A stretch of 50,174 nt of DNA from a virus. The stretch covers positions 64,001-114,174 of the IMG/VR virus record IMGVR_UViG_3300032288_002343; one strand, 5' to 3'. Positions within the stretch are counted from its first letter, which is position 1; the number at the start of each line of letters is the position of its first letter. The position numbers were made by a program, and so were the translations under genes. The notes under the pieces are model-generated. The model saw nothing but the letters and a program-made list of their open reading frames with translations. It made no database searches and was not told the DNA's origin. Positions 1 through 50,174 of the stretch are shown piece after piece.

Positions 1-3000
1 ATCTTCTCATACTTAACAGCTTTGTAGCCATTGTCACGAGTAGTTACAACCTCAGGTATTACTTTCTCTACCTCCTGAGCAATAACTCCTATGTCATGAC
101 CTTCATTCTCATGTATTCCTTCCATAGGAATCCAATCAAACTCATAACCGCCAAGCTTAGAAACTTTGTCTATAGCATTATCAATCTTAGTCTTATTAGC
201 CTTTAATCTTTCGTCAGAGCTATAATAGGCAACAACGTCATTAGTTGCTCGAATCAATCCTACAGTAGTAGGAGTAGATGTTCCAACACCTAATGCACCA
301 TTTACATACAGGGTGGTACCATCAAATGTACAGTTAGCCTCAGCATTAATAGTAGTTGAATTTACAGAAGTAATCACTCTATTATCTGCAGGGTTAGTGT
401 ATGATGTAATACCTGCACTTGCACCCTGTGCTCCTGTTGGACCAGTAGCACCCTGAGCACCCTGTGCTCCATTTGCACCTGCTGCTCCCTGTGCACCTTG
501 TGCTCCCTGTGATCCATTTCTACCAGACGTACCTGATGTACCGCTCGTACCACTTGGACCAGTAGCTCCTTGGGCACCTGTCGCACCTTGTGCACCCGTC
601 GCACCTTGAGCTCCCGTAGGACCAGGACCTCCTGCTGCTCCTTGTGCACCCGTAGCTCCCTGAGCACCTGTTGGACCAACTACTGTTGCGCCACTAGTTC
701 CAGATGTACCACTTGGACCTGTTGCCCCTTGAGCACCAGTAGGACCAGGGCCTCCCGTTGCACCCTGAGCACCCGTAGCTCCTTGTGCTCCTGTTGGGCC
801 AGGACCTCCAGTAGCTCCTTGAGCTCCTGTTGCTCCTTGTGCACCAGTGGGACCAGTCACAGTTGCTCCAGAAGTACCAGATGTACCACTAGGACCAGTT
901 GCACCTTGTGCTCCCGTTGGTCCAAGTGGACCTGTTGCTCCTTGTGCACCTGTTGGACCTGCTGGTCCTGTTGCACCCTGAGCTCCAGTGGGTCCTGTAA
1001 CCGTAGCCCCACTTGTTCCAGATGTACCAGCAGCACCCTGTGCCCCTTGCGCTCCCGTAGGACCAGTAGGACCAGTTGCGCCTTGTGCGCCCTGAGCTCC
1101 TTGAGATCCATTTCTTCCTGATGTACCAGATGTTCCAGATGTACCAGATGAACCACTAGCACCCTGAGCACCCGTTGCACCCTGAGCCCCAGTAGGGCCT
1201 GTTGGACCAACTGCACCCTGAGCTCCAGTAGCACCTTGTGCACCAGTTGGACCAACTACTGTAGCACCTGACGTACCTGATGTACCACTACTTCCACTAG
1301 CACCTGTAGGACCAGTGGCCCCTTGTGCTCCAGTAGGACCTGTAGCACCCTGTGCTCCTTGTGCACCTGTGGGTCCTGTTATAGTAGCACCTGATGTACC
1401 TGATGTGCCAGAACTACCTGAAGCACCTTGCGCTCCTGTAGGACCTGTTGCACCCTGTGCACCCTGAGCACCCGTAGGACCTGTAATGGTTGCACCACTT
1501 GTACCTGAAGTACCAGAACTACCACTTGCTCCTTGTGCACCTGTAGCACCTTGAGCTCCTGTTGCACCTTGTGCCCCTTGAGCACCTTGCGATCCATTTC
1601 TACCAGACGTACCACTTGTTCCTGACGTTCCAGAAGATCCACTAGCACCCTGCGCACCAGTGGCTCCTTGTGCTCCAGTCGCACCCTGAGCACCAGTTGG
1701 ACCTGTTATTGTAGCTCCACTTGTTCCACTTGTTCCAGAAGTTCCTGCAGCACCCTGAGCACCTGTTGGTCCTGTTGCACCTTGAGCACCCTGGGCTCCT
1801 GTTGGTCCTGTAATAGTTGCACCTGATGTACCAGACGTGCCAGAAGAACCGCTTGCTCCCTGAGCTCCCGTTGGACCAGTGGCTCCCTGAGCTCCTTGAG
1901 CTCCTGTAGGACCAGTTATAGTTGCACCACTTGTACCACTAGTTCCACTAGAACCAGATGCTCCTTGGGCACCTTGAGCTCCTGTTGGACCTGTGATTGT
2001 GGCTCCTGATGTTCCACTTGTTCCTGAACTTCCTGCTGCTCCTTGAGCACCAGTAGCACCCTGAGCGCCAGTAGCTCCTTGAGGACCAGTTGGACCTGTT
2101 ATACTAACGCCAGATGTTCCAGCTGTACCTGATGTTCCAGAAGAACCACTTGCACCTTGGGCTCCAGTAGCCCCTTGTGCTCCTTGAGCGCCCTGTGCAC
2201 CAGTAGGTCCAGTAATACTTACACCAGATGTACCAGAGGTACCAGTTGTGCCAGACGTTCCAGATGATCCAGAAGCACCTTGAGCACCTGTAGCTCCCTG
2301 TGCACCTTGAGGACCTGTAGGACCAGTGATACTAACACCTGATGTACCAGCAGTACCTGATGTACCACTAGATCCAGATGCTCCTTGAGCTCCCTGAGCA
2401 CCCACCGCACCTTGAGCACCTTGAGGTCCTGTAATACTAACACCAGAAGTACCAGCAGTTCCAGAGGTACCTGAAGTACCAGAAGAACCTGCTGCTCCTT
2501 GTGCACCAACAGCGCCTTGAGCCCCCTGAGCACCTTGTGCTCCAGTGATACTCACACCACTAGTTCCAGCTGTACCACTGGTACCGCTGGTTCCACTAGA
2601 TCCTGAAGCGCCCTGTGCACCTTGTGCACCATTTATTCCTGAAGTACCAGAAGAACCAGAGGTTCCACTCGTTGCACTTGTTCCTGAACTACCACTTGCT
2701 CCTTGAGCTCCCTGTGCTCCATTTATTCCAGATGTTCCAGAGGAACCGCTGGTACCAGAAGTACCAGAGCTTCCACTAGCACCTTGTGCCCCTTGTGCAC
2801 CCTGTGCACCTGTTATACTAACGCCAGACGTACCAGCAGTACCACTAGTGCCACTGGAGCCAGCAGCTCCTTGTGCTCCTTGAGCACCGTTCACTCCAGA
2901 CGTTCCAGATGTACCACTTGTAGCACTAGTACCAGAAGTACCAGAACTACCGCTTGCACCCTGTGCTCCTTGTGCCCCATTTACCCCACTACTACCACTT

Positions 3001-3476
3001 GTACCTGATGATCCACTAGTTCCACTTGTAGCACTTGTGCCACTAGTTCCAGAAGAACCACTAGCTCCCTGAGCTCCTTGTGCACCAGCTGTACCGCTAG
3101 TACCAGAAGTGCCAGAAGAACCAGATGAACCGCTTGATCCTGAAGTACCACTAGATCCTGACGTACCTGTAGTACCACTAGATCCACTAGTCCCAGAAGT
3201 ACCACTAGAACCACTGGTACCAGCAGTACCTGCTGTTCCAGAGGAACCATCTTCACCAGGCATTCCTGCTAACTGGACTGTCCAACTAGTATATGTACCG
3301 CTTCCTACAGAAACGAATGGTTTAACGGTGAGAGCACCGTTACCACTATTGTAGGAAACCACCTGACCAATAATATAATTATTAGCATCATGGGTTAGTT
3401 GAACAAAGTCACCTATTACAAAGGATAGCCCAGTGTCGGTTGTTATAGAGAGATTGGGATAATTAGGAAAGGGCAT
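1..3476 (-). CDS. Giant collagen-like tail fibre with C-terminal S74-type chaperone domain (3' end outside window)
   Basis: Start chosen at MPFPNYPNL, the first Met after the preceding stop. The frame stays open for 1,158 codons and leaves the window before a stop. Residues 1-75 form a small beta-rich head ending in [14 protein letters not shown], a type common at the base of phage collagen-like fibres. Residues about 76-1020 are Gly-X-Y triplets (GAQ, GPT, GTS, GSS). After residue about 1030 comes a fibre-tip segment, then YYSSDERLK at about 1083 and [16 protein letters not shown]. These match the Peptidase_S74 intramolecular chaperone, which trimerises a fibre and cuts itself off with a Ser/Lys dyad; the Ser in SSDERLK is the expected nucleophile. 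Role inferred: receptor-binding or side fibre. It is the third gene after the 9621-9650 promoter. The missing end prevents judging whether the S74 domain is complete. Confidence 0.88.
420..3252 (-). repeat. Gly-X-Y (collagen-like) repeat tract with regular G-x4-G breaks
   Basis: This part of the fibre gene encodes Gly at every third position, arranged in cassettes of roughly 35-45 residues. A cassette is built from GAQGAQGA or GPTGAQ blocks followed by [10 protein letters not shown]. Cassettes are separated by SGVSITG (promoter-distal to start: nearest the N-terminus), SGATITG (middle) or SGATVTG/SGATVVG (C-terminal), each of which breaks the triplet register. RNGSQGAQ also recurs. The separators change along the tract, as expected from local duplication. 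Confidence 0.88.
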
Positions 3477-3502
3477 TGTATATTATTTATTTAATTTATA
3501 GA

Positions 3503-6500
3503 TTATGCCTCAGCCAAAGGCAAATTTATTGAGTTAGAAGAACTTCCTGTAAAGTCAGGGCTTGTTCCACTTGTACCTGCTGTACCGCTGGTTCCACTTG
3601 TGCCACTAGTCCCACTTGTACCTGATGTACCGCTGGTTCCTGTAGTACCACTTGTGCCAGATGTGCCAGCAGTTCCTGATGTACCAGAAGTACCGCTAGT
3701 GCCTGTTGTACCAGAAGTTCCAGATGATCCAGACGTTCCTGATGTTCCAGTTGTACCACTAGTTCCTGAAGAACCTGACGTTCCGCTAGTACCTGTAGTT
3801 CCAGAAGTTCCTGAAGTACCGCTGCTTCCACTAGTTCCTGATGTACCTGAGGTACCAGAAGTTCCAGTTGTTCCAGATGTTCCTGACGTACCTGTAGTTC
3901 CAGAAGTACCTGAAGAGCCAGATGTACCTGTTGTACCAGAAGTGCCTGACGTTCCTGTAGTTCCTGATGTGCCAGAGGTTCCAGAAGTACCTGACGTACC
4001 ACTGCTTCCGCTAGTACCAGTAGTACCACTTGTTCCAGCCGTACCACTTGTTCCGCTAGTACCTGATGTGCCTGTTGTACCAGATGTACCGCTAGTACCA
4101 GATGTTCCAGTAGTGCCAGATGTGCCACTTGTACCAGTAGTTCCTGAGCTTCCAGAAGTACCAGAAGTTCCTGTGGTTCCAGAAGTTCCACTAGTTCCTG
4201 TGGTACCAGAGGTTCCAGAAGAACCGCTTGTTCCAGAAGTACCTGTAGTTCCACTGGTTCCAGATGTACCTGCAGTACCGCTAGTTCCAGATGTGCCACT
4301 CGTTCCTGTAGTTCCAGACGTTCCAGAGGAACCACTTGTACCTGTAGTACCACTTGTACCACTGGTGCCTGTAGTTCCGCTAGTTCCACTGCTTCCTGAG
4401 GAGCCTGATGTGCCACTAGTGCCAGCTGTTCCGCTTGTGCCTGAAGTACCAGTTGTCCCTGACGTACCTGAAGTACCAGTTGTTCCACTAGTTCCGCTGC
4501 TTCCACTTGTTCCACTAGTACCTGTAGTGCCAGATGTTCCACTAGAACCTGAAGTTCCACTAGTTCCTGCCGTACCACTTGTACCAGAAGTACCTGTTGT
4601 TCCACTTGTTCCGCTAGTTCCAGCTGTACCTGACGTACCACTAGTACCTGATGTACCCGTTGTGCCACTAGTACCAGACGTTCCAGAAGAACCTGATGTA
4701 CCAGATGTACCGCTTGTACCATCAATTCCTGATGTACCTGAAGTGCCAGCAGTTCCAGAAGTTCCAGATGTTCCACTTGTACCACTCGTACCTGAAGTAC
4801 CTGATGTACCTGTGGTTCCAGATGTTCCACTAGATCCACTTGTTCCAGATGTACCAGTTGTACCAGACGTTCCACTTGTACCTGTGGTGCCAGATGTACC
4901 TGAGCTTCCACTTGTACCAGAGGTTCCTGTTGTGCCAGAAGTACCACTCGTACCACTAGACCCACTCGTTCCTGTTGTACCAGATGTTCCAGAGGAACCT
5001 GCAGTTCCACTTGTTCCAGAAGTTCCAGTAGTTCCAGACGTACCAGAGGTTCCTGATGTTCCTGTTGTACCTGAGCTTCCGCTAGTTCCACTTGTACCTG
5101 AAGTTCCTGCAGTACCTGATGTTCCAGACGTACCGCTAGTTCCACTAGTACCATCTATTCCTGAAGTTCCACTGGTACCAGCTGTTCCAGCTGTACCACT
5201 TGAACCACTTGTTCCTGAAGTACCACTTGTACCTGTTGTCCCTGATGTGCCACTAGTTCCTGCAGTGCCAGAAGTACCTGTTGTGCCTGATGTACCAGAA
5301 GTTCCAGAGCTACCACTTGTTCCAGAGGTTCCAGAACATATACCGTTATTAGAAAGACTATAATTTCCACTAGCCACCTGAACACTGCCTCCTATTGCAC
5401 AGAAGGTTTGAGAACCATCTGTAAGAGGACCCATGCTCACTATAGCTCCTGTACAATCAAGATAGTCATAGTAAAGATCTCCACCTCCAGAAACATACGT
5501 AATTGTATAATTTATACAGCTTTGACCGCTTGTTCCTGAAGTTCCACTAGTTCCATCTACTCCAGAAGTACCACTTGTACCAGAAGAGCCAGATGTACCA
5601 GAAGTACCTGATGTACCAGAAGTACCAGTAGTTCCACTTGTGCCAGAACTACCACTTGTTCCAGAGGTACCTGTTGTTCCAGAAGTACCTGAACTTCCAC
5701 TAGTACCTGATGTTCCAGATGTTCCACTTGATCCTGAACTTCCACTCGTACCTGAACTACCTGAGCAAACTCCATTATATGTTAATGTACCAGTATCATA
5801 TACTACTGAGCCAGCAATTGCACAGAATGTTACACTTCCAATATCTTTTGAGGTACTTTCAGAAGTACCGTTACAAGCTGTATAACTATAATTACCACCT
5901 GCGCCAGTTAATGTATAACTAGCACAAGTAAGTCCATCAACTCCACTTGTTCCAGAAGTACCAGATGTACCTGATGTTCCACTTGTCCCTGTAGTACCAG
6001 AGCTTCCGCTTGTACCACTTGTTCCACTTGTTCCATCTATTCCTGAAGTGCCACTTGTACCGCTGGTACCAGTTGTTCCACTTGTACCACTAGTGCCAGT
6101 TGTCCCTGATGTACCAGAAGAACCACTTGTTCCACTTGTACCTGTTGTTCCAGATGTTCCAGATGTTCCAGATGTTCCTGAAGAACCACTTGTTCCAGAG
6201 GTCCCTGATGTTCCAGTTGTACCTGATGTACCTGATGTACCTGATGTACCACTTGTTCCTGAAGTGCCTGAAGTTCCATCAATTCCACTAGATCCGCTAG
6301 TACCAGATGTCCCACTTGTACCAGAAGTTCCACTTGTGCCTGACGTACCATCAATACCACTCGTACCAGATGTACCAGATGTGCCTGATGTACCATCTAT
6401 TCCAGACGTTCCACTTGTACCAGAGGTACCAGTAGATCCACTTGTTCCTGAAGTTCCACTAGTTCCAGTAGTTCCTGAACTACCGCTAGTGCCTGAGGTT

Positions 6501-9211
6501 CCAGATGTACCTGATGATCCTGAAGTACCATCAATACCAGAGGTACCACTAGTTCCAGAAGTCCCACTCGTACCTGATGTTCCAGAGGAACCTGAAGTTC
6601 CGTCTATACCAGATGTGCCTGAACTACCTGATGTACCAGCTGTACCTGAAGTTCCGTCCACACCTGAAGTACCACTTGTACCTGATGTACCCGTTGTACC
6701 AGATGTACCAGAGGTTCCATCTACACCACTAGTTCCAGACGTACCTGCTGTTCCGCTTGTACCAGATGTACCATCTATACCGCTAGTTCCAGAAGTACCA
6801 CTAGTTCCAGAGCTACCAGCTGTTCCACTGGTACCACTAGTACCTGTTGTACCTGAAGTACCAGAAGTACCTGAGGTTCCATCTATACCACTACTACCTG
6901 AAGTACCGCTTGTTCCAGAGGTACCCGTTGTACCACTTGTACCAGAGGTACCGTCAATACCACTAGTGCCTGATGTGCCACTAGAGCCTGATGTTCCTGC
7001 AGAGCCAGAAGTTCCGCTGGTGCCATCAATTCCACTAGTACCACTAGTACCACTCGTTCCAGTAGTGCCGCTTGTTCCAGAGGTTCCATCAATTCCAGAA
7101 GTACCAGATGTGCCTGAAGTTCCAGATGTGCCACTTGTACCGTCTACACCTGAAGTTCCAGATGTACCGTCAATACCTGAAGTACCACTTGTACCGCTGC
7201 TGCCACTAGTGCCGCTGGTACCACTAGTACCATCAACACCTGAGCTTCCAGAAGTACCACTTGTTCCACTTGTTCCACTAGAACCTGAAGTACCATCTAT
7301 ACCACTAGTTCCAGAAGTTCCAGAAGAACCGCTAGAGCCAGAAGTTCCTGATGTGCCAGATGTTCCATCAATACCTGATGTACCATCGATACCACTTGTA
7401 CCTGAAGTTCCAGCTGTTCCACTAGTGCCAGAAGTACCATCAATACCTGAAGTTCCAGATGTTCCAGATGTACCTGCAGTTCCTGAGGTTCCATCTACAC
7501 CTGAAGTGCCACTTGTACCAGAAGTTCCATCTACACCTGATGTTCCAGAAGTGCCATCAATACCTGATGACCCTGATGTTCCTGATGTTCCTGATGTGCC
7601 CGTTGTACCTGAGGTACCACTGGTTCCATCAATTCCTGATGTTCCAGAACTACCTGATGTACCACTCGTGCCATCTATTCCTGAAGAACCAGATGTTCCT
7701 GATGTACCGTCAACTCCAGAAGTACCACTTGTGCCACTAACACCAGATGTACCTGAAGTTCCACTTGTTCCATCAATACCACTTGTTCCTGAAGTTCCGT
7801 CTATTCCTGAGCTACCTGAAGTGCCACTAGTACCATCTATGCCAGATGTTCCAGAGGTTCCAGTTGTTCCACTAGTACCGCTAGATCCACTCACACCACT
7901 AGTGCCACTCGTACCACTAGTTCCGTCTACACCACTTGTACCATCTATTCCACTGGTTCCTGATGTTCCAGAAGTTCCGTCAATACCACTTGTTCCACTA
8001 GTTCCATCGATACCAGATGTACCAGATGTGCCAGAGATTCCAGAGGTTCCTGACGTACCAGATGTACCATCAATTCCTGAAGTTCCGTCTATACCTGATG
8101 TTCCTGACGTACCAGATGTTCCTGATACACCACTAGTACCATCTATTCCAGATGTACCACTAGATCCAGAAACTCCACTTGTTCCACTTGTACCGCTTGT
8201 TCCATCTATACCAGATGTTCCATCAATACCACTAGTACCTGAAGTTCCACTCGTACCATCCACTCCACTTGTTCCAGATGTTCCATCCACACCTGATGTT
8301 CCACTGGTTCCTGCTGTACCAGAAACACCAGAGGTTCCGCTTGTACCATTAATACCAGAAGTACCAGAAGTACCGTCAACACCAGATGTTCCATTGATAC
8401 CAGATGTTCCTGAAGTACCATTCACTCCACTAGTTCCTGAACTACCACTTGTACCAGCAGTACCAGAAACTCCACTAGTACCACTCGTTCCGTCTATTCC
8501 ACTAGTACCAGAGGTGCCATCAATTCCAGATGTACCTGCTACACCAGATGTACCAGATGTTCCATTAACTCCACTTGTTCCACTACTACCAGATGTTCCA
8601 CTACTTCCAGAAATGCCAGAAGATCCAGAAGAACCAGATGTTCCGCTAGATCCATTTGAACCACTTGTTCCAGATGAACCATTTGTTCCTGATGTTCCAG
8701 AAGAACCAGACACACCACTTGTTCCTGAAGCACCAGCAGCTCCTTGAGCTCCTTGAGATCCTTGTGCACCTTGTGCTCCAACAGAACCCTGAGCACCTTG
8801 AGCACCTTGAGCTCCAGTTACACCACTTGTTCCAGATACACCACTGGTCCCTGAAGTACCACTAGTTCCTGAACTTCCAGCAGAACCACTACCTCCTCCA
8901 GAAGGACCTTGTGGGCCTTGAGGACCCTGCGCTCCTTGTGCTCCGTTTACACCTGAGGTTCCAGAAGTACCAGACAATCCTGCACTTGAAAACAGATCAT
9001 CTAATTTCTGTATGACAACTTGAAGATTGTCATTAGTGTTGATTCCTGAATATATTAAATTAGGTCCTTCATAGAAAACACAGGTTGCATTTAATATGAC
9101 AGGACATGGGTTTGCCACGCAGTTAGCCACGCTACTTTTAGAAGCTGGTGGACAGGGTTTAGCTGATGACCCTGATTTACCATATTGCGAATTGGAAGGT
9201 AGTACGTTCAT
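3503..9211 (-). CDS. Giant Gly-Thr-Ser collagen-like virion fibre (1,902 aa)
   Basis: Residues 1-80 are a Cys-containing head with the docking motif YEGPNLIYSGINTND followed by an amphipathic stretch. Residues about 80-1885 are Gly-X-Y repeats, dominated by GTSGTSG with [12 protein letters not shown] and GVD triplets. Only the first part uses GAQGAQGPQ like the neighbouring fibre. Two globular inserts interrupt the repeat, at about residues 1092-1150 and 1230-1292, each with the pattern Cys-x2-Tyr, Tyr-x-(Asp/Ala)-Cys-x-Gly, Phe-Cys-Ala-Ile. The C-terminus is SPDFTG followed by a short Ser/Asn-rich tail, with no receptor-binding domain I recognise. Asp-containing triplets are frequent in the N-terminal half and rare in the last third. 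Inferred role: a very long head- or tail-attached fibre. It starts 8 nt after the stop of the 131-residue adaptor gene, in the same transcript. Confidence 0.85.
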   Translation of the reverse strand: MNVLPSNSQYGKSGSSAKPCPPASKSSVANCVANPCPVILNATCVFYEGPNLIYSGINTNDNLQVVIQKLDDLFSSAGLSGTSGTSGVNGAQGAQGPQGPQGPSGGGSGSAGSSGTSGTSGTSGVSGTSGVTGAQGAQGAQGSVGAQGAQGSQGAQGAAGASGTSGVSGSSGTSGTNGSSGTSGSNGSSGTSGSSGSSGISGSSGTSGSSGTSGVNGTSGTSGVAGTSGIDGTSGTSGIDGTSGTSGVSGTAGTSGSSGTSGVNGTSGTSGINGTSGVDGTSGTSGINGTSGTSGVSGTAGTSGTSGVDGTSGTSGVDGTSGTSGTSGIDGTSGIDGTSGTSGTSGVSGSSGTSGIDGTSGVSGTSGTSGTSGIDGTSGIDGTSGTSGTSGISGTSGTSGIDGTSGTSGIDGTSGTSGTSGIDGTSGVDGTSGTSGTSGVSGSSGTSGTTGTSGTSGIDGTSGTSGSSGIDGTSGTSGIDGTSGTSGTSGVSGTSGTSGVDGTSGTSGSSGIDGTSGTSGSSGTSGIDGTSGTSGTTGTSGTSGTSGSSGIDGTSGTSGVDGTSGTSGTSGVDGTSGTAGTSGTSGTSGIDGTSGTSGTAGTSGTSGIDGTSGIDGTSGTSGTSGSSGSSGTSGTSGIDGTSGSSGTSGTSGTSGSSGVDGTSGTSGTSGSSGTSGTSGIDGTSGTSGVDGTSGTSGTSGTSGTSGIDGTSGTSGTTGTSGTSGTSGIDGTSGTSGSAGTSGSSGTSGTSGIDGTSGTSGTTGTSGTSGTSGSSGIDGTSGTSGTSGTTGTSGTSGTAGSSGTSGTSGTSGIDGTSGTSGTAGTSGTSGVDGTSGTSGTTGTSGTSGTSGVDGTSGTAGTSGSSGTSGIDGTSGSSGTSGTSGTSGTSGTSGIDGTSGSSGTSGTSGTSGSSGTTGTSGTSGTSGSTGTSGTSGTSGIDGTSGTSGTSGTSGIDGTSGTSGTSGTSGTSGTSGSSGIDGTSGTSGTSGTSGTSGTSGTTGTSGTSGTSGSSGTSGTSGTSGTTGTSGTSGSSGTSGTTGTSGTSGTTGTSGTSGTSGIDGTSGTSGTSGSSGTTGTSGTSGTSGTSGTSGVDGLTCASYTLTGAGGNYSYTACNGTSESTSKDIGSVTFCAIAGSVVYDTGTLTYNGVCSGSSGTSGSSGSSGTSGTSGTSGSSGTSGTTGTSGTSGSSGTSGTTGTSGTSGTSGTSGSSGTSGTSGVDGTSGTSGTSGQSCINYTITYVSGGGDLYYDYLDCTGAIVSMGPLTDGSQTFCAIGGSVQVASGNYSLSNNGICSGTSGTSGSSGTSGTSGTTGTSGTAGTSGTSGTTGTSGTSGTSGSSGTAGTAGTSGTSGIDGTSGTSGTSGTSGTAGTSGTSGTSGSSGTTGTSGTSGTSGTTGTSGTSGTAGSSGTSGTTGTSGSSGTSGTSGTTGTSGTSGSSGTSGTTGTSGTSGTTGTSGTSGSSGTSGTTGTSGTSGTSGTSGTSGTSGTAGTSGTSGIDGTSGTSGTSGSSGTSGTSGTTGTSGTSGTSGTAGTSGTSGTTGTSGTSGTAGTSGTSGSSGTSGTTGTSGTSGSSGTSGTTGTSGTSGTTGTSGTSGTAGTSGTSGSSGSSGTSGTTGTSGTSGTTGTSGSSGTSGTTGTSGTSGTSGTAGTSGTSGTTGTSGTSGSSGTSGTTGTSGTSGTTGTSGTSGSSGTTGTSGTSGTTGTSGTSGTSGTTGTSGTSGTSGTAGTSGTTGTSGSSGTSGTSGTSGTSGTTGTSGTSGTTGTSGSSGTSGTTGTSGTSGTTGTSGTSGTSGTSGSSGTSGTSGTTGTSGTSGSSGTSGTTGTSGTSGSSGTSGTTGTSGTSGTSGTAGTSGTSGTTGTSGTSGTSGTSGTSGTSGTAGTSGTSPDFTGSSSNSINLPLAEA
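3560..8970 (-). repeat. GTSGTSG-coding repeat tract with shuffled synonymous codons
   Basis: About 5.4 kb of near-monotonous Gly-Thr-Ser triplets, broken by two inserts at 5337-5524 and 5764-5934. All four Gly codons, all four Thr codons and several Ser codons (AGT, AGC, TCA, TCT) are mixed, so identical peptides have different DNA. Long exact DNA repeats are therefore uncommon although the protein is extremely repetitive. The reverse strand is open over long distances as a by-product. Confidence 0.85.
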
Positions 9212-9219
9212 GTCTTAAA

Positions 9220-9615
9220 TTAATGTACGATTTTTAATATATCTCCTGTGCGGTATACTTGGCCTAACTGAAGACCACCCAAAATAGCAGCATTATTATC
9301 TGCAAACTCAGGTGCTCCTGCATATCCAACAGAAAGAACAATCTTCCAGTCTAAAGCACCTGTACCTGTAGTTTGAGCATAGTATAGATTCTCAGATCCA
9401 GAAGTTCTTACATAAAGTTGTCCTAAATAAATAGCCCCTGCTGTAGGAGCATTAGTTCCTGTAACAGGAACAAGATTGTCATTTATCTTACCAAGTGCAA
9501 CCTCTACAGAATCAAGAGGGTTGACGTCAATATTGGTCAGATATTCTCCATTATAGAGGATGCAGAGAGCATTCTCGTAATAAGGACAGGTTGGGCAAAT
9601 TGCAGCAGTACGCAT
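9220..9615 (-). CDS. Short fibre/adaptor protein with docking motif (131 aa)
   Basis: Residues 1-45 contain CPTC, then YNGEYLTNIDVNPLD and an amphipathic helix-like segment, the same docking module as in three other fibre proteins of this window. Residues about 55-95 (AGAIYLGQLYVRTSG, ALDWKIV) and the C-terminal GGLQLGQVYRTGD resemble the short beta-rich tips seen at the ends of many phage fibres. The protein thus looks like a minimal fibre: docking head plus a tip with no shaft. It is the first gene after a well-formed promoter and directly precedes the 1,902-residue fibre, to which it may bind or which may use the same virion site. The start is only five bases past the -7 box, so the transcript may have almost no leader. 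Confidence 0.7.
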   Translation of the reverse strand: MRTAAICPTCPYYENALCILYNGEYLTNIDVNPLDSVEVALGKINDNLVPVTGTNAPTAGAIYLGQLYVRTSGSENLYYAQTTGTGALDWKIVLSVGYAGAPEFADNNAAILGGLQLGQVYRTGDILKIVH

Positions 9616-9620
9616 ATTAG

Positions 9621-9650
9621 CAAAATTATTTGTTATTAATGAATTTTCAA
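9621..9650 (-). promoter_or_regulatory. Bacteroidetes-type promoter for the fibre genes
   Basis: On the minus strand, TTG (9650-9648) and TAATTTTG (9628-9621) are separated by 19 nt, matching the Bacteroidetes sigma-A pattern TTG-N19-21-TAnnTTTG exactly. It sits in the 81-nt gap between the 1,559-residue gene and the 131-residue gene. The expected transcription start falls at about the ATG (9615), implying a leaderless or near-leaderless mRNA. It lacks the TAACTAACT element found at the two other promoters; a TATAGCTATA palindrome lies further upstream (about 9678-9687). Confidence 0.65.
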
Positions 9651-9696
9651 TGAGTTACAAACAGATAAACGACATAATATAGCTATAGATAGGATG

Positions 9697-12600
9697 TTAT
9701 TGTCTTCTAGCTTCAGCAGTCACTCTGATGCCCATTTCCTTAGCTAAATCAGGACTAATAAGAGGAAGAATCTCCTGTTGGAACTGAGAAGGTCCAGGAA
9801 TTAAATCAAGCACTCTCTTTGTAGGATGGGCTTTATCCATCAACTCTTCATCACCTGTAAGGGTTCCTCTGGTTTCTCTTTCTAAATCTACAATAGCTTT
9901 CTCAGCTTTTACTAGTATACCAAGGGAAGGTATTATACTACCCTTTGTAACACTTTCAAAGGACAGAGGATTGTAATAGAAGGAAAGTTCATCCTTTGCT
10001 TTACTGAGAACCTTGATATAAAACTTATATTTATTAGCTGTAATAGGATCCTCATCTTCTGGAGGAATAGCCATCTTAGCAGCTATCACCACAATCATCA
10101 TAGAGAACAAAAGACCAAGTTCTCTAGTCTCCATACTAAGCTCTTTTCTCATGAGGTCATAGAACTCCTCGTCTGTAATTTCCAAGTCTTGACCTGTTTT
10201 TTCTTTGTAGGCAATTCTTTTCTCCTCTAGGATTTCATTCATAATACGAATTCCTTCCTCATCCCCAGCAAGTATATGCCTCATTTTCAATATGTTAGCA
10301 AACCCAAGGCGAGCCCAGGTTTTAAAGAAAAGTCTTGTTCTACCATATTCCCATTCATCAAGCTCTTGGTTCTTCTGAATATCCATGGTACGCTCACTAA
10401 TCTGTTTAGGTATCCAGTTCCTAAACATCATGAACGATTTTAAAATAGTGTCTCTTCTGTAGTCAGCTCTATTCTCTCTACTCATCTGACCATTCAGCTT
10501 TCTACTGTATTCAATTACACTAGCACGATATTTAGCAATCTCCTCCTGACTAACGCCAGGGATCACCAACTTATCATCTTCAATCTTAGCCACCTTAGAT
10601 AGAGATTGTGTTTCTTTTAATTCTGTCACTCTATCTTCAAAAGACTTCTCAAGAGCACGTCTATCAGCAACAGACATGTCGTATTTAGTTTCTCTGTCTT
10701 TAGCTCTTAGGTATTGACGAATGTTTACAATCTTACCATCAACCACCATTGAGTTATCATTGAAAGCCAATGCGTTAGCAAATTGAAGCTTTCTTTCTGG
10801 CCAAGAGTTAGTAATCATGGCTATATCAATCAAAGACCATGAGCTTAGGTATTTTAGATAACCTTGTTTTTTAGCAAGTCTTCTCTGTTCTTCTACAGCA
10901 ATATCTTCGTTAATAGGAACGATTGTATCCAGAAGTGCCTTATCAACAGTGGTCAGTCCCATTCCTGTAGTAATTTGAGCATTTCTTTTCTGGAACTCTC
11001 TGAATCTATAAAACCCTCCAGCATTAATAAATGCATGGAAGTTAACACCAAAGTAGTTAGGGATTGCAACAGCAAGTTTTAAACCTACAGCTAGAGCTTG
11101 TGTTAATGCATTTGAACTTTCTAAAAACTTCTTAGTAGATATTTTTCTCTGTTCCTTCTGTTCTTTATCTTTTCCAAAAGCTTCTGTCACCTTCCCTAAA
11201 GCAATGTTTCCTATAGAATCAAGGTTCTCATTAAGACCATATAACCAATCATCTATAATCTTCTCTAGAACATCAGCATTCTTATTAGAACTCTCATCCA
11301 CTTTAGCATCTCCTTTAGTATCATATATAATATTGTTGTTTTCAACAATAATATGACCTTTGGATTTCTCTACAGCATGTAATGTTAGGAGTGTGTTCTC
11401 CATTCCTTGTCTAGCTTCATACTCCATCAGTGACTTAATCCAGAGCGTGCCTACCTTCGTAAGGTCTTTAGACAGCTGTTCTACAGCTCTTTCAGTTCTG
11501 GTGAAGTATTTAGGAATACCTTTCTTCAATCTTCCTGTCTCAGGATCAATCTTAGAATAAGCCAATCCTTCATAATCCCTAACAGTGTAATAATCTTTGA
11601 ATAAATCTTTAGCCTGGAAAGCTACATCTTTTGTTTGAGCAAACTTGTCAATGATAGTAGCCTCTATTAATGGGAAGAAAGACAATCCTTTCCTATCAAT
11701 ATATCCCATCTCTCTAGCCTTCTGATTCAGCTTTGTATAAAACTCCCACATCTTTAAAGCTGCAGGGCTCTTTAAAAGTTGTTTATAATCATCAGAATAG
11801 TGATCTTCTTCCTTCATCGATCTATTGAAGATGTAAGCAAACTGATATCCCTGATAACCATTAAAGGTGGCAAGGTTAATATCTAAAGAATCTCTTAGTT
11901 TTTTAATTCTATACTCTCTTATTTCATCATCTCTTTCTGGATCAGAAGCAAATGTTGTAGCATTTAATTCCTTTATTCCTCTTTCAATTGCATCTTTAGC
12001 AAGCCTGTCATACTCCTCTCTATCCATGTTCTTAAGGAAGAAGCTTTTGTTCTTTTCTTCTTTAGCTTTTGCTATTTCATTCCAGAACTTCTTATCAATC
12101 TTCTTAATAAGGACAAGCTCATCTTTCTCCACTCTACCAATCATATCAAACGCACTAACACCTTTTGCTGCAGCTTCTTTCTCAAGAGCAAGTACAAGAG
12201 GTGTATATTCAGCAACTAGCTCATTAGTCTTTAATGACACTAGACTGCTTGATTTAAGAATAGCATTAGATGCAAGGCGTATAATCTTTGGAGAAAGCTT
12301 TGTACCTTCAAGAAAAGTCTTTGCTATAAACTCAAGTTCTCTCTCTGCACCAATTACACTTTCTTTAGTCTTCTCTGTTGTAAGTCCTTGTTTCAGAGCA
12401 TATTGTACAACGAAGTCTCTTTGAAGCTCGTTGATTCTATCCATCATTCTTTCTGTAGCATCTGCCACTTTTACAAGACCTTCAAATACTTTCTTTTCCT
12501 CTTCAGTCATACCTGATTTAGGAGTAACAGATAGGTATATTTCGTCTACCTTAGAGAACTTCTCAGCACTTGTCTTAAATTCAAGAAGCTCACCTAGCTT

Positions 12601-14376
12601 ATTTCCAATATCTTCCTGCGTAAGAGCAGAGTAGTCAAGATTTTCAAAGTCCTCAAATGCTTTCTTTGCTTTCTCCATAAATGTAGTAGCTACATTTCGC
12701 AAGGGAGAAAAGTCAAGTTTCATATGAAGAGAACGAATGGCTTTAGCCATTTCATTTAACTGAATGTTCTTTAGGAATTTTTCCTCTGGACCAACAGATT
12801 TTTTGTAAAGCTTCTCCCACTGGTTTCTTAAAGAAGCTACAAGTTCATCTACCTTTTTCTTGTTCGTAGATTCTGTATCCAGTGCTACAGGAAGAAGATA
12901 GAGCTTTGTTTCTTTTAGGTTATCAAACTTACCAATCTCTAAAGAGTTGAGAACTAGCTTACTATCTCTGTCCCCTCGTATTGCTCTATCATAATTTGCA
13001 ATAAAAGGAATCATTCTAGTTCTTCTGAGTTGGTTAGACTTCACACCATAGTTGTATAATATCTTGGTGTATTCACCCATCTGTGCTTTCCATTCGTTTT
13101 GTTTATAGAATGGAATATCATCATTAACAGTTTTATCAAAGTTGGTGAACTTCCAGTCATACACATCCACCTTTATATCCTTTGTACCATCTTCTTTCAC
13201 CACAGGCTCAATAGCAATTAGGTCCACTGTAGAGGCAATCATACCCTTTACCTTCTCATTAACCACCTTCTTCTCTACAAGAAATCTTGTACCTGGAGCA
13301 TAAGATCTAACTAGCTCCTCTAGATAGGATCTAATACCTTTTTGGATAGTGCTGTTCAGAGGTGTTTCCAAAGGAGTATTTGTAAACTCTTCTTTGACAT
13401 ATCCATTCTTATCAATCAAATCGTTGAGTATAGTATTTTCAATAAACCCATGACCAGCCAGTCCCCATTCTTGTTTATAATCATCTTGTTTCTTATCAAA
13501 CTCACTACGCTCATTTTGATTCTTACCCTTCACTTTCTCAGTGACAGTAACTGCCACTTTATTACCATCAAGTGTGTAATGTCTTTTATCATTAGCAGTT
13601 TTTGGATTAAGAACAAGTCTATTGTCCATATCCATCACCTTATCATATATCTTGTTAACTTCTTCATTATCAAGTTGTAAGAACACTTCACCTCCTACAA
13701 TATCAGCAGTGGTACCACCTACATTACCAGAAATAATAAGCTCTGCTGTTTCTCCAAATAGATCTACATTTGTTTTTCCATACAAACTCTTTATAAAATC
13801 TAGAACAGCATCCCACAGTCTTTGAGCCATGTTCCTTTGTTCTTTCTCAAGAGTTGTTGGAAACTCAGTATTTCCTTCTATCTGGTTTACAATTCTTTCT
13901 GTGATAAGTTTATCAACAGCTTCCTTTTTAATCTTACGAATGTTAGGTCTTCCATCAGGAAGTTTGTAATAGCTATTATCTTTATACTCCTCAAACACTT
14001 GTTTGTACAGTGTAGTGTTACCAATCTCAGCAATCATTTTAGTCATGAGTGTGGGATTGGTTTGCTCTATTATAGCTGTAGCAATATGGACAATCTCTTC
14101 TGTAAGCGCTTGATCTTCTCTACCCATAGCAATAGCCACCACCCCTCTAGCCAAATCAGCCACCCCATTAACTGAGTTGATATCCATCCCTGTTGCTTTC
14201 GCATATTCTGCCAGGTCCTGTATATCAATTCCCATCTGGGTAGCAGCAACCTTCATCTTGCTGATTACATTAGGAGATGCTATTATTGCATCCACCTCAA
14301 GCTCAGCTAATAAAGGATTACCTGTTTTCTCAAGAGCAGCCTTGAAACTTGAACTATTTGGATTTATACAAGCCAT
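9697..14376 (-). CDS. Large virion/cargo protein with RecB-like PD-(D/E)XK nuclease motifs (1,559 aa)
   Basis: It begins MACINPNSSSFKAALEKTG and follows the polymerase gene after TAAC, so it is translationally linked to it. Residues about 305-460 carry the ordered motifs of RecB/Cas4-type nucleases: GHGFIENTI, a Glu then GMIASTVDLI, VDVYDWKF (the D-x-K core), and WKAQMGEYTKIL. An EEIVHIA segment near residue 93 is a weak zincin-like hint. The central part is long and charged, predicted helical. A hydrophobic region near 1100-1130 and a clear membrane-like segment (LLFSMMIVVIAAKMAI, about 1422-1437) suggest contact with a membrane during ejection. The C-terminus has HPTKRVLDLIPGPSQ. By position it should be packaged with the polymerase and ejected with it. 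The nuclease call is motif-based; the rest is unrecognised. Confidence 0.75.
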   Translation of the reverse strand: MACINPNSSSFKAALEKTGNPLLAELEVDAIIASPNVISKMKVAATQMGIDIQDLAEYAKATGMDINSVNGVADLARGVVAIAMGREDQALTEEIVHIATAIIEQTNPTLMTKMIAEIGNTTLYKQVFEEYKDNSYYKLPDGRPNIRKIKKEAVDKLITERIVNQIEGNTEFPTTLEKEQRNMAQRLWDAVLDFIKSLYGKTNVDLFGETAELIISGNVGGTTADIVGGEVFLQLDNEEVNKIYDKVMDMDNRLVLNPKTANDKRHYTLDGNKVAVTVTEKVKGKNQNERSEFDKKQDDYKQEWGLAGHGFIENTILNDLIDKNGYVKEEFTNTPLETPLNSTIQKGIRSYLEELVRSYAPGTRFLVEKKVVNEKVKGMIASTVDLIAIEPVVKEDGTKDIKVDVYDWKFTNFDKTVNDDIPFYKQNEWKAQMGEYTKILYNYGVKSNQLRRTRMIPFIANYDRAIRGDRDSKLVLNSLEIGKFDNLKETKLYLLPVALDTESTNKKKVDELVASLRNQWEKLYKKSVGPEEKFLKNIQLNEMAKAIRSLHMKLDFSPLRNVATTFMEKAKKAFEDFENLDYSALTQEDIGNKLGELLEFKTSAEKFSKVDEIYLSVTPKSGMTEEEKKVFEGLVKVADATERMMDRINELQRDFVVQYALKQGLTTEKTKESVIGAERELEFIAKTFLEGTKLSPKIIRLASNAILKSSSLVSLKTNELVAEYTPLVLALEKEAAAKGVSAFDMIGRVEKDELVLIKKIDKKFWNEIAKAKEEKNKSFFLKNMDREEYDRLAKDAIERGIKELNATTFASDPERDDEIREYRIKKLRDSLDINLATFNGYQGYQFAYIFNRSMKEEDHYSDDYKQLLKSPAALKMWEFYTKLNQKAREMGYIDRKGLSFFPLIEATIIDKFAQTKDVAFQAKDLFKDYYTVRDYEGLAYSKIDPETGRLKKGIPKYFTRTERAVEQLSKDLTKVGTLWIKSLMEYEARQGMENTLLTLHAVEKSKGHIIVENNNIIYDTKGDAKVDESSNKNADVLEKIIDDWLYGLNENLDSIGNIALGKVTEAFGKDKEQKEQRKISTKKFLESSNALTQALAVGLKLAVAIPNYFGVNFHAFINAGGFYRFREFQKRNAQITTGMGLTTVDKALLDTIVPINEDIAVEEQRRLAKKQGYLKYLSSWSLIDIAMITNSWPERKLQFANALAFNDNSMVVDGKIVNIRQYLRAKDRETKYDMSVADRRALEKSFEDRVTELKETQSLSKVAKIEDDKLVIPGVSQEEIAKYRASVIEYSRKLNGQMSRENRADYRRDTILKSFMMFRNWIPKQISERTMDIQKNQELDEWEYGRTRLFFKTWARLGFANILKMRHILAGDEEGIRIMNEILEEKRIAYKEKTGQDLEITDEEFYDLMRKELSMETRELGLLFSMMIVVIAAKMAIPPEDEDPITANKYKFYIKVLSKAKDELSFYYNPLSFESVTKGSIIPSLGILVKAEKAIVDLERETRGTLTGDEELMDKAHPTKRVLDLIPGPSQFQQEILPLISPDLAKEMGIRVTAEARRQ

Positions 14377-14377
14377 G

Positions 14378-17300
14378 TTAGTAGCATTCTTTAAGTTTGT
14401 TAATCACTTTTTTAGCATCCTTCTTAAGAGCATCATTGATGTACTCTTTTGCTTTAGCTTCTGTGAGTTTATGTTTCTTAGCAAAGTTAGTTAAAATCTG
14501 TTGTTTTCTTTCTGGTGTAATATCAGTTATTGAATCGTAGTCTATCTGAGGTACTTCTTCAGATGGGTTTGCTACCTCTGGTGCAGCTTCCTCAGCTTCT
14601 TCTTCAGACACTGTAGGAGCAATACCAAAGTATGACAATATCTTCTCATCTGTAATACTCTCATCTGACTCAATAAATCCATTATCTATCTGGGACTTTC
14701 TTGGAGTGTTGTAAAACTCCTTAGCATAAATACCATCTCCCCATGCATTGATGGCTTTATACAGAGCTACCATACCACCATTTCCATTATCCACAAGTCC
14801 CACCTTCTTAAAGAGTCCTCTCTTTACATAAGAGTAATCACCTCTTTCTCTCATGGCTTTCTTTTCTTTAAAAGTGAAAGCCTTCTCATAAGTGTAAACT
14901 ATTACATCGTAATTAGCTTCTTTAGCAAGCACAGGAACTTTTAACAGAATAGGTAGTTCCTTGTTCTTTATTGCATCATAGATGTCAGACCTGAACATCA
15001 TGTTTGTGTTATAGTCTTTCTGCCCTGTGTTCCAGTCCACTACATACTTAGCCTCCATGTGAGGAACTAAATCATCATAGTTCCAATAGGTTCTTTCAAA
15101 TACATTCAGATCTTTGAAAGTTTCTAAGGAAGTCATTCCAGGAAGGTTTGCAATAGAGCTGTTATATATTCCCATCAGATCCTCGTAAGGTAGAAGAGTT
15201 GTAAAGGAAACCTTAGACTGACTCAATCCAGACTGCAGCACTGATAGGGTGAGTAGATCATTATACAAATCTTCTTTACCCATACTCTTCAAATGGTTCT
15301 TCAGTTCTCTGAAGCCATATATAATCTGGTTCTGGTCATACACCTTATTAGTCTTGTTATCCAGATATAGGTTATTCACCTCACCTTTTGATAAAGGATC
15401 AGCAAAGTCTGCCTTCAGATTCTTGATGATAATGTTCTGACTCAGAGGACTTTCTGAAGATATTGATGAGATAAAATCAGTGATTCTCTTAGCTACGTTA
15501 GTCTCCTTAGACACCATCATTTTATTAATCTTCTCAGCTAAATTACCATCCACCTGAGTAACCCAATCAAACAATGTAGACACTACCCTTTGAGAGGTTC
15601 TGATGAAGTCTCTATCATTCATTTCTACATAAGGCTTAAGTACCTCTTGTATAGTTTCTCTAATAGTTCCTTTTCTATCAGCTATCAATATCTCAGAAAG
15701 AGCTTGACGCACATCAATAATACCCTCCATCATTTTACCTAAGAAGGAGTTTTCTAGAAGATCATCTGCAGAAGAGAAAATAGTATTTCTTGCCTTGTCC
15801 AGCTGATATAACTTCTTGAATATCAAGAAAGGATCATTGAAGGAAGATGTATCAAAGTTAGTTCCTTGTGTAACAATTAATAGCTGCTCAGCCATCTTTG
15901 CATACTTCAAGAACTCACGTAATATAAATCTCTGTTGAGCCTTTTGAGTTTTGTTAAACTCAGCTTTACCAATCATATCAAGCAATGCCTCATTATTAGG
16001 CACTGCAGGCACTCTCATAGCAGTGCCCTTATATTTAATATTCTTCTCAAGCTTCTTTAGAATCCTGTCATTGAACAGCCAGGTGCTTCCTGTTTTTTCA
16101 ATCTCACGTAGGTAGTCACGGATGATAGGTTGGTTCATGAAATAAGACACTGTCTCAATAGGAACTCCCACCTTAATTAGGAACATCCATGTAGATGCTA
16201 CGTTAGGCGTAGCACCAATTTCCATAATCCATGTATCCTTAGAGATGTCCACATATCCATCAATAAACTGACCAAGTATGTCAGAGATGTAATCACCACC
16301 AGCATTCTTAATCATTGAGATGGTAGGATAGGTTTTACCATCAACCTCTAGAGTGTTATACTCATTAAACTTGATTACACCATCTCCCAAGAACTTTCTA
16401 TCCTGTAGCTTAAGAAGGTCTTTCTTTCCTTCAAAGTCGATATAAATAGGAGTTCTTTGGTTCAGAGAATGGTTAGTCTGATTTACAGCAGCAATACCAA
16501 TTGCATACTTACCTGTAACCATCGCATGTCTCAGCCTAGACATAAATCTTCTGCTGAGCATGTTTGCAGCTACATTATAGTCAAATGATCCTAGTCCAAG
16601 TTTATCAACAATCTCTTTTGATAACTTCTTCATCTGGTCAGCAGAGTTAGGCTTAACCAAGTTTTCAAAGTTAAGAGGATGAGATACAAGCTTTTGTAAA
16701 GACTCAATGTATCCATTCTCTAAAGACTTCTTATAATCTTGTCTGTATTTGAACCTGTTTCTAATTTCTTCACCAACACCCTGGAAAGGAATTATTTTTA
16801 TCTCTCCAGTCTCTTTGTTTACATCAACGTTCTTTAAATACAGATTGAGTTTATCTATATCAAAGTCAGATCCCACCTTCTTCACCAGAGCTGAAGGAAT
16901 CACCACAGCATCTCCATACTCTTCTGGAAGGAATCTTTTAATTACAAAACTATCAATAGAGTTTTGTTTCTGTGTAGGAATACGGAAACCAATACCCTTT
17001 AATATCTCTGAGTTTTTAAGTTCTTCTAGAAGTTCTTCATCAGAAAGGTCACTCTTAAACCATCTAGCCACCATTATCTCGCACACACGCTTACCATCTT
17101 TATCCTCATAGAACTTAAGAACATCTGATGCGTATACACCATCTTTCACCTTACGAGCACCACCCTCTAATAAAGTGGAAGGGATTTGCACCTTCATACT
17201 TCCACTCATCTTAGGAGACATTACATTTCTATCAGCAATAGAATACAGAACGTTTCTCACCTGCTGATAAGCAGGAGTGGCTTCTAGGATAACAGAGCCA

Positions 17301-20300
17301 TTCTTATATCCTTTAAGAGCAGCACTAATATTGTCATTAATCTCTCGTTTGGTAAGTTCTCTTCTTAGAGCATCTGCCACTTTCTCCAGGCTTTCTACCT
17401 CATAGCCATCATCCACCTTCTTTAAGCCAAACTCTGTAGTGAGAGCATTCACTCCCTCTTCTACCAGGGCTTCCAGGATATCTTGGTTATTCTTAATCTC
17501 TTTGTATAGGTTGTCTCCATTATTATAACCCATCTTTCCATCCTTACTCAAAGCATTCCAAGCAACATATCTCTTATTGAATGAAGGCTCTTCAGGCATA
17601 AAGTCAATTGGTACACCTGCTGCCATGAAATCTAGAGTGACAAGTTTGGTCATCTGAGATCCTCTAGTTACAACATTCTCTTCTTTAGAAGGAACGTCTG
17701 ACTGGATGCTCATGATGGCAAATGGTATATTCAATACAGTTTGAGGAAGCATAGGATTACTCTTCTGCTTTTCAGTCTCAAAAGGCTCCTCATTAAAGTT
17801 ACCTTCCTTATCATACAGACTAAAGGTTTTTTCAGCTCCCACCTTTCTACCACTCTTAAACACCACATAATCAACATCTTCCTTCTGCATTTTATCATAC
17901 AGCTTAAGAGCGTTTGATGTAGGGTTCACCTCTCTTAACACTCTGTAAGAGAATGGATAGAGGGCAAATTTATCAAGTACAATATCATTATAAGGTCTTC
18001 CATTAGCCTTGTTACCAGATACAATAGGCTTGATAGGAGTGTAGGTGCGCATCACCTTAGGATTACCAGCTCTGATAATCTTCTTCTCTCTTCCTGTAAG
18101 TTTTTCTCCCTTATCTTGTTTCTCAAAAGCTAGGTCAAATTTATATTGTCTCTCCTGGTCACTATCCCACTCACCAGCTCTAATCTTGAAGTTACGTAGA
18201 GCCTTCAGAGAAATAATACCACCACCATCAGTTTCCTCAAACACACCATAATCTTGTAAGTCTGATGTAGAGTTGACATCATTCACCGTAGCACCTCTGA
18301 AATAATCTCTGTCAAAGTTAGTGTAACCAGCATCCTCCTCACTAAACCCTTCATTCCACACTTTGTGGAAAGCACTATTCATTTCAGGAGAGTTACTAAT
18401 AATAGCCTGACGAGGAGAATTGAAACTTTTGATACGTTTCAGCTCATCTGAGTATTGATAAGGATCAGAATATAAAAGCTTATGTAATTCAATATTAGCT
18501 ATAGCGTAGTTGATAGATAGGGTGGCAAGTTCATTTTTCAGTTCATCTTCAGTGAGCCCATCCTTTCCAAAAGACAATCCTTCTGTAACGAGTTGATTAT
18601 CACGCACTTTGATAGCTCCATACTCTGCTAATGTGTTTCTCAACCTATCTCTTTCTCTATTTATAAAGGCATCAATAGCTTCATTTATATCTTTACCATG
18701 CTGTGCGTATAGCTCATCTATAGAACCTTCAAACTCAAGAACAGTTTTTTCAAGGTCTTCTTTGAGAATACCTTTGAAGAAACGTAAGTCACTAGAGTTC
18801 TTGCCTTTAGCAACTGGTCTATTTTCTTTGGCAAGTTTTATCTCATCCTCTAGATAGCCTTTGAAGATAGTGTGCGCACGTTCATAGTTTGCAAGTATTT
18901 CAGACTTGTCAACACTATTTCCCATATACACCATCCACTCAATAGATGCATCACCAGGTACAAGATTTAGGTAGTAACCTGCAGTGTTTAGGTTTACCTC
19001 TTGTAAAAGTCTTTCTTTGTAATTAAGTTTAGAAGACTCTTTTTGTCTACCCTTCTTCTGATCTACAGTACCATCTGCATAAGCAGTTTGCATTAACTGA
19101 TCTGTACCTTCTATGCGTTCACCAGACTCTTTATCAAACATCTTATACAGCAACAAAGAGTTAGCTGCAAAGCTATCTGTAAGTAGATACTCGTACTGTG
19201 TATTGGCAAGCTCGCTTAGGTTAGTTACCTGAGAGAGGGTGTTGTATAAATCGTTAAGAGCGTTTGTGCCAATAAAGGTTTGGGTGAGTTCTCCGTTCAC
19301 ATTATAATATGTGCTGCTGAACTCAGGATTGTCCATCTTTGCCTTTATCTCAGAAAGCTGGCGTAAGCGCAGATCAATGTCTAGAGTTCTACCACCCACA
19401 CTCATAATACTTCTACCATTAGCAATGCTAGTTCTAATACCATTCACCGCCTCAGCAAACTTTGTTTTCTCAGGCATGGTAGAAAGTCTCTCTTCATCAA
19501 AGTTAATTCCAAACTCTTTTAGGAATGCCACCTGTGCAGATAGATCGTCCTTCTTAAGCTTTACATCTTTCTTTATAGCATCAGTGTTTCCTATGTATGA
19601 TTTACCATTCTCAGCTTTCTTGAAATACTTGCTATTCTTAGCAATAGTGTTCTTAATGTTGTTTACAAACTCTTCTTTCACCTGTCTAGCAGCTGTTGTG
19701 AAGTTTGCATCACCCACTTGGATGTCACCATTATCAAGAACATACACTGTCTTCACTGTAGGAGATTGCTTCTTAAAGGATCTCCAGAAGGCAGACAGTA
19801 ATTGAAGATCTGCTGCATTGTCTAGCTCATCGATAGTTTTGAGCTTGGACAAACGGTTGTACAACTTAATATATTTAGGATCATCCTCAGACATAGCTTT
19901 CACTCTGTTCACCATCTCTGTCATACTACGAGAGGTGTGAACATTGTTCATTACACCTATGAATATCTCACTCATAGGAAGGAGTGTATAACCACCTATA
20001 GAAGACAATTTCTCACTACCATTGCTTTGAATTACAGGAAGACTAGCTAATAACAGTTTAACTGCTGAATTAGTCTTTCTCATGCTATCTATCTTTCTAG
20101 CATCTGCATATGGATCATCCTTACCCTTCTCAAGAGTGGAAAGGTCAATATCATCATTCTCATCAAACTCAATGTTGTAAGATCTGATGTATTCTTCATG
20201 TTTCTCAACAAGAGCTTCCCAGTTATCTAAGATGTTCTTATACAGGTTGTTATAATGACTTATCATTATATCACCTTCTTCTGAACCAACTTCCTCATCA

Positions 20301-23300
20301 GTAACCATCTTCTCAATCTCAGTGACATTATCTGCCATCAAGTCTCCTAACTCATCCTGGAGCTTTTGATAGAGCTCACTTCTCTTCATCTTGGTAATCT
20401 CAAACAACCCCTGGTTTTCTTCAAATAAGTCTCTTACAGTGATGTAAGTCATGTGTTGCATAAGATCATGCACCTGCTCACCTGTAAATACATCCAGATT
20501 ATAGTCAGCAGTTTCACCACCAATCACCTCATCTACATCTATAAAGCCTTTCTTAGCAAAAGATAGAGCTGTGTCATATGGAGAGTATTGTTTATAATAC
20601 CCAGAACCTATTCTCTTGAACAGTTCTTCTGTATTAGTTTTAGCATTCTCTCCAGTGAAGAAAGCCTTGAAGAAGTTTACAATATCAGCAAACACCTTGG
20701 CAATCAATGACTTACGCTCTTGTGGCTTTTGAGGAACCTTACCCTCTTGTATATAATCTCTGAATTCTTCAGCAAGCTTCTCTTCCATTTGCTTGTCTGT
20801 AGCCTCAGAGTAGTTTACGTTCTTTAGACTAGCTCTGTCAAAGAATGATCCAGATCTACTTCTAAACTCATTAGCAAAAGCATTACGTTCTGCAGGAGTA
20901 GTGAGAGCTTGCCACACAGCATGGAACACCTCGTGATACACTGTACCCACTTCTGCATTCTCAGAAAGGTAGATGGCACCATCTTGGAACATACCATGTG
21001 CTCTTCTACCATTAGCAGCAAGAATGTAATTCTTCACTCTGTATACAGGAATATTGGGGAAGTTGGCAGATAACCAATCTTCTACATTCTTCCAGTTCTC
21101 AGGCTTCAACTTTTTGAGATCATTAACCAGCATCATTCTGAAGTCACTACCTCTCTTGGTAGGACCAGCTTGCTTTCTCTGATTCACTCTCTCCTGAAGA
21201 TTAGGACTTATAACAGCAGGCTTAGCTTCTGTTTCAGGAGCTGCAGGAGCTACCTCAGGAGCAGGAGTAAGTTGTTTCTTAACCTCTGCTCTAATGATGT
21301 TTCTAATAATATTCTCAGCAATTGCAATAGCCTGATCATCAGGAGTGTCTTCTGTAATACCAGACTTAGGAATTGTTGTAAGTTTCGCAATAGCTGCATC
21401 TATCATCAATTTGTATTCAGGATCAGTGGCTGGATCAGGAAGCAATATACCCTGCTTACCATCTGTCTCCAAGAACTTCTCCTTATTAATTGTGAATGTG
21501 AAATCACCCAGCTTTGTAGGAATAACATTCTCCTTACCCTCAAGATTGAACTTCTTAACGGGTTCAGTTTTCTTAGCCTCAGTTTCTGTGGCTGGTACAA
21601 CTACCTTCTTCTGTGGTTTTGTAGGAGTGACTTCTTGAGAAGTGTTACCTTTCTTATCTACCACTGTAAAATATATACCCTTTCTGTTAGTATCTTGGGC
21701 ATCCTTCAGAGGTCTGATTCTTGTGGTGAGAGGAATGGTCTGTGGATTTCTTGCACTACTATCAGGGTTCTTCTTAGAAAGAAGGAATGACTGGTAGTTC
21801 TGCCATTGTCTAGTTTTAATTCCATCAGGACCAATGCTGGTGATTTCTGTGTAAGGCTTATTCCACTCACCCTTCTGACCACCAGTTACTAATGTAGAGT
21901 TGACGTTGTTGTACATCTTGGTCAGCTCTTCAACAATAGCAGCTTTGTTAGCTTTCAGGGCTGAAGGTTTAATAGAAAACTTCTTTTCCTCCTTACCCAT
22001 GATGAGCATATTGTCACCAAAGAACACACTACTAAATCCAGCAGGCTTTCTGTTTCCTTGAGGATCTTGTGGCGTACCCCAGTAGATTACTGACTTAAGC
22101 CAGTTGTATAACATAACAGACTCATTGCTCTTTAAGTTCTTGTCTTTAAACAAGTTAGTAGCAAGTCTTTCAATAGCATTGTAAATTAACTCAGCTTCAG
22201 ACTGTGTAAGATTTCTATTATTCAATCTCACTAGTCCATTGTTACTGTAGAGAAGAGGTACACCTTTCACATCGTTAAATGTAGAAGATCCATACACAAC
22301 AGCACCATCTGTTGTAGGAACACCCACCACTCTCTTAGTTCTAAGATTAGTTTCAGAAACAAGACCAGAGTCTTCTACAGCCACTCTAGCTGTTCTGTCA
22401 AATATAAACTTACCATTCTGATCCAGTTCTCCTACATATTGAGGACTTCCAAAAGATGCATTGATTTTGTACAGGTCATTGGTAGGAGATTTAAGCGTGT
22501 TCTCTCTCCAAGCCATATATTCTTTTGTCAATGCCTTTCTAGTATCCTCATCAGTGCTTTCTCTGAACATAGAACCTCCACCACTCTGCTCTAAAGTTTC
22601 TGGGAAGGTTTGGTAGATGATGGTATCTAATGTAGGTTTGCTGAGTTTCTTACCATCCTCACCTACAAAATATCTTTCATTTGTAACAGGATCTATTCCC
22701 ATTACCACTAACATAATAGTCTTTGAAGGATCAACATCAGCACCAGCTAATCCCTTGTCCTTAACCCATTGAGTTAAGCCAGGGATACCTAGTTGCTTTT
22801 CGTTACCCTGTGTAACAATTACACCACGGAAGTTATCTCTGTTTGCAAATGTGTAGAAGTTTGCCCCAAATCTATTAGCACGCACATGGTGCTCAGCCAG
22901 AGACTCTTTCTGAGAATATCCTTCTACAGGAGGCTTTGTACTATCAACAACTTCTTGATTGGTCTTCTTAGCATCTGGTTCAAACTTTCCTGTACCAATC
23001 TCTCTAGTTTGTACACCAGTGTCACTAGTTTCATTGAGCGCTTCTTGGATAGCTTTCTCGCCAGCTATCTTTTCCTCTTTAGCAAGATTTTCAAGAAACT
23101 CCTTAGACCTTTTATCAAACTCTTTCTGTATATCATCTACTAACTCACTGTTGTTCAATGAGTTAATATATTGTAATTTGTTTTCTGTAGGCTTTACAAT
23201 ATCAGCATACTTCTTCTTATTCAGGACAGCATCAATAGATTTGTCCATCATATCCTGAAGTACATTCTCTTCTACAGAAGTATCTGTCAATTCATACTCT

Positions 23301-25723
23301 CTAAACTGTTCTGGAGATAGAAATGTTTCTACACCATTAGGAAGTCTTACCTCAAACTCACCACCTAGGTTCTGACCTATTACAGTGAGTTTGGGAGCAA
23401 GTAGTAATTGATTACCCTCCCTTCTGATAGGATTCTTCAGAGAGTATTCTTTACCCACTTCCACCTCTTTCTCAAACACCTTCTTCCTCTTCTTACCCTC
23501 AGGAACACCAAATTGTTCTACTGTTACAGGCTCTTCTTCTCTACCAAGATTAAACTCAACCCCTGCGTCATAAAGCTTGGGCATCTTTTTAATTGCATCA
23601 TACTCATTGATGGTAGCTTTTCTACGTAGAGAAAGCTCAATAACATCTGATAGGTCTCTTTTCAGATCATCCTTTACATCAGAGGTTACATCCATTTTAT
23701 TGATATCATCCAGAGCTTTAAGTGTAGCCTCTTTATTAGGCATTCTGTTCTCTATAATGTCTGTAAGAATATCAGATGTGTTAACACCAGCGTTTAATAG
23801 AGAAGTGTTAAGTTGTGGAATGCGTAAATCGTAATTATTAATCTTAGCAGCGTTGTATACTAACTTCTCAATCACTGCATCTGAATAGATTCTATTACCA
23901 GAATTATCTACTAATCCAGAATACTTATTATCAATAGCATCATAGAACTGATCTACAGTTTTAGTAAGAGCTTCTAAGTTATTGATTCTTTGTAGGAACT
24001 GTTCTCTAGTTTCATTCTGAGACGCTGTTCCATTTGTAACAAGTTCAGCAAAACCAGTTTCTGTCATAGCTTGAGACTTGTAAGAATCAAGCTCTTGATA
24101 GATAGAATCTGTTTTGTCATACTTAACTCTAGGCATTACATAAGAAAGAACATAATCATTCTCATATTCTTTCTCAGAAAGAACATCGTTGTTCTTAATT
24201 GCCTGTTGTCTAAGTTTTTGAGAACCAAGACCTATAGCCATATATTTAGCCTGGTCTTTAAGTTGTGCATCTATATTAGACTTGTTAAGTGCAGCCAGTG
24301 CATCGGCTGTGTTAGTTTTTGTAAGCTTAGCCTCTTTAATGTTTCCTCTAATCTGCTGTAGTCCTCCAGAAAGTCCACCAATTAAGATGCTTTCAATACC
24401 CTCTTTGCTACCAAGGGTTTGATCAACACCATCTTTTAGAACGCTTCCCATCACACCATTTACAGCAGACAGGAAAGATGTAAGTTCACCCTTGTTCTCA
24501 TATGCTCTTTCAAAGAAATTGTTTGCTCCTGTTTGAATAGCAAACTGAGCACCTTCTTCAAAAGCTTCCGTAGGAGCAAATAGATATTTACCAACTCCTG
24601 TCACTTTATCTGTAAGTCTTCCAAGTCTTGTAGCAGCTACTGATTCAGCCCAAGCTCCTCCTAATTGCTTCTGTTCAATAGAATTAATCAAAGCCTTTTC
24701 AGTTCTTCTAGAGGAACCAAGAATCTTAGGTAGTTGGATATAGTTAGTAGCAGATAACAATAGAGTGTTAAGTCCCCATGTATAGTTACCCACTTTATCA
24801 GCATATGCATCTATAGCATCTAGGTCAGCTCCTGTAGGATCAACACCATTTGTATTTCTATATTCCTCAATAGCTCTTCTTCTAAACTCATTAGCATTCT
24901 GAAGAGCTTCCAAAGAAGCCTCACCGAATGTACCCATTACAGAAGTGAGCACTCTATCAGAATCCTTAAGAATAGCAGCAGCAGGAGATTTAATATATTT
25001 TTGACCTACAGTATTAAGAGCATTTTCTAAAGCAGCAAACTTTTGTAGCTTTGGAACATTAGTCATTGCAGCTTCTACAGTTGTAGCAGCCTCTAGACCA
25101 GCACCAGCTTTCACCATGGTGTTTGTAAGTCCCAACAGTTTGAAAGCTTTGCTCCAAACAATACCACCACCTAAAGCACCTAAAGAGTAGCTCAGGTTTT
25201 TAAATACCTTGTCACCCCAGAAGTTAGCAGTTAACAAGTTATCACTAGTCCACCAATCAGCATCCTTCTCATTCTTTGCATAGTAGTTAGGAAGAATATC
25301 TTCCAATCTCTCTTGACTACGATTCATTAATCTAGTGGTATCGTTATCAAAGAGTTTACTAAAATCCCAGTTAGCAATAGAACTACCTATACCATTCAAA
25401 AGACCCACTGTGCCAGAAACAAAAGATGTAGCACCTACACCAGCAAATTTACCTAGAGAGTTTCCCCACTTGTTCCATGTGCTTTGTTGTTGAGCAGCCA
25501 TTTCCTCATAGTCTGTACCAGGTCTGGTTTCAGGATATCTGTCACCAGTGTATACAGAAGAAAGAGGAATGTCAGGAATACCTTTAGACTTCACAGAATT
25601 AAGTCCTTTCAACCACATGTCATCAAGAGATATTTCTCTTGGAACATCACTCATTATATTTCCCACTTCAGGAAATCCTTCAATGGTACCACCTAGGTTT
25701 ACTATTTTTGGTGTATCTGGCAT
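14378..25723 (-). CDS. Giant virion protein containing the crAss-like virion RNA polymerase and a zincin-like motif (3,781 aa)
   Basis: Residues about 85-480 contain several Gly-rich hydrophobic stretches (GVGATSFVSGTVGLLNGIG and others) that could enter membranes or form a channel. Around residue 1598 is TVYHEVFHAVW, a HExxH-type metalloprotease signature, followed by EEKLAEEFRDY. Around 2900-2960, GFRIPTQKQNSIDSF, then FLPEEYGDAVVIP and GSDFDIDKLN reproduce the layout of the RxPT...DFDGD region of cellular RNA polymerase beta-prime. The three Asp of DFDID should bind catalytic magnesium. This signature is established for the virion polymerase of crAss-like phages (Cellulophaga phage phi14:2 gp66), where the enzyme is ejected to transcribe early genes. 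The upstream SPKMSGSMKVQIP may supply conserved Lys residues of the partner barrel. The chain is much longer than that 2,180-residue homologue, indicating fused N-terminal domains. Confidence 0.9.
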   Translation of the reverse strand: MPDTPKIVNLGGTIEGFPEVGNIMSDVPREISLDDMWLKGLNSVKSKGIPDIPLSSVYTGDRYPETRPGTDYEEMAAQQQSTWNKWGNSLGKFAGVGATSFVSGTVGLLNGIGSSIANWDFSKLFDNDTTRLMNRSQERLEDILPNYYAKNEKDADWWTSDNLLTANFWGDKVFKNLSYSLGALGGGIVWSKAFKLLGLTNTMVKAGAGLEAATTVEAAMTNVPKLQKFAALENALNTVGQKYIKSPAAAILKDSDRVLTSVMGTFGEASLEALQNANEFRRRAIEEYRNTNGVDPTGADLDAIDAYADKVGNYTWGLNTLLLSATNYIQLPKILGSSRRTEKALINSIEQKQLGGAWAESVAATRLGRLTDKVTGVGKYLFAPTEAFEEGAQFAIQTGANNFFERAYENKGELTSFLSAVNGVMGSVLKDGVDQTLGSKEGIESILIGGLSGGLQQIRGNIKEAKLTKTNTADALAALNKSNIDAQLKDQAKYMAIGLGSQKLRQQAIKNNDVLSEKEYENDYVLSYVMPRVKYDKTDSIYQELDSYKSQAMTETGFAELVTNGTASQNETREQFLQRINNLEALTKTVDQFYDAIDNKYSGLVDNSGNRIYSDAVIEKLVYNAAKINNYDLRIPQLNTSLLNAGVNTSDILTDIIENRMPNKEATLKALDDINKMDVTSDVKDDLKRDLSDVIELSLRRKATINEYDAIKKMPKLYDAGVEFNLGREEEPVTVEQFGVPEGKKRKKVFEKEVEVGKEYSLKNPIRREGNQLLLAPKLTVIGQNLGGEFEVRLPNGVETFLSPEQFREYELTDTSVEENVLQDMMDKSIDAVLNKKKYADIVKPTENKLQYINSLNNSELVDDIQKEFDKRSKEFLENLAKEEKIAGEKAIQEALNETSDTGVQTREIGTGKFEPDAKKTNQEVVDSTKPPVEGYSQKESLAEHHVRANRFGANFYTFANRDNFRGVIVTQGNEKQLGIPGLTQWVKDKGLAGADVDPSKTIMLVVMGIDPVTNERYFVGEDGKKLSKPTLDTIIYQTFPETLEQSGGGSMFRESTDEDTRKALTKEYMAWRENTLKSPTNDLYKINASFGSPQYVGELDQNGKFIFDRTARVAVEDSGLVSETNLRTKRVVGVPTTDGAVVYGSSTFNDVKGVPLLYSNNGLVRLNNRNLTQSEAELIYNAIERLATNLFKDKNLKSNESVMLYNWLKSVIYWGTPQDPQGNRKPAGFSSVFFGDNMLIMGKEEKKFSIKPSALKANKAAIVEELTKMYNNVNSTLVTGGQKGEWNKPYTEITSIGPDGIKTRQWQNYQSFLLSKKNPDSSARNPQTIPLTTRIRPLKDAQDTNRKGIYFTVVDKKGNTSQEVTPTKPQKKVVVPATETEAKKTEPVKKFNLEGKENVIPTKLGDFTFTINKEKFLETDGKQGILLPDPATDPEYKLMIDAAIAKLTTIPKSGITEDTPDDQAIAIAENIIRNIIRAEVKKQLTPAPEVAPAAPETEAKPAVISPNLQERVNQRKQAGPTKRGSDFRMMLVNDLKKLKPENWKNVEDWLSANFPNIPVYRVKNYILAANGRRAHGMFQDGAIYLSENAEVGTVYHEVFHAVWQALTTPAERNAFANEFRSRSGSFFDRASLKNVNYSEATDKQMEEKLAEEFRDYIQEGKVPQKPQERKSLIAKVFADIVNFFKAFFTGENAKTNTEELFKRIGSGYYKQYSPYDTALSFAKKGFIDVDEVIGGETADYNLDVFTGEQVHDLMQHMTYITVRDLFEENQGLFEITKMKRSELYQKLQDELGDLMADNVTEIEKMVTDEEVGSEEGDIMISHYNNLYKNILDNWEALVEKHEEYIRSYNIEFDENDDIDLSTLEKGKDDPYADARKIDSMRKTNSAVKLLLASLPVIQSNGSEKLSSIGGYTLLPMSEIFIGVMNNVHTSRSMTEMVNRVKAMSEDDPKYIKLYNRLSKLKTIDELDNAADLQLLSAFWRSFKKQSPTVKTVYVLDNGDIQVGDANFTTAARQVKEEFVNNIKNTIAKNSKYFKKAENGKSYIGNTDAIKKDVKLKKDDLSAQVAFLKEFGINFDEERLSTMPEKTKFAEAVNGIRTSIANGRSIMSVGGRTLDIDLRLRQLSEIKAKMDNPEFSSTYYNVNGELTQTFIGTNALNDLYNTLSQVTNLSELANTQYEYLLTDSFAANSLLLYKMFDKESGERIEGTDQLMQTAYADGTVDQKKGRQKESSKLNYKERLLQEVNLNTAGYYLNLVPGDASIEWMVYMGNSVDKSEILANYERAHTIFKGYLEDEIKLAKENRPVAKGKNSSDLRFFKGILKEDLEKTVLEFEGSIDELYAQHGKDINEAIDAFINRERDRLRNTLAEYGAIKVRDNQLVTEGLSFGKDGLTEDELKNELATLSINYAIANIELHKLLYSDPYQYSDELKRIKSFNSPRQAIISNSPEMNSAFHKVWNEGFSEEDAGYTNFDRDYFRGATVNDVNSTSDLQDYGVFEETDGGGIISLKALRNFKIRAGEWDSDQERQYKFDLAFEKQDKGEKLTGREKKIIRAGNPKVMRTYTPIKPIVSGNKANGRPYNDIVLDKFALYPFSYRVLREVNPTSNALKLYDKMQKEDVDYVVFKSGRKVGAEKTFSLYDKEGNFNEEPFETEKQKSNPMLPQTVLNIPFAIMSIQSDVPSKEENVVTRGSQMTKLVTLDFMAAGVPIDFMPEEPSFNKRYVAWNALSKDGKMGYNNGDNLYKEIKNNQDILEALVEEGVNALTTEFGLKKVDDGYEVESLEKVADALRRELTKREINDNISAALKGYKNGSVILEATPAYQQVRNVLYSIADRNVMSPKMSGSMKVQIPSTLLEGGARKVKDGVYASDVLKFYEDKDGKRVCEIMVARWFKSDLSDEELLEELKNSEILKGIGFRIPTQKQNSIDSFVIKRFLPEEYGDAVVIPSALVKKVGSDFDIDKLNLYLKNVDVNKETGEIKIIPFQGVGEEIRNRFKYRQDYKKSLENGYIESLQKLVSHPLNFENLVKPNSADQMKKLSKEIVDKLGLGSFDYNVAANMLSRRFMSRLRHAMVTGKYAIGIAAVNQTNHSLNQRTPIYIDFEGKKDLLKLQDRKFLGDGVIKFNEYNTLEVDGKTYPTISMIKNAGGDYISDILGQFIDGYVDISKDTWIMEIGATPNVASTWMFLIKVGVPIETVSYFMNQPIIRDYLREIEKTGSTWLFNDRILKKLEKNIKYKGTAMRVPAVPNNEALLDMIGKAEFNKTQKAQQRFILREFLKYAKMAEQLLIVTQGTNFDTSSFNDPFLIFKKLYQLDKARNTIFSSADDLLENSFLGKMMEGIIDVRQALSEILIADRKGTIRETIQEVLKPYVEMNDRDFIRTSQRVVSTLFDWVTQVDGNLAEKINKMMVSKETNVAKRITDFISSISSESPLSQNIIIKNLKADFADPLSKGEVNNLYLDNKTNKVYDQNQIIYGFRELKNHLKSMGKEDLYNDLLTLSVLQSGLSQSKVSFTTLLPYEDLMGIYNSSIANLPGMTSLETFKDLNVFERTYWNYDDLVPHMEAKYVVDWNTGQKDYNTNMMFRSDIYDAIKNKELPILLKVPVLAKEANYDVIVYTYEKAFTFKEKKAMRERGDYSYVKRGLFKKVGLVDNGNGGMVALYKAINAWGDGIYAKEFYNTPRKSQIDNGFIESDESITDEKILSYFGIAPTVSEEEAEEAAPEVANPSEEVPQIDYDSITDITPERKQQILTNFAKKHKLTEAKAKEYINDALKKDAKKVINKLKECY

Positions 25724-25727
25724 GGTA

Positions 25728-28517
25728 TTATTGCTGGGTTAATATAGCTTGAGCAAAAGCAGGTGTTGTGTTCTGTATCAAATTTGTATAAACGTCTGTA
25801 AGATTTGCTGCTCCAGGAGCATTGTACACTTTTCTATTTACACCATCAGTGATGTATAAGTATCCATAGTACAGACCGTTAGAGTATTTGAAGTTTGCCT
25901 TAGCATCATAAGGAGTTCCTCTTAGTCCGATGAAATCACTTTTCTCAAGATAGGCATCTCCGTTAATATATGTGTTCTTATCTGTAGGATCAGCACTTGA
26001 TGTTTGGTTACCCTTTGTGTTCATATAGTTCCTAAGGAGAGCAATCTGTCTTGGTTCGTACAAACTGTTTACATCTACACCAAGTCTTTCTGCTTCATCA
26101 GGTTGTACTGTCATACCACCTTGACGTTTACCTTCTTTGAAAGCTACAAGTTCTACAACAGGATTATTTTCAGCATCCATTCTCACTTTAGTTTGAATAG
26201 ATACTCCTTCTACATTTATAGCCTCAGCAAACTTATCAATATCACTAGACAGGTTCTGTTTTTGACCACTGATATATTCACCAGCCATAACACCCAGAAT
26301 TTGTTTTGTACCTCTGTCTGTTTCAGCATCTCCTGTTAAAAGACTACTTTGAACGTTAGGTTTTATACCATATAAGTTCTTAATAATCTCAGCTTTTCTA
26401 GTCATCCCTTTCTCAAAATCATCATTGTCAATCTTGTTATATACGCTCATCACTTGACTTAAATCAACATCATCCTCAGTATCTCCAGATATACGAGAGC
26501 GAACACCATCACTTACATTTCTCCAAAGTCTTGAAGGTGTGCCAAGAGTTCTAGTGGCTACTGTTATCAATCCTAAAGGACCTCCTGATGTTACATTCTG
26601 ACGAAGAACTACTTCTAGAAGAGGTTCTTTTCCTCTTGCTCTAATTCTCTCTTCTGCAGACTTAGCAGCTTTTCTAGCTCCCTCATCATTTAAGAATCCA
26701 AGAGAAGACTGGTTACCTCTTAGGTAGACAGCCAAGTCATACATATCATCTGGTGTCAGTGTGTATTCTTTTCCATACAGCTTAACCTTCTGAGGCTTTA
26801 AGTCAGTGGTTAATGCCACTCTGTTTGCACTACTACCAAGGTTAGCTTCTGTAGCATCATCAATCCTTTTCTTTACAGCTGATATAGTTTCAAAGTTTCT
26901 CTTACTATTTTTGTAAGCACTGTATGCATCTCTAAGCTCAGGGGCAATCTTATTTTGGTCTCTCTTGTTAAACTCTCTTTCTGCATAACTTGCGAAAGAT
27001 GCAAGATATTCATCTAAAGACTGTTTGTTTTGATTTGCATTATTCTGAAGAAGAATAGAAATGGCTTGGTCTTTTGTGTTTCCTTTAGACATCAAATCAT
27101 CCATCTTTCTTTTATTATCTGGATTATTAGCAAATGCCATTTCCCAGATAAAGTTGTCTCCAGTGTTGGTAAATTCTGATGCAGCTTTTGTATAATCAGA
27201 TTCTAATTGATAAACTACATCAATATCAGAAGGTTGGTCAGCTTGTGTAAATCCTTCACCTGTAGCTCCACCACCACCACCTGGAATAGGTGTACCATCA
27301 GCTGCTATTCTTCCCTTCTTAGCTAGTCTTTCCTTTTGTTCATAGTTTAGCAAATTCCATTTCTCATCAAATGCTAAACGCTTTTCCCATCTGGTTTGCT
27401 CATTAGCTTCCTTCTTAAGATTGAAGTTAGCCTGCCATCCAGGATTATTTTCTGTAAGGGTTTTTGTTTTAGACCACCCAAACATACTAGTGTATCTTTC
27501 CTTAACATCGTTCTTGTAAAGGTATCCTCTTACATAGTCAGGATTATTATAAGCAGCTTTTTCTAGCTGAGAATAGTTATCATCTACATCTATCAGTGCA
27601 TTTTTTAACTTGTCTATCTGAGCTTGAATCTCATCTTTCTCAGCTCCCTTTGCTAAGTTCTTCTGAACATTTAGCTGATCAATCATGTCCTGATAAGTGG
27701 CTGTAATTGATTCTTTTTGTGAACCAAGTCTTGCTCTTAAATCTACACCATCTAATCCTCTATAAGTGTATTCACCTGTTATATCAAGTTGTTGACTCAC
27801 CCTACCATCAGAGAATATCTGGTTCAATGTGTCCTTCACTCTCTTTGAAGAAATACCCTCTTGCTCTCTACGAATCATTACGGGAGAATAAATAGGCTTT
27901 CCTGTGGCTGGATCTATCTTTGGTTTACCACTAGCATCTGTTTCATATACCTGGTCCCACGACATACCATCTGGTTTGATAGCATCAAAGGTGTCCTTTG
28001 CAAACTTCCAAACATCAAAAAATGGAACATAGTCACCACTAAACTTTATAGGGTTTCCGTTCTCATCTTGTATACCTGCACCATAATAGGAATTGAGCTT
28101 TTTTAAGTAGTTTTCCTTATTACTTGGATCTAGGGTTCCTTTCTTTCTATCCTCTTCCATCAGAGCCAATTGTTGGTCATGCCAAGCTTTTGACTGAACA
28201 GCTGCCTGAACAAATCTATCCTTACCCACTTGTCCTATCATACCCCCTACAGAATTAACAAGTTGGAAATTAGAGAAATCTCCAGCAGCAACACTTCTTA
28301 AGTCATTACCCAATTGGTTCACCTTAGACTGCAAATATGCCTTATCTTGAGGACGAAGTACCTGTATCCCAGCAATGTTATCTATCTGAGTTTGAAGTCT
28401 TTGTACGCCCTCATCATAACGCTTCTGCTTCTCCATGCCCACCTGCACCATAGCCTCCACAGGAAGCTGCTGGATGTAGGGGTTAAACTGGGGTATTATG
28501 TCTGTATAAGATGCCAT
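25728..28517 (-). CDS. crAss-like internal cargo protein (929 aa)
   Basis: It starts MASYTDIIPQFNPYIQQLP, 10 nt or so after the predicted transcription start. The N-terminal 120 residues are helical and Gln-rich (YDEGVQRLQTQIDNIAG). A coiled-coil-like segment lies at about 265-310 and a poly-Gly linker (GGGGGATGEG) near 410. The C-terminal third has mixed alpha/beta character without a catalytic motif I recognise. It is the first gene of a three-gene unit whose next member is the virion RNA polymerase, four bases away after TAATACC. Proteins in this position in crAss-like virions are stored in the tail barrel and leave with the DNA; that role is inferred from position and overall look, not from a defined domain. 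Confidence 0.6.
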   Translation of the reverse strand: MASYTDIIPQFNPYIQQLPVEAMVQVGMEKQKRYDEGVQRLQTQIDNIAGIQVLRPQDKAYLQSKVNQLGNDLRSVAAGDFSNFQLVNSVGGMIGQVGKDRFVQAAVQSKAWHDQQLALMEEDRKKGTLDPSNKENYLKKLNSYYGAGIQDENGNPIKFSGDYVPFFDVWKFAKDTFDAIKPDGMSWDQVYETDASGKPKIDPATGKPIYSPVMIRREQEGISSKRVKDTLNQIFSDGRVSQQLDITGEYTYRGLDGVDLRARLGSQKESITATYQDMIDQLNVQKNLAKGAEKDEIQAQIDKLKNALIDVDDNYSQLEKAAYNNPDYVRGYLYKNDVKERYTSMFGWSKTKTLTENNPGWQANFNLKKEANEQTRWEKRLAFDEKWNLLNYEQKERLAKKGRIAADGTPIPGGGGGATGEGFTQADQPSDIDVVYQLESDYTKAASEFTNTGDNFIWEMAFANNPDNKRKMDDLMSKGNTKDQAISILLQNNANQNKQSLDEYLASFASYAEREFNKRDQNKIAPELRDAYSAYKNSKRNFETISAVKKRIDDATEANLGSSANRVALTTDLKPQKVKLYGKEYTLTPDDMYDLAVYLRGNQSSLGFLNDEGARKAAKSAEERIRARGKEPLLEVVLRQNVTSGGPLGLITVATRTLGTPSRLWRNVSDGVRSRISGDTEDDVDLSQVMSVYNKIDNDDFEKGMTRKAEIIKNLYGIKPNVQSSLLTGDAETDRGTKQILGVMAGEYISGQKQNLSSDIDKFAEAINVEGVSIQTKVRMDAENNPVVELVAFKEGKRQGGMTVQPDEAERLGVDVNSLYEPRQIALLRNYMNTKGNQTSSADPTDKNTYINGDAYLEKSDFIGLRGTPYDAKANFKYSNGLYYGYLYITDGVNRKVYNAPGAANLTDVYTNLIQNTTPAFAQAILTQQ

Positions 28518-28532
28518 AGGATGATCAAGTTA

Positions 28533-28607
28533 CAAATGTAATAGAAAGAATTAAAATTTCCAAGAGAACTAACGAGTTTTGGTAATTCACTATAACTGAG
28601 TTAGTTA
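28533..28607 (-). promoter_or_regulatory. Promoter and upstream element for the cargo/RNA polymerase genes
   Basis: On the minus strand, TTG (28563-28561) and TACATTTG (28540-28533) are 20 nt apart, a textbook Bacteroidetes promoter; the start site should fall near 28527, leaving a leader of about 10 nt before ATG 28517. Further upstream, TAACTAACTCAGTTA (28607-28593) ends exactly 29 nt before TTG. The same element at the same distance precedes the 43654 promoter. Its first three bases are the TAA stop of the preceding gene. Confidence 0.72.
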
Positions 28608-31600
28608 GATATTTTTTAAAGCTCTTACAATTGAGCTATTCAGATTATTCTTTTTGACAGTTTTTCCTTTTTTAGCAGTGGTTTTTGAAGATGTTTGAAC
28701 ACCTGTTCCTTGTTCATAAGACTTATAACCAATTACCTTGTTGTTCTTGTCATACACAGGAACAGCACTTCCAATCTCAGGCAGATTAGGCTGCCACAAA
28801 GGATTCATATTCATAGCTCTGAAGGAAGGATCGTAGCGATAGTTATACATATTCTCCATAATAGCTAAAGTTCTATTCTCTAGTTTATTCTGAGCATATT
28901 TAGAAGCAATAGAATTGAGAGCAGCTTGTGTTGTAGCCTTGGTCTTAGAAAGAGCCATAGCTTGCTTATCTGCTTGACGCTCAAGAGTTTGTAAGTTCTG
29001 GAGCTTAGCCTGATTGAGCAAGTTTCTATTTTCACCATACACTCTTTGCTTCTCAGCCTGGTTCATTCTAAATTGCTCACCTAACACTCGTTGGTTAGCT
29101 TGATATTTCTGAGCATTCAGAGAAGCCAGAGCTGCAGGGTTATATCCCACTTGTCTTTGTGTAGCATTATAGGTAGCTTGATTCTCATTTAGAATATCTT
29201 GTAGAGATATGTCCACAGGTGTACCAAGCTCAGGAATAAACTTCTGAGCATATACAGGCTCCACCTGATTTTGAGAAAGAGCATACATTTCACCAGTCAA
29301 CTGATTAGCATCTAGTTCTTCTATATCAGAAGGTCTTAAGAAAGGAAGAATTCGGTTGAAAGCATCCATCATTAAACTTCTTTTATAAGGATTTACAGTG
29401 ATCTCAGTCATGTCTTTTTTAGTCACCCTCTTACCAGGAGGAAGAACTGCCTCTGTAAGTGTTTTCACATCAGCCACAGTTCCTGCAGTAGTGCCTTTCA
29501 TACCACCATCCAGAGCAGCCATGTATTGCTCAGTTCTTTTTCCAAATATGCTATCTAGGTTCTGGTTAAGGTCACTTACATCAAAACCTTTTCTCTTACC
29601 ATAGCTAGTAACAGGATAACCAGAGAGTACAGATTTAGCATAATCAGGAGCAAGTCTGTGGTATTCCTGTTGGAACCTAAGTACAGCTGGTCCTTTTCCT
29701 TCTTTCTTAGCCTCCTCATAGAGAGACTTTAAATAGTTATAGTTGGTTGGATCAAAACCAGGAAGCCCTGTATCTGATACAGAAGCAAGAGCATCTGGGT
29801 ATTTATTCTTAGCCTCGTTTCTAAACTTATCAGACAGAGCTGTTCCCTTATCAAATCCAAAATGGATGTGAGGACCTGAAGCTCCTGTAGCGCTTTGGGC
29901 AGCAGCATCATATTCATTAATAGCCGTGATGTCATTTTGTAACATATACCTTACAACATCTTGATCATTAAGAATTGCTTCATAAGCTTTATCATTCAAA
30001 CCAGGGAATGTAATGTCCATTGCTTCACCTTTAGCATGTCTAGAGGGATTGCCTTGGTTTGTAGCAGCACCTGGTCTTAGTCCACTTGTAGCATAAACAT
30101 CATAGTTTTTGCTAGCCAGAAGATCAAATAGTCCTTGTATCTTTGGATCAACATTTCTAAGAGCAGCTCTAGCTGACATGCTTTTACCTCTTTGAGCTTT
30201 AGGAATATTAGCTCCCTTCTTAGCTAACACATCTCCTTTGTCTGTAATGTTTAAAAGCTCTTCTTCTTTTGTATCATTGATAGCATTCTGAAGAGAAGCA
30301 GCGTCCATCTTTTTCTTTGCCAAGTCTTTAAGTTTTGCGTTAGCACCTTCCATATTTGCTTGTAGCGTTCCAAGAGCAAGTTTATCAAAAGATGTTTGTA
30401 CATCCAAACTATCAAGCTGTTCTACTGACTTGTCAATCAATTTGTTCTGCTTGTTCTCTTGTTTAGATAAATCAGCTACATAGGTTTTGAACTTCTTACC
30501 CTTAGCTTTAGGATCTGATAACATATCTGCAAATGCGTTTGTGATTTTGATATTACCAAATACAGTGAGATTAGAATCTCCAGTGGTACCATCTTGTAAC
30601 TTTACAGCTGGTTCCCCACGCTCCACTTCTACAGGATTGTTACCATAGGTGATACCAATACCTGTGTTTCCTTTTCCATCAGACTCATCGTGAGATTGTC
30701 CTCTGAACATGATAGTTTCTCCTCCCTCAGGAAGATAAGGATTCTCGGATAGGGTTTCAGCATATCCACCCCAGTGTGTTTTAAGCTCACCACCCATTTG
30801 CATATCTGGTCTTTCTGTAGACATAGCTCTTGCACTAGGAGGAGTGTATTCTTTTAGATGACCGCCAGCTCTTAACATATCAGCATCCTTAGGAGGTGTA
30901 AGAAGGTCTTTCACCTTATGCTCTCCAAAGGTAGTAATCACCTGAGGTTGCCATGTATGACTCATCCATGCATAAGGGGATGTAGTTCCACCATCTTGCA
31001 TAAAACTTCTATTCATATTTTGAATAGCCATTCCTGTAGATTGACCTACAATATTGCTTATGTTCTTATCACGTCTTTCTCCTGCAGCTTCAATCTTTTC
31101 TTGTTTTTGATCTAATGCACCACCAATAAAGCTACCAACAGCTCCTCCTACTAAACCACCAACTGGTCCAAAGAATGCTGTACCAGCTGCTGAACCTATT
31201 CCTTTACCTAGTTTAGATCCACCACTAGGACCTCCTGTAGCATATTCTCCAAGACTACTAGCAAGCTGACCACCACCTTGTTCTCCCATAATATTAGCAA
31301 ACTGTGTTCCCTGCATCCAGTTTTGATTACCAAATTTAGCTTGTGTAAGTTTACCACCTTTCTGGAATGCTTTCATCTTGTTACTATCATTCAGAGGCTC
31401 ATATCCTAAATCTGTGTACATAGTACCAGGATTATAAACATTCATAATCTCTGTAGGATTACCACCAATCATTGCACCATCTTGAGCAAGTACGTTTGTA
31501 CCTACACCATAAGAAGGAAACATTTGCTGGGGTTGCAACACTACATCTTCTGGTCTAACATATTGTCTTCTAGGCTGTTGCATGGGTCTGCTAGCAGCAG

Positions 31601-32195
31601 CTTGAGCAAATACACCTGTAAGTTGTTCTTGTTGTCTAGCTTGTTGTAATGCATCTTTTTCTTCTTTCAACATTTGTATACCCTGAATAATATCACCAGC
31701 TGATTCTATATAAGGTGCAGCATTAAAAGCACCTTTCATAGCTGTAGGTGTAGCACTAGGTGTAATTGTTTTAGCAGGAGAAGTTCCTGCCATTAGTGTT
31801 TCTCTAGTAGGAGTTTGTATTCTAGGCAAACCACCAGTTGGGATACGAGGTGTTCCCTGAAAACCAAATTGAGTATTTGCATATTGCTGGAAACCAGGCT
31901 GTGCTTTTGGAATCTTTTTACCTTTTTTTGCAGGTTCTTGTGTTTGAAGAGCAGCAAGTTGTCTGCGTTCAGCATCAGTCATACCTGTCAAGGAATAATT
32001 GACATCTGAATACATATCAGCAACATTGAGTGGTGTATAAGGAGCTGGAGCAGCATCACTTGTCATATATGCGCCAATCTGAGCTTTTTTAAAAGCCTTA
32101 CCATGTTTAGCCATAAATGCTTCTTCTGTAGGAAACTTCTTGTAGAATTCCTTTTCAGACTTAACACCAGCAATTTTGAGCATCTCTTTTTTCAT
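28605..32195 (-). CDS. Cargo/structural protein with M15-type peptidoglycan peptidase domain (1,196 aa)
   Basis: Residues about 670-800 hold a peptidase M15 (VanY/L-Ala-D-Glu type) signature: YATSGLRPG, then SRHAKGEAMDITF near 717-729 and GPHIHFG near 774-780. These supply the two His and one Asp that bind zinc and the final catalytic/zinc His-x-His. The likely role is local cutting of peptidoglycan at infection. A Gly-zipper-like hydrophobic stretch (FFGPVGGLVGGAVGSFIGGA, about 340-360) could insert in a membrane. The N-terminal 640 residues are low in order and contain repeated Gln-x-Gly motifs (KAQIGAY, KAQPGF, AQDGAMIGG, MQDGGTT, KAQRGKS). The C-terminal part is Gln/Asn-rich and helical. 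The gene begins one base after the stop of the 569-residue gene. Confidence 0.8.
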   Translation of the reverse strand: MKKEMLKIAGVKSEKEFYKKFPTEEAFMAKHGKAFKKAQIGAYMTSDAAPAPYTPLNVADMYSDVNYSLTGMTDAERRQLAALQTQEPAKKGKKIPKAQPGFQQYANTQFGFQGTPRIPTGGLPRIQTPTRETLMAGTSPAKTITPSATPTAMKGAFNAAPYIESAGDIIQGIQMLKEEKDALQQARQQEQLTGVFAQAAASRPMQQPRRQYVRPEDVVLQPQQMFPSYGVGTNVLAQDGAMIGGNPTEIMNVYNPGTMYTDLGYEPLNDSNKMKAFQKGGKLTQAKFGNQNWMQGTQFANIMGEQGGGQLASSLGEYATGGPSGGSKLGKGIGSAAGTAFFGPVGGLVGGAVGSFIGGALDQKQEKIEAAGERRDKNISNIVGQSTGMAIQNMNRSFMQDGGTTSPYAWMSHTWQPQVITTFGEHKVKDLLTPPKDADMLRAGGHLKEYTPPSARAMSTERPDMQMGGELKTHWGGYAETLSENPYLPEGGETIMFRGQSHDESDGKGNTGIGITYGNNPVEVERGEPAVKLQDGTTGDSNLTVFGNIKITNAFADMLSDPKAKGKKFKTYVADLSKQENKQNKLIDKSVEQLDSLDVQTSFDKLALGTLQANMEGANAKLKDLAKKKMDAASLQNAINDTKEEELLNITDKGDVLAKKGANIPKAQRGKSMSARAALRNVDPKIQGLFDLLASKNYDVYATSGLRPGAATNQGNPSRHAKGEAMDITFPGLNDKAYEAILNDQDVVRYMLQNDITAINEYDAAAQSATGASGPHIHFGFDKGTALSDKFRNEAKNKYPDALASVSDTGLPGFDPTNYNYLKSLYEEAKKEGKGPAVLRFQQEYHRLAPDYAKSVLSGYPVTSYGKRKGFDVSDLNQNLDSIFGKRTEQYMAALDGGMKGTTAGTVADVKTLTEAVLPPGKRVTKKDMTEITVNPYKRSLMMDAFNRILPFLRPSDIEELDANQLTGEMYALSQNQVEPVYAQKFIPELGTPVDISLQDILNENQATYNATQRQVGYNPAALASLNAQKYQANQRVLGEQFRMNQAEKQRVYGENRNLLNQAKLQNLQTLERQADKQAMALSKTKATTQAALNSIASKYAQNKLENRTLAIMENMYNYRYDPSFRAMNMNPLWQPNLPEIGSAVPVYDKNNKVIGYKSYEQGTGVQTSSKTTAKKGKTVKKNNLNSSIVRALKNI

Positions 32196-32196
32196 G

Positions 32197-33906
32197 TTAT
32201 TGGTATTTATCTAACCATCCACCCTTGGTTGGTTTGTTATAGTTTGTAAAGTTAAGCAATTGGTCTAGCTTTTCAATAGGTTGAGCATCAGCATTATTGA
32301 CACTAACACCACCTCTAGCTACAGGATATTCTGTAACATACTCCCCATCAAATTCATAATCCTCTCCAGGCTCCATATATTGTACATCTCCTGTATCAGA
32401 GATTCCAATTAGTGGTTCATACACACCCTCCATAGTGATTTCATTAGATGGGATGGTTACAGGCTTTCCCCAATTCTCAGGATTCCAATAGCCCATAGGA
32501 TCTACATTACCACCATCTTGGTAGTTACCTGTAGCACTTGCCCAGTTATCACCCTCTTGATATGTAGCTCCTCTTATACCTTCTGCAAAAGCTTTGAGAG
32601 CAGATTTAGTGGGGAAGTACATAGTCTTTTGTTCATTGTACTTTCCTGTAGGACTAGTAAAACTGAATTTAGTTGGGGTGTCAGGATTGTATTCATTTAG
32701 CTTTGGAAAGCTAGGAACTCCTGGTTTAGGAAGATTGAATCCTAAATTTCTTGTTTCTCTTGAGATAGGAATAGGTCTTTCTAGCTTAGGCTCCTCCTGA
32801 AGGATTACAGGTTGTACTGGTTTTTTATATCCATGTAAGTTACTAATTGTACCAATTGTAAAGACTTTATTATAGAAATCTTTTGGTAATGGTATTTCTC
32901 TATTATCATTTGTTTTTATAAAATTAGATATACCATCGTTATCAGTATCGCCATCTCCAGGATAATAAAACCCTTGTGAACTAACTGGTTGTATTTTTTG
33001 ATTAGGTGTAAATGCATTATTATCTTTCCAGGTTTTTAAATTAAGTTGTTTAGTATATTTATCATAAGCTTGTTTACCTAACATATATTTATTATACAAA
33101 CTTAAACTATCCTGATAAGCCTTAAGTCTAGGATCATTAGGATCAGAGACAGTGATGAGTTCTCTCTTATTAGGATTACGAGCAAATAAACCATGTCTAC
33201 GAGGATCACTTTCAGGATAGTTATATGGAGGTTTTGCTTTTATATTTTTCTCGTTGTAAATTTTATCACCATCTTGACTAATAGTCTTAGGTTTGAAATC
33301 CAAGCCTGCTTGGTAGTATTTCATCTCCTGTCCATTCTGAGACTTAGGAACATATTTGAAAAACTTACCAGAACTATCAATTATATTCTTACTCCTAAAG
33401 TCTGCAGCCTCAGGACTATTGTACCAATCAAGTTCTAGCTGTAGGGTTGGATGTCCTTTTGCCTTCAGGAACTGTCCAGTTTGGTTATCCACTGTAGGTA
33501 GGTGACCAGTTTTATCTGGAGTGTAACCCAGTTCCCAAGCTCTTTTAAGATTGTAATCAGGAGTTTCTTTTAGGTTGTATTGCTTCTTCCATTGGTTATA
33601 AGACAACTTTTTACCATCCTGTGCACTAGCCTTAGTCTTCTTAGCATAAGGACCATTGCTAGGAGCAGGGTTGATTGTACGTGCATACATCATTCCTGTA
33701 GCACCAGGGAGAGATCCTCCCATTGCAAACTGTCCACCCCATGCAGGACTGTAGTTGCGTCCTTTGGTGTTGTATGCCAGTCCCTTGAACCCTGGAGGAA
33801 ATGATACATCAGGATTGTTTGGGTTGGCTTTCTTCCCATAGTTATCCTTGGTCTTTTGTTTTAAGACCAATCCTCCTTGTTCATATTTATCTAACCAATT
33901 AGCCAT
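32197..33906 (-). CDS. crAss-like virion protein with terminal WLDKY motifs (569 aa)
   Basis: The start codon overlaps the previous stop (TAATG), so translation is coupled. WLDKYEQGG is at residues 4-12 and GGWLDKYQ forms the last residues, so the same short motif brackets the protein. It is Gly-, Asn-, Pro- and Tyr-rich with little predicted hydrophobic core and contains Gln-x-Gly motifs like the next gene (SAQDGKK, KSQNGQE, YQDGGNV). GDGDTDNDGISNF near residue 320 resembles a thrombospondin-type-3 calcium loop. No enzyme signature is visible. WLDKY-GG motifs recur in large Bacteroidetes phage virion proteins, so an internal/cargo or tail-barrel role is likely, inferred from context. Confidence 0.6.
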   Translation of the reverse strand: MANWLDKYEQGGLVLKQKTKDNYGKKANPNNPDVSFPPGFKGLAYNTKGRNYSPAWGGQFAMGGSLPGATGMMYARTINPAPSNGPYAKKTKASAQDGKKLSYNQWKKQYNLKETPDYNLKRAWELGYTPDKTGHLPTVDNQTGQFLKAKGHPTLQLELDWYNSPEAADFRSKNIIDSSGKFFKYVPKSQNGQEMKYYQAGLDFKPKTISQDGDKIYNEKNIKAKPPYNYPESDPRRHGLFARNPNKRELITVSDPNDPRLKAYQDSLSLYNKYMLGKQAYDKYTKQLNLKTWKDNNAFTPNQKIQPVSSQGFYYPGDGDTDNDGISNFIKTNDNREIPLPKDFYNKVFTIGTISNLHGYKKPVQPVILQEEPKLERPIPISRETRNLGFNLPKPGVPSFPKLNEYNPDTPTKFSFTSPTGKYNEQKTMYFPTKSALKAFAEGIRGATYQEGDNWASATGNYQDGGNVDPMGYWNPENWGKPVTIPSNEITMEGVYEPLIGISDTGDVQYMEPGEDYEFDGEYVTEYPVARGGVSVNNADAQPIEKLDQLLNFTNYNKPTKGGWLDKYQ

Positions 33907-34772
33907 TATTTGTAAGAGATTTGAGATGGTGTAGTGATAAATTGGCTTACCAGATGCACATCAGACTTGTTATCAAGGATATGTCTCACCTTCAAGTCTT
34001 TAGCTCTTAGAGGTTCCTTCTTGAAGGATCTCTTGCCATAGTCCATATTAGCTTGGTTCACCACCTTATCCAAAGATAATGATTCACAAGTGGTTAAGAA
34101 TAGTGGTAGAGACTTACTTCTTACCAATGACCAGAATGTATTATACTGGTAGAAGTTATCACTCTTTGTATACGTAATAGTCTTACTATCAATGTTATAC
34201 AAAGGATACTTCATGTACTCCTTTAGATTATTAATAGGTTTTGGAACTAACTTAAGTATACCAGATGATTGTTGACCATTGTACAACACTGCCTTATTAA
34301 ACCACTCATTATCAACTTCTATCTTATCATTATCATTAAACACTCCATATCCATCACGGAAGTATTTATACGCCTTTGTATAGTCCTTAACACTCTGAAG
34401 AATCTCATCGTAATAAGAATATGCAAATGGATATTCAATGATATAAGGCTCTATATTTCCATAGAACTTGTTATAATTTACTACATCTGTCAAGTGTCTC
34501 CATGCACAGGAGCTATATGAAGGAGTGAATATAGCTGTCACTTGTTCATTAGGAGTGACAGTAGATATAGGAAAGTTAATTGTTTTCTTACACTGTCCTA
34601 AACTTTCAATGAGAATTACTGTAGCATCATCATCTACAGAATAACTTATACCACTAACAAGTACACTCAAGGGCACATTAGTTCCTAGTACATTCCCAAG
34701 ATTGTCAGAAATGTTGAAAGGACCACTCTTAGGAGAGGCTTTAGTGAGCTTTATGTATACTATTTGTGCCAT
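33906..34772 (-). CDS. Conserved crAss-like virion protein with N-terminal GPFN beta domain (288 aa)
   Basis: Residues about 15-75 form a beta domain (SGPFNISDNLGNVLG ... LSVLVSGISYSVDDDATVILIES ... C ... INFPI). It lines up with the N-terminal domain of the 205-residue protein at 43814-44431. The rest (about 90-288) is Tyr- and Lys-rich, mixed alpha/beta, and matches no enzyme family I recognise. It sits between the hub/stabilisation gene (20 nt upstream) and the cargo genes (overlapping stop/start downstream), which suggests a tail component. Specific function unknown. Confidence 0.5.
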   Translation of the reverse strand: MAQIVYIKLTKASPKSGPFNISDNLGNVLGTNVPLSVLVSGISYSVDDDATVILIESLGQCKKTINFPISTVTPNEQVTAIFTPSYSSCAWRHLTDVVNYNKFYGNIEPYIIEYPFAYSYYDEILQSVKDYTKAYKYFRDGYGVFNDNDKIEVDNEWFNKAVLYNGQQSSGILKLVPKPINNLKEYMKYPLYNIDSKTITYTKSDNFYQYNTFWSLVRSKSLPLFLTTCESLSLDKVVNQANMDYGKRSFKKEPLRAKDLKVRHILDNKSDVHLVSQFITTPSQISYK

Positions 34773-34792
34773 TCATTTAGTCAGTTTAATCA

Positions 34793-37700
34793 TTAACATA
34801 CCTCTTCTGAAGTTCCACTTATTTGACAATCATACACCGTAGTGGTACTGGTAGTTGTCGTACAGCAATTTCCTGTATTTGTAATTGTAGAAAGCACTGG
34901 TGGCAATAGGAAACTAGTTCCATAGTTTGGAGCATCATTGATAAAATAAACTATATATGGGTAGCTTTCATTAAAACTTACACTTGTACAAAAATCATTA
35001 GGTAATGATCCTGCTGTTGAGTATGTTTTAACTACTACAGTTGTACCATCAGAACAATCTATATAATTAATATATACAGTGTTATTTAAATAAATTGTAT
35101 TTCCAGTTGCATTATCCAAGTCACTCTGTGATATATCAACATCATAATAGAAACAATCACATAAAGTTGTGGTAGTGGTTGTTGTTGTACTACTTGTAGT
35201 AGTTGTTGTAGTGGTGACATCTTCACACGCAACCCCATCTAAACCACAGTCATATATAGTGGTTGTGGTTGTAGTGGTGGTGGTAACAACCTCATATGCA
35301 AATCCAGCTAACTCACAACAATTTTCAACAGCTTCTCCTTCTATATCACAGTTAGGTTGATAGTACGTAGTGGTTGTAGTTGTAGTGATACAATTATCAC
35401 TTATCAATGTTGCTGAAAGTCCTTTCTCACCAACATTTATTTGATCTCCACAAACACATACTTCTTGAGTGGTTCCACCATCAATTAGAACACTGAATTG
35501 TGGAACACCATTGCAATCTGTATAATCGTACGTTAATGTTTCAGAAGATTGATTCTCAACAGAATATGTCTTACAATCACATACAAATTGTGTTGTTGTA
35601 GTGGTTGTTGTGTTAGGAACAGGATTAGCTACAATAGCCTCAAAATCTCCACAACAGTCATTCAGTCCAGAATAGAAGAAGTTATTCTCAGCTATATACC
35701 AGTTAGGAATATAGCTATGGAAGCTCACCCAACTTCTGGTGTTTACATTAAATGATAATGTCCAACTCTTGTTACAGAAGTATTCTAGATCTGTTAGATA
35801 CACTTGTTTTCTAATAACCTCTGTACTACCACAGCACTCTACCTCTTCCTCTAGATAGAAGTTGAAGTCTGCTTCATCATATATAATGTTCTTAACCTTA
35901 GGAATGTAGTCAAGCTTTGTAATGATGACACGGTCAAACTTACTATCATATACACCATGTAGACCCAGTCCCTTAAAATGGTTATCAATAGGAACATTAG
36001 GGAAGTAGCGCAGGATTTCAAATGCCAGGTGATCTGTAAAGAACCTATTCATTCCTGATCCAAATGCACTTAAATCCTGAGCCCCATTACCAGTAATAAG
36101 GAATACTTGTCCACGTTTAGCATCTACACTTATCTGTCCTTGAGGTATCTTAAGGAGCATTTTATTCTGAGAACCTACATATCCTAGGTCAGTTTCTGCA
36201 AAGTCTACAGGAGGTGAGCTCCTGAATAGACTGTCATTACCCATGTAGGCAGCCTTAGGATTGCTTGTGTCAATTGTGAGCAATGTATTATACATCAAGC
36301 TCTTGTTCTCAAAACGAGCAAGAATAGCTTTATTCTGTATACCATCTAAGCTTACTAAAGGACCGTAGTTCTGTGGGAAGTCAAAATAGGATAGTGCTCT
36401 ATATGTCAACCAGTTATTCGATTGGTTGTCAGCACTTGCATCTTGAGCATCTGAGTAGATGGCTCTAAAAGGATAAAATGTAAAGCACTCTTTCTTCCAG
36501 TCATAAGGAAGGTGAGTGAAGGTGTTCTCTCTATTTTGCTTTGAGAAGGTAGTATTATAGTAGTAGGTATTATCGTTTGCTATAGAAACATAATCTTCCT
36601 GTACCCAGTCATCAGGAATACCTGTGCTCACATGAGGCCAGAAGTCTCCAGCTCTATTATCATAAGCCTGACGAAGGTCTATGTTGTAAGAACTCTCACA
36701 ATAGAAATATGGGATTCCATAAGCAAACAGATACATCTTTCCATCATAGAAAGTTCTACCATTGCTTGTAATAGGAGTTTGACTATTAGGACAATCTAGA
36801 TTAGTAGCCTTGATTGAGAAGAAGTTTGTTAATACAGCAGTTTCAATGGACGCATCTATAAGAATAGAACGTGCTGAATGCCAGTATTGTGGATAGGCTA
36901 CATTACCTATTTCATCGTAGAAAATGTCACTATCATCAGCAGCATTTACACGATTATCTATAAAGAAAGGAAGTTTGGTCTTGAAGGCAAACTTACTGAT
37001 AAATGTATCTCCTCCAAAGAATGTAGCTAAGACAGGAGTGGTTATAGGAGTGATATCTCTTTGGAATCCTGTATCCACTGTATCATAAGAATATATTTGT
37101 CCATATTGGTTAACAAATATGTTCTTTAATGATCCATAATAAGACACAACACTTATGTAATCTTCTCTTCCAGGAACATCACACTTGTTAGCTTCTGAAA
37201 GAGTCATTCTTGACTTATCTGTAACTATTCCATTAACAGCTGGTGTATCACTTGGGAATGGTAAAGGATCTTTTGCCTCATCTGTCTTTAAGTAAACAGA
37301 ACTCTCTCTGCTCCAGTTGTTTACATTTTTATCATCACCCACTCCTTGTACACCAGGAATAAGATAGAGTTTGATATCAAGCTCACGTTGTTTAATTCCT
37401 AGTCCGTTGTTAATTACATTACTATAATCATAACTAGCTATAGAGTTATAGGAATATGCATAGTTACGTCTGGTGATACCGTTTATGTATATTGTTAAGT
37501 AGGCTTGGTAAGCAGCAAATAATGCAGATGCATTATATGGAGAAGTAATCACTGCTATCTGATTAGCACTATTTAATGCATCCTGTTGAGCTTGAAGGCT
37601 TACTAGTCTGTACATTGCATTCTTCTGCACTTGTACAAAGTGAGAACTACCAGCACCAAATATAACGTTCTCTAGTTTTAAGATGTTTCCTAAGAAAGGT

Positions 37701-40186
37701 TGACCAAATGATGTTTCAGGAGAATTGAATACATGTCTGTATTTAGATCCATTCTCATCAAATCCATTAAGATTGTCAGGAGCACATAGTCCATATCCAA
37801 CACCATCTATTAATTCAATACTATACCCACCATCACCATCTTTATAAACAGGAGGATTTAAAGATGGTATGATTCTAGTAGTACCACCAGCTGCAGATGA
37901 ATCAAGTGTCCAAGTTGTTTTTTCTAGAGCTTTTTGAGGAGTGTTGCAACACCCATTACTTGGATTAAGAGCACAATATTCAGCCCAATTAGCTCCAGAA
38001 GGAGGAGGAATTATATTTGTATCAAGTCCATTAAATGCACATCCTCCACCTGCTGGGAGAGGGGGATAGTACCAGAACTCAGTTAGATCAGGAACAGCTA
38101 CTGTAAGCTTATACCAATTGTATGTATTAGATATAATTGATCCATCTGCTCCACCACCAAACTCTGGAGATGGAAAATCTAAAGCACATAGATTAAAAGA
38201 TGTGTTTAGAGGAAAGTCACCACCAATTGTTTTTGTAACACTTTCTCCAGAATAACAGTCGATATAACTTATAGTACCAGCACTTATTGCATATACAGTG
38301 AACTGTCTACAAATAGAACTTGTACTACTTTGAGCAAGTTTGATTGTGTAAGCATTGCTATTTTCTAGAAGGAATGGATCTTTTCTTAGGTCGTTGTAAG
38401 GATAGTTGGGGAAGTAGTATTCTGTTTCCTCTCTTTTATACTTACCTACGTTTCTAAGAATACCCTTAGCTACGACAGATTTGTTTGTACTTCTGTCACC
38501 ACGTATAATCTTGAATCCAACTATCTCACGTTTTTGTTCAGCTGTAAGACTTGAGGAGTTAATAAGTGTCTGTACCTGTGTAACATCAATTCTCACTCCT
38601 AAAGGAAACACTGCATCCTTTTGCATCACCATGCTATTAGCACCAGTGAATAGAGCAGATTCAAATATAGGACTCACTAGAACATCTGGGAACTTGTGAT
38701 GTCTAATCTTTTGACCAGCTAGGTCTCCCCATAACTCTCTGTCACAAGGATATTCCTCAACAGACTCCCAATAAGAGAATTGACCATATTGATAAGGTCC
38801 TTTGTAATCTGTAGCAGGAGAGTAATCTGGAGAAAATCCTGTAACAGTTGCTGTGTTATATATCTTCCAATAGGGACTAGTTCCTGCAATAGGATCTTCA
38901 GGTTCACCTATGAAGTCATCATTTGTTGTAGAAACAGGGAATAGATCATTAGCATTAGCTATTCTTCCTGGAATGTGGAATCCATCAGTTTGCTTACCGT
39001 TCTGAAGGAGGAATACTAATTCAAATGCATACACTTCATCCCTTAGATAACCTCTAAGGTTGGTAGCATTCAGTTCATCTGAATAGTTCTCTGTAGCAGG
39101 AATACGATAGGTTTCCCATTCAAGAGTAATTTGACTTGCAATCTGTTGATAATTAAGTCTTTCTACAGATGTAAGCTGATCCCATACTAATACATCACGT
39201 ACAGCTGTAACATCTTGAGCAGCCCCATAGTAAGGATACTTTTCAAAGATGTCATCCACTGTTAAACGGATATCAGTTTTACTTTGACCAGTGTAAGTAA
39301 TTACCTGTGAATCTCCGTCAATAAAGTAAACACCTACTAACTCTACAGAGGTGATACCATTTATAGTTTTGATTACAGCTAGGTTGAAATGTTGAAAGAG
39401 TCCTGTCAAATCTAAGTTGCTAACAGTGATTTCAATAGACCTACCTACATTATAATTAAAATTAGGAGTGGTAAGACTTATATCAGCAATAGGAGTGGGG
39501 TTAGTAACTGAGTAGTAGGAAGTGTAAGGACTACCAATAACGTCTGTATATTGAATAGCAAATTGGTAAGTGCCTGCTGTTAAATCACCTCCTGAAGTGA
39601 TGTTAGTCACTTCAAGATGAGGAATCTGAAAGTTTGGTTGTACGTTTAGTCCGTTACAATCAATCTCATCACTATAAACAGGATCACAGGCTGGTGTTCC
39701 TCCTATAAGAACATAGGGGAGATTCTCAGGATTGAGGTCAATATATCTTCTATTATTAAGACCATCTGTCCAATATACCTCTGTAGCACAATTAGTAATT
39801 CTGTGGACAGACTTATGAATAGGATAATTGATATTGAAGTTGAGACAAGGGGCATTAATATACTTGCGATAGATACAATCATTGTTATCCATGTACCCAA
39901 TCTCAGAACCCCCATTTACAGGATCAGTAAGAAAGAATACATGTTTACTCTTCTCAGGGATGAAATGCTGACCTATCAGTACATATCCATCAGGGAATGT
40001 AAGACAAAGCTCATTTCCTGGCTCATTCTGATAGTTTACAGAATTAGCATCAAAGTTTTCTAAAGCAGCGTTAAGTGCATACGTAAGCTGGCCTTTGGGA
40101 ATCTGTTGAACAGATTGATCCATGTTAAGACCAACGGTAGCATTATTATACTCCTGTCTAATATTACCTTGTTCCTGTTCAGCCAT
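34793..40186 (-). CDS. Very large tail hub/stabilisation protein with Thr-linked C-terminal modules (1,797 aa)
   Basis: Residues 1-160 (GLNMDQSVQQIPKGQLTYAL, NYQNEPGNELCL, GYVLIGQHFIPE, HRITNCATEVYWTDGLNNR) match the start of the crAss-like tail stabilisation/hub protein. That family is distantly related to P22-type tail needle/hub factors and is built of beta-propeller-like repeats. The core runs to about 1520. One Cys/Tyr/Asp-Cys module is inserted at about 622-670. The last 270 residues are a string of small Cys-rich units joined by poly-Thr linkers (starting near 1527, 1600, 1639, 1664 and 1780), including two further copies of the same module. These are probably exposed appendages. Located between the ring protein and cargo genes, it should form the wide tail barrel. 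The family call is by recognition of the N-terminal pattern. Confidence 0.72.
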   Translation of the reverse strand: MAEQEQGNIRQEYNNATVGLNMDQSVQQIPKGQLTYALNAALENFDANSVNYQNEPGNELCLTFPDGYVLIGQHFIPEKSKHVFFLTDPVNGGSEIGYMDNNDCIYRKYINAPCLNFNINYPIHKSVHRITNCATEVYWTDGLNNRRYIDLNPENLPYVLIGGTPACDPVYSDEIDCNGLNVQPNFQIPHLEVTNITSGGDLTAGTYQFAIQYTDVIGSPYTSYYSVTNPTPIADISLTTPNFNYNVGRSIEITVSNLDLTGLFQHFNLAVIKTINGITSVELVGVYFIDGDSQVITYTGQSKTDIRLTVDDIFEKYPYYGAAQDVTAVRDVLVWDQLTSVERLNYQQIASQITLEWETYRIPATENYSDELNATNLRGYLRDEVYAFELVFLLQNGKQTDGFHIPGRIANANDLFPVSTTNDDFIGEPEDPIAGTSPYWKIYNTATVTGFSPDYSPATDYKGPYQYGQFSYWESVEEYPCDRELWGDLAGQKIRHHKFPDVLVSPIFESALFTGANSMVMQKDAVFPLGVRIDVTQVQTLINSSSLTAEQKREIVGFKIIRGDRSTNKSVVAKGILRNVGKYKREETEYYFPNYPYNDLRKDPFLLENSNAYTIKLAQSSTSSICRQFTVYAISAGTISYIDCYSGESVTKTIGGDFPLNTSFNLCALDFPSPEFGGGADGSIISNTYNWYKLTVAVPDLTEFWYYPPLPAGGGCAFNGLDTNIIPPPSGANWAEYCALNPSNGCCNTPQKALEKTTWTLDSSAAGGTTRIIPSLNPPVYKDGDGGYSIELIDGVGYGLCAPDNLNGFDENGSKYRHVFNSPETSFGQPFLGNILKLENVIFGAGSSHFVQVQKNAMYRLVSLQAQQDALNSANQIAVITSPYNASALFAAYQAYLTIYINGITRRNYAYSYNSIASYDYSNVINNGLGIKQRELDIKLYLIPGVQGVGDDKNVNNWSRESSVYLKTDEAKDPLPFPSDTPAVNGIVTDKSRMTLSEANKCDVPGREDYISVVSYYGSLKNIFVNQYGQIYSYDTVDTGFQRDITPITTPVLATFFGGDTFISKFAFKTKLPFFIDNRVNAADDSDIFYDEIGNVAYPQYWHSARSILIDASIETAVLTNFFSIKATNLDCPNSQTPITSNGRTFYDGKMYLFAYGIPYFYCESSYNIDLRQAYDNRAGDFWPHVSTGIPDDWVQEDYVSIANDNTYYYNTTFSKQNRENTFTHLPYDWKKECFTFYPFRAIYSDAQDASADNQSNNWLTYRALSYFDFPQNYGPLVSLDGIQNKAILARFENKSLMYNTLLTIDTSNPKAAYMGNDSLFRSSPPVDFAETDLGYVGSQNKMLLKIPQGQISVDAKRGQVFLITGNGAQDLSAFGSGMNRFFTDHLAFEILRYFPNVPIDNHFKGLGLHGVYDSKFDRVIITKLDYIPKVKNIIYDEADFNFYLEEEVECCGSTEVIRKQVYLTDLEYFCNKSWTLSFNVNTRSWVSFHSYIPNWYIAENNFFYSGLNDCCGDFEAIVANPVPNTTTTTTTQFVCDCKTYSVENQSSETLTYDYTDCNGVPQFSVLIDGGTTQEVCVCGDQINVGEKGLSATLISDNCITTTTTTTYYQPNCDIEGEAVENCCELAGFAYEVVTTTTTTTTTIYDCGLDGVACEDVTTTTTTTSSTTTTTTTTLCDCFYYDVDISQSDLDNATGNTIYLNNTVYINYIDCSDGTTVVVKTYSTAGSLPNDFCTSVSFNESYPYIVYFINDAPNYGTSFLLPPVLSTITNTGNCCTTTTSTTTVYDCQISGTSEEVC
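34830..35610 (-). repeat. Poly-threonine linkers joining small Cys-rich modules
   Basis: Five runs of 6-9 Thr (one Ser-split run longer) at about 35600, 35385, 35275, 35170-35220 and 34840. All are written in mixed ACA/ACT/ACC codons. They separate domains rich in paired Cys and Tyr. Similar Thr runs occur in the 205-residue protein (about 44190) and at the C-terminus of the 390-residue protein (about 46905-46960). The low-complexity tracts are prone to copy-number change. Confidence 0.8.
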
Positions 40187-40191
40187 TGGTA

Positions 40192-41163
40192 TTAATTATT
40201 ACGTCTCCAACCATATCTATTGCTACGATTGGGAAGTTCATACATGTTAAATCTATTCAAGTCATTCTTAATTCTACGTTGCTTAGTCCAAGGATCTTGC
40301 TTCTTAATCTCAATATCAGCCATGATAAATGCCTCATCAGCCTGTTGCTTGTAGAACGCAAGCTTTGTCTGAAGCTGATTAAATGTCTCATCATTAGTCT
40401 GATTAGTAAGAGTTTCTATCACCTTATATTTGATAAAAGCTTCAATAAACTCTCTAATACGATAATTATCAGGAATTAATTGATTTCCACCATTATCATA
40501 TTCTGTAGCATAGAATAAGAGATGCACCACACCATTACGGAAGTTAGTTACAAACTTATTATCTCTAATATCAAATGAGTCATAACTAGCAGATCCAGGA
40601 GTAAACTCATTAATAGGAGGAGCTTCTTGATAGAATTCCCAATTACTAGTATAATCTACACCACAATTACCTTGTGCGGAGATATTACCAGGCTTGAGAA
40701 GATATTCCTTTCGATAGAGTACAGGGGCTTGGTTGTTTGTCTTATAGACAGCCTGTACTAGATTAGGCATACATTTAGGACAGAACTCCTGACCACAACT
40801 ACCTTCCTCACAAGGATTACCATACACAATTACAGGACTCACCTGAATTGTTGTAGAGCTAGCAGCCTGTGAGTAGAAAGAGTTAGCCTGTTGATAAGGA
40901 TAACCATTTACAGCTGTACAAAGCCATGCTTCACGAACAGCATAAAAGTTATCTGGGAGTCTTGCCTCATAGTCACAAATGTGTAGGATTTCTTGAGAAA
41001 TCACATAAGTGGTTCTACCCAGCTTCCTAAGACATTTATCCAGGTAAGTGGGGAACATTAAGTCATCAACAGCTCCTGTATCAAAATAACTTTTGAACTC
41101 TTCTTTAACGATAGAATATACAGGTTCTGGGCTGACGAAGTTATATTTATAATAGTATGACAT
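40192..41163 (-). CDS. Neck/ring (tail tubular A-like) protein (323 aa)
   Basis: The N-terminal region has DKCLRKLGRTTYVI and YEARLPDNFYAVREAW. This resembles the connector family represented by P22 gp4 and T7 gp11, where a helical bundle is followed by a conserved LP-x-F/D turn. A Cys cluster (CEEGSCGQEFCPKC, about 118-131) may bind zinc. The C-terminal 100 residues are helical with a basic tail (RRIKNDLNRF ... NRYGWRRNN). It lies 5 nt after the IHF-like gene and 5 nt before the hub gene. Assignment as a portal-proximal ring protein is by weak motif plus position. Confidence 0.5.
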   Translation of the reverse strand: MSYYYKYNFVSPEPVYSIVKEEFKSYFDTGAVDDLMFPTYLDKCLRKLGRTTYVISQEILHICDYEARLPDNFYAVREAWLCTAVNGYPYQQANSFYSQAASSTTIQVSPVIVYGNPCEEGSCGQEFCPKCMPNLVQAVYKTNNQAPVLYRKEYLLKPGNISAQGNCGVDYTSNWEFYQEAPPINEFTPGSASYDSFDIRDNKFVTNFRNGVVHLLFYATEYDNGGNQLIPDNYRIREFIEAFIKYKVIETLTNQTNDETFNQLQTKLAFYKQQADEAFIMADIEIKKQDPWTKQRRIKNDLNRFNMYELPNRSNRYGWRRNN

Positions 41164-41168
41164 CTATT

Positions 41169-41645
41169 TTACTTTTTCCATTCGTGATAGAGATGTTGGT
41201 ATTTGTCGTTAGCTCTTAAATAGTGAGAAAGCAGTCTAGAGGTAGTTCTGGAAGGTTTAAAGTACCACAGGTTTGATTGTCTAAATCTAGCTGTTGTTTT
41301 GAACCACATCCATCCAAAGAAAAAACCTTCTGTGTGAAAATTGAAGTTGTAGATACGTTTACCTTTTTCCCTAGTCTTTTTCCAGTCAATAGGAAGATTG
41401 ACAAACTCTTTACCATCAATTCCTTTTATCTTTCTACGCTTCTTCTTGTTAATAGAAAATTCACCAAACCCAAAAGGAAGCTTTGCTCTTTCTCCTGTTT
41501 CAAGAATATACTCTTTGAAACCTTCATTAAAGGAATAGATAATATTTCTCCACTGATCAAATGTTAATTTGATAGAGGGATGCTTCTTGCAGAAACTGTT
41601 GTAGTTATCTTTACTAGCGCTTCGCCAGTCTATTTTCATTCTCAT
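41169..41645 (-). CDS. IHF/HU-like DNA-binding protein of crAss-like phages (158 aa)
   Basis: LETGERAKLPFGFGEFSINKKKRRK (residues 50-74) resembles the turn into the beta arm of HU/IHF, where a Gly-Glu-x-(V/A)-x-L-x-GFG-x-F pattern is followed by basic residues. Downstream are aromatic, basic stretches (FNFHTEGFFFGWMWFKTTAR) and a basic C-terminus. crAss-like genomes carry IHF-like genes among their structural genes, which fits this position. The previous gene ends TGACATGAG, so the start MRMKID lies one base after that stop. Likely role: binding or bending phage DNA in or at the virion neck. An alternative is a structural neck protein with only superficial HU likeness. Confidence 0.5.
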   Translation of the reverse strand: MRMKIDWRSASKDNYNSFCKKHPSIKLTFDQWRNIIYSFNEGFKEYILETGERAKLPFGFGEFSINKKKRRKIKGIDGKEFVNLPIDWKKTREKGKRIYNFNFHTEGFFFGWMWFKTTARFRQSNLWYFKPSRTTSRLLSHYLRANDKYQHLYHEWKK

Positions 41646-41646
41646 G

Positions 41647-42375
41647 TCATCTCAAGTTTGGAGCGTTTGGTGCTTGACCATCAACTCCATCACTTGTGAT
41701 GTCTGTCTTCAATGCAAAATACGTAGAGAGAAGCTTTTGAGAAGTGAGCTCTAACACTTGCTTTTCCAGATATCCTGGAACTGGAGATTCCTTATCTAAA
41801 GGATTTATACACAGTTGTTCTGTAGTGTATTCAGGAGTTCCACATCCACACTCTGGATACATGATTTCGTTTGGAACATTTTCTTCAAAAAGAGCAACTA
41901 GTCTGATTGCTTTTAAGAGTGGATTGTTCACATACAAATACCCATTAGAAATCCAGTAGTATTCTTCCTTCTTAATGATAGGAAGCTTGAGCAAGTTTAC
42001 GTATCGGTTGATGGTTATTTCCTTAAGTTTCTTTCCCTGCCCACTCATAGCATTGATAGAATATACTCCCTGAATAACATACTGGTAATTACCTTCTGTA
42101 ATTCTAGGAAGTTTAAACTTTGTTCTTGCTACACTGCAAGGATCAACGTAATCACAGCATTCTGAAATAGGAACTTCTACCATCTCTAAACAAGGGATGG
42201 TAGTAAAAACTGTATCGGTTGCCCATAGCTTCCTCAGATTAGTCTCACGCTTTATCAGGAGGAAGGCATTGTTCTTAATTTCAGACATGACAGCTCTATC
42301 CGTGATCAAGTTGTCCGTGGAGAGCAACTTGTGCATAGAGCGTACATCTGAAACTAACTTCCTAAAAGTTGACAT
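41647..42375 (-). CDS. Putative neck/tail virion protein (242 aa)
   Basis: No family recognised with confidence. The N-terminal 60 residues are helical and basic (RKLVSDVRSMHKLL, NNAFLLIKRETNLRKLW). The middle is beta-rich with a CCDYVDPCS cluster and the C-terminal part has CGCGTPEY and a helical KQVLELTSQKLLSTYFAL segment. The start overlaps the preceding stop by one base (TAATG). Position between the phosphoesterase and the IHF-like gene, upstream of ring and hub genes, suggests a head-tail connector or chaperone. That is inference only. Confidence 0.45.
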   Translation of the reverse strand: MSTFRKLVSDVRSMHKLLSTDNLITDRAVMSEIKNNAFLLIKRETNLRKLWATDTVFTTIPCLEMVEVPISECCDYVDPCSVARTKFKLPRITEGNYQYVIQGVYSINAMSGQGKKLKEITINRYVNLLKLPIIKKEEYYWISNGYLYVNNPLLKAIRLVALFEENVPNEIMYPECGCGTPEYTTEQLCINPLDKESPVPGYLEKQVLELTSQKLLSTYFALKTDITSDGVDGQAPNAPNLR

Positions 42376-43625
42376 TATAAATACTGTTTGAATATATTTG
42401 TTATTCCGTCTTCAAAATCTATCAGGAATCCAGTCACTTCACCTTTAGTGACAGTATACCCATTCTTATCATCCCATCCACTTTTTGCTGTGGAGAATGC
42501 TGGAAGCTGATAGAATTTAATACCATTGAAATCTAGACTCATCTCATGATGTTTATCTCCTGTAAATATGTAGAAGTTATCATGATCTGACCACTCGCTC
42601 TTAAATTCCATAGGGAATAAACCAGCGAGTTTTGCTGGCTTTAAGGCATCTCCATGGTTGAACATCATTGCAGATGTTCCATAGCTAACATACTTTCTAT
42701 ATCTTGGAGAGATGTCAAAGAACACACGCTCCTCGTTTCTAAAGTAGGTTTGCAACCAGCTAGCCAAATGCCAGCCTACAAACTCATCGTGATTACCAGC
42801 TACAAATATTACACTAATCGATTCACCCTTCTGAAGGAGAAGATTAATGACGCTTACCTCATGATCACAGATTGCTTGAAAAGCCTCGTGATAGGAGAGG
42901 ATATTTTGCTGGGGAGTACCCTTTGTAGTTGTGTTAGTGAACTCACTATTGAACTCATCAGAACCAATAATATAGTTGATATCTGTGAGATTGTTAGCTA
43001 AAGAGGCTTGATTTAGGATGATTTCCACTCTTTGGATAAAATCACCAAAGCGTTCTTCTATATCATTCTTTCCTCCAATATCTAGTTTGTTTAGATGAGA
43101 ATCCTGTTTATTTATAATTAAACAAGCATCCTTCTTAGATCTATCAAACTTTGGAGCTACTATCTCAGGGGAGCAAGGCTCATAGTTCTCAAGGAAGGCA
43201 ACAAAGCTATCCTGGAACACTTGCTCATTTTTCTTTTTACCTAACCATGCTTTCACTTGATAGTGAGGCTGGTCAGCATTTCCCCAGTAGTTTTGGACGT
43301 ATTTAGTTATCTCCCACTTGTCCGTATCTATCTTACATTTCTCAATCAACTCATCCAAACTCTTGATTTCTTCTTTAGAGTTGAATACCACTTCACCTGT
43401 TCCCTTCTGAATATCCTCAAAGAATCTTACCACTTGATCCTCTAGTTCTCCAATATAGTTACCAACCTCCGCTTCTTCCTGTGCCACTTGTGAGCCTCGC
43501 AGCTCCTTTATCAATTCATCCACCTCATTTTCTGTAATGTTGAGTTTGTCTGCATAGAACTTCTTGCTCTTTTTCCAGTGAAGCATCTGCTCCAACTGTT
43601 GCAGAAGGGATTGATTTTCAGGCAT
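42375..43625 (-). CDS. Calcineurin-like metallophosphoesterase with N-terminal helix-turn-helix (416 aa)
   Basis: The metal-binding series of calcineurin-like phosphoesterases is present in order: KQDSHLNK (about 172-179), GSDEFNSE (about 220), GNHDE (about 275), NHGDAL (about 325) and GDKHHE (about 355). The last departs from the usual GHxH but keeps His-His. Residues 12-43 (WKKSKKFYADKLNITENEVDELIKEL) form a helix-turn-helix-like segment. A phosphodiesterase or nuclease role in DNA processing is plausible; substrate unknown. It is the first gene of the tail operon, 29 nt downstream of a strong promoter, with a leader of about 20 nt. Being first places a catalytic protein before purely structural genes. 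Confidence 0.8.
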   Translation of the reverse strand: MPENQSLLQQLEQMLHWKKSKKFYADKLNITENEVDELIKELRGSQVAQEEAEVGNYIGELEDQVVRFFEDIQKGTGEVVFNSKEEIKSLDELIEKCKIDTDKWEITKYVQNYWGNADQPHYQVKAWLGKKKNEQVFQDSFVAFLENYEPCSPEIVAPKFDRSKKDACLIINKQDSHLNKLDIGGKNDIEERFGDFIQRVEIILNQASLANNLTDINYIIGSDEFNSEFTNTTTKGTPQQNILSYHEAFQAICDHEVSVINLLLQKGESISVIFVAGNHDEFVGWHLASWLQTYFRNEERVFFDISPRYRKYVSYGTSAMMFNHGDALKPAKLAGLFPMEFKSEWSDHDNFYIFTGDKHHEMSLDFNGIKFYQLPAFSTAKSGWDDKNGYTVTKGEVTGFLIDFEDGITNIFKQYL

Positions 43626-43653
43626 TTACGTTTTGATTTAGTTAAAATTGCCA

Positions 43654-43729
43654 TAAAGGTACGAAAGTTTTTTGATATTTTCCAAATTATTTTAACCAAC
43701 CTCATTATTGATACTAACCAAGTTAGTTA
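43654..43729 (-). promoter_or_regulatory. Promoter and upstream element for the tail/cargo operon
   Basis: Minus strand: TTG (43685-43683) and TACCTTTA (43661-43654), 21 nt apart; the -7 box differs from TAnnTTTG only at its last base. TAACTAACTTGGTTA (43729-43715) ends 29 nt before TTG, exactly as at the 28533 promoter, and the -33 boxes share TTGGAAA. ACTAAC-TTG-GTTAGT within it is a perfect inverted repeat. The element directly follows the T-tract of the upstream terminator. Confidence 0.72.
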
Positions 43730-43734
43730 TAAAA

Positions 43735-43766
43735 TAAAAACTCCCTAGGGTAGAAACCCCAGGGAG
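43735..43766 (-). terminator. Rho-independent terminator after the 205-aa gene
   Basis: Minus-strand reading: CTCCCTGGGG, loop TTTCTA, CCCTAGGGAG, then TTTTTATTTT. The near-perfect 10-bp GC-rich stem with an immediate T-tract ends the 205-residue gene's transcript and separates it from the next promoter. Confidence 0.88.
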
Positions 43767-43813
43767 AAGCCCTGAAAACCAACAAACAGAGCTTTTTGAT
43801 ATATTTATCAAAT

Positions 43814-44431
43814 TTATACAGGACACGCACCTCCTCCTATGGTTCCACATACAGTTATAGTACCATAGCTAATATCACCTGAACTTACAGTGACTGTTAT
43901 TTGTGCATTAGTAACTCCAGTTTGAATATCTTCAGCAAACTGATTGGAGTCATATTTCACATAAGCATCTTGACAACCTGAACCAGCTTGATTTCCTGTG
44001 TTAACATTTATCACTAAAACATCGCCCGCAACAACAGAGAGTGTACCAGTTTCAGATCCACTTGATGCTGAAGCTAAAACAACTTGACTACCGTTCTTTA
44101 TGATTTCAAAATAGGATGCGGTACAACTTACTGGTCCATGATTCCAACTCCAGTTGAGAAGCACTTCATTTATTGTAGTGGTAGAACTAGTTGTGGTTGT
44201 AGTGGTACATGGCACTACAGGAATATCAACATAATTTGTACAAAGCTCATTATTAGATTTTACTCTAATAACAGTGGTTCCATTAGGGACTAATGTACTA
44301 GTATAACCAGCTAGTAAAGCTACTTTAGATACACCTGTTTCAAAAGCAGATACATATCCATCTGTATCTGAATATAAGTTGAAAGGACCTGTATCAGATC
44401 CTGCAACTGTTAATGTAGTTGTTACTGTCAT
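43814..44431 (-). CDS. Two-domain beta-rich surface protein with Thr linker (205 aa)
   Basis: Residues about 12-75 (TGPFNLYSDTDGYVS ... VALLAGYTSTLVPNGTTVIRVKS ... C ... VDIPV) match the N-terminal domain of the 288-residue tail protein. A linker CTTTTTTSSTTT follows at about 79-90. Residues 92-205 are a second beta-sandwich-like domain (LNWSWNHGPVSCTASYFEI ... DAYVKYDSNQ ... ITVTVSSG) with Cys pairs and a C-terminal CPV. No catalytic motif or signal peptide is seen. It is the last gene before a strong terminator and follows the docking-module and collar-fibre genes, so a decoration or fibre-associated protein is likely. Function otherwise unknown. Confidence 0.55.
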   Translation of the reverse strand: MTVTTTLTVAGSDTGPFNLYSDTDGYVSAFETGVSKVALLAGYTSTLVPNGTTVIRVKSNNELCTNYVDIPVVPCTTTTTTSSTTTINEVLLNWSWNHGPVSCTASYFEIIKNGSQVVLASASSGSETGTLSVVAGDVLVINVNTGNQAGSGCQDAYVKYDSNQFAEDIQTGVTNAQITVTVSSGDISYGTITVCGTIGGGACPV

Positions 44432-44445
44432 AATTTATTGGCTTT

Positions 44446-44697
44446 TTAAGTAAGACTATTCACTAAATTTTGAAGAGCTATAATTTGATTTTGTAAATTA
44501 CAAATCTTATTATCAACCTTCTCAAAAGCAACAGTTGCTGTATCACAAGTGTTAATTCCTGTACAAGGAAGATTGGGCCCACTATATGAAATGTTATTAG
44601 TTTGGACAGGTTGTGCACTGCAGGGATCACATCCATAAGAGGTAGGAGTAACCACTGATGCTGTTGTACAGCAAGGGTTTGATGGAAGGAATATCAT
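44446..44697 (-). CDS. Small docking-module protein (83 aa)
   Basis: The protein is little more than the shared docking module: a Cys-rich start (PCCTTASVV, YGCDPCS), then YSGPNLPCTGINTCD and an amphipathic segment (TVAFEKVDNKICNLQNQIIALQNLVNSL) that should form a trimeric coiled coil. It lacks any shaft or tip, so it may cap or seed a fibre attachment site, or link another fibre non-covalently. It lies between the collar-fibre gene and the 205-residue gene with gaps under 25 nt. Confidence 0.6.
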   Translation of the reverse strand: MIFLPSNPCCTTASVVTPTSYGCDPCSAQPVQTNNISYSGPNLPCTGINTCDTATVAFEKVDNKICNLQNQIIALQNLVNSLT

Positions 44698-44718
44698 TTT
44701 ATGTAAGAGGTTTAACTA

Positions 44719-45861
44719 TTAAGGAATATACATAATATAGTAGCAAGCACGAACTGGAGGAATGTTGTTGTGAGACTGACCACCTCCTGTAGAAGCATTC
44801 ACAACAGTTGCAGTGATTCCTGTGGTTTTGCTATTAGTAAGACCAATATTAGCTCCTGTTCCTGTGGTGTTCTTAAGAAGGTAACCAAGATTTCCACCTG
44901 TACTATGTTGAAGAGCGATTGCATGTGTAGCATCTAAATTCACCCCAGTATTTTCAGCAGGATAAGAACTATTTGCAGTGAAGTGTGTATGTCCAGGATC
45001 TGTTATTGTTGTAGTGGTGGAGTGTGTGTGAGCAGGAATCTGTGTAGCAGCTAATGTAACAGCGTTCTCACCAGCAAGAGTGTTAAGAGCGTAGTTAGGA
45101 TTAGCAGGACTTACAAAAGGATCTACTACAGGACTAAGAGCTCCACCAGGAACACCTTGAATAGCACCTACAGCAAATCTTCCACGTTTATCAGGAGTGC
45201 CATTATTTCCGTTACATAAATAGATTTTATCAAATCCATTAGCTAAAAGACCAGCACCTGTAGAATCAAAATTAGCCAGAGATCCATAGTATTCAACCAC
45301 TGTATAAGGAACCATTCTATCCTTATATTGTGTTACACCAGGGCTTGGTGTACAAGCTGCTACCAAAGCACAAAGCTCTGATTTCTTTACATAATTAGTT
45401 TCAACATCTAATACAAAAGCATCAAAATCAGCAATGTGTGCACAAAGCTTAGTGATTACTGCCTGAAGGATGTCATGTGTTCCAGATGTGCCAGTTACAC
45501 CAGTGAGGCAACCCACTGTGTAAGGTCCTTCTAAAGCAGCAAAGTCTTCCTCTAGAGAAGTAAGTCTTTCGTCTAGCTCACATATAGCTTTGATTAAAGC
45601 ATTAATAACATTGGGAAGTGTGAGATCCTCACAAGCAACTAAGTTCTTGTTTATAATCTCACAGATAATTTCAGGGTTGATAGACAGTTTAATACCTGTA
45701 CCATCTAGTGTAGATGTAAGAAATGTAATCAGTGCTTGTTCAACATACGAGAGAGAATCTCCAGTTTGAATTCCCAAAATGGGAACATCTACACCTGTAT
45801 ATCGTACACACTGATCAGATACGGTTTCTACACAACCATTATAGCAATTTGAACAAGACAT
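44719..45861 (-). CDS. Tail-collar-domain fibre with docking module (380 aa)
   Basis: Residues 1-50 carry SNCYNGC and YTGVDVPILGIQTGD, the docking module. Residues 90-115 are coiled-coil-like. A short TGVTGTSGTHD links to a second helical part. From about residue 205 the phage tail-collar domain appears: FDKIYLCNGNNGTPDKRGRFAVG, the ATQIPAHTHSTTTT His-rich loop, and the ending SHNNIPPVRACYYIMYI, all typical of this family (PF07484-type, short tail fibre/collar tips). The His residues of HTH and nearby HTHF could bind metal. It starts directly at TAAATG after the 88-residue gene. Role: receptor-contacting short fibre, inferred from the domain. Confidence 0.8.
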   Translation of the reverse strand: MSCSNCYNGCVETVSDQCVRYTGVDVPILGIQTGDSLSYVEQALITFLTSTLDGTGIKLSINPEIICEIINKNLVACEDLTLPNVINALIKAICELDERLTSLEEDFAALEGPYTVGCLTGVTGTSGTHDILQAVITKLCAHIADFDAFVLDVETNYVKKSELCALVAACTPSPGVTQYKDRMVPYTVVEYYGSLANFDSTGAGLLANGFDKIYLCNGNNGTPDKRGRFAVGAIQGVPGGALSPVVDPFVSPANPNYALNTLAGENAVTLAATQIPAHTHSTTTTITDPGHTHFTANSSYPAENTGVNLDATHAIALQHSTGGNLGYLLKNTTGTGANIGLTNSKTTGITATVVNASTGGGQSHNNIPPVRACYYIMYIP

Positions 45862-46128
45862 TTATTTATATTTTAAAAGTTTAACTCTGCTGGCAATCAT
45901 GTTCACAGTGAACGGAGCAGCATAATTAGGGTTACAATACTTGTAGACAAGTATTCTTCTATAGTTTATGAGATCCAGCATTACCCCTCCAGGTACAGGC
46001 TGGTTCAACATAAACACAACATTGTTGTACAAATTATTTCCAAGTTGCACCAGTTTGCAATCTATATCAGCAACTAGTGCAGGAATACTAGCGCACTCTG
46101 GACAATTTGTAAGCCTGGGTGATAACAT
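45862..46128 (-). CDS. Small conserved virion-region protein (88 aa)
   Basis: CPECASIPALVADIDCKLVQ (residues 9-28) looks like a short helix after a CxxC pair, followed by a helical/hydrophobic region and a basic C-terminus (ASRVKLLKYK). It overlaps the end of the 50-residue zinc-ribbon gene by 41 bases in another frame. No other Met precedes residue 40, so this start is the best one. It ends directly at the start of the collar fibre (TAAATG), so it may assist that fibre. Function unknown. Confidence 0.55.
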   Translation of the reverse strand: MLSPRLTNCPECASIPALVADIDCKLVQLGNNLYNNVVFMLNQPVPGGVMLDLINYRRILVYKYCNPNYAAPFTVNMIASRVKLLKYK

Positions 46129-46240
46129 TTCCTATAAGTTTTCTTCCTTGTTTTGTAGCAGCATTACATGCAGCACAAAGACCATTAATTAATTGACATC
46201 CACATCCAAACTTTGCTCCACATTTTTTACAAACAGCCAT
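46088..46240 (-). CDS. Zinc-ribbon-like small protein (50 aa)
   Basis: Translation MAVCKKCGAKFGCGC then LINGLCAACNAATKQG and a basic tail, ending TAG. Three Cys groups (CxxC at 4/7, CxC at 13/15, CxxC at 22/25) fit a zinc ribbon or knuckle. The start lies one base after the TAA of the 187-residue gene, giving tight coupling. Similar tiny CxxC proteins are common in Bacteroidetes phages. It overlaps the next gene by 41 bases, which is unusual in this otherwise barely overlapping genome. DNA or RNA binding is possible; not shown. Confidence 0.6.
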   Translation of the reverse strand: MAVCKKCGAKFGCGCQLINGLCAACNAATKQGRKLIGNVITQAYKLSRVR

Positions 46241-46241
46241 A

Positions 46242-46805
46242 TTAGTAAAAGTTTATGACATAGTTGGTTCCAGAACAACCACAATTATTTTTAATAAAAT
46301 TATTTAACATCATGTCTGCCTGGTTATACATCTTTGTTGCTTCAACATCTGCACAATTATTAGCAGCAGCAATTGCTCCTTGTATAAAGAAATAAATAGA
46401 GTTTAAGTCCACCTTTGCTTGTGTCTTAATAGCTCTATCACATTCCATCATATCGAGCTTCATAAATGCGCCATCAAATTTTTCTTGTAACTGCTCTACA
46501 CGCATAATTGACTTTTCTACAAAATTTTCATATGCAGGAGCTACAGAGTATCTTAAACGATAAACCCCATCAGGTAGAGGTTGATCTACACCTATGGGGG
46601 TTATTCCTAAGTTTGATGTGGTGAATACATTAAAGTCGTTAACACTAAAAGGTTTAACGAATGTTCCAAAACCAGGAACAGTGATATCAATTGTGGCACC
46701 AGAAACAACAGGTGGATTAGTTGGATAGACAGATGCATCAGCAACCCCAAGCGTGGTTGTATTATACGTAGGGATTACCAGTATATCTAATTTTAAATCT
46801 GCCAT
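46242..46805 (-). CDS. Virion-region structural protein (187 aa)
   Basis: Residues 1-105 are beta-rich (LDILVIPTYNTTTLGVAD ... GATIDITVPGFGTFVKPF ... DGVYRLRYSVAP). Residues 108-175 are helical (EKSIMRVEQLQEKFDGAFMKLD ... ATKMYNQADMMLNNFI), ending CGCSG. The beta-then-helix layout suits a head decoration, tail-completion or fibre-base protein. It begins just after the 46822-46862 hairpin, so its expression may differ from the capsid-proximal genes. No family recognised with confidence. Confidence 0.5.
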   Translation of the reverse strand: MADLKLDILVIPTYNTTTLGVADASVYPTNPPVVSGATIDITVPGFGTFVKPFSVNDFNVFTTSNLGITPIGVDQPLPDGVYRLRYSVAPAYENFVEKSIMRVEQLQEKFDGAFMKLDMMECDRAIKTQAKVDLNSIYFFIQGAIAAANNCADVEATKMYNQADMMLNNFIKNNCGCSGTNYVINFY

Positions 46806-46821
46806 GTTGTTTTAAATAAAT

Positions 46822-46862
46822 AAGCCAGAGGATCTGAGTTTGTATCCTCTCACCTCTGGCTT
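46822..46862 (-). terminator. Terminator hairpin with two alternative pairings
   Basis: Minus strand: AAGCCAGAGG pairs with CCTCTGGCTT (46862-46853 with 46831-46822), followed by ATTTATTTAAAA. Inside, a second copy AGAGGAT (46850-46844) can pair with the same ATCCTCT (46833-46827). Stable stem plus an AT-rich tail just after the 390-residue gene suggests partial termination or mRNA 3'-end protection. Confidence 0.7.
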
Positions 46863-46894
46863 AGGTTAATATAATCTAGGTTACTCGCCTACTA

Positions 46895-48067
46895 TTACGG
46901 AATCAGAGTTGTAGTAGTAGAAGTAGAAGGCCATACAGTAGTTGTAGTAGAAGTAGTTGTTACACATACTCCATTCTCATCAGCCACTGCACCAAGACCA
47001 GCTACAAGAACCTCTTCAATCTCAGCTTCAATAGCGCTATCCTTAGCAACAGCAATAATTACAGTGCTGTCTTCTTTGATATAGTCGCCCCAACTGTACT
47101 CAGACTTGTTGTATTCATTGAACTTGATGTAATAAGTGGTATAAGTTGTACCATCACTCACCCAAGATTCAAAGTTCTCATTGTAACCATTCATTCTGTA
47201 GAGGTGCTTCAAGTAACCAGCTTGGTAGCTGTAGAAGTTTTTCTCTAATTGTGCAATCTCTGCAGAAGTACCAGTAGCGTAGTTAGAACGCTGTACAATT
47301 ACAGGCTCAGCAACAACGTTACAAGGATCGAATACAATGAAGTCAGCAGTTGTTGCTGGACCACTGTACACGAATGTACGGAACCACATTCTGTCATACT
47401 CGAAAGGAAATGCTGCAATATCACAAGGCTGACCATACTTAGTAAGAGGCTTACCAGTAATACGCAAGAATGCGTTTTGGTCGTTACCAATTCTCTGGAA
47501 CTGATAGAAGTCAGAGAAAGTGATGTTGTCAGGGTTGTTTCCAGGAGCCTGAAGATTGAAATGATAGATGATATCATCAATCAAAGCAGGGATATCAACA
47601 GTGTCACAAGGATCACCACCACAATCGCAACAAGGTGCATTTACAGTGATAGAACGAGTGAAACCATTGAAATACAGAGTGTCTAAGTAGCTAGAGTGAG
47701 CACGGAGAGTTACAGTTACAACTTCACCACACTTTACATTCCAGTTTACAACATCTGTAATTTGAGTAACAGGAGTAGGACAACCATTTACTTTGTACCA
47801 CTCAGTTACATTGCTGTTACAACCAGCACCAGAAGGACAGCCTTTAATCTTATCAGAACGCTTAGAGCCTTGCAGATAAGTGTTAGTACGGCCCTGCGCA
47901 ACATAAAAATAGGGAGCAGCAGCGATGTTAGCAGCTGTTGCTAATGTGTAGTCAGCTTTGAAGATACCAACCTGACCAGCTGTTAAGTCTTGCGTAGATC
48001 CAGAGCTAGGGAGCGCAGTTTGCCCTACTGGCACTACGAAGAGCGTAGTTAATGAAAAATCAGCCAT
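46895..48067 (-). CDS. Probable head auxiliary/decoration protein with Thr-rich C-terminus (390 aa)
   Basis: MADFSLTTLFVVPVGQTALP opens a beta-rich protein with several Cys groups (CPSGAGC, NAPCCDCGGDPC about 146-156). The C-terminal 25 residues are Thr/Ser runs (TTTSTTTT, TSTTTT) separated by Trp-Pro, probably exposed. Its codon choice looks more restricted than that of its neighbours, and it is followed by a stable hairpin, both hints of high expression. Third gene after the probable capsid gene, where crAss-like phages place head-associated proteins. A tail-tube role is the alternative. Confidence 0.5.
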   Translation of the reverse strand: MADFSLTTLFVVPVGQTALPSSGSTQDLTAGQVGIFKADYTLATAANIAAAPYFYVAQGRTNTYLQGSKRSDKIKGCPSGAGCNSNVTEWYKVNGCPTPVTQITDVVNWNVKCGEVVTVTLRAHSSYLDTLYFNGFTRSITVNAPCCDCGGDPCDTVDIPALIDDIIYHFNLQAPGNNPDNITFSDFYQFQRIGNDQNAFLRITGKPLTKYGQPCDIAAFPFEYDRMWFRTFVYSGPATTADFIVFDPCNVVAEPVIVQRSNYATGTSAEIAQLEKNFYSYQAGYLKHLYRMNGYNENFESWVSDGTTYTTYYIKFNEYNKSEYSWGDYIKEDSTVIIAVAKDSAIEAEIEEVLVAGLGAVADENGVCVTTTSTTTTVWPSTSTTTTLIP

Positions 48068-48095
48068 TTTGTTTTATTTTAGGTGATTAAAAAAA

Positions 48096-48827
48096 TTATT
48101 CGTTTGTCTGTATCCTGAATTGTGCACTTTGAGCAGCAGACTGGTTCTCAGTGTACATAGCCAGGTTTTGTACTGTTAAGTCTACCAATTCATCCTCTAG
48201 ATAGAGTTCAAGTTCGCAGTCCTGATCTGTTGAGTCTGTTCCATCAAATCTTACATATCCAGTTTTGTCTATGTAAACAGGATACCTCATATATGATATG
48301 TAGATGTCCTTTGGTGTGAACGTACCATCAGTGAAGATGCTTATCTCATCTGTCGAAAGGAAGTTAAAAGTCTCTTGATATTCAAAGCTTGGTCTATAAT
48401 GGTCATTGTTCAGAATAAACTGAAGATCACCATGTTTAGCCAAATCTCTGTTAATCCAGATTTTTCTATCCTTACACACTCCTTTGTCAGCAAGTATATA
48501 TGCATCTATGTAGAACATATACTTGGGATCAAGTAGGTGTATGTTGGCAAACCATTGATTTAGTTCCTCATTCTTAAGTGTGAGCTTAAGAGGTTGGTGA
48601 TTGTAAGTGATTACTAAGCTCTGGAGGTCCTCATAACGCTTCTTAAAAGCATCAAGACCCATTCCACTTATTACACTAAAACCATCAACTTTTTGTTTTA
48701 TCAGCTTGATTTGAGCTTCATTCAAAGCTAAAATCTTGTCTTCTAAGTTTATTTGCTGGTGAACGTTAGTTGACAGTTTATTTAGTTTCTGATCAATCTT
48801 ATATAATAAACTGTCTACTGGTATCAT
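48096..48827 (-). CDS. Conserved crAss-like virion protein, capsid-proximal (243 aa)
   Basis: Residues 1-60 are helical and coiled-coil-like (LYKIDQKLNKLSTNVHQQINLEDKILALNEAQIKLIKQK). The remainder is beta-rich and acidic (DELVDLTVQNLAMYTENQ). ATG shares the ATGA overlap with the TGA of the 322-residue gene, so the two are co-translated and may form a complex. It ends shortly before the 390-residue gene in an A/T-rich gap. In crAss-like gene order this is a neck or head-completion position. No motif identifies the function. Confidence 0.5.
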   Translation of the reverse strand: MIPVDSLLYKIDQKLNKLSTNVHQQINLEDKILALNEAQIKLIKQKVDGFSVISGMGLDAFKKRYEDLQSLVITYNHQPLKLTLKNEELNQWFANIHLLDPKYMFYIDAYILADKGVCKDRKIWINRDLAKHGDLQFILNNDHYRPSFEYQETFNFLSTDEISIFTDGTFTPKDIYISYMRYPVYIDKTGYVRFDGTDSTDQDCELELYLEDELVDLTVQNLAMYTENQSAAQSAQFRIQTNE

Positions 48828-49792
48828 ACTGCAGCTAATTTCTTAGTTTTCAGCTTTCCTTCAAGTGTTAACAGGAGATCCTGATTATCATCATCAGCAA
48901 GCTGTTTAATCAAATCATCTTCGTCCTTAGCTATTTCAAACTCACCCTCATAAATCTTACCATTAGGTTTAGCTCTATATACAGAATGAGAGATTGCTTG
49001 TTTCACTAAGTCCTTGATATGGAGTAAGTTATCTTTCATATCTGCGAAGCGCGTGAACACTTCAACAGGATTTAACCCTTGATATTTACCGTTTTTAAAT
49101 TCGGTTTGTTTAAGGACATTGTCTACAAGGTTGTAAACTGCTTCCTCTTTACTATCATCAGTTACAGGTAATCCCAACAGACGTGCCACTTTTCTCTTTC
49201 TTTCAGGAGTCATGCTGTCAAACTTAACAATAGCTTTATTGATAAGTTGCTTCTTCTTGAAGAGTACAGCATTCTCGATTTCATCATCAGCTACATAGAA
49301 CTGAGTTTCAGCAGGATATTCACCACGCTCCCAAGCCTGATAGCTAGAAGCAATTGTAGGATGAACACGCAACCAAGAGAAAGCTACTTCCTGTAGAGGA
49401 ATTGCAAGATCGAAGAAGTTATCACCATCCAGAAGTTTTACAGGCTGAACATGCAGTGCATCACTTGTAGATGTAGATAGTCCATAGTTCCAAAAACTAG
49501 AACGAGGACCTAAGTCAACATCACCAAGAGCAGCTTGTAACTTCTCTTTAAGTTTTGTAACACGTTCAATCTCCATATCTCTTTCTAGAGGATCAGAGAT
49601 TCTGCGGATGTAAGCAGCTTCAGGATCAAGTCCTGTTCTGTATTTACCATCTAGTTCCTTGTAGGGATATTTGAACACCCCTGTTCCAGGAATACGCGTT
49701 AGACCTTTAAGTGCAAGACCACCTTGCATTGTCTGAAGTTGTGAGTTATTATACTCCTTCTTAATCGTTGAGATTTTACCTAACTTACCCAT
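48824..49792 (-). CDS. Conserved crAss-like protein downstream of the capsid gene (322 aa)
   Basis: MGKLGKISTIKKEYNNSQLQTM starts a mostly helical, charged protein. Features are a Pro/Gly-rich N-terminal arm, DPEAAYIRRISDPLERDMEIERVTKLKEKLQ (about 55-87), a HVQPVKLLDGDNFFDLAIPL stretch and an acidic, Lys-ending C-terminus. It is the first gene after the structured leader that follows the capsid gene, and overlaps the next gene at ATGA. A head-associated or portal-adjacent role is inferred from position. Confidence 0.5.
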   Translation of the reverse strand: MGKLGKISTIKKEYNNSQLQTMQGGLALKGLTRIPGTGVFKYPYKELDGKYRTGLDPEAAYIRRISDPLERDMEIERVTKLKEKLQAALGDVDLGPRSSFWNYGLSTSTSDALHVQPVKLLDGDNFFDLAIPLQEVAFSWLRVHPTIASSYQAWERGEYPAETQFYVADDEIENAVLFKKKQLINKAIVKFDSMTPERKRKVARLLGLPVTDDSKEEAVYNLVDNVLKQTEFKNGKYQGLNPVEVFTRFADMKDNLLHIKDLVKQAISHSVYRAKPNGKIYEGEFEIAKDEDDLIKQLADDDNQDLLLTLEGKLKTKKLAAV

Positions 49793-49819
49793 ATGTAGTT
49801 TATTTATTTGGTTTGTTTG

Positions 49820-49878
49820 CAGAGATGTGAGGACTGAACCTCATGGCAAATAGGAGATAGCCCTATTTCCCATCTCTG
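49820..49878 (-). other. Three-way-junction RNA element in the capsid 3' leader
   Basis: Minus strand: outer stem CAGAGATG/CATCTCTG (49878-49871 with 49827-49820) encloses stem GG-AAATAGG/CCTATTT-GCC and stem TGAGG-TTCAGT-CCTCA. The helices meet with almost no unpaired bases. The second inner arm resembles a tRNA T-arm, but there is no D-arm, proper anticodon loop or CCA. The element lies between the capsid stop and the next start, 30 nt upstream of the latter. Confidence 0.6.
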
Positions 49879-49894
49879 TAGTTTGAGAAGAGCT

Positions 49895-49950
49895 CCCCCA
49901 CTCTGAAGTGGGGGGCAATCTCTCCTCGGTATATTGCACACAAGGTGTGC
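49895..49950 (-). terminator. Paired hairpins after the capsid gene, possible attenuator
   Basis: Minus strand: GCACAC-CTT-GTGTGC (49950-49936) comes six bases after the capsid TAA; then CCCCCAC-TTCAGA-GTGGGGG (49914-49895 region). No T-tract follows the second stem, so classical termination is doubtful. The pair may protect the capsid mRNA 3' end or reduce read-through. Confidence 0.5.
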
Positions 49951-49956
49951 GGTTTC

Positions 49957-50174
49957 TTAGAATTGTGGGATTTCCTCAATAAGAACTGTACGAGACAAGT
50001 CCTCAATGAATACATCACAACGATCCTTCATCCAGATTTCATATCCAGGGAATTTGTTCGCAGAGCTCATACCCTGAGACTTAGCAAAGCCTAAGTGGTG
50101 GCGAGTTCCATCGATATATCCCCAAGTCATAGAAGGTGCACCCTTCATACGAACTTCACGGATGTTGTTAACCA
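49957..50174 (-). CDS. C-terminus of probable major capsid protein (5' part outside window)
   Basis: The frame is open from the window edge (VNNIREVRMKGAPSMTWGYI) to TAA at 49957, so the Met at 50148 is internal. The segment WMKDRCDVFIEDLSRTVLIEE is compact and beta/alpha in character. The assignment as capsid protein comes from its position directly before the set of capsid-proximal genes and from the strong structured RNA at its 3' end. Portal or another head protein cannot be excluded from 72 residues. Confidence 0.45.
   Translation of the reverse strand, partial: VNNIREVRMKGAPSMTWGYIDGTRHHLGFAKSQGMSSANKFPGYEIWMKDRCDVFIEDLSRTVLIEEIPQF

Follow-up and report, generated by a model that had tools for sequence, protein, structure and literature searches.

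Paired palindromic boxes upstream of three late promoters of a crAss-like phage and a candidate winged-helix activator

Introduction

The P2 Ogr system uses the host polymerase. The late promoters of P2 carry a TGT-N12-ACA element and are activated by Ogr, a small phage protein (PMC3931495). In the crAss-like phages crAss001 and phi14:2, a giant virion polymerase serves the early genes and the late genes are attributed to the host polymerase (PMC8375218, PMC10136315). No late cis element or phage factor for the early-to-late switch of crAss-like phages is described in the literature searched, these two papers included; that search left out most subscription papers, so the novelty of the element reported here is provisional.

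Here we describe paired boxes at three late promoters of a phage genome. The elements are real and conserved, they look functional, and we predict them to be sites for a phage activator. The arrangement resembles P2 in that a palindromic element recurs upstream of a few late operons and a small phage protein is the candidate activator. It differs in the element, which is TGT-N12-ACA in P2, whereas here each promoter has two 15-bp TAAC-N7-GTTA boxes and a Bacteroidota-type core. The proteins differ as well: Ogr is a zinc Cys4 protein (CX2CX22CX4C), whereas the candidate is a winged helix with a single conserved Cys. T4 MotA is likewise a phage activator that works with the host RNA polymerase, and its activation domain is the top, albeit weak, PDB fold match of the candidate. 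However, the MotA box replaces the –35 element, whereas here the –33 TTG is kept, the boxes are centred near –49 to –86, and no MotA box was seen. MotA also has two domains, with a C-terminal DNA-binding domain, whereas the candidate has one. The paired boxes are absent from crAss001 and phi14:2, and tblastn gave no credible counterpart of the winged-helix protein in either.

Results

Source and type of phage

The window is the whole stretch of DNA analyzed, 50,174 nucleotides, and corresponds to G000:64001-114174, where G000 denotes the complete 114,174-bp record IMGVR_UViG_3300032288_002343. Positions are those of the window unless prefixed by G000. By its gene content, the G000 virus is classed as crAss-like (Crassvirales in the wide sense). 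This assignment follows from a crAss-type tail ring protein (Pfam CrAss_Ring_2, E 2.6e-18), a P22-type portal (P22_portal, 3e-15), an HU/IHF-like protein (Bac_DNA_binding, 1.5e-7) encoded directly after the winged-helix gene, and a giant protein of 3781 aa that contains a DFDID motif. From DFDID, which we take to be a polymerase motif, this giant protein probably forms the catalytic part of the virion RNA polymerase. An IHF gene in the structural block is a signature of crAss-like phages (PMC7886860). Leptolyngbya phage Lbo-JY46 (PP438436.1; loci L180 and L185), listed with a cyanobacterial host, encodes proteins related to the cargo and exonuclease proteins, and the ring protein is also matched by a Leptolyngbya phage record. 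The features of the locus are listed in Table 1.

Table 1 Features of the boxed tail and cargo promoters, their operons, and the candidate regulator
Feature	Position	Strand	Basis and remarks
Tail promoter, terminator-like hairpin CTCCCT...AGGGAG + T-run	43732..43772 (limits approximate)	-	sequence; directly upstream of boxes
Tail promoter, distal box TAACTAACTTGGTTA	43715..43729	-	sequence; matched in 79/80 related loci
Tail promoter, proximal box TAATGAGGTTGGTTA	43693..43707	-	blind paired-box scan; spacer 7 nt; TTG 7 nt on
Tail promoter, –33 element TTG (TTGGAAA)	43683..43685	-	sequence; TTGG near-invariant among relatives
Tail promoter, –7 element TACCTTTA	43654..43661	-	sequence; sigma-A consensus; predicted +1 near 43649
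Tail operon gene 1, DNA-repair-exonuclease-like protein, 416 aa	42375..43625	-	phrog_704, E 8.6e-49
Tail operon gene 2, crAss-type tail ring protein 2	41647..42375	-	Pfam CrAss_Ring_2, E 2.6e-18
Cargo promoter, distal box TAACTAACTCAGTTA	28593..28607	-	sequence; kept in 26/29 related loci
Cargo promoter, proximal box TACCAAAACTCGTTA	28570..28584	-	blind paired-box scan; spacer 8 nt; TTG 6 nt on
Cargo promoter, –33 element TTG (TTGGAAA)	28561..28563	-	sequence; CTCTTGG kept in relatives
Cargo promoter, –7 element TACATTTG	28533..28540	-	sequence; sigma-A consensus; predicted +1 near 28528
Cargo operon gene 1, probable virion protein, 929 aa	25728..28517	-	distant relative of phi17:2 structural protein
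Giant protein with DFDID motif, 3781 aa	14378..25723	-	motif scan
Winged-helix protein, 115 aa, first gene of structural block	G000:10028-9684	-	weak Pfam matches

Two boxes at each promoter

An earlier note on this DNA reported a 15-bp element upstream of the tail and the cargo operons, each followed by TTGGAAA and a –7 box. Both elements and both core promoters are read from the sequence where the note placed them. The note treated the element as single and had thus missed a second box, a third promoter, and the two-box architecture with its 22-24 bp spacing. Each 15-bp element is paired: it is the distal of two TAAC-N7-GTTA palindromes, with the consensus TAACYAASTTRGTTA. Upstream regions were aligned at 80 loci with an orthologue of the first tail-operon gene and at 29 loci with one of the first cargo-operon gene, and both alignments have the layout TAAC-N7-GTTA, 7-8 nt of spacer, TAAC-N7-GTTA again, 6-7 nt, and TTGG. 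The two boxes lie 22-24 bp apart, about two helical turns. In the tail alignment, 79 of the 80 loci, representing 28 distinct sequences, gave an information content of 1.88 bits per base for the half-sites, compared to 0.81 for the inner N7 and 0.75 for the spacer. The distal box served to pick the rows; conservation at the proximal box, whose half-sites are kept in the 28 distinct sequences, is therefore independent of the selection. The eightieth locus, L022 (upstream of position 3001), keeps both boxes and is missing the –33 and –7 elements; the boxes therefore run almost into the start codon, which suggests a deletion or an assembly fault. The cargo distal box shares bases with the stop codon of the preceding gene, and the proximal cargo box can alternatively be read as TTAC-N8-GTTA. 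The terminator-like hairpin of the tail promoter is also present in relatives.

Exact matches to the pattern TAACTAACTNNGTTA number three in G000 (two of them in the window) versus none in 40 Markov-shuffled genomes. With three mismatches allowed there is no excess over chance (33 found versus 30 expected), and thus only near-exact copies are informative. A fourth box at G000:38933 was rejected: it encodes the peptide ITKLVK, G007 and G009 do not have it, and no second box lies at a suitable distance. Reading the boxes as RNA hairpins is not favoured, because the stems would be only 4 bp and AT-rich and lie upstream of the predicted start.

Core promoters and helical phasing

A third pair is found beyond the window, ahead of a collagen-like fibre gene (promoter site G000:50536(-), predicted start near G000:50539); its copy of the 15-bp element is at G000:50594-50608(-). 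The –7 consensus of Bacteroidota sigma-A promoters is TAnnTTTG at –12 to –5 (PMC9723704). The –7 boxes are TACATTTG at the cargo promoter, TATATTTG at the fibre promoter, and TACCTTTA at the tail promoter, where the last base differs from the consensus; the distance from TTG to the –7 box is 19-21 nt at all three. By these matches the three core promoters are assigned to the Bacteroidota sigma-A type. With the –7 box set at –12 to –5, the box centres fall at about –51/–73 (tail), –49/–72 (cargo), and –62/–86 (fibre), so that successive positions differ by steps of roughly 11 bp. The fibre pair is 11-13 bp further from its –7 box than the other two pairs, about one helical turn. The 29-nt distance to TTG that had been proposed as fixed is exact at the tail (TTG at 43685) and cargo (28563) promoters and, given this geometry, belongs to those two. 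Box centres at such upstream positions are typical of activators, and boxes that leave the core promoter free are in a typically activator-like position. The earlier note also placed a regulator on a consistent helical face. The conservation footprint, the three-promoter pattern, and the upstream position give this good support; that the regulator activates rather than represses, and when it acts, is what we infer.

Distribution across genomes

Twelve genomes were scanned blindly for paired half-sites, scored out of 16. G000 contains approximately 77 matches to TTG-N18-22-TAnnTTT; three have a pair scoring 15 within 90 nt upstream, and the others score 12 or less. Exactly three promoter-like sites carry a pair in each of six near-complete genomes, where the scores are bimodal (14-16 versus 12 or less) and the proximal box lies 7 (tail), 6 (cargo), or 20 nt (fibre) from TTG. 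The near-complete close relatives have the same three orthologous sites, scoring 14-16. Among five shuffled genomes, a single palindromic site reached 15 or more by chance. G011 keeps the tail and cargo pairs, and G012 has a fibre-type pair only. Six more distant genomes (G019-G024) were added: the full set of three promoters, with unchanged geometry, is present in G020, G021, and G024, and G019, G022, and G023 have one or two boxed promoters with some half-sites TAAT/ATTA. In Lbo-JY46, crAss001, phi14:2, Fpv1, and phi17:2, no pair scoring 14 or more was found upstream of promoter-like sites. In named phages the spacing-7 pattern matched at chance level only, and no site reached 15 or 16 in a wider scan.

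The inner sequence changes in parallel at promoters tens of kilobases apart. The distal tail and distal fibre boxes are both TAACTAAAAAAGTTA in G020, G021, and G024, and in the window phage's close relatives the inner sequence is mostly of the AASTT type at both. Such matching shifts at unlinked promoters are consistent with one trans-acting protein that serves them all. Both tail boxes have the same altered inner sequence (e.g. AGAAAAT twice) in loci L037, L058-L061, L065-L067, and L077. Strict covariation of the boxes with the recognition helix was considered and is only suggestive: in the AAAAT clade (G006, G013), the inner sequence of the tail boxes has changed and the cargo boxes are still of the older type.

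A candidate winged-helix regulator

Among the early genes that were scanned, none is a clear transcription factor. The 115-aa protein that opens the structural block has weak Pfam matches to many winged-helix families. Its AF2 model has an HHHH-EE arrangement, four helices and a wing (pLDDT 77, pTM 0.72). The top PDB fold match is the T4 MotA activation domain (1bja; E 6e-3, 26% identity, rmsd 2.4 over 78 columns), a weak match that MarR, CRP, and Fur-type proteins nearly equal. A fold search of a viral library placed a MotA homologue third and an uncharacterised phi17:2 protein sixth (weak), and a PDB sequence search with the profile returned nothing significant. The protein is 114-115 aa long and single-domain with one conserved Cys; cysteines were examined in this candidate alone.

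The protein was found in at least 192 viral contigs and is 56-89% identical in relatives that include its region. Identity is 66-69% in G020, G021, and G024, and genomes down to 61% keep one or two boxed promoters. Box-bearing genomes that cover the region also carry the gene, a co-occurrence that is not independent evidence because they all belong to one lineage. The protein was not detected in G013, a 47-kb fragment, and tblastn found no credible homologue in the five named phages. A scan of a genome collection returned one contig, L346 (DHFP01000064.1), binned to a Clostridiales MAG and probably a misplaced phage contig.

The promoter of the winged-helix gene itself has no box in the window phage. 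In one subclade, however, TAACTAAAATWGTTA stands one nucleotide before the –33 TTG of this promoter. Exact half-sites are present in 8 of 56 distinct upstream regions (11 with half-site variants), and the G020 copy has the same sequence as the proximal fibre box. When the gene of a factor carries such a box itself, this usually points to autoregulation. Although a correlation, the own-gene box is the best single link between the boxes and the winged-helix protein. Upstream of the gene (G000 approximately 10.20-10.27 kb, minus strand) is also a conserved G-run, GGGGYGGWGGGTGGG, which could form a G-quadruplex; a sigma-A-like promoter, TTGGA...TAACTTTG, runs into it.

Unboxed late promoters carry a second element

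No box pair was found at the late-strand promoter-like sites near window 9650 and G000:10074, 62830, and 47419; the paired box is therefore not a general late switch. The earlier note was correct that the fibre promoter at 9621 lacks the 15-bp element. A different conserved element, CATAATATAGC, is present there instead, with sites at window 9673-9683 (+ strand reading), G000:10105(-), and G000:53802(+) that are orthologous in most close relatives. Two or three copies occur per genome in most genomes examined. The element lies 31 nt before TTG of the winged-helix gene promoter, a distance fixed in 11 genomes; it also precedes the promoter of a glycosyltransferase gene near 53.86 kb and is inverted ahead of the 9650 fibre promoter.

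Discussion

Our preferred reading, with a probability of roughly 0.6, is that a phage-encoded dimeric protein, likeliest the 115-aa winged helix, binds the paired boxes and recruits or activates the host polymerase at three late operons. Each 15-bp TAAC-N7-GTTA palindrome would fit one homodimer, and the two-box operator would sit upstream of an otherwise ordinary Bacteroidota sigma-A promoter (TTG ... TAnnTTTG). A DNA-binding phage protein made earlier in infection would occupy both boxes, and the bound protein would recruit or activate the host sigma-A RNA polymerase at the tail operon, the cargo/virion-polymerase operon, and the collagen-like fibre gene. We place the product of G000:10028-9684(-) first among the possible binders.

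The activator may instead be another phage protein, such as an uncharacterised early protein or the adjacent HU-like protein. Many conserved small early proteins belong to no family, early genes of unknown function could encode the binder, and the HU/IHF-like gene directly follows the winged-helix gene. We consider this unlikely, however, since the winged-helix protein has an HTH fold and, in a subclade, the promoter of its gene carries a box, and 15-bp palindromes are not usually read by HU/IHF proteins. The tandem palindromes would also suit repressor operators that keep the three late operons off until the repressor is removed. Such operators are typical of repressors, and the subclade box abuts the –33 element of the winged-helix gene, which is a repressing position. 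At the late promoters, though, the boxes end 6-20 nt short of the –33 element, on its upstream side, and leave the core promoter free, and repression requires no strict spacing to the core promoter; this makes repression at the late operons quite improbable.

Very improbable, finally, is that the boxes are sites for a transcription factor of the host. Phages do borrow host regulators, and the core promoters here belong to the host sigma-A type, but the box sequence changes in step at two promoters between phage clades, and crAss001, phi14:2, Fpv1, and phi17:2, which all infect Bacteroidota, lack the boxes. We put at slightly under even odds a tentative extension of the phage-activator reading to a two-tier circuit, in which a promoter marked by CATAATATAGC would drive an undescribed winged-helix activator that in turn acts on the paired boxes at three late promoters, plus its own promoter in the subclade.

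Three defined promoters, an operator, and a candidate protein make this late switch testable with cloned parts, and phage culture is not needed. They offer a route to testing how abundant crAss-like phages start their late genes with the host RNA polymerase. If the two-tier circuit is true, the activator would control the virion RNA polymerase that is packaged for the next infection in this environmental crAss-like lineage.
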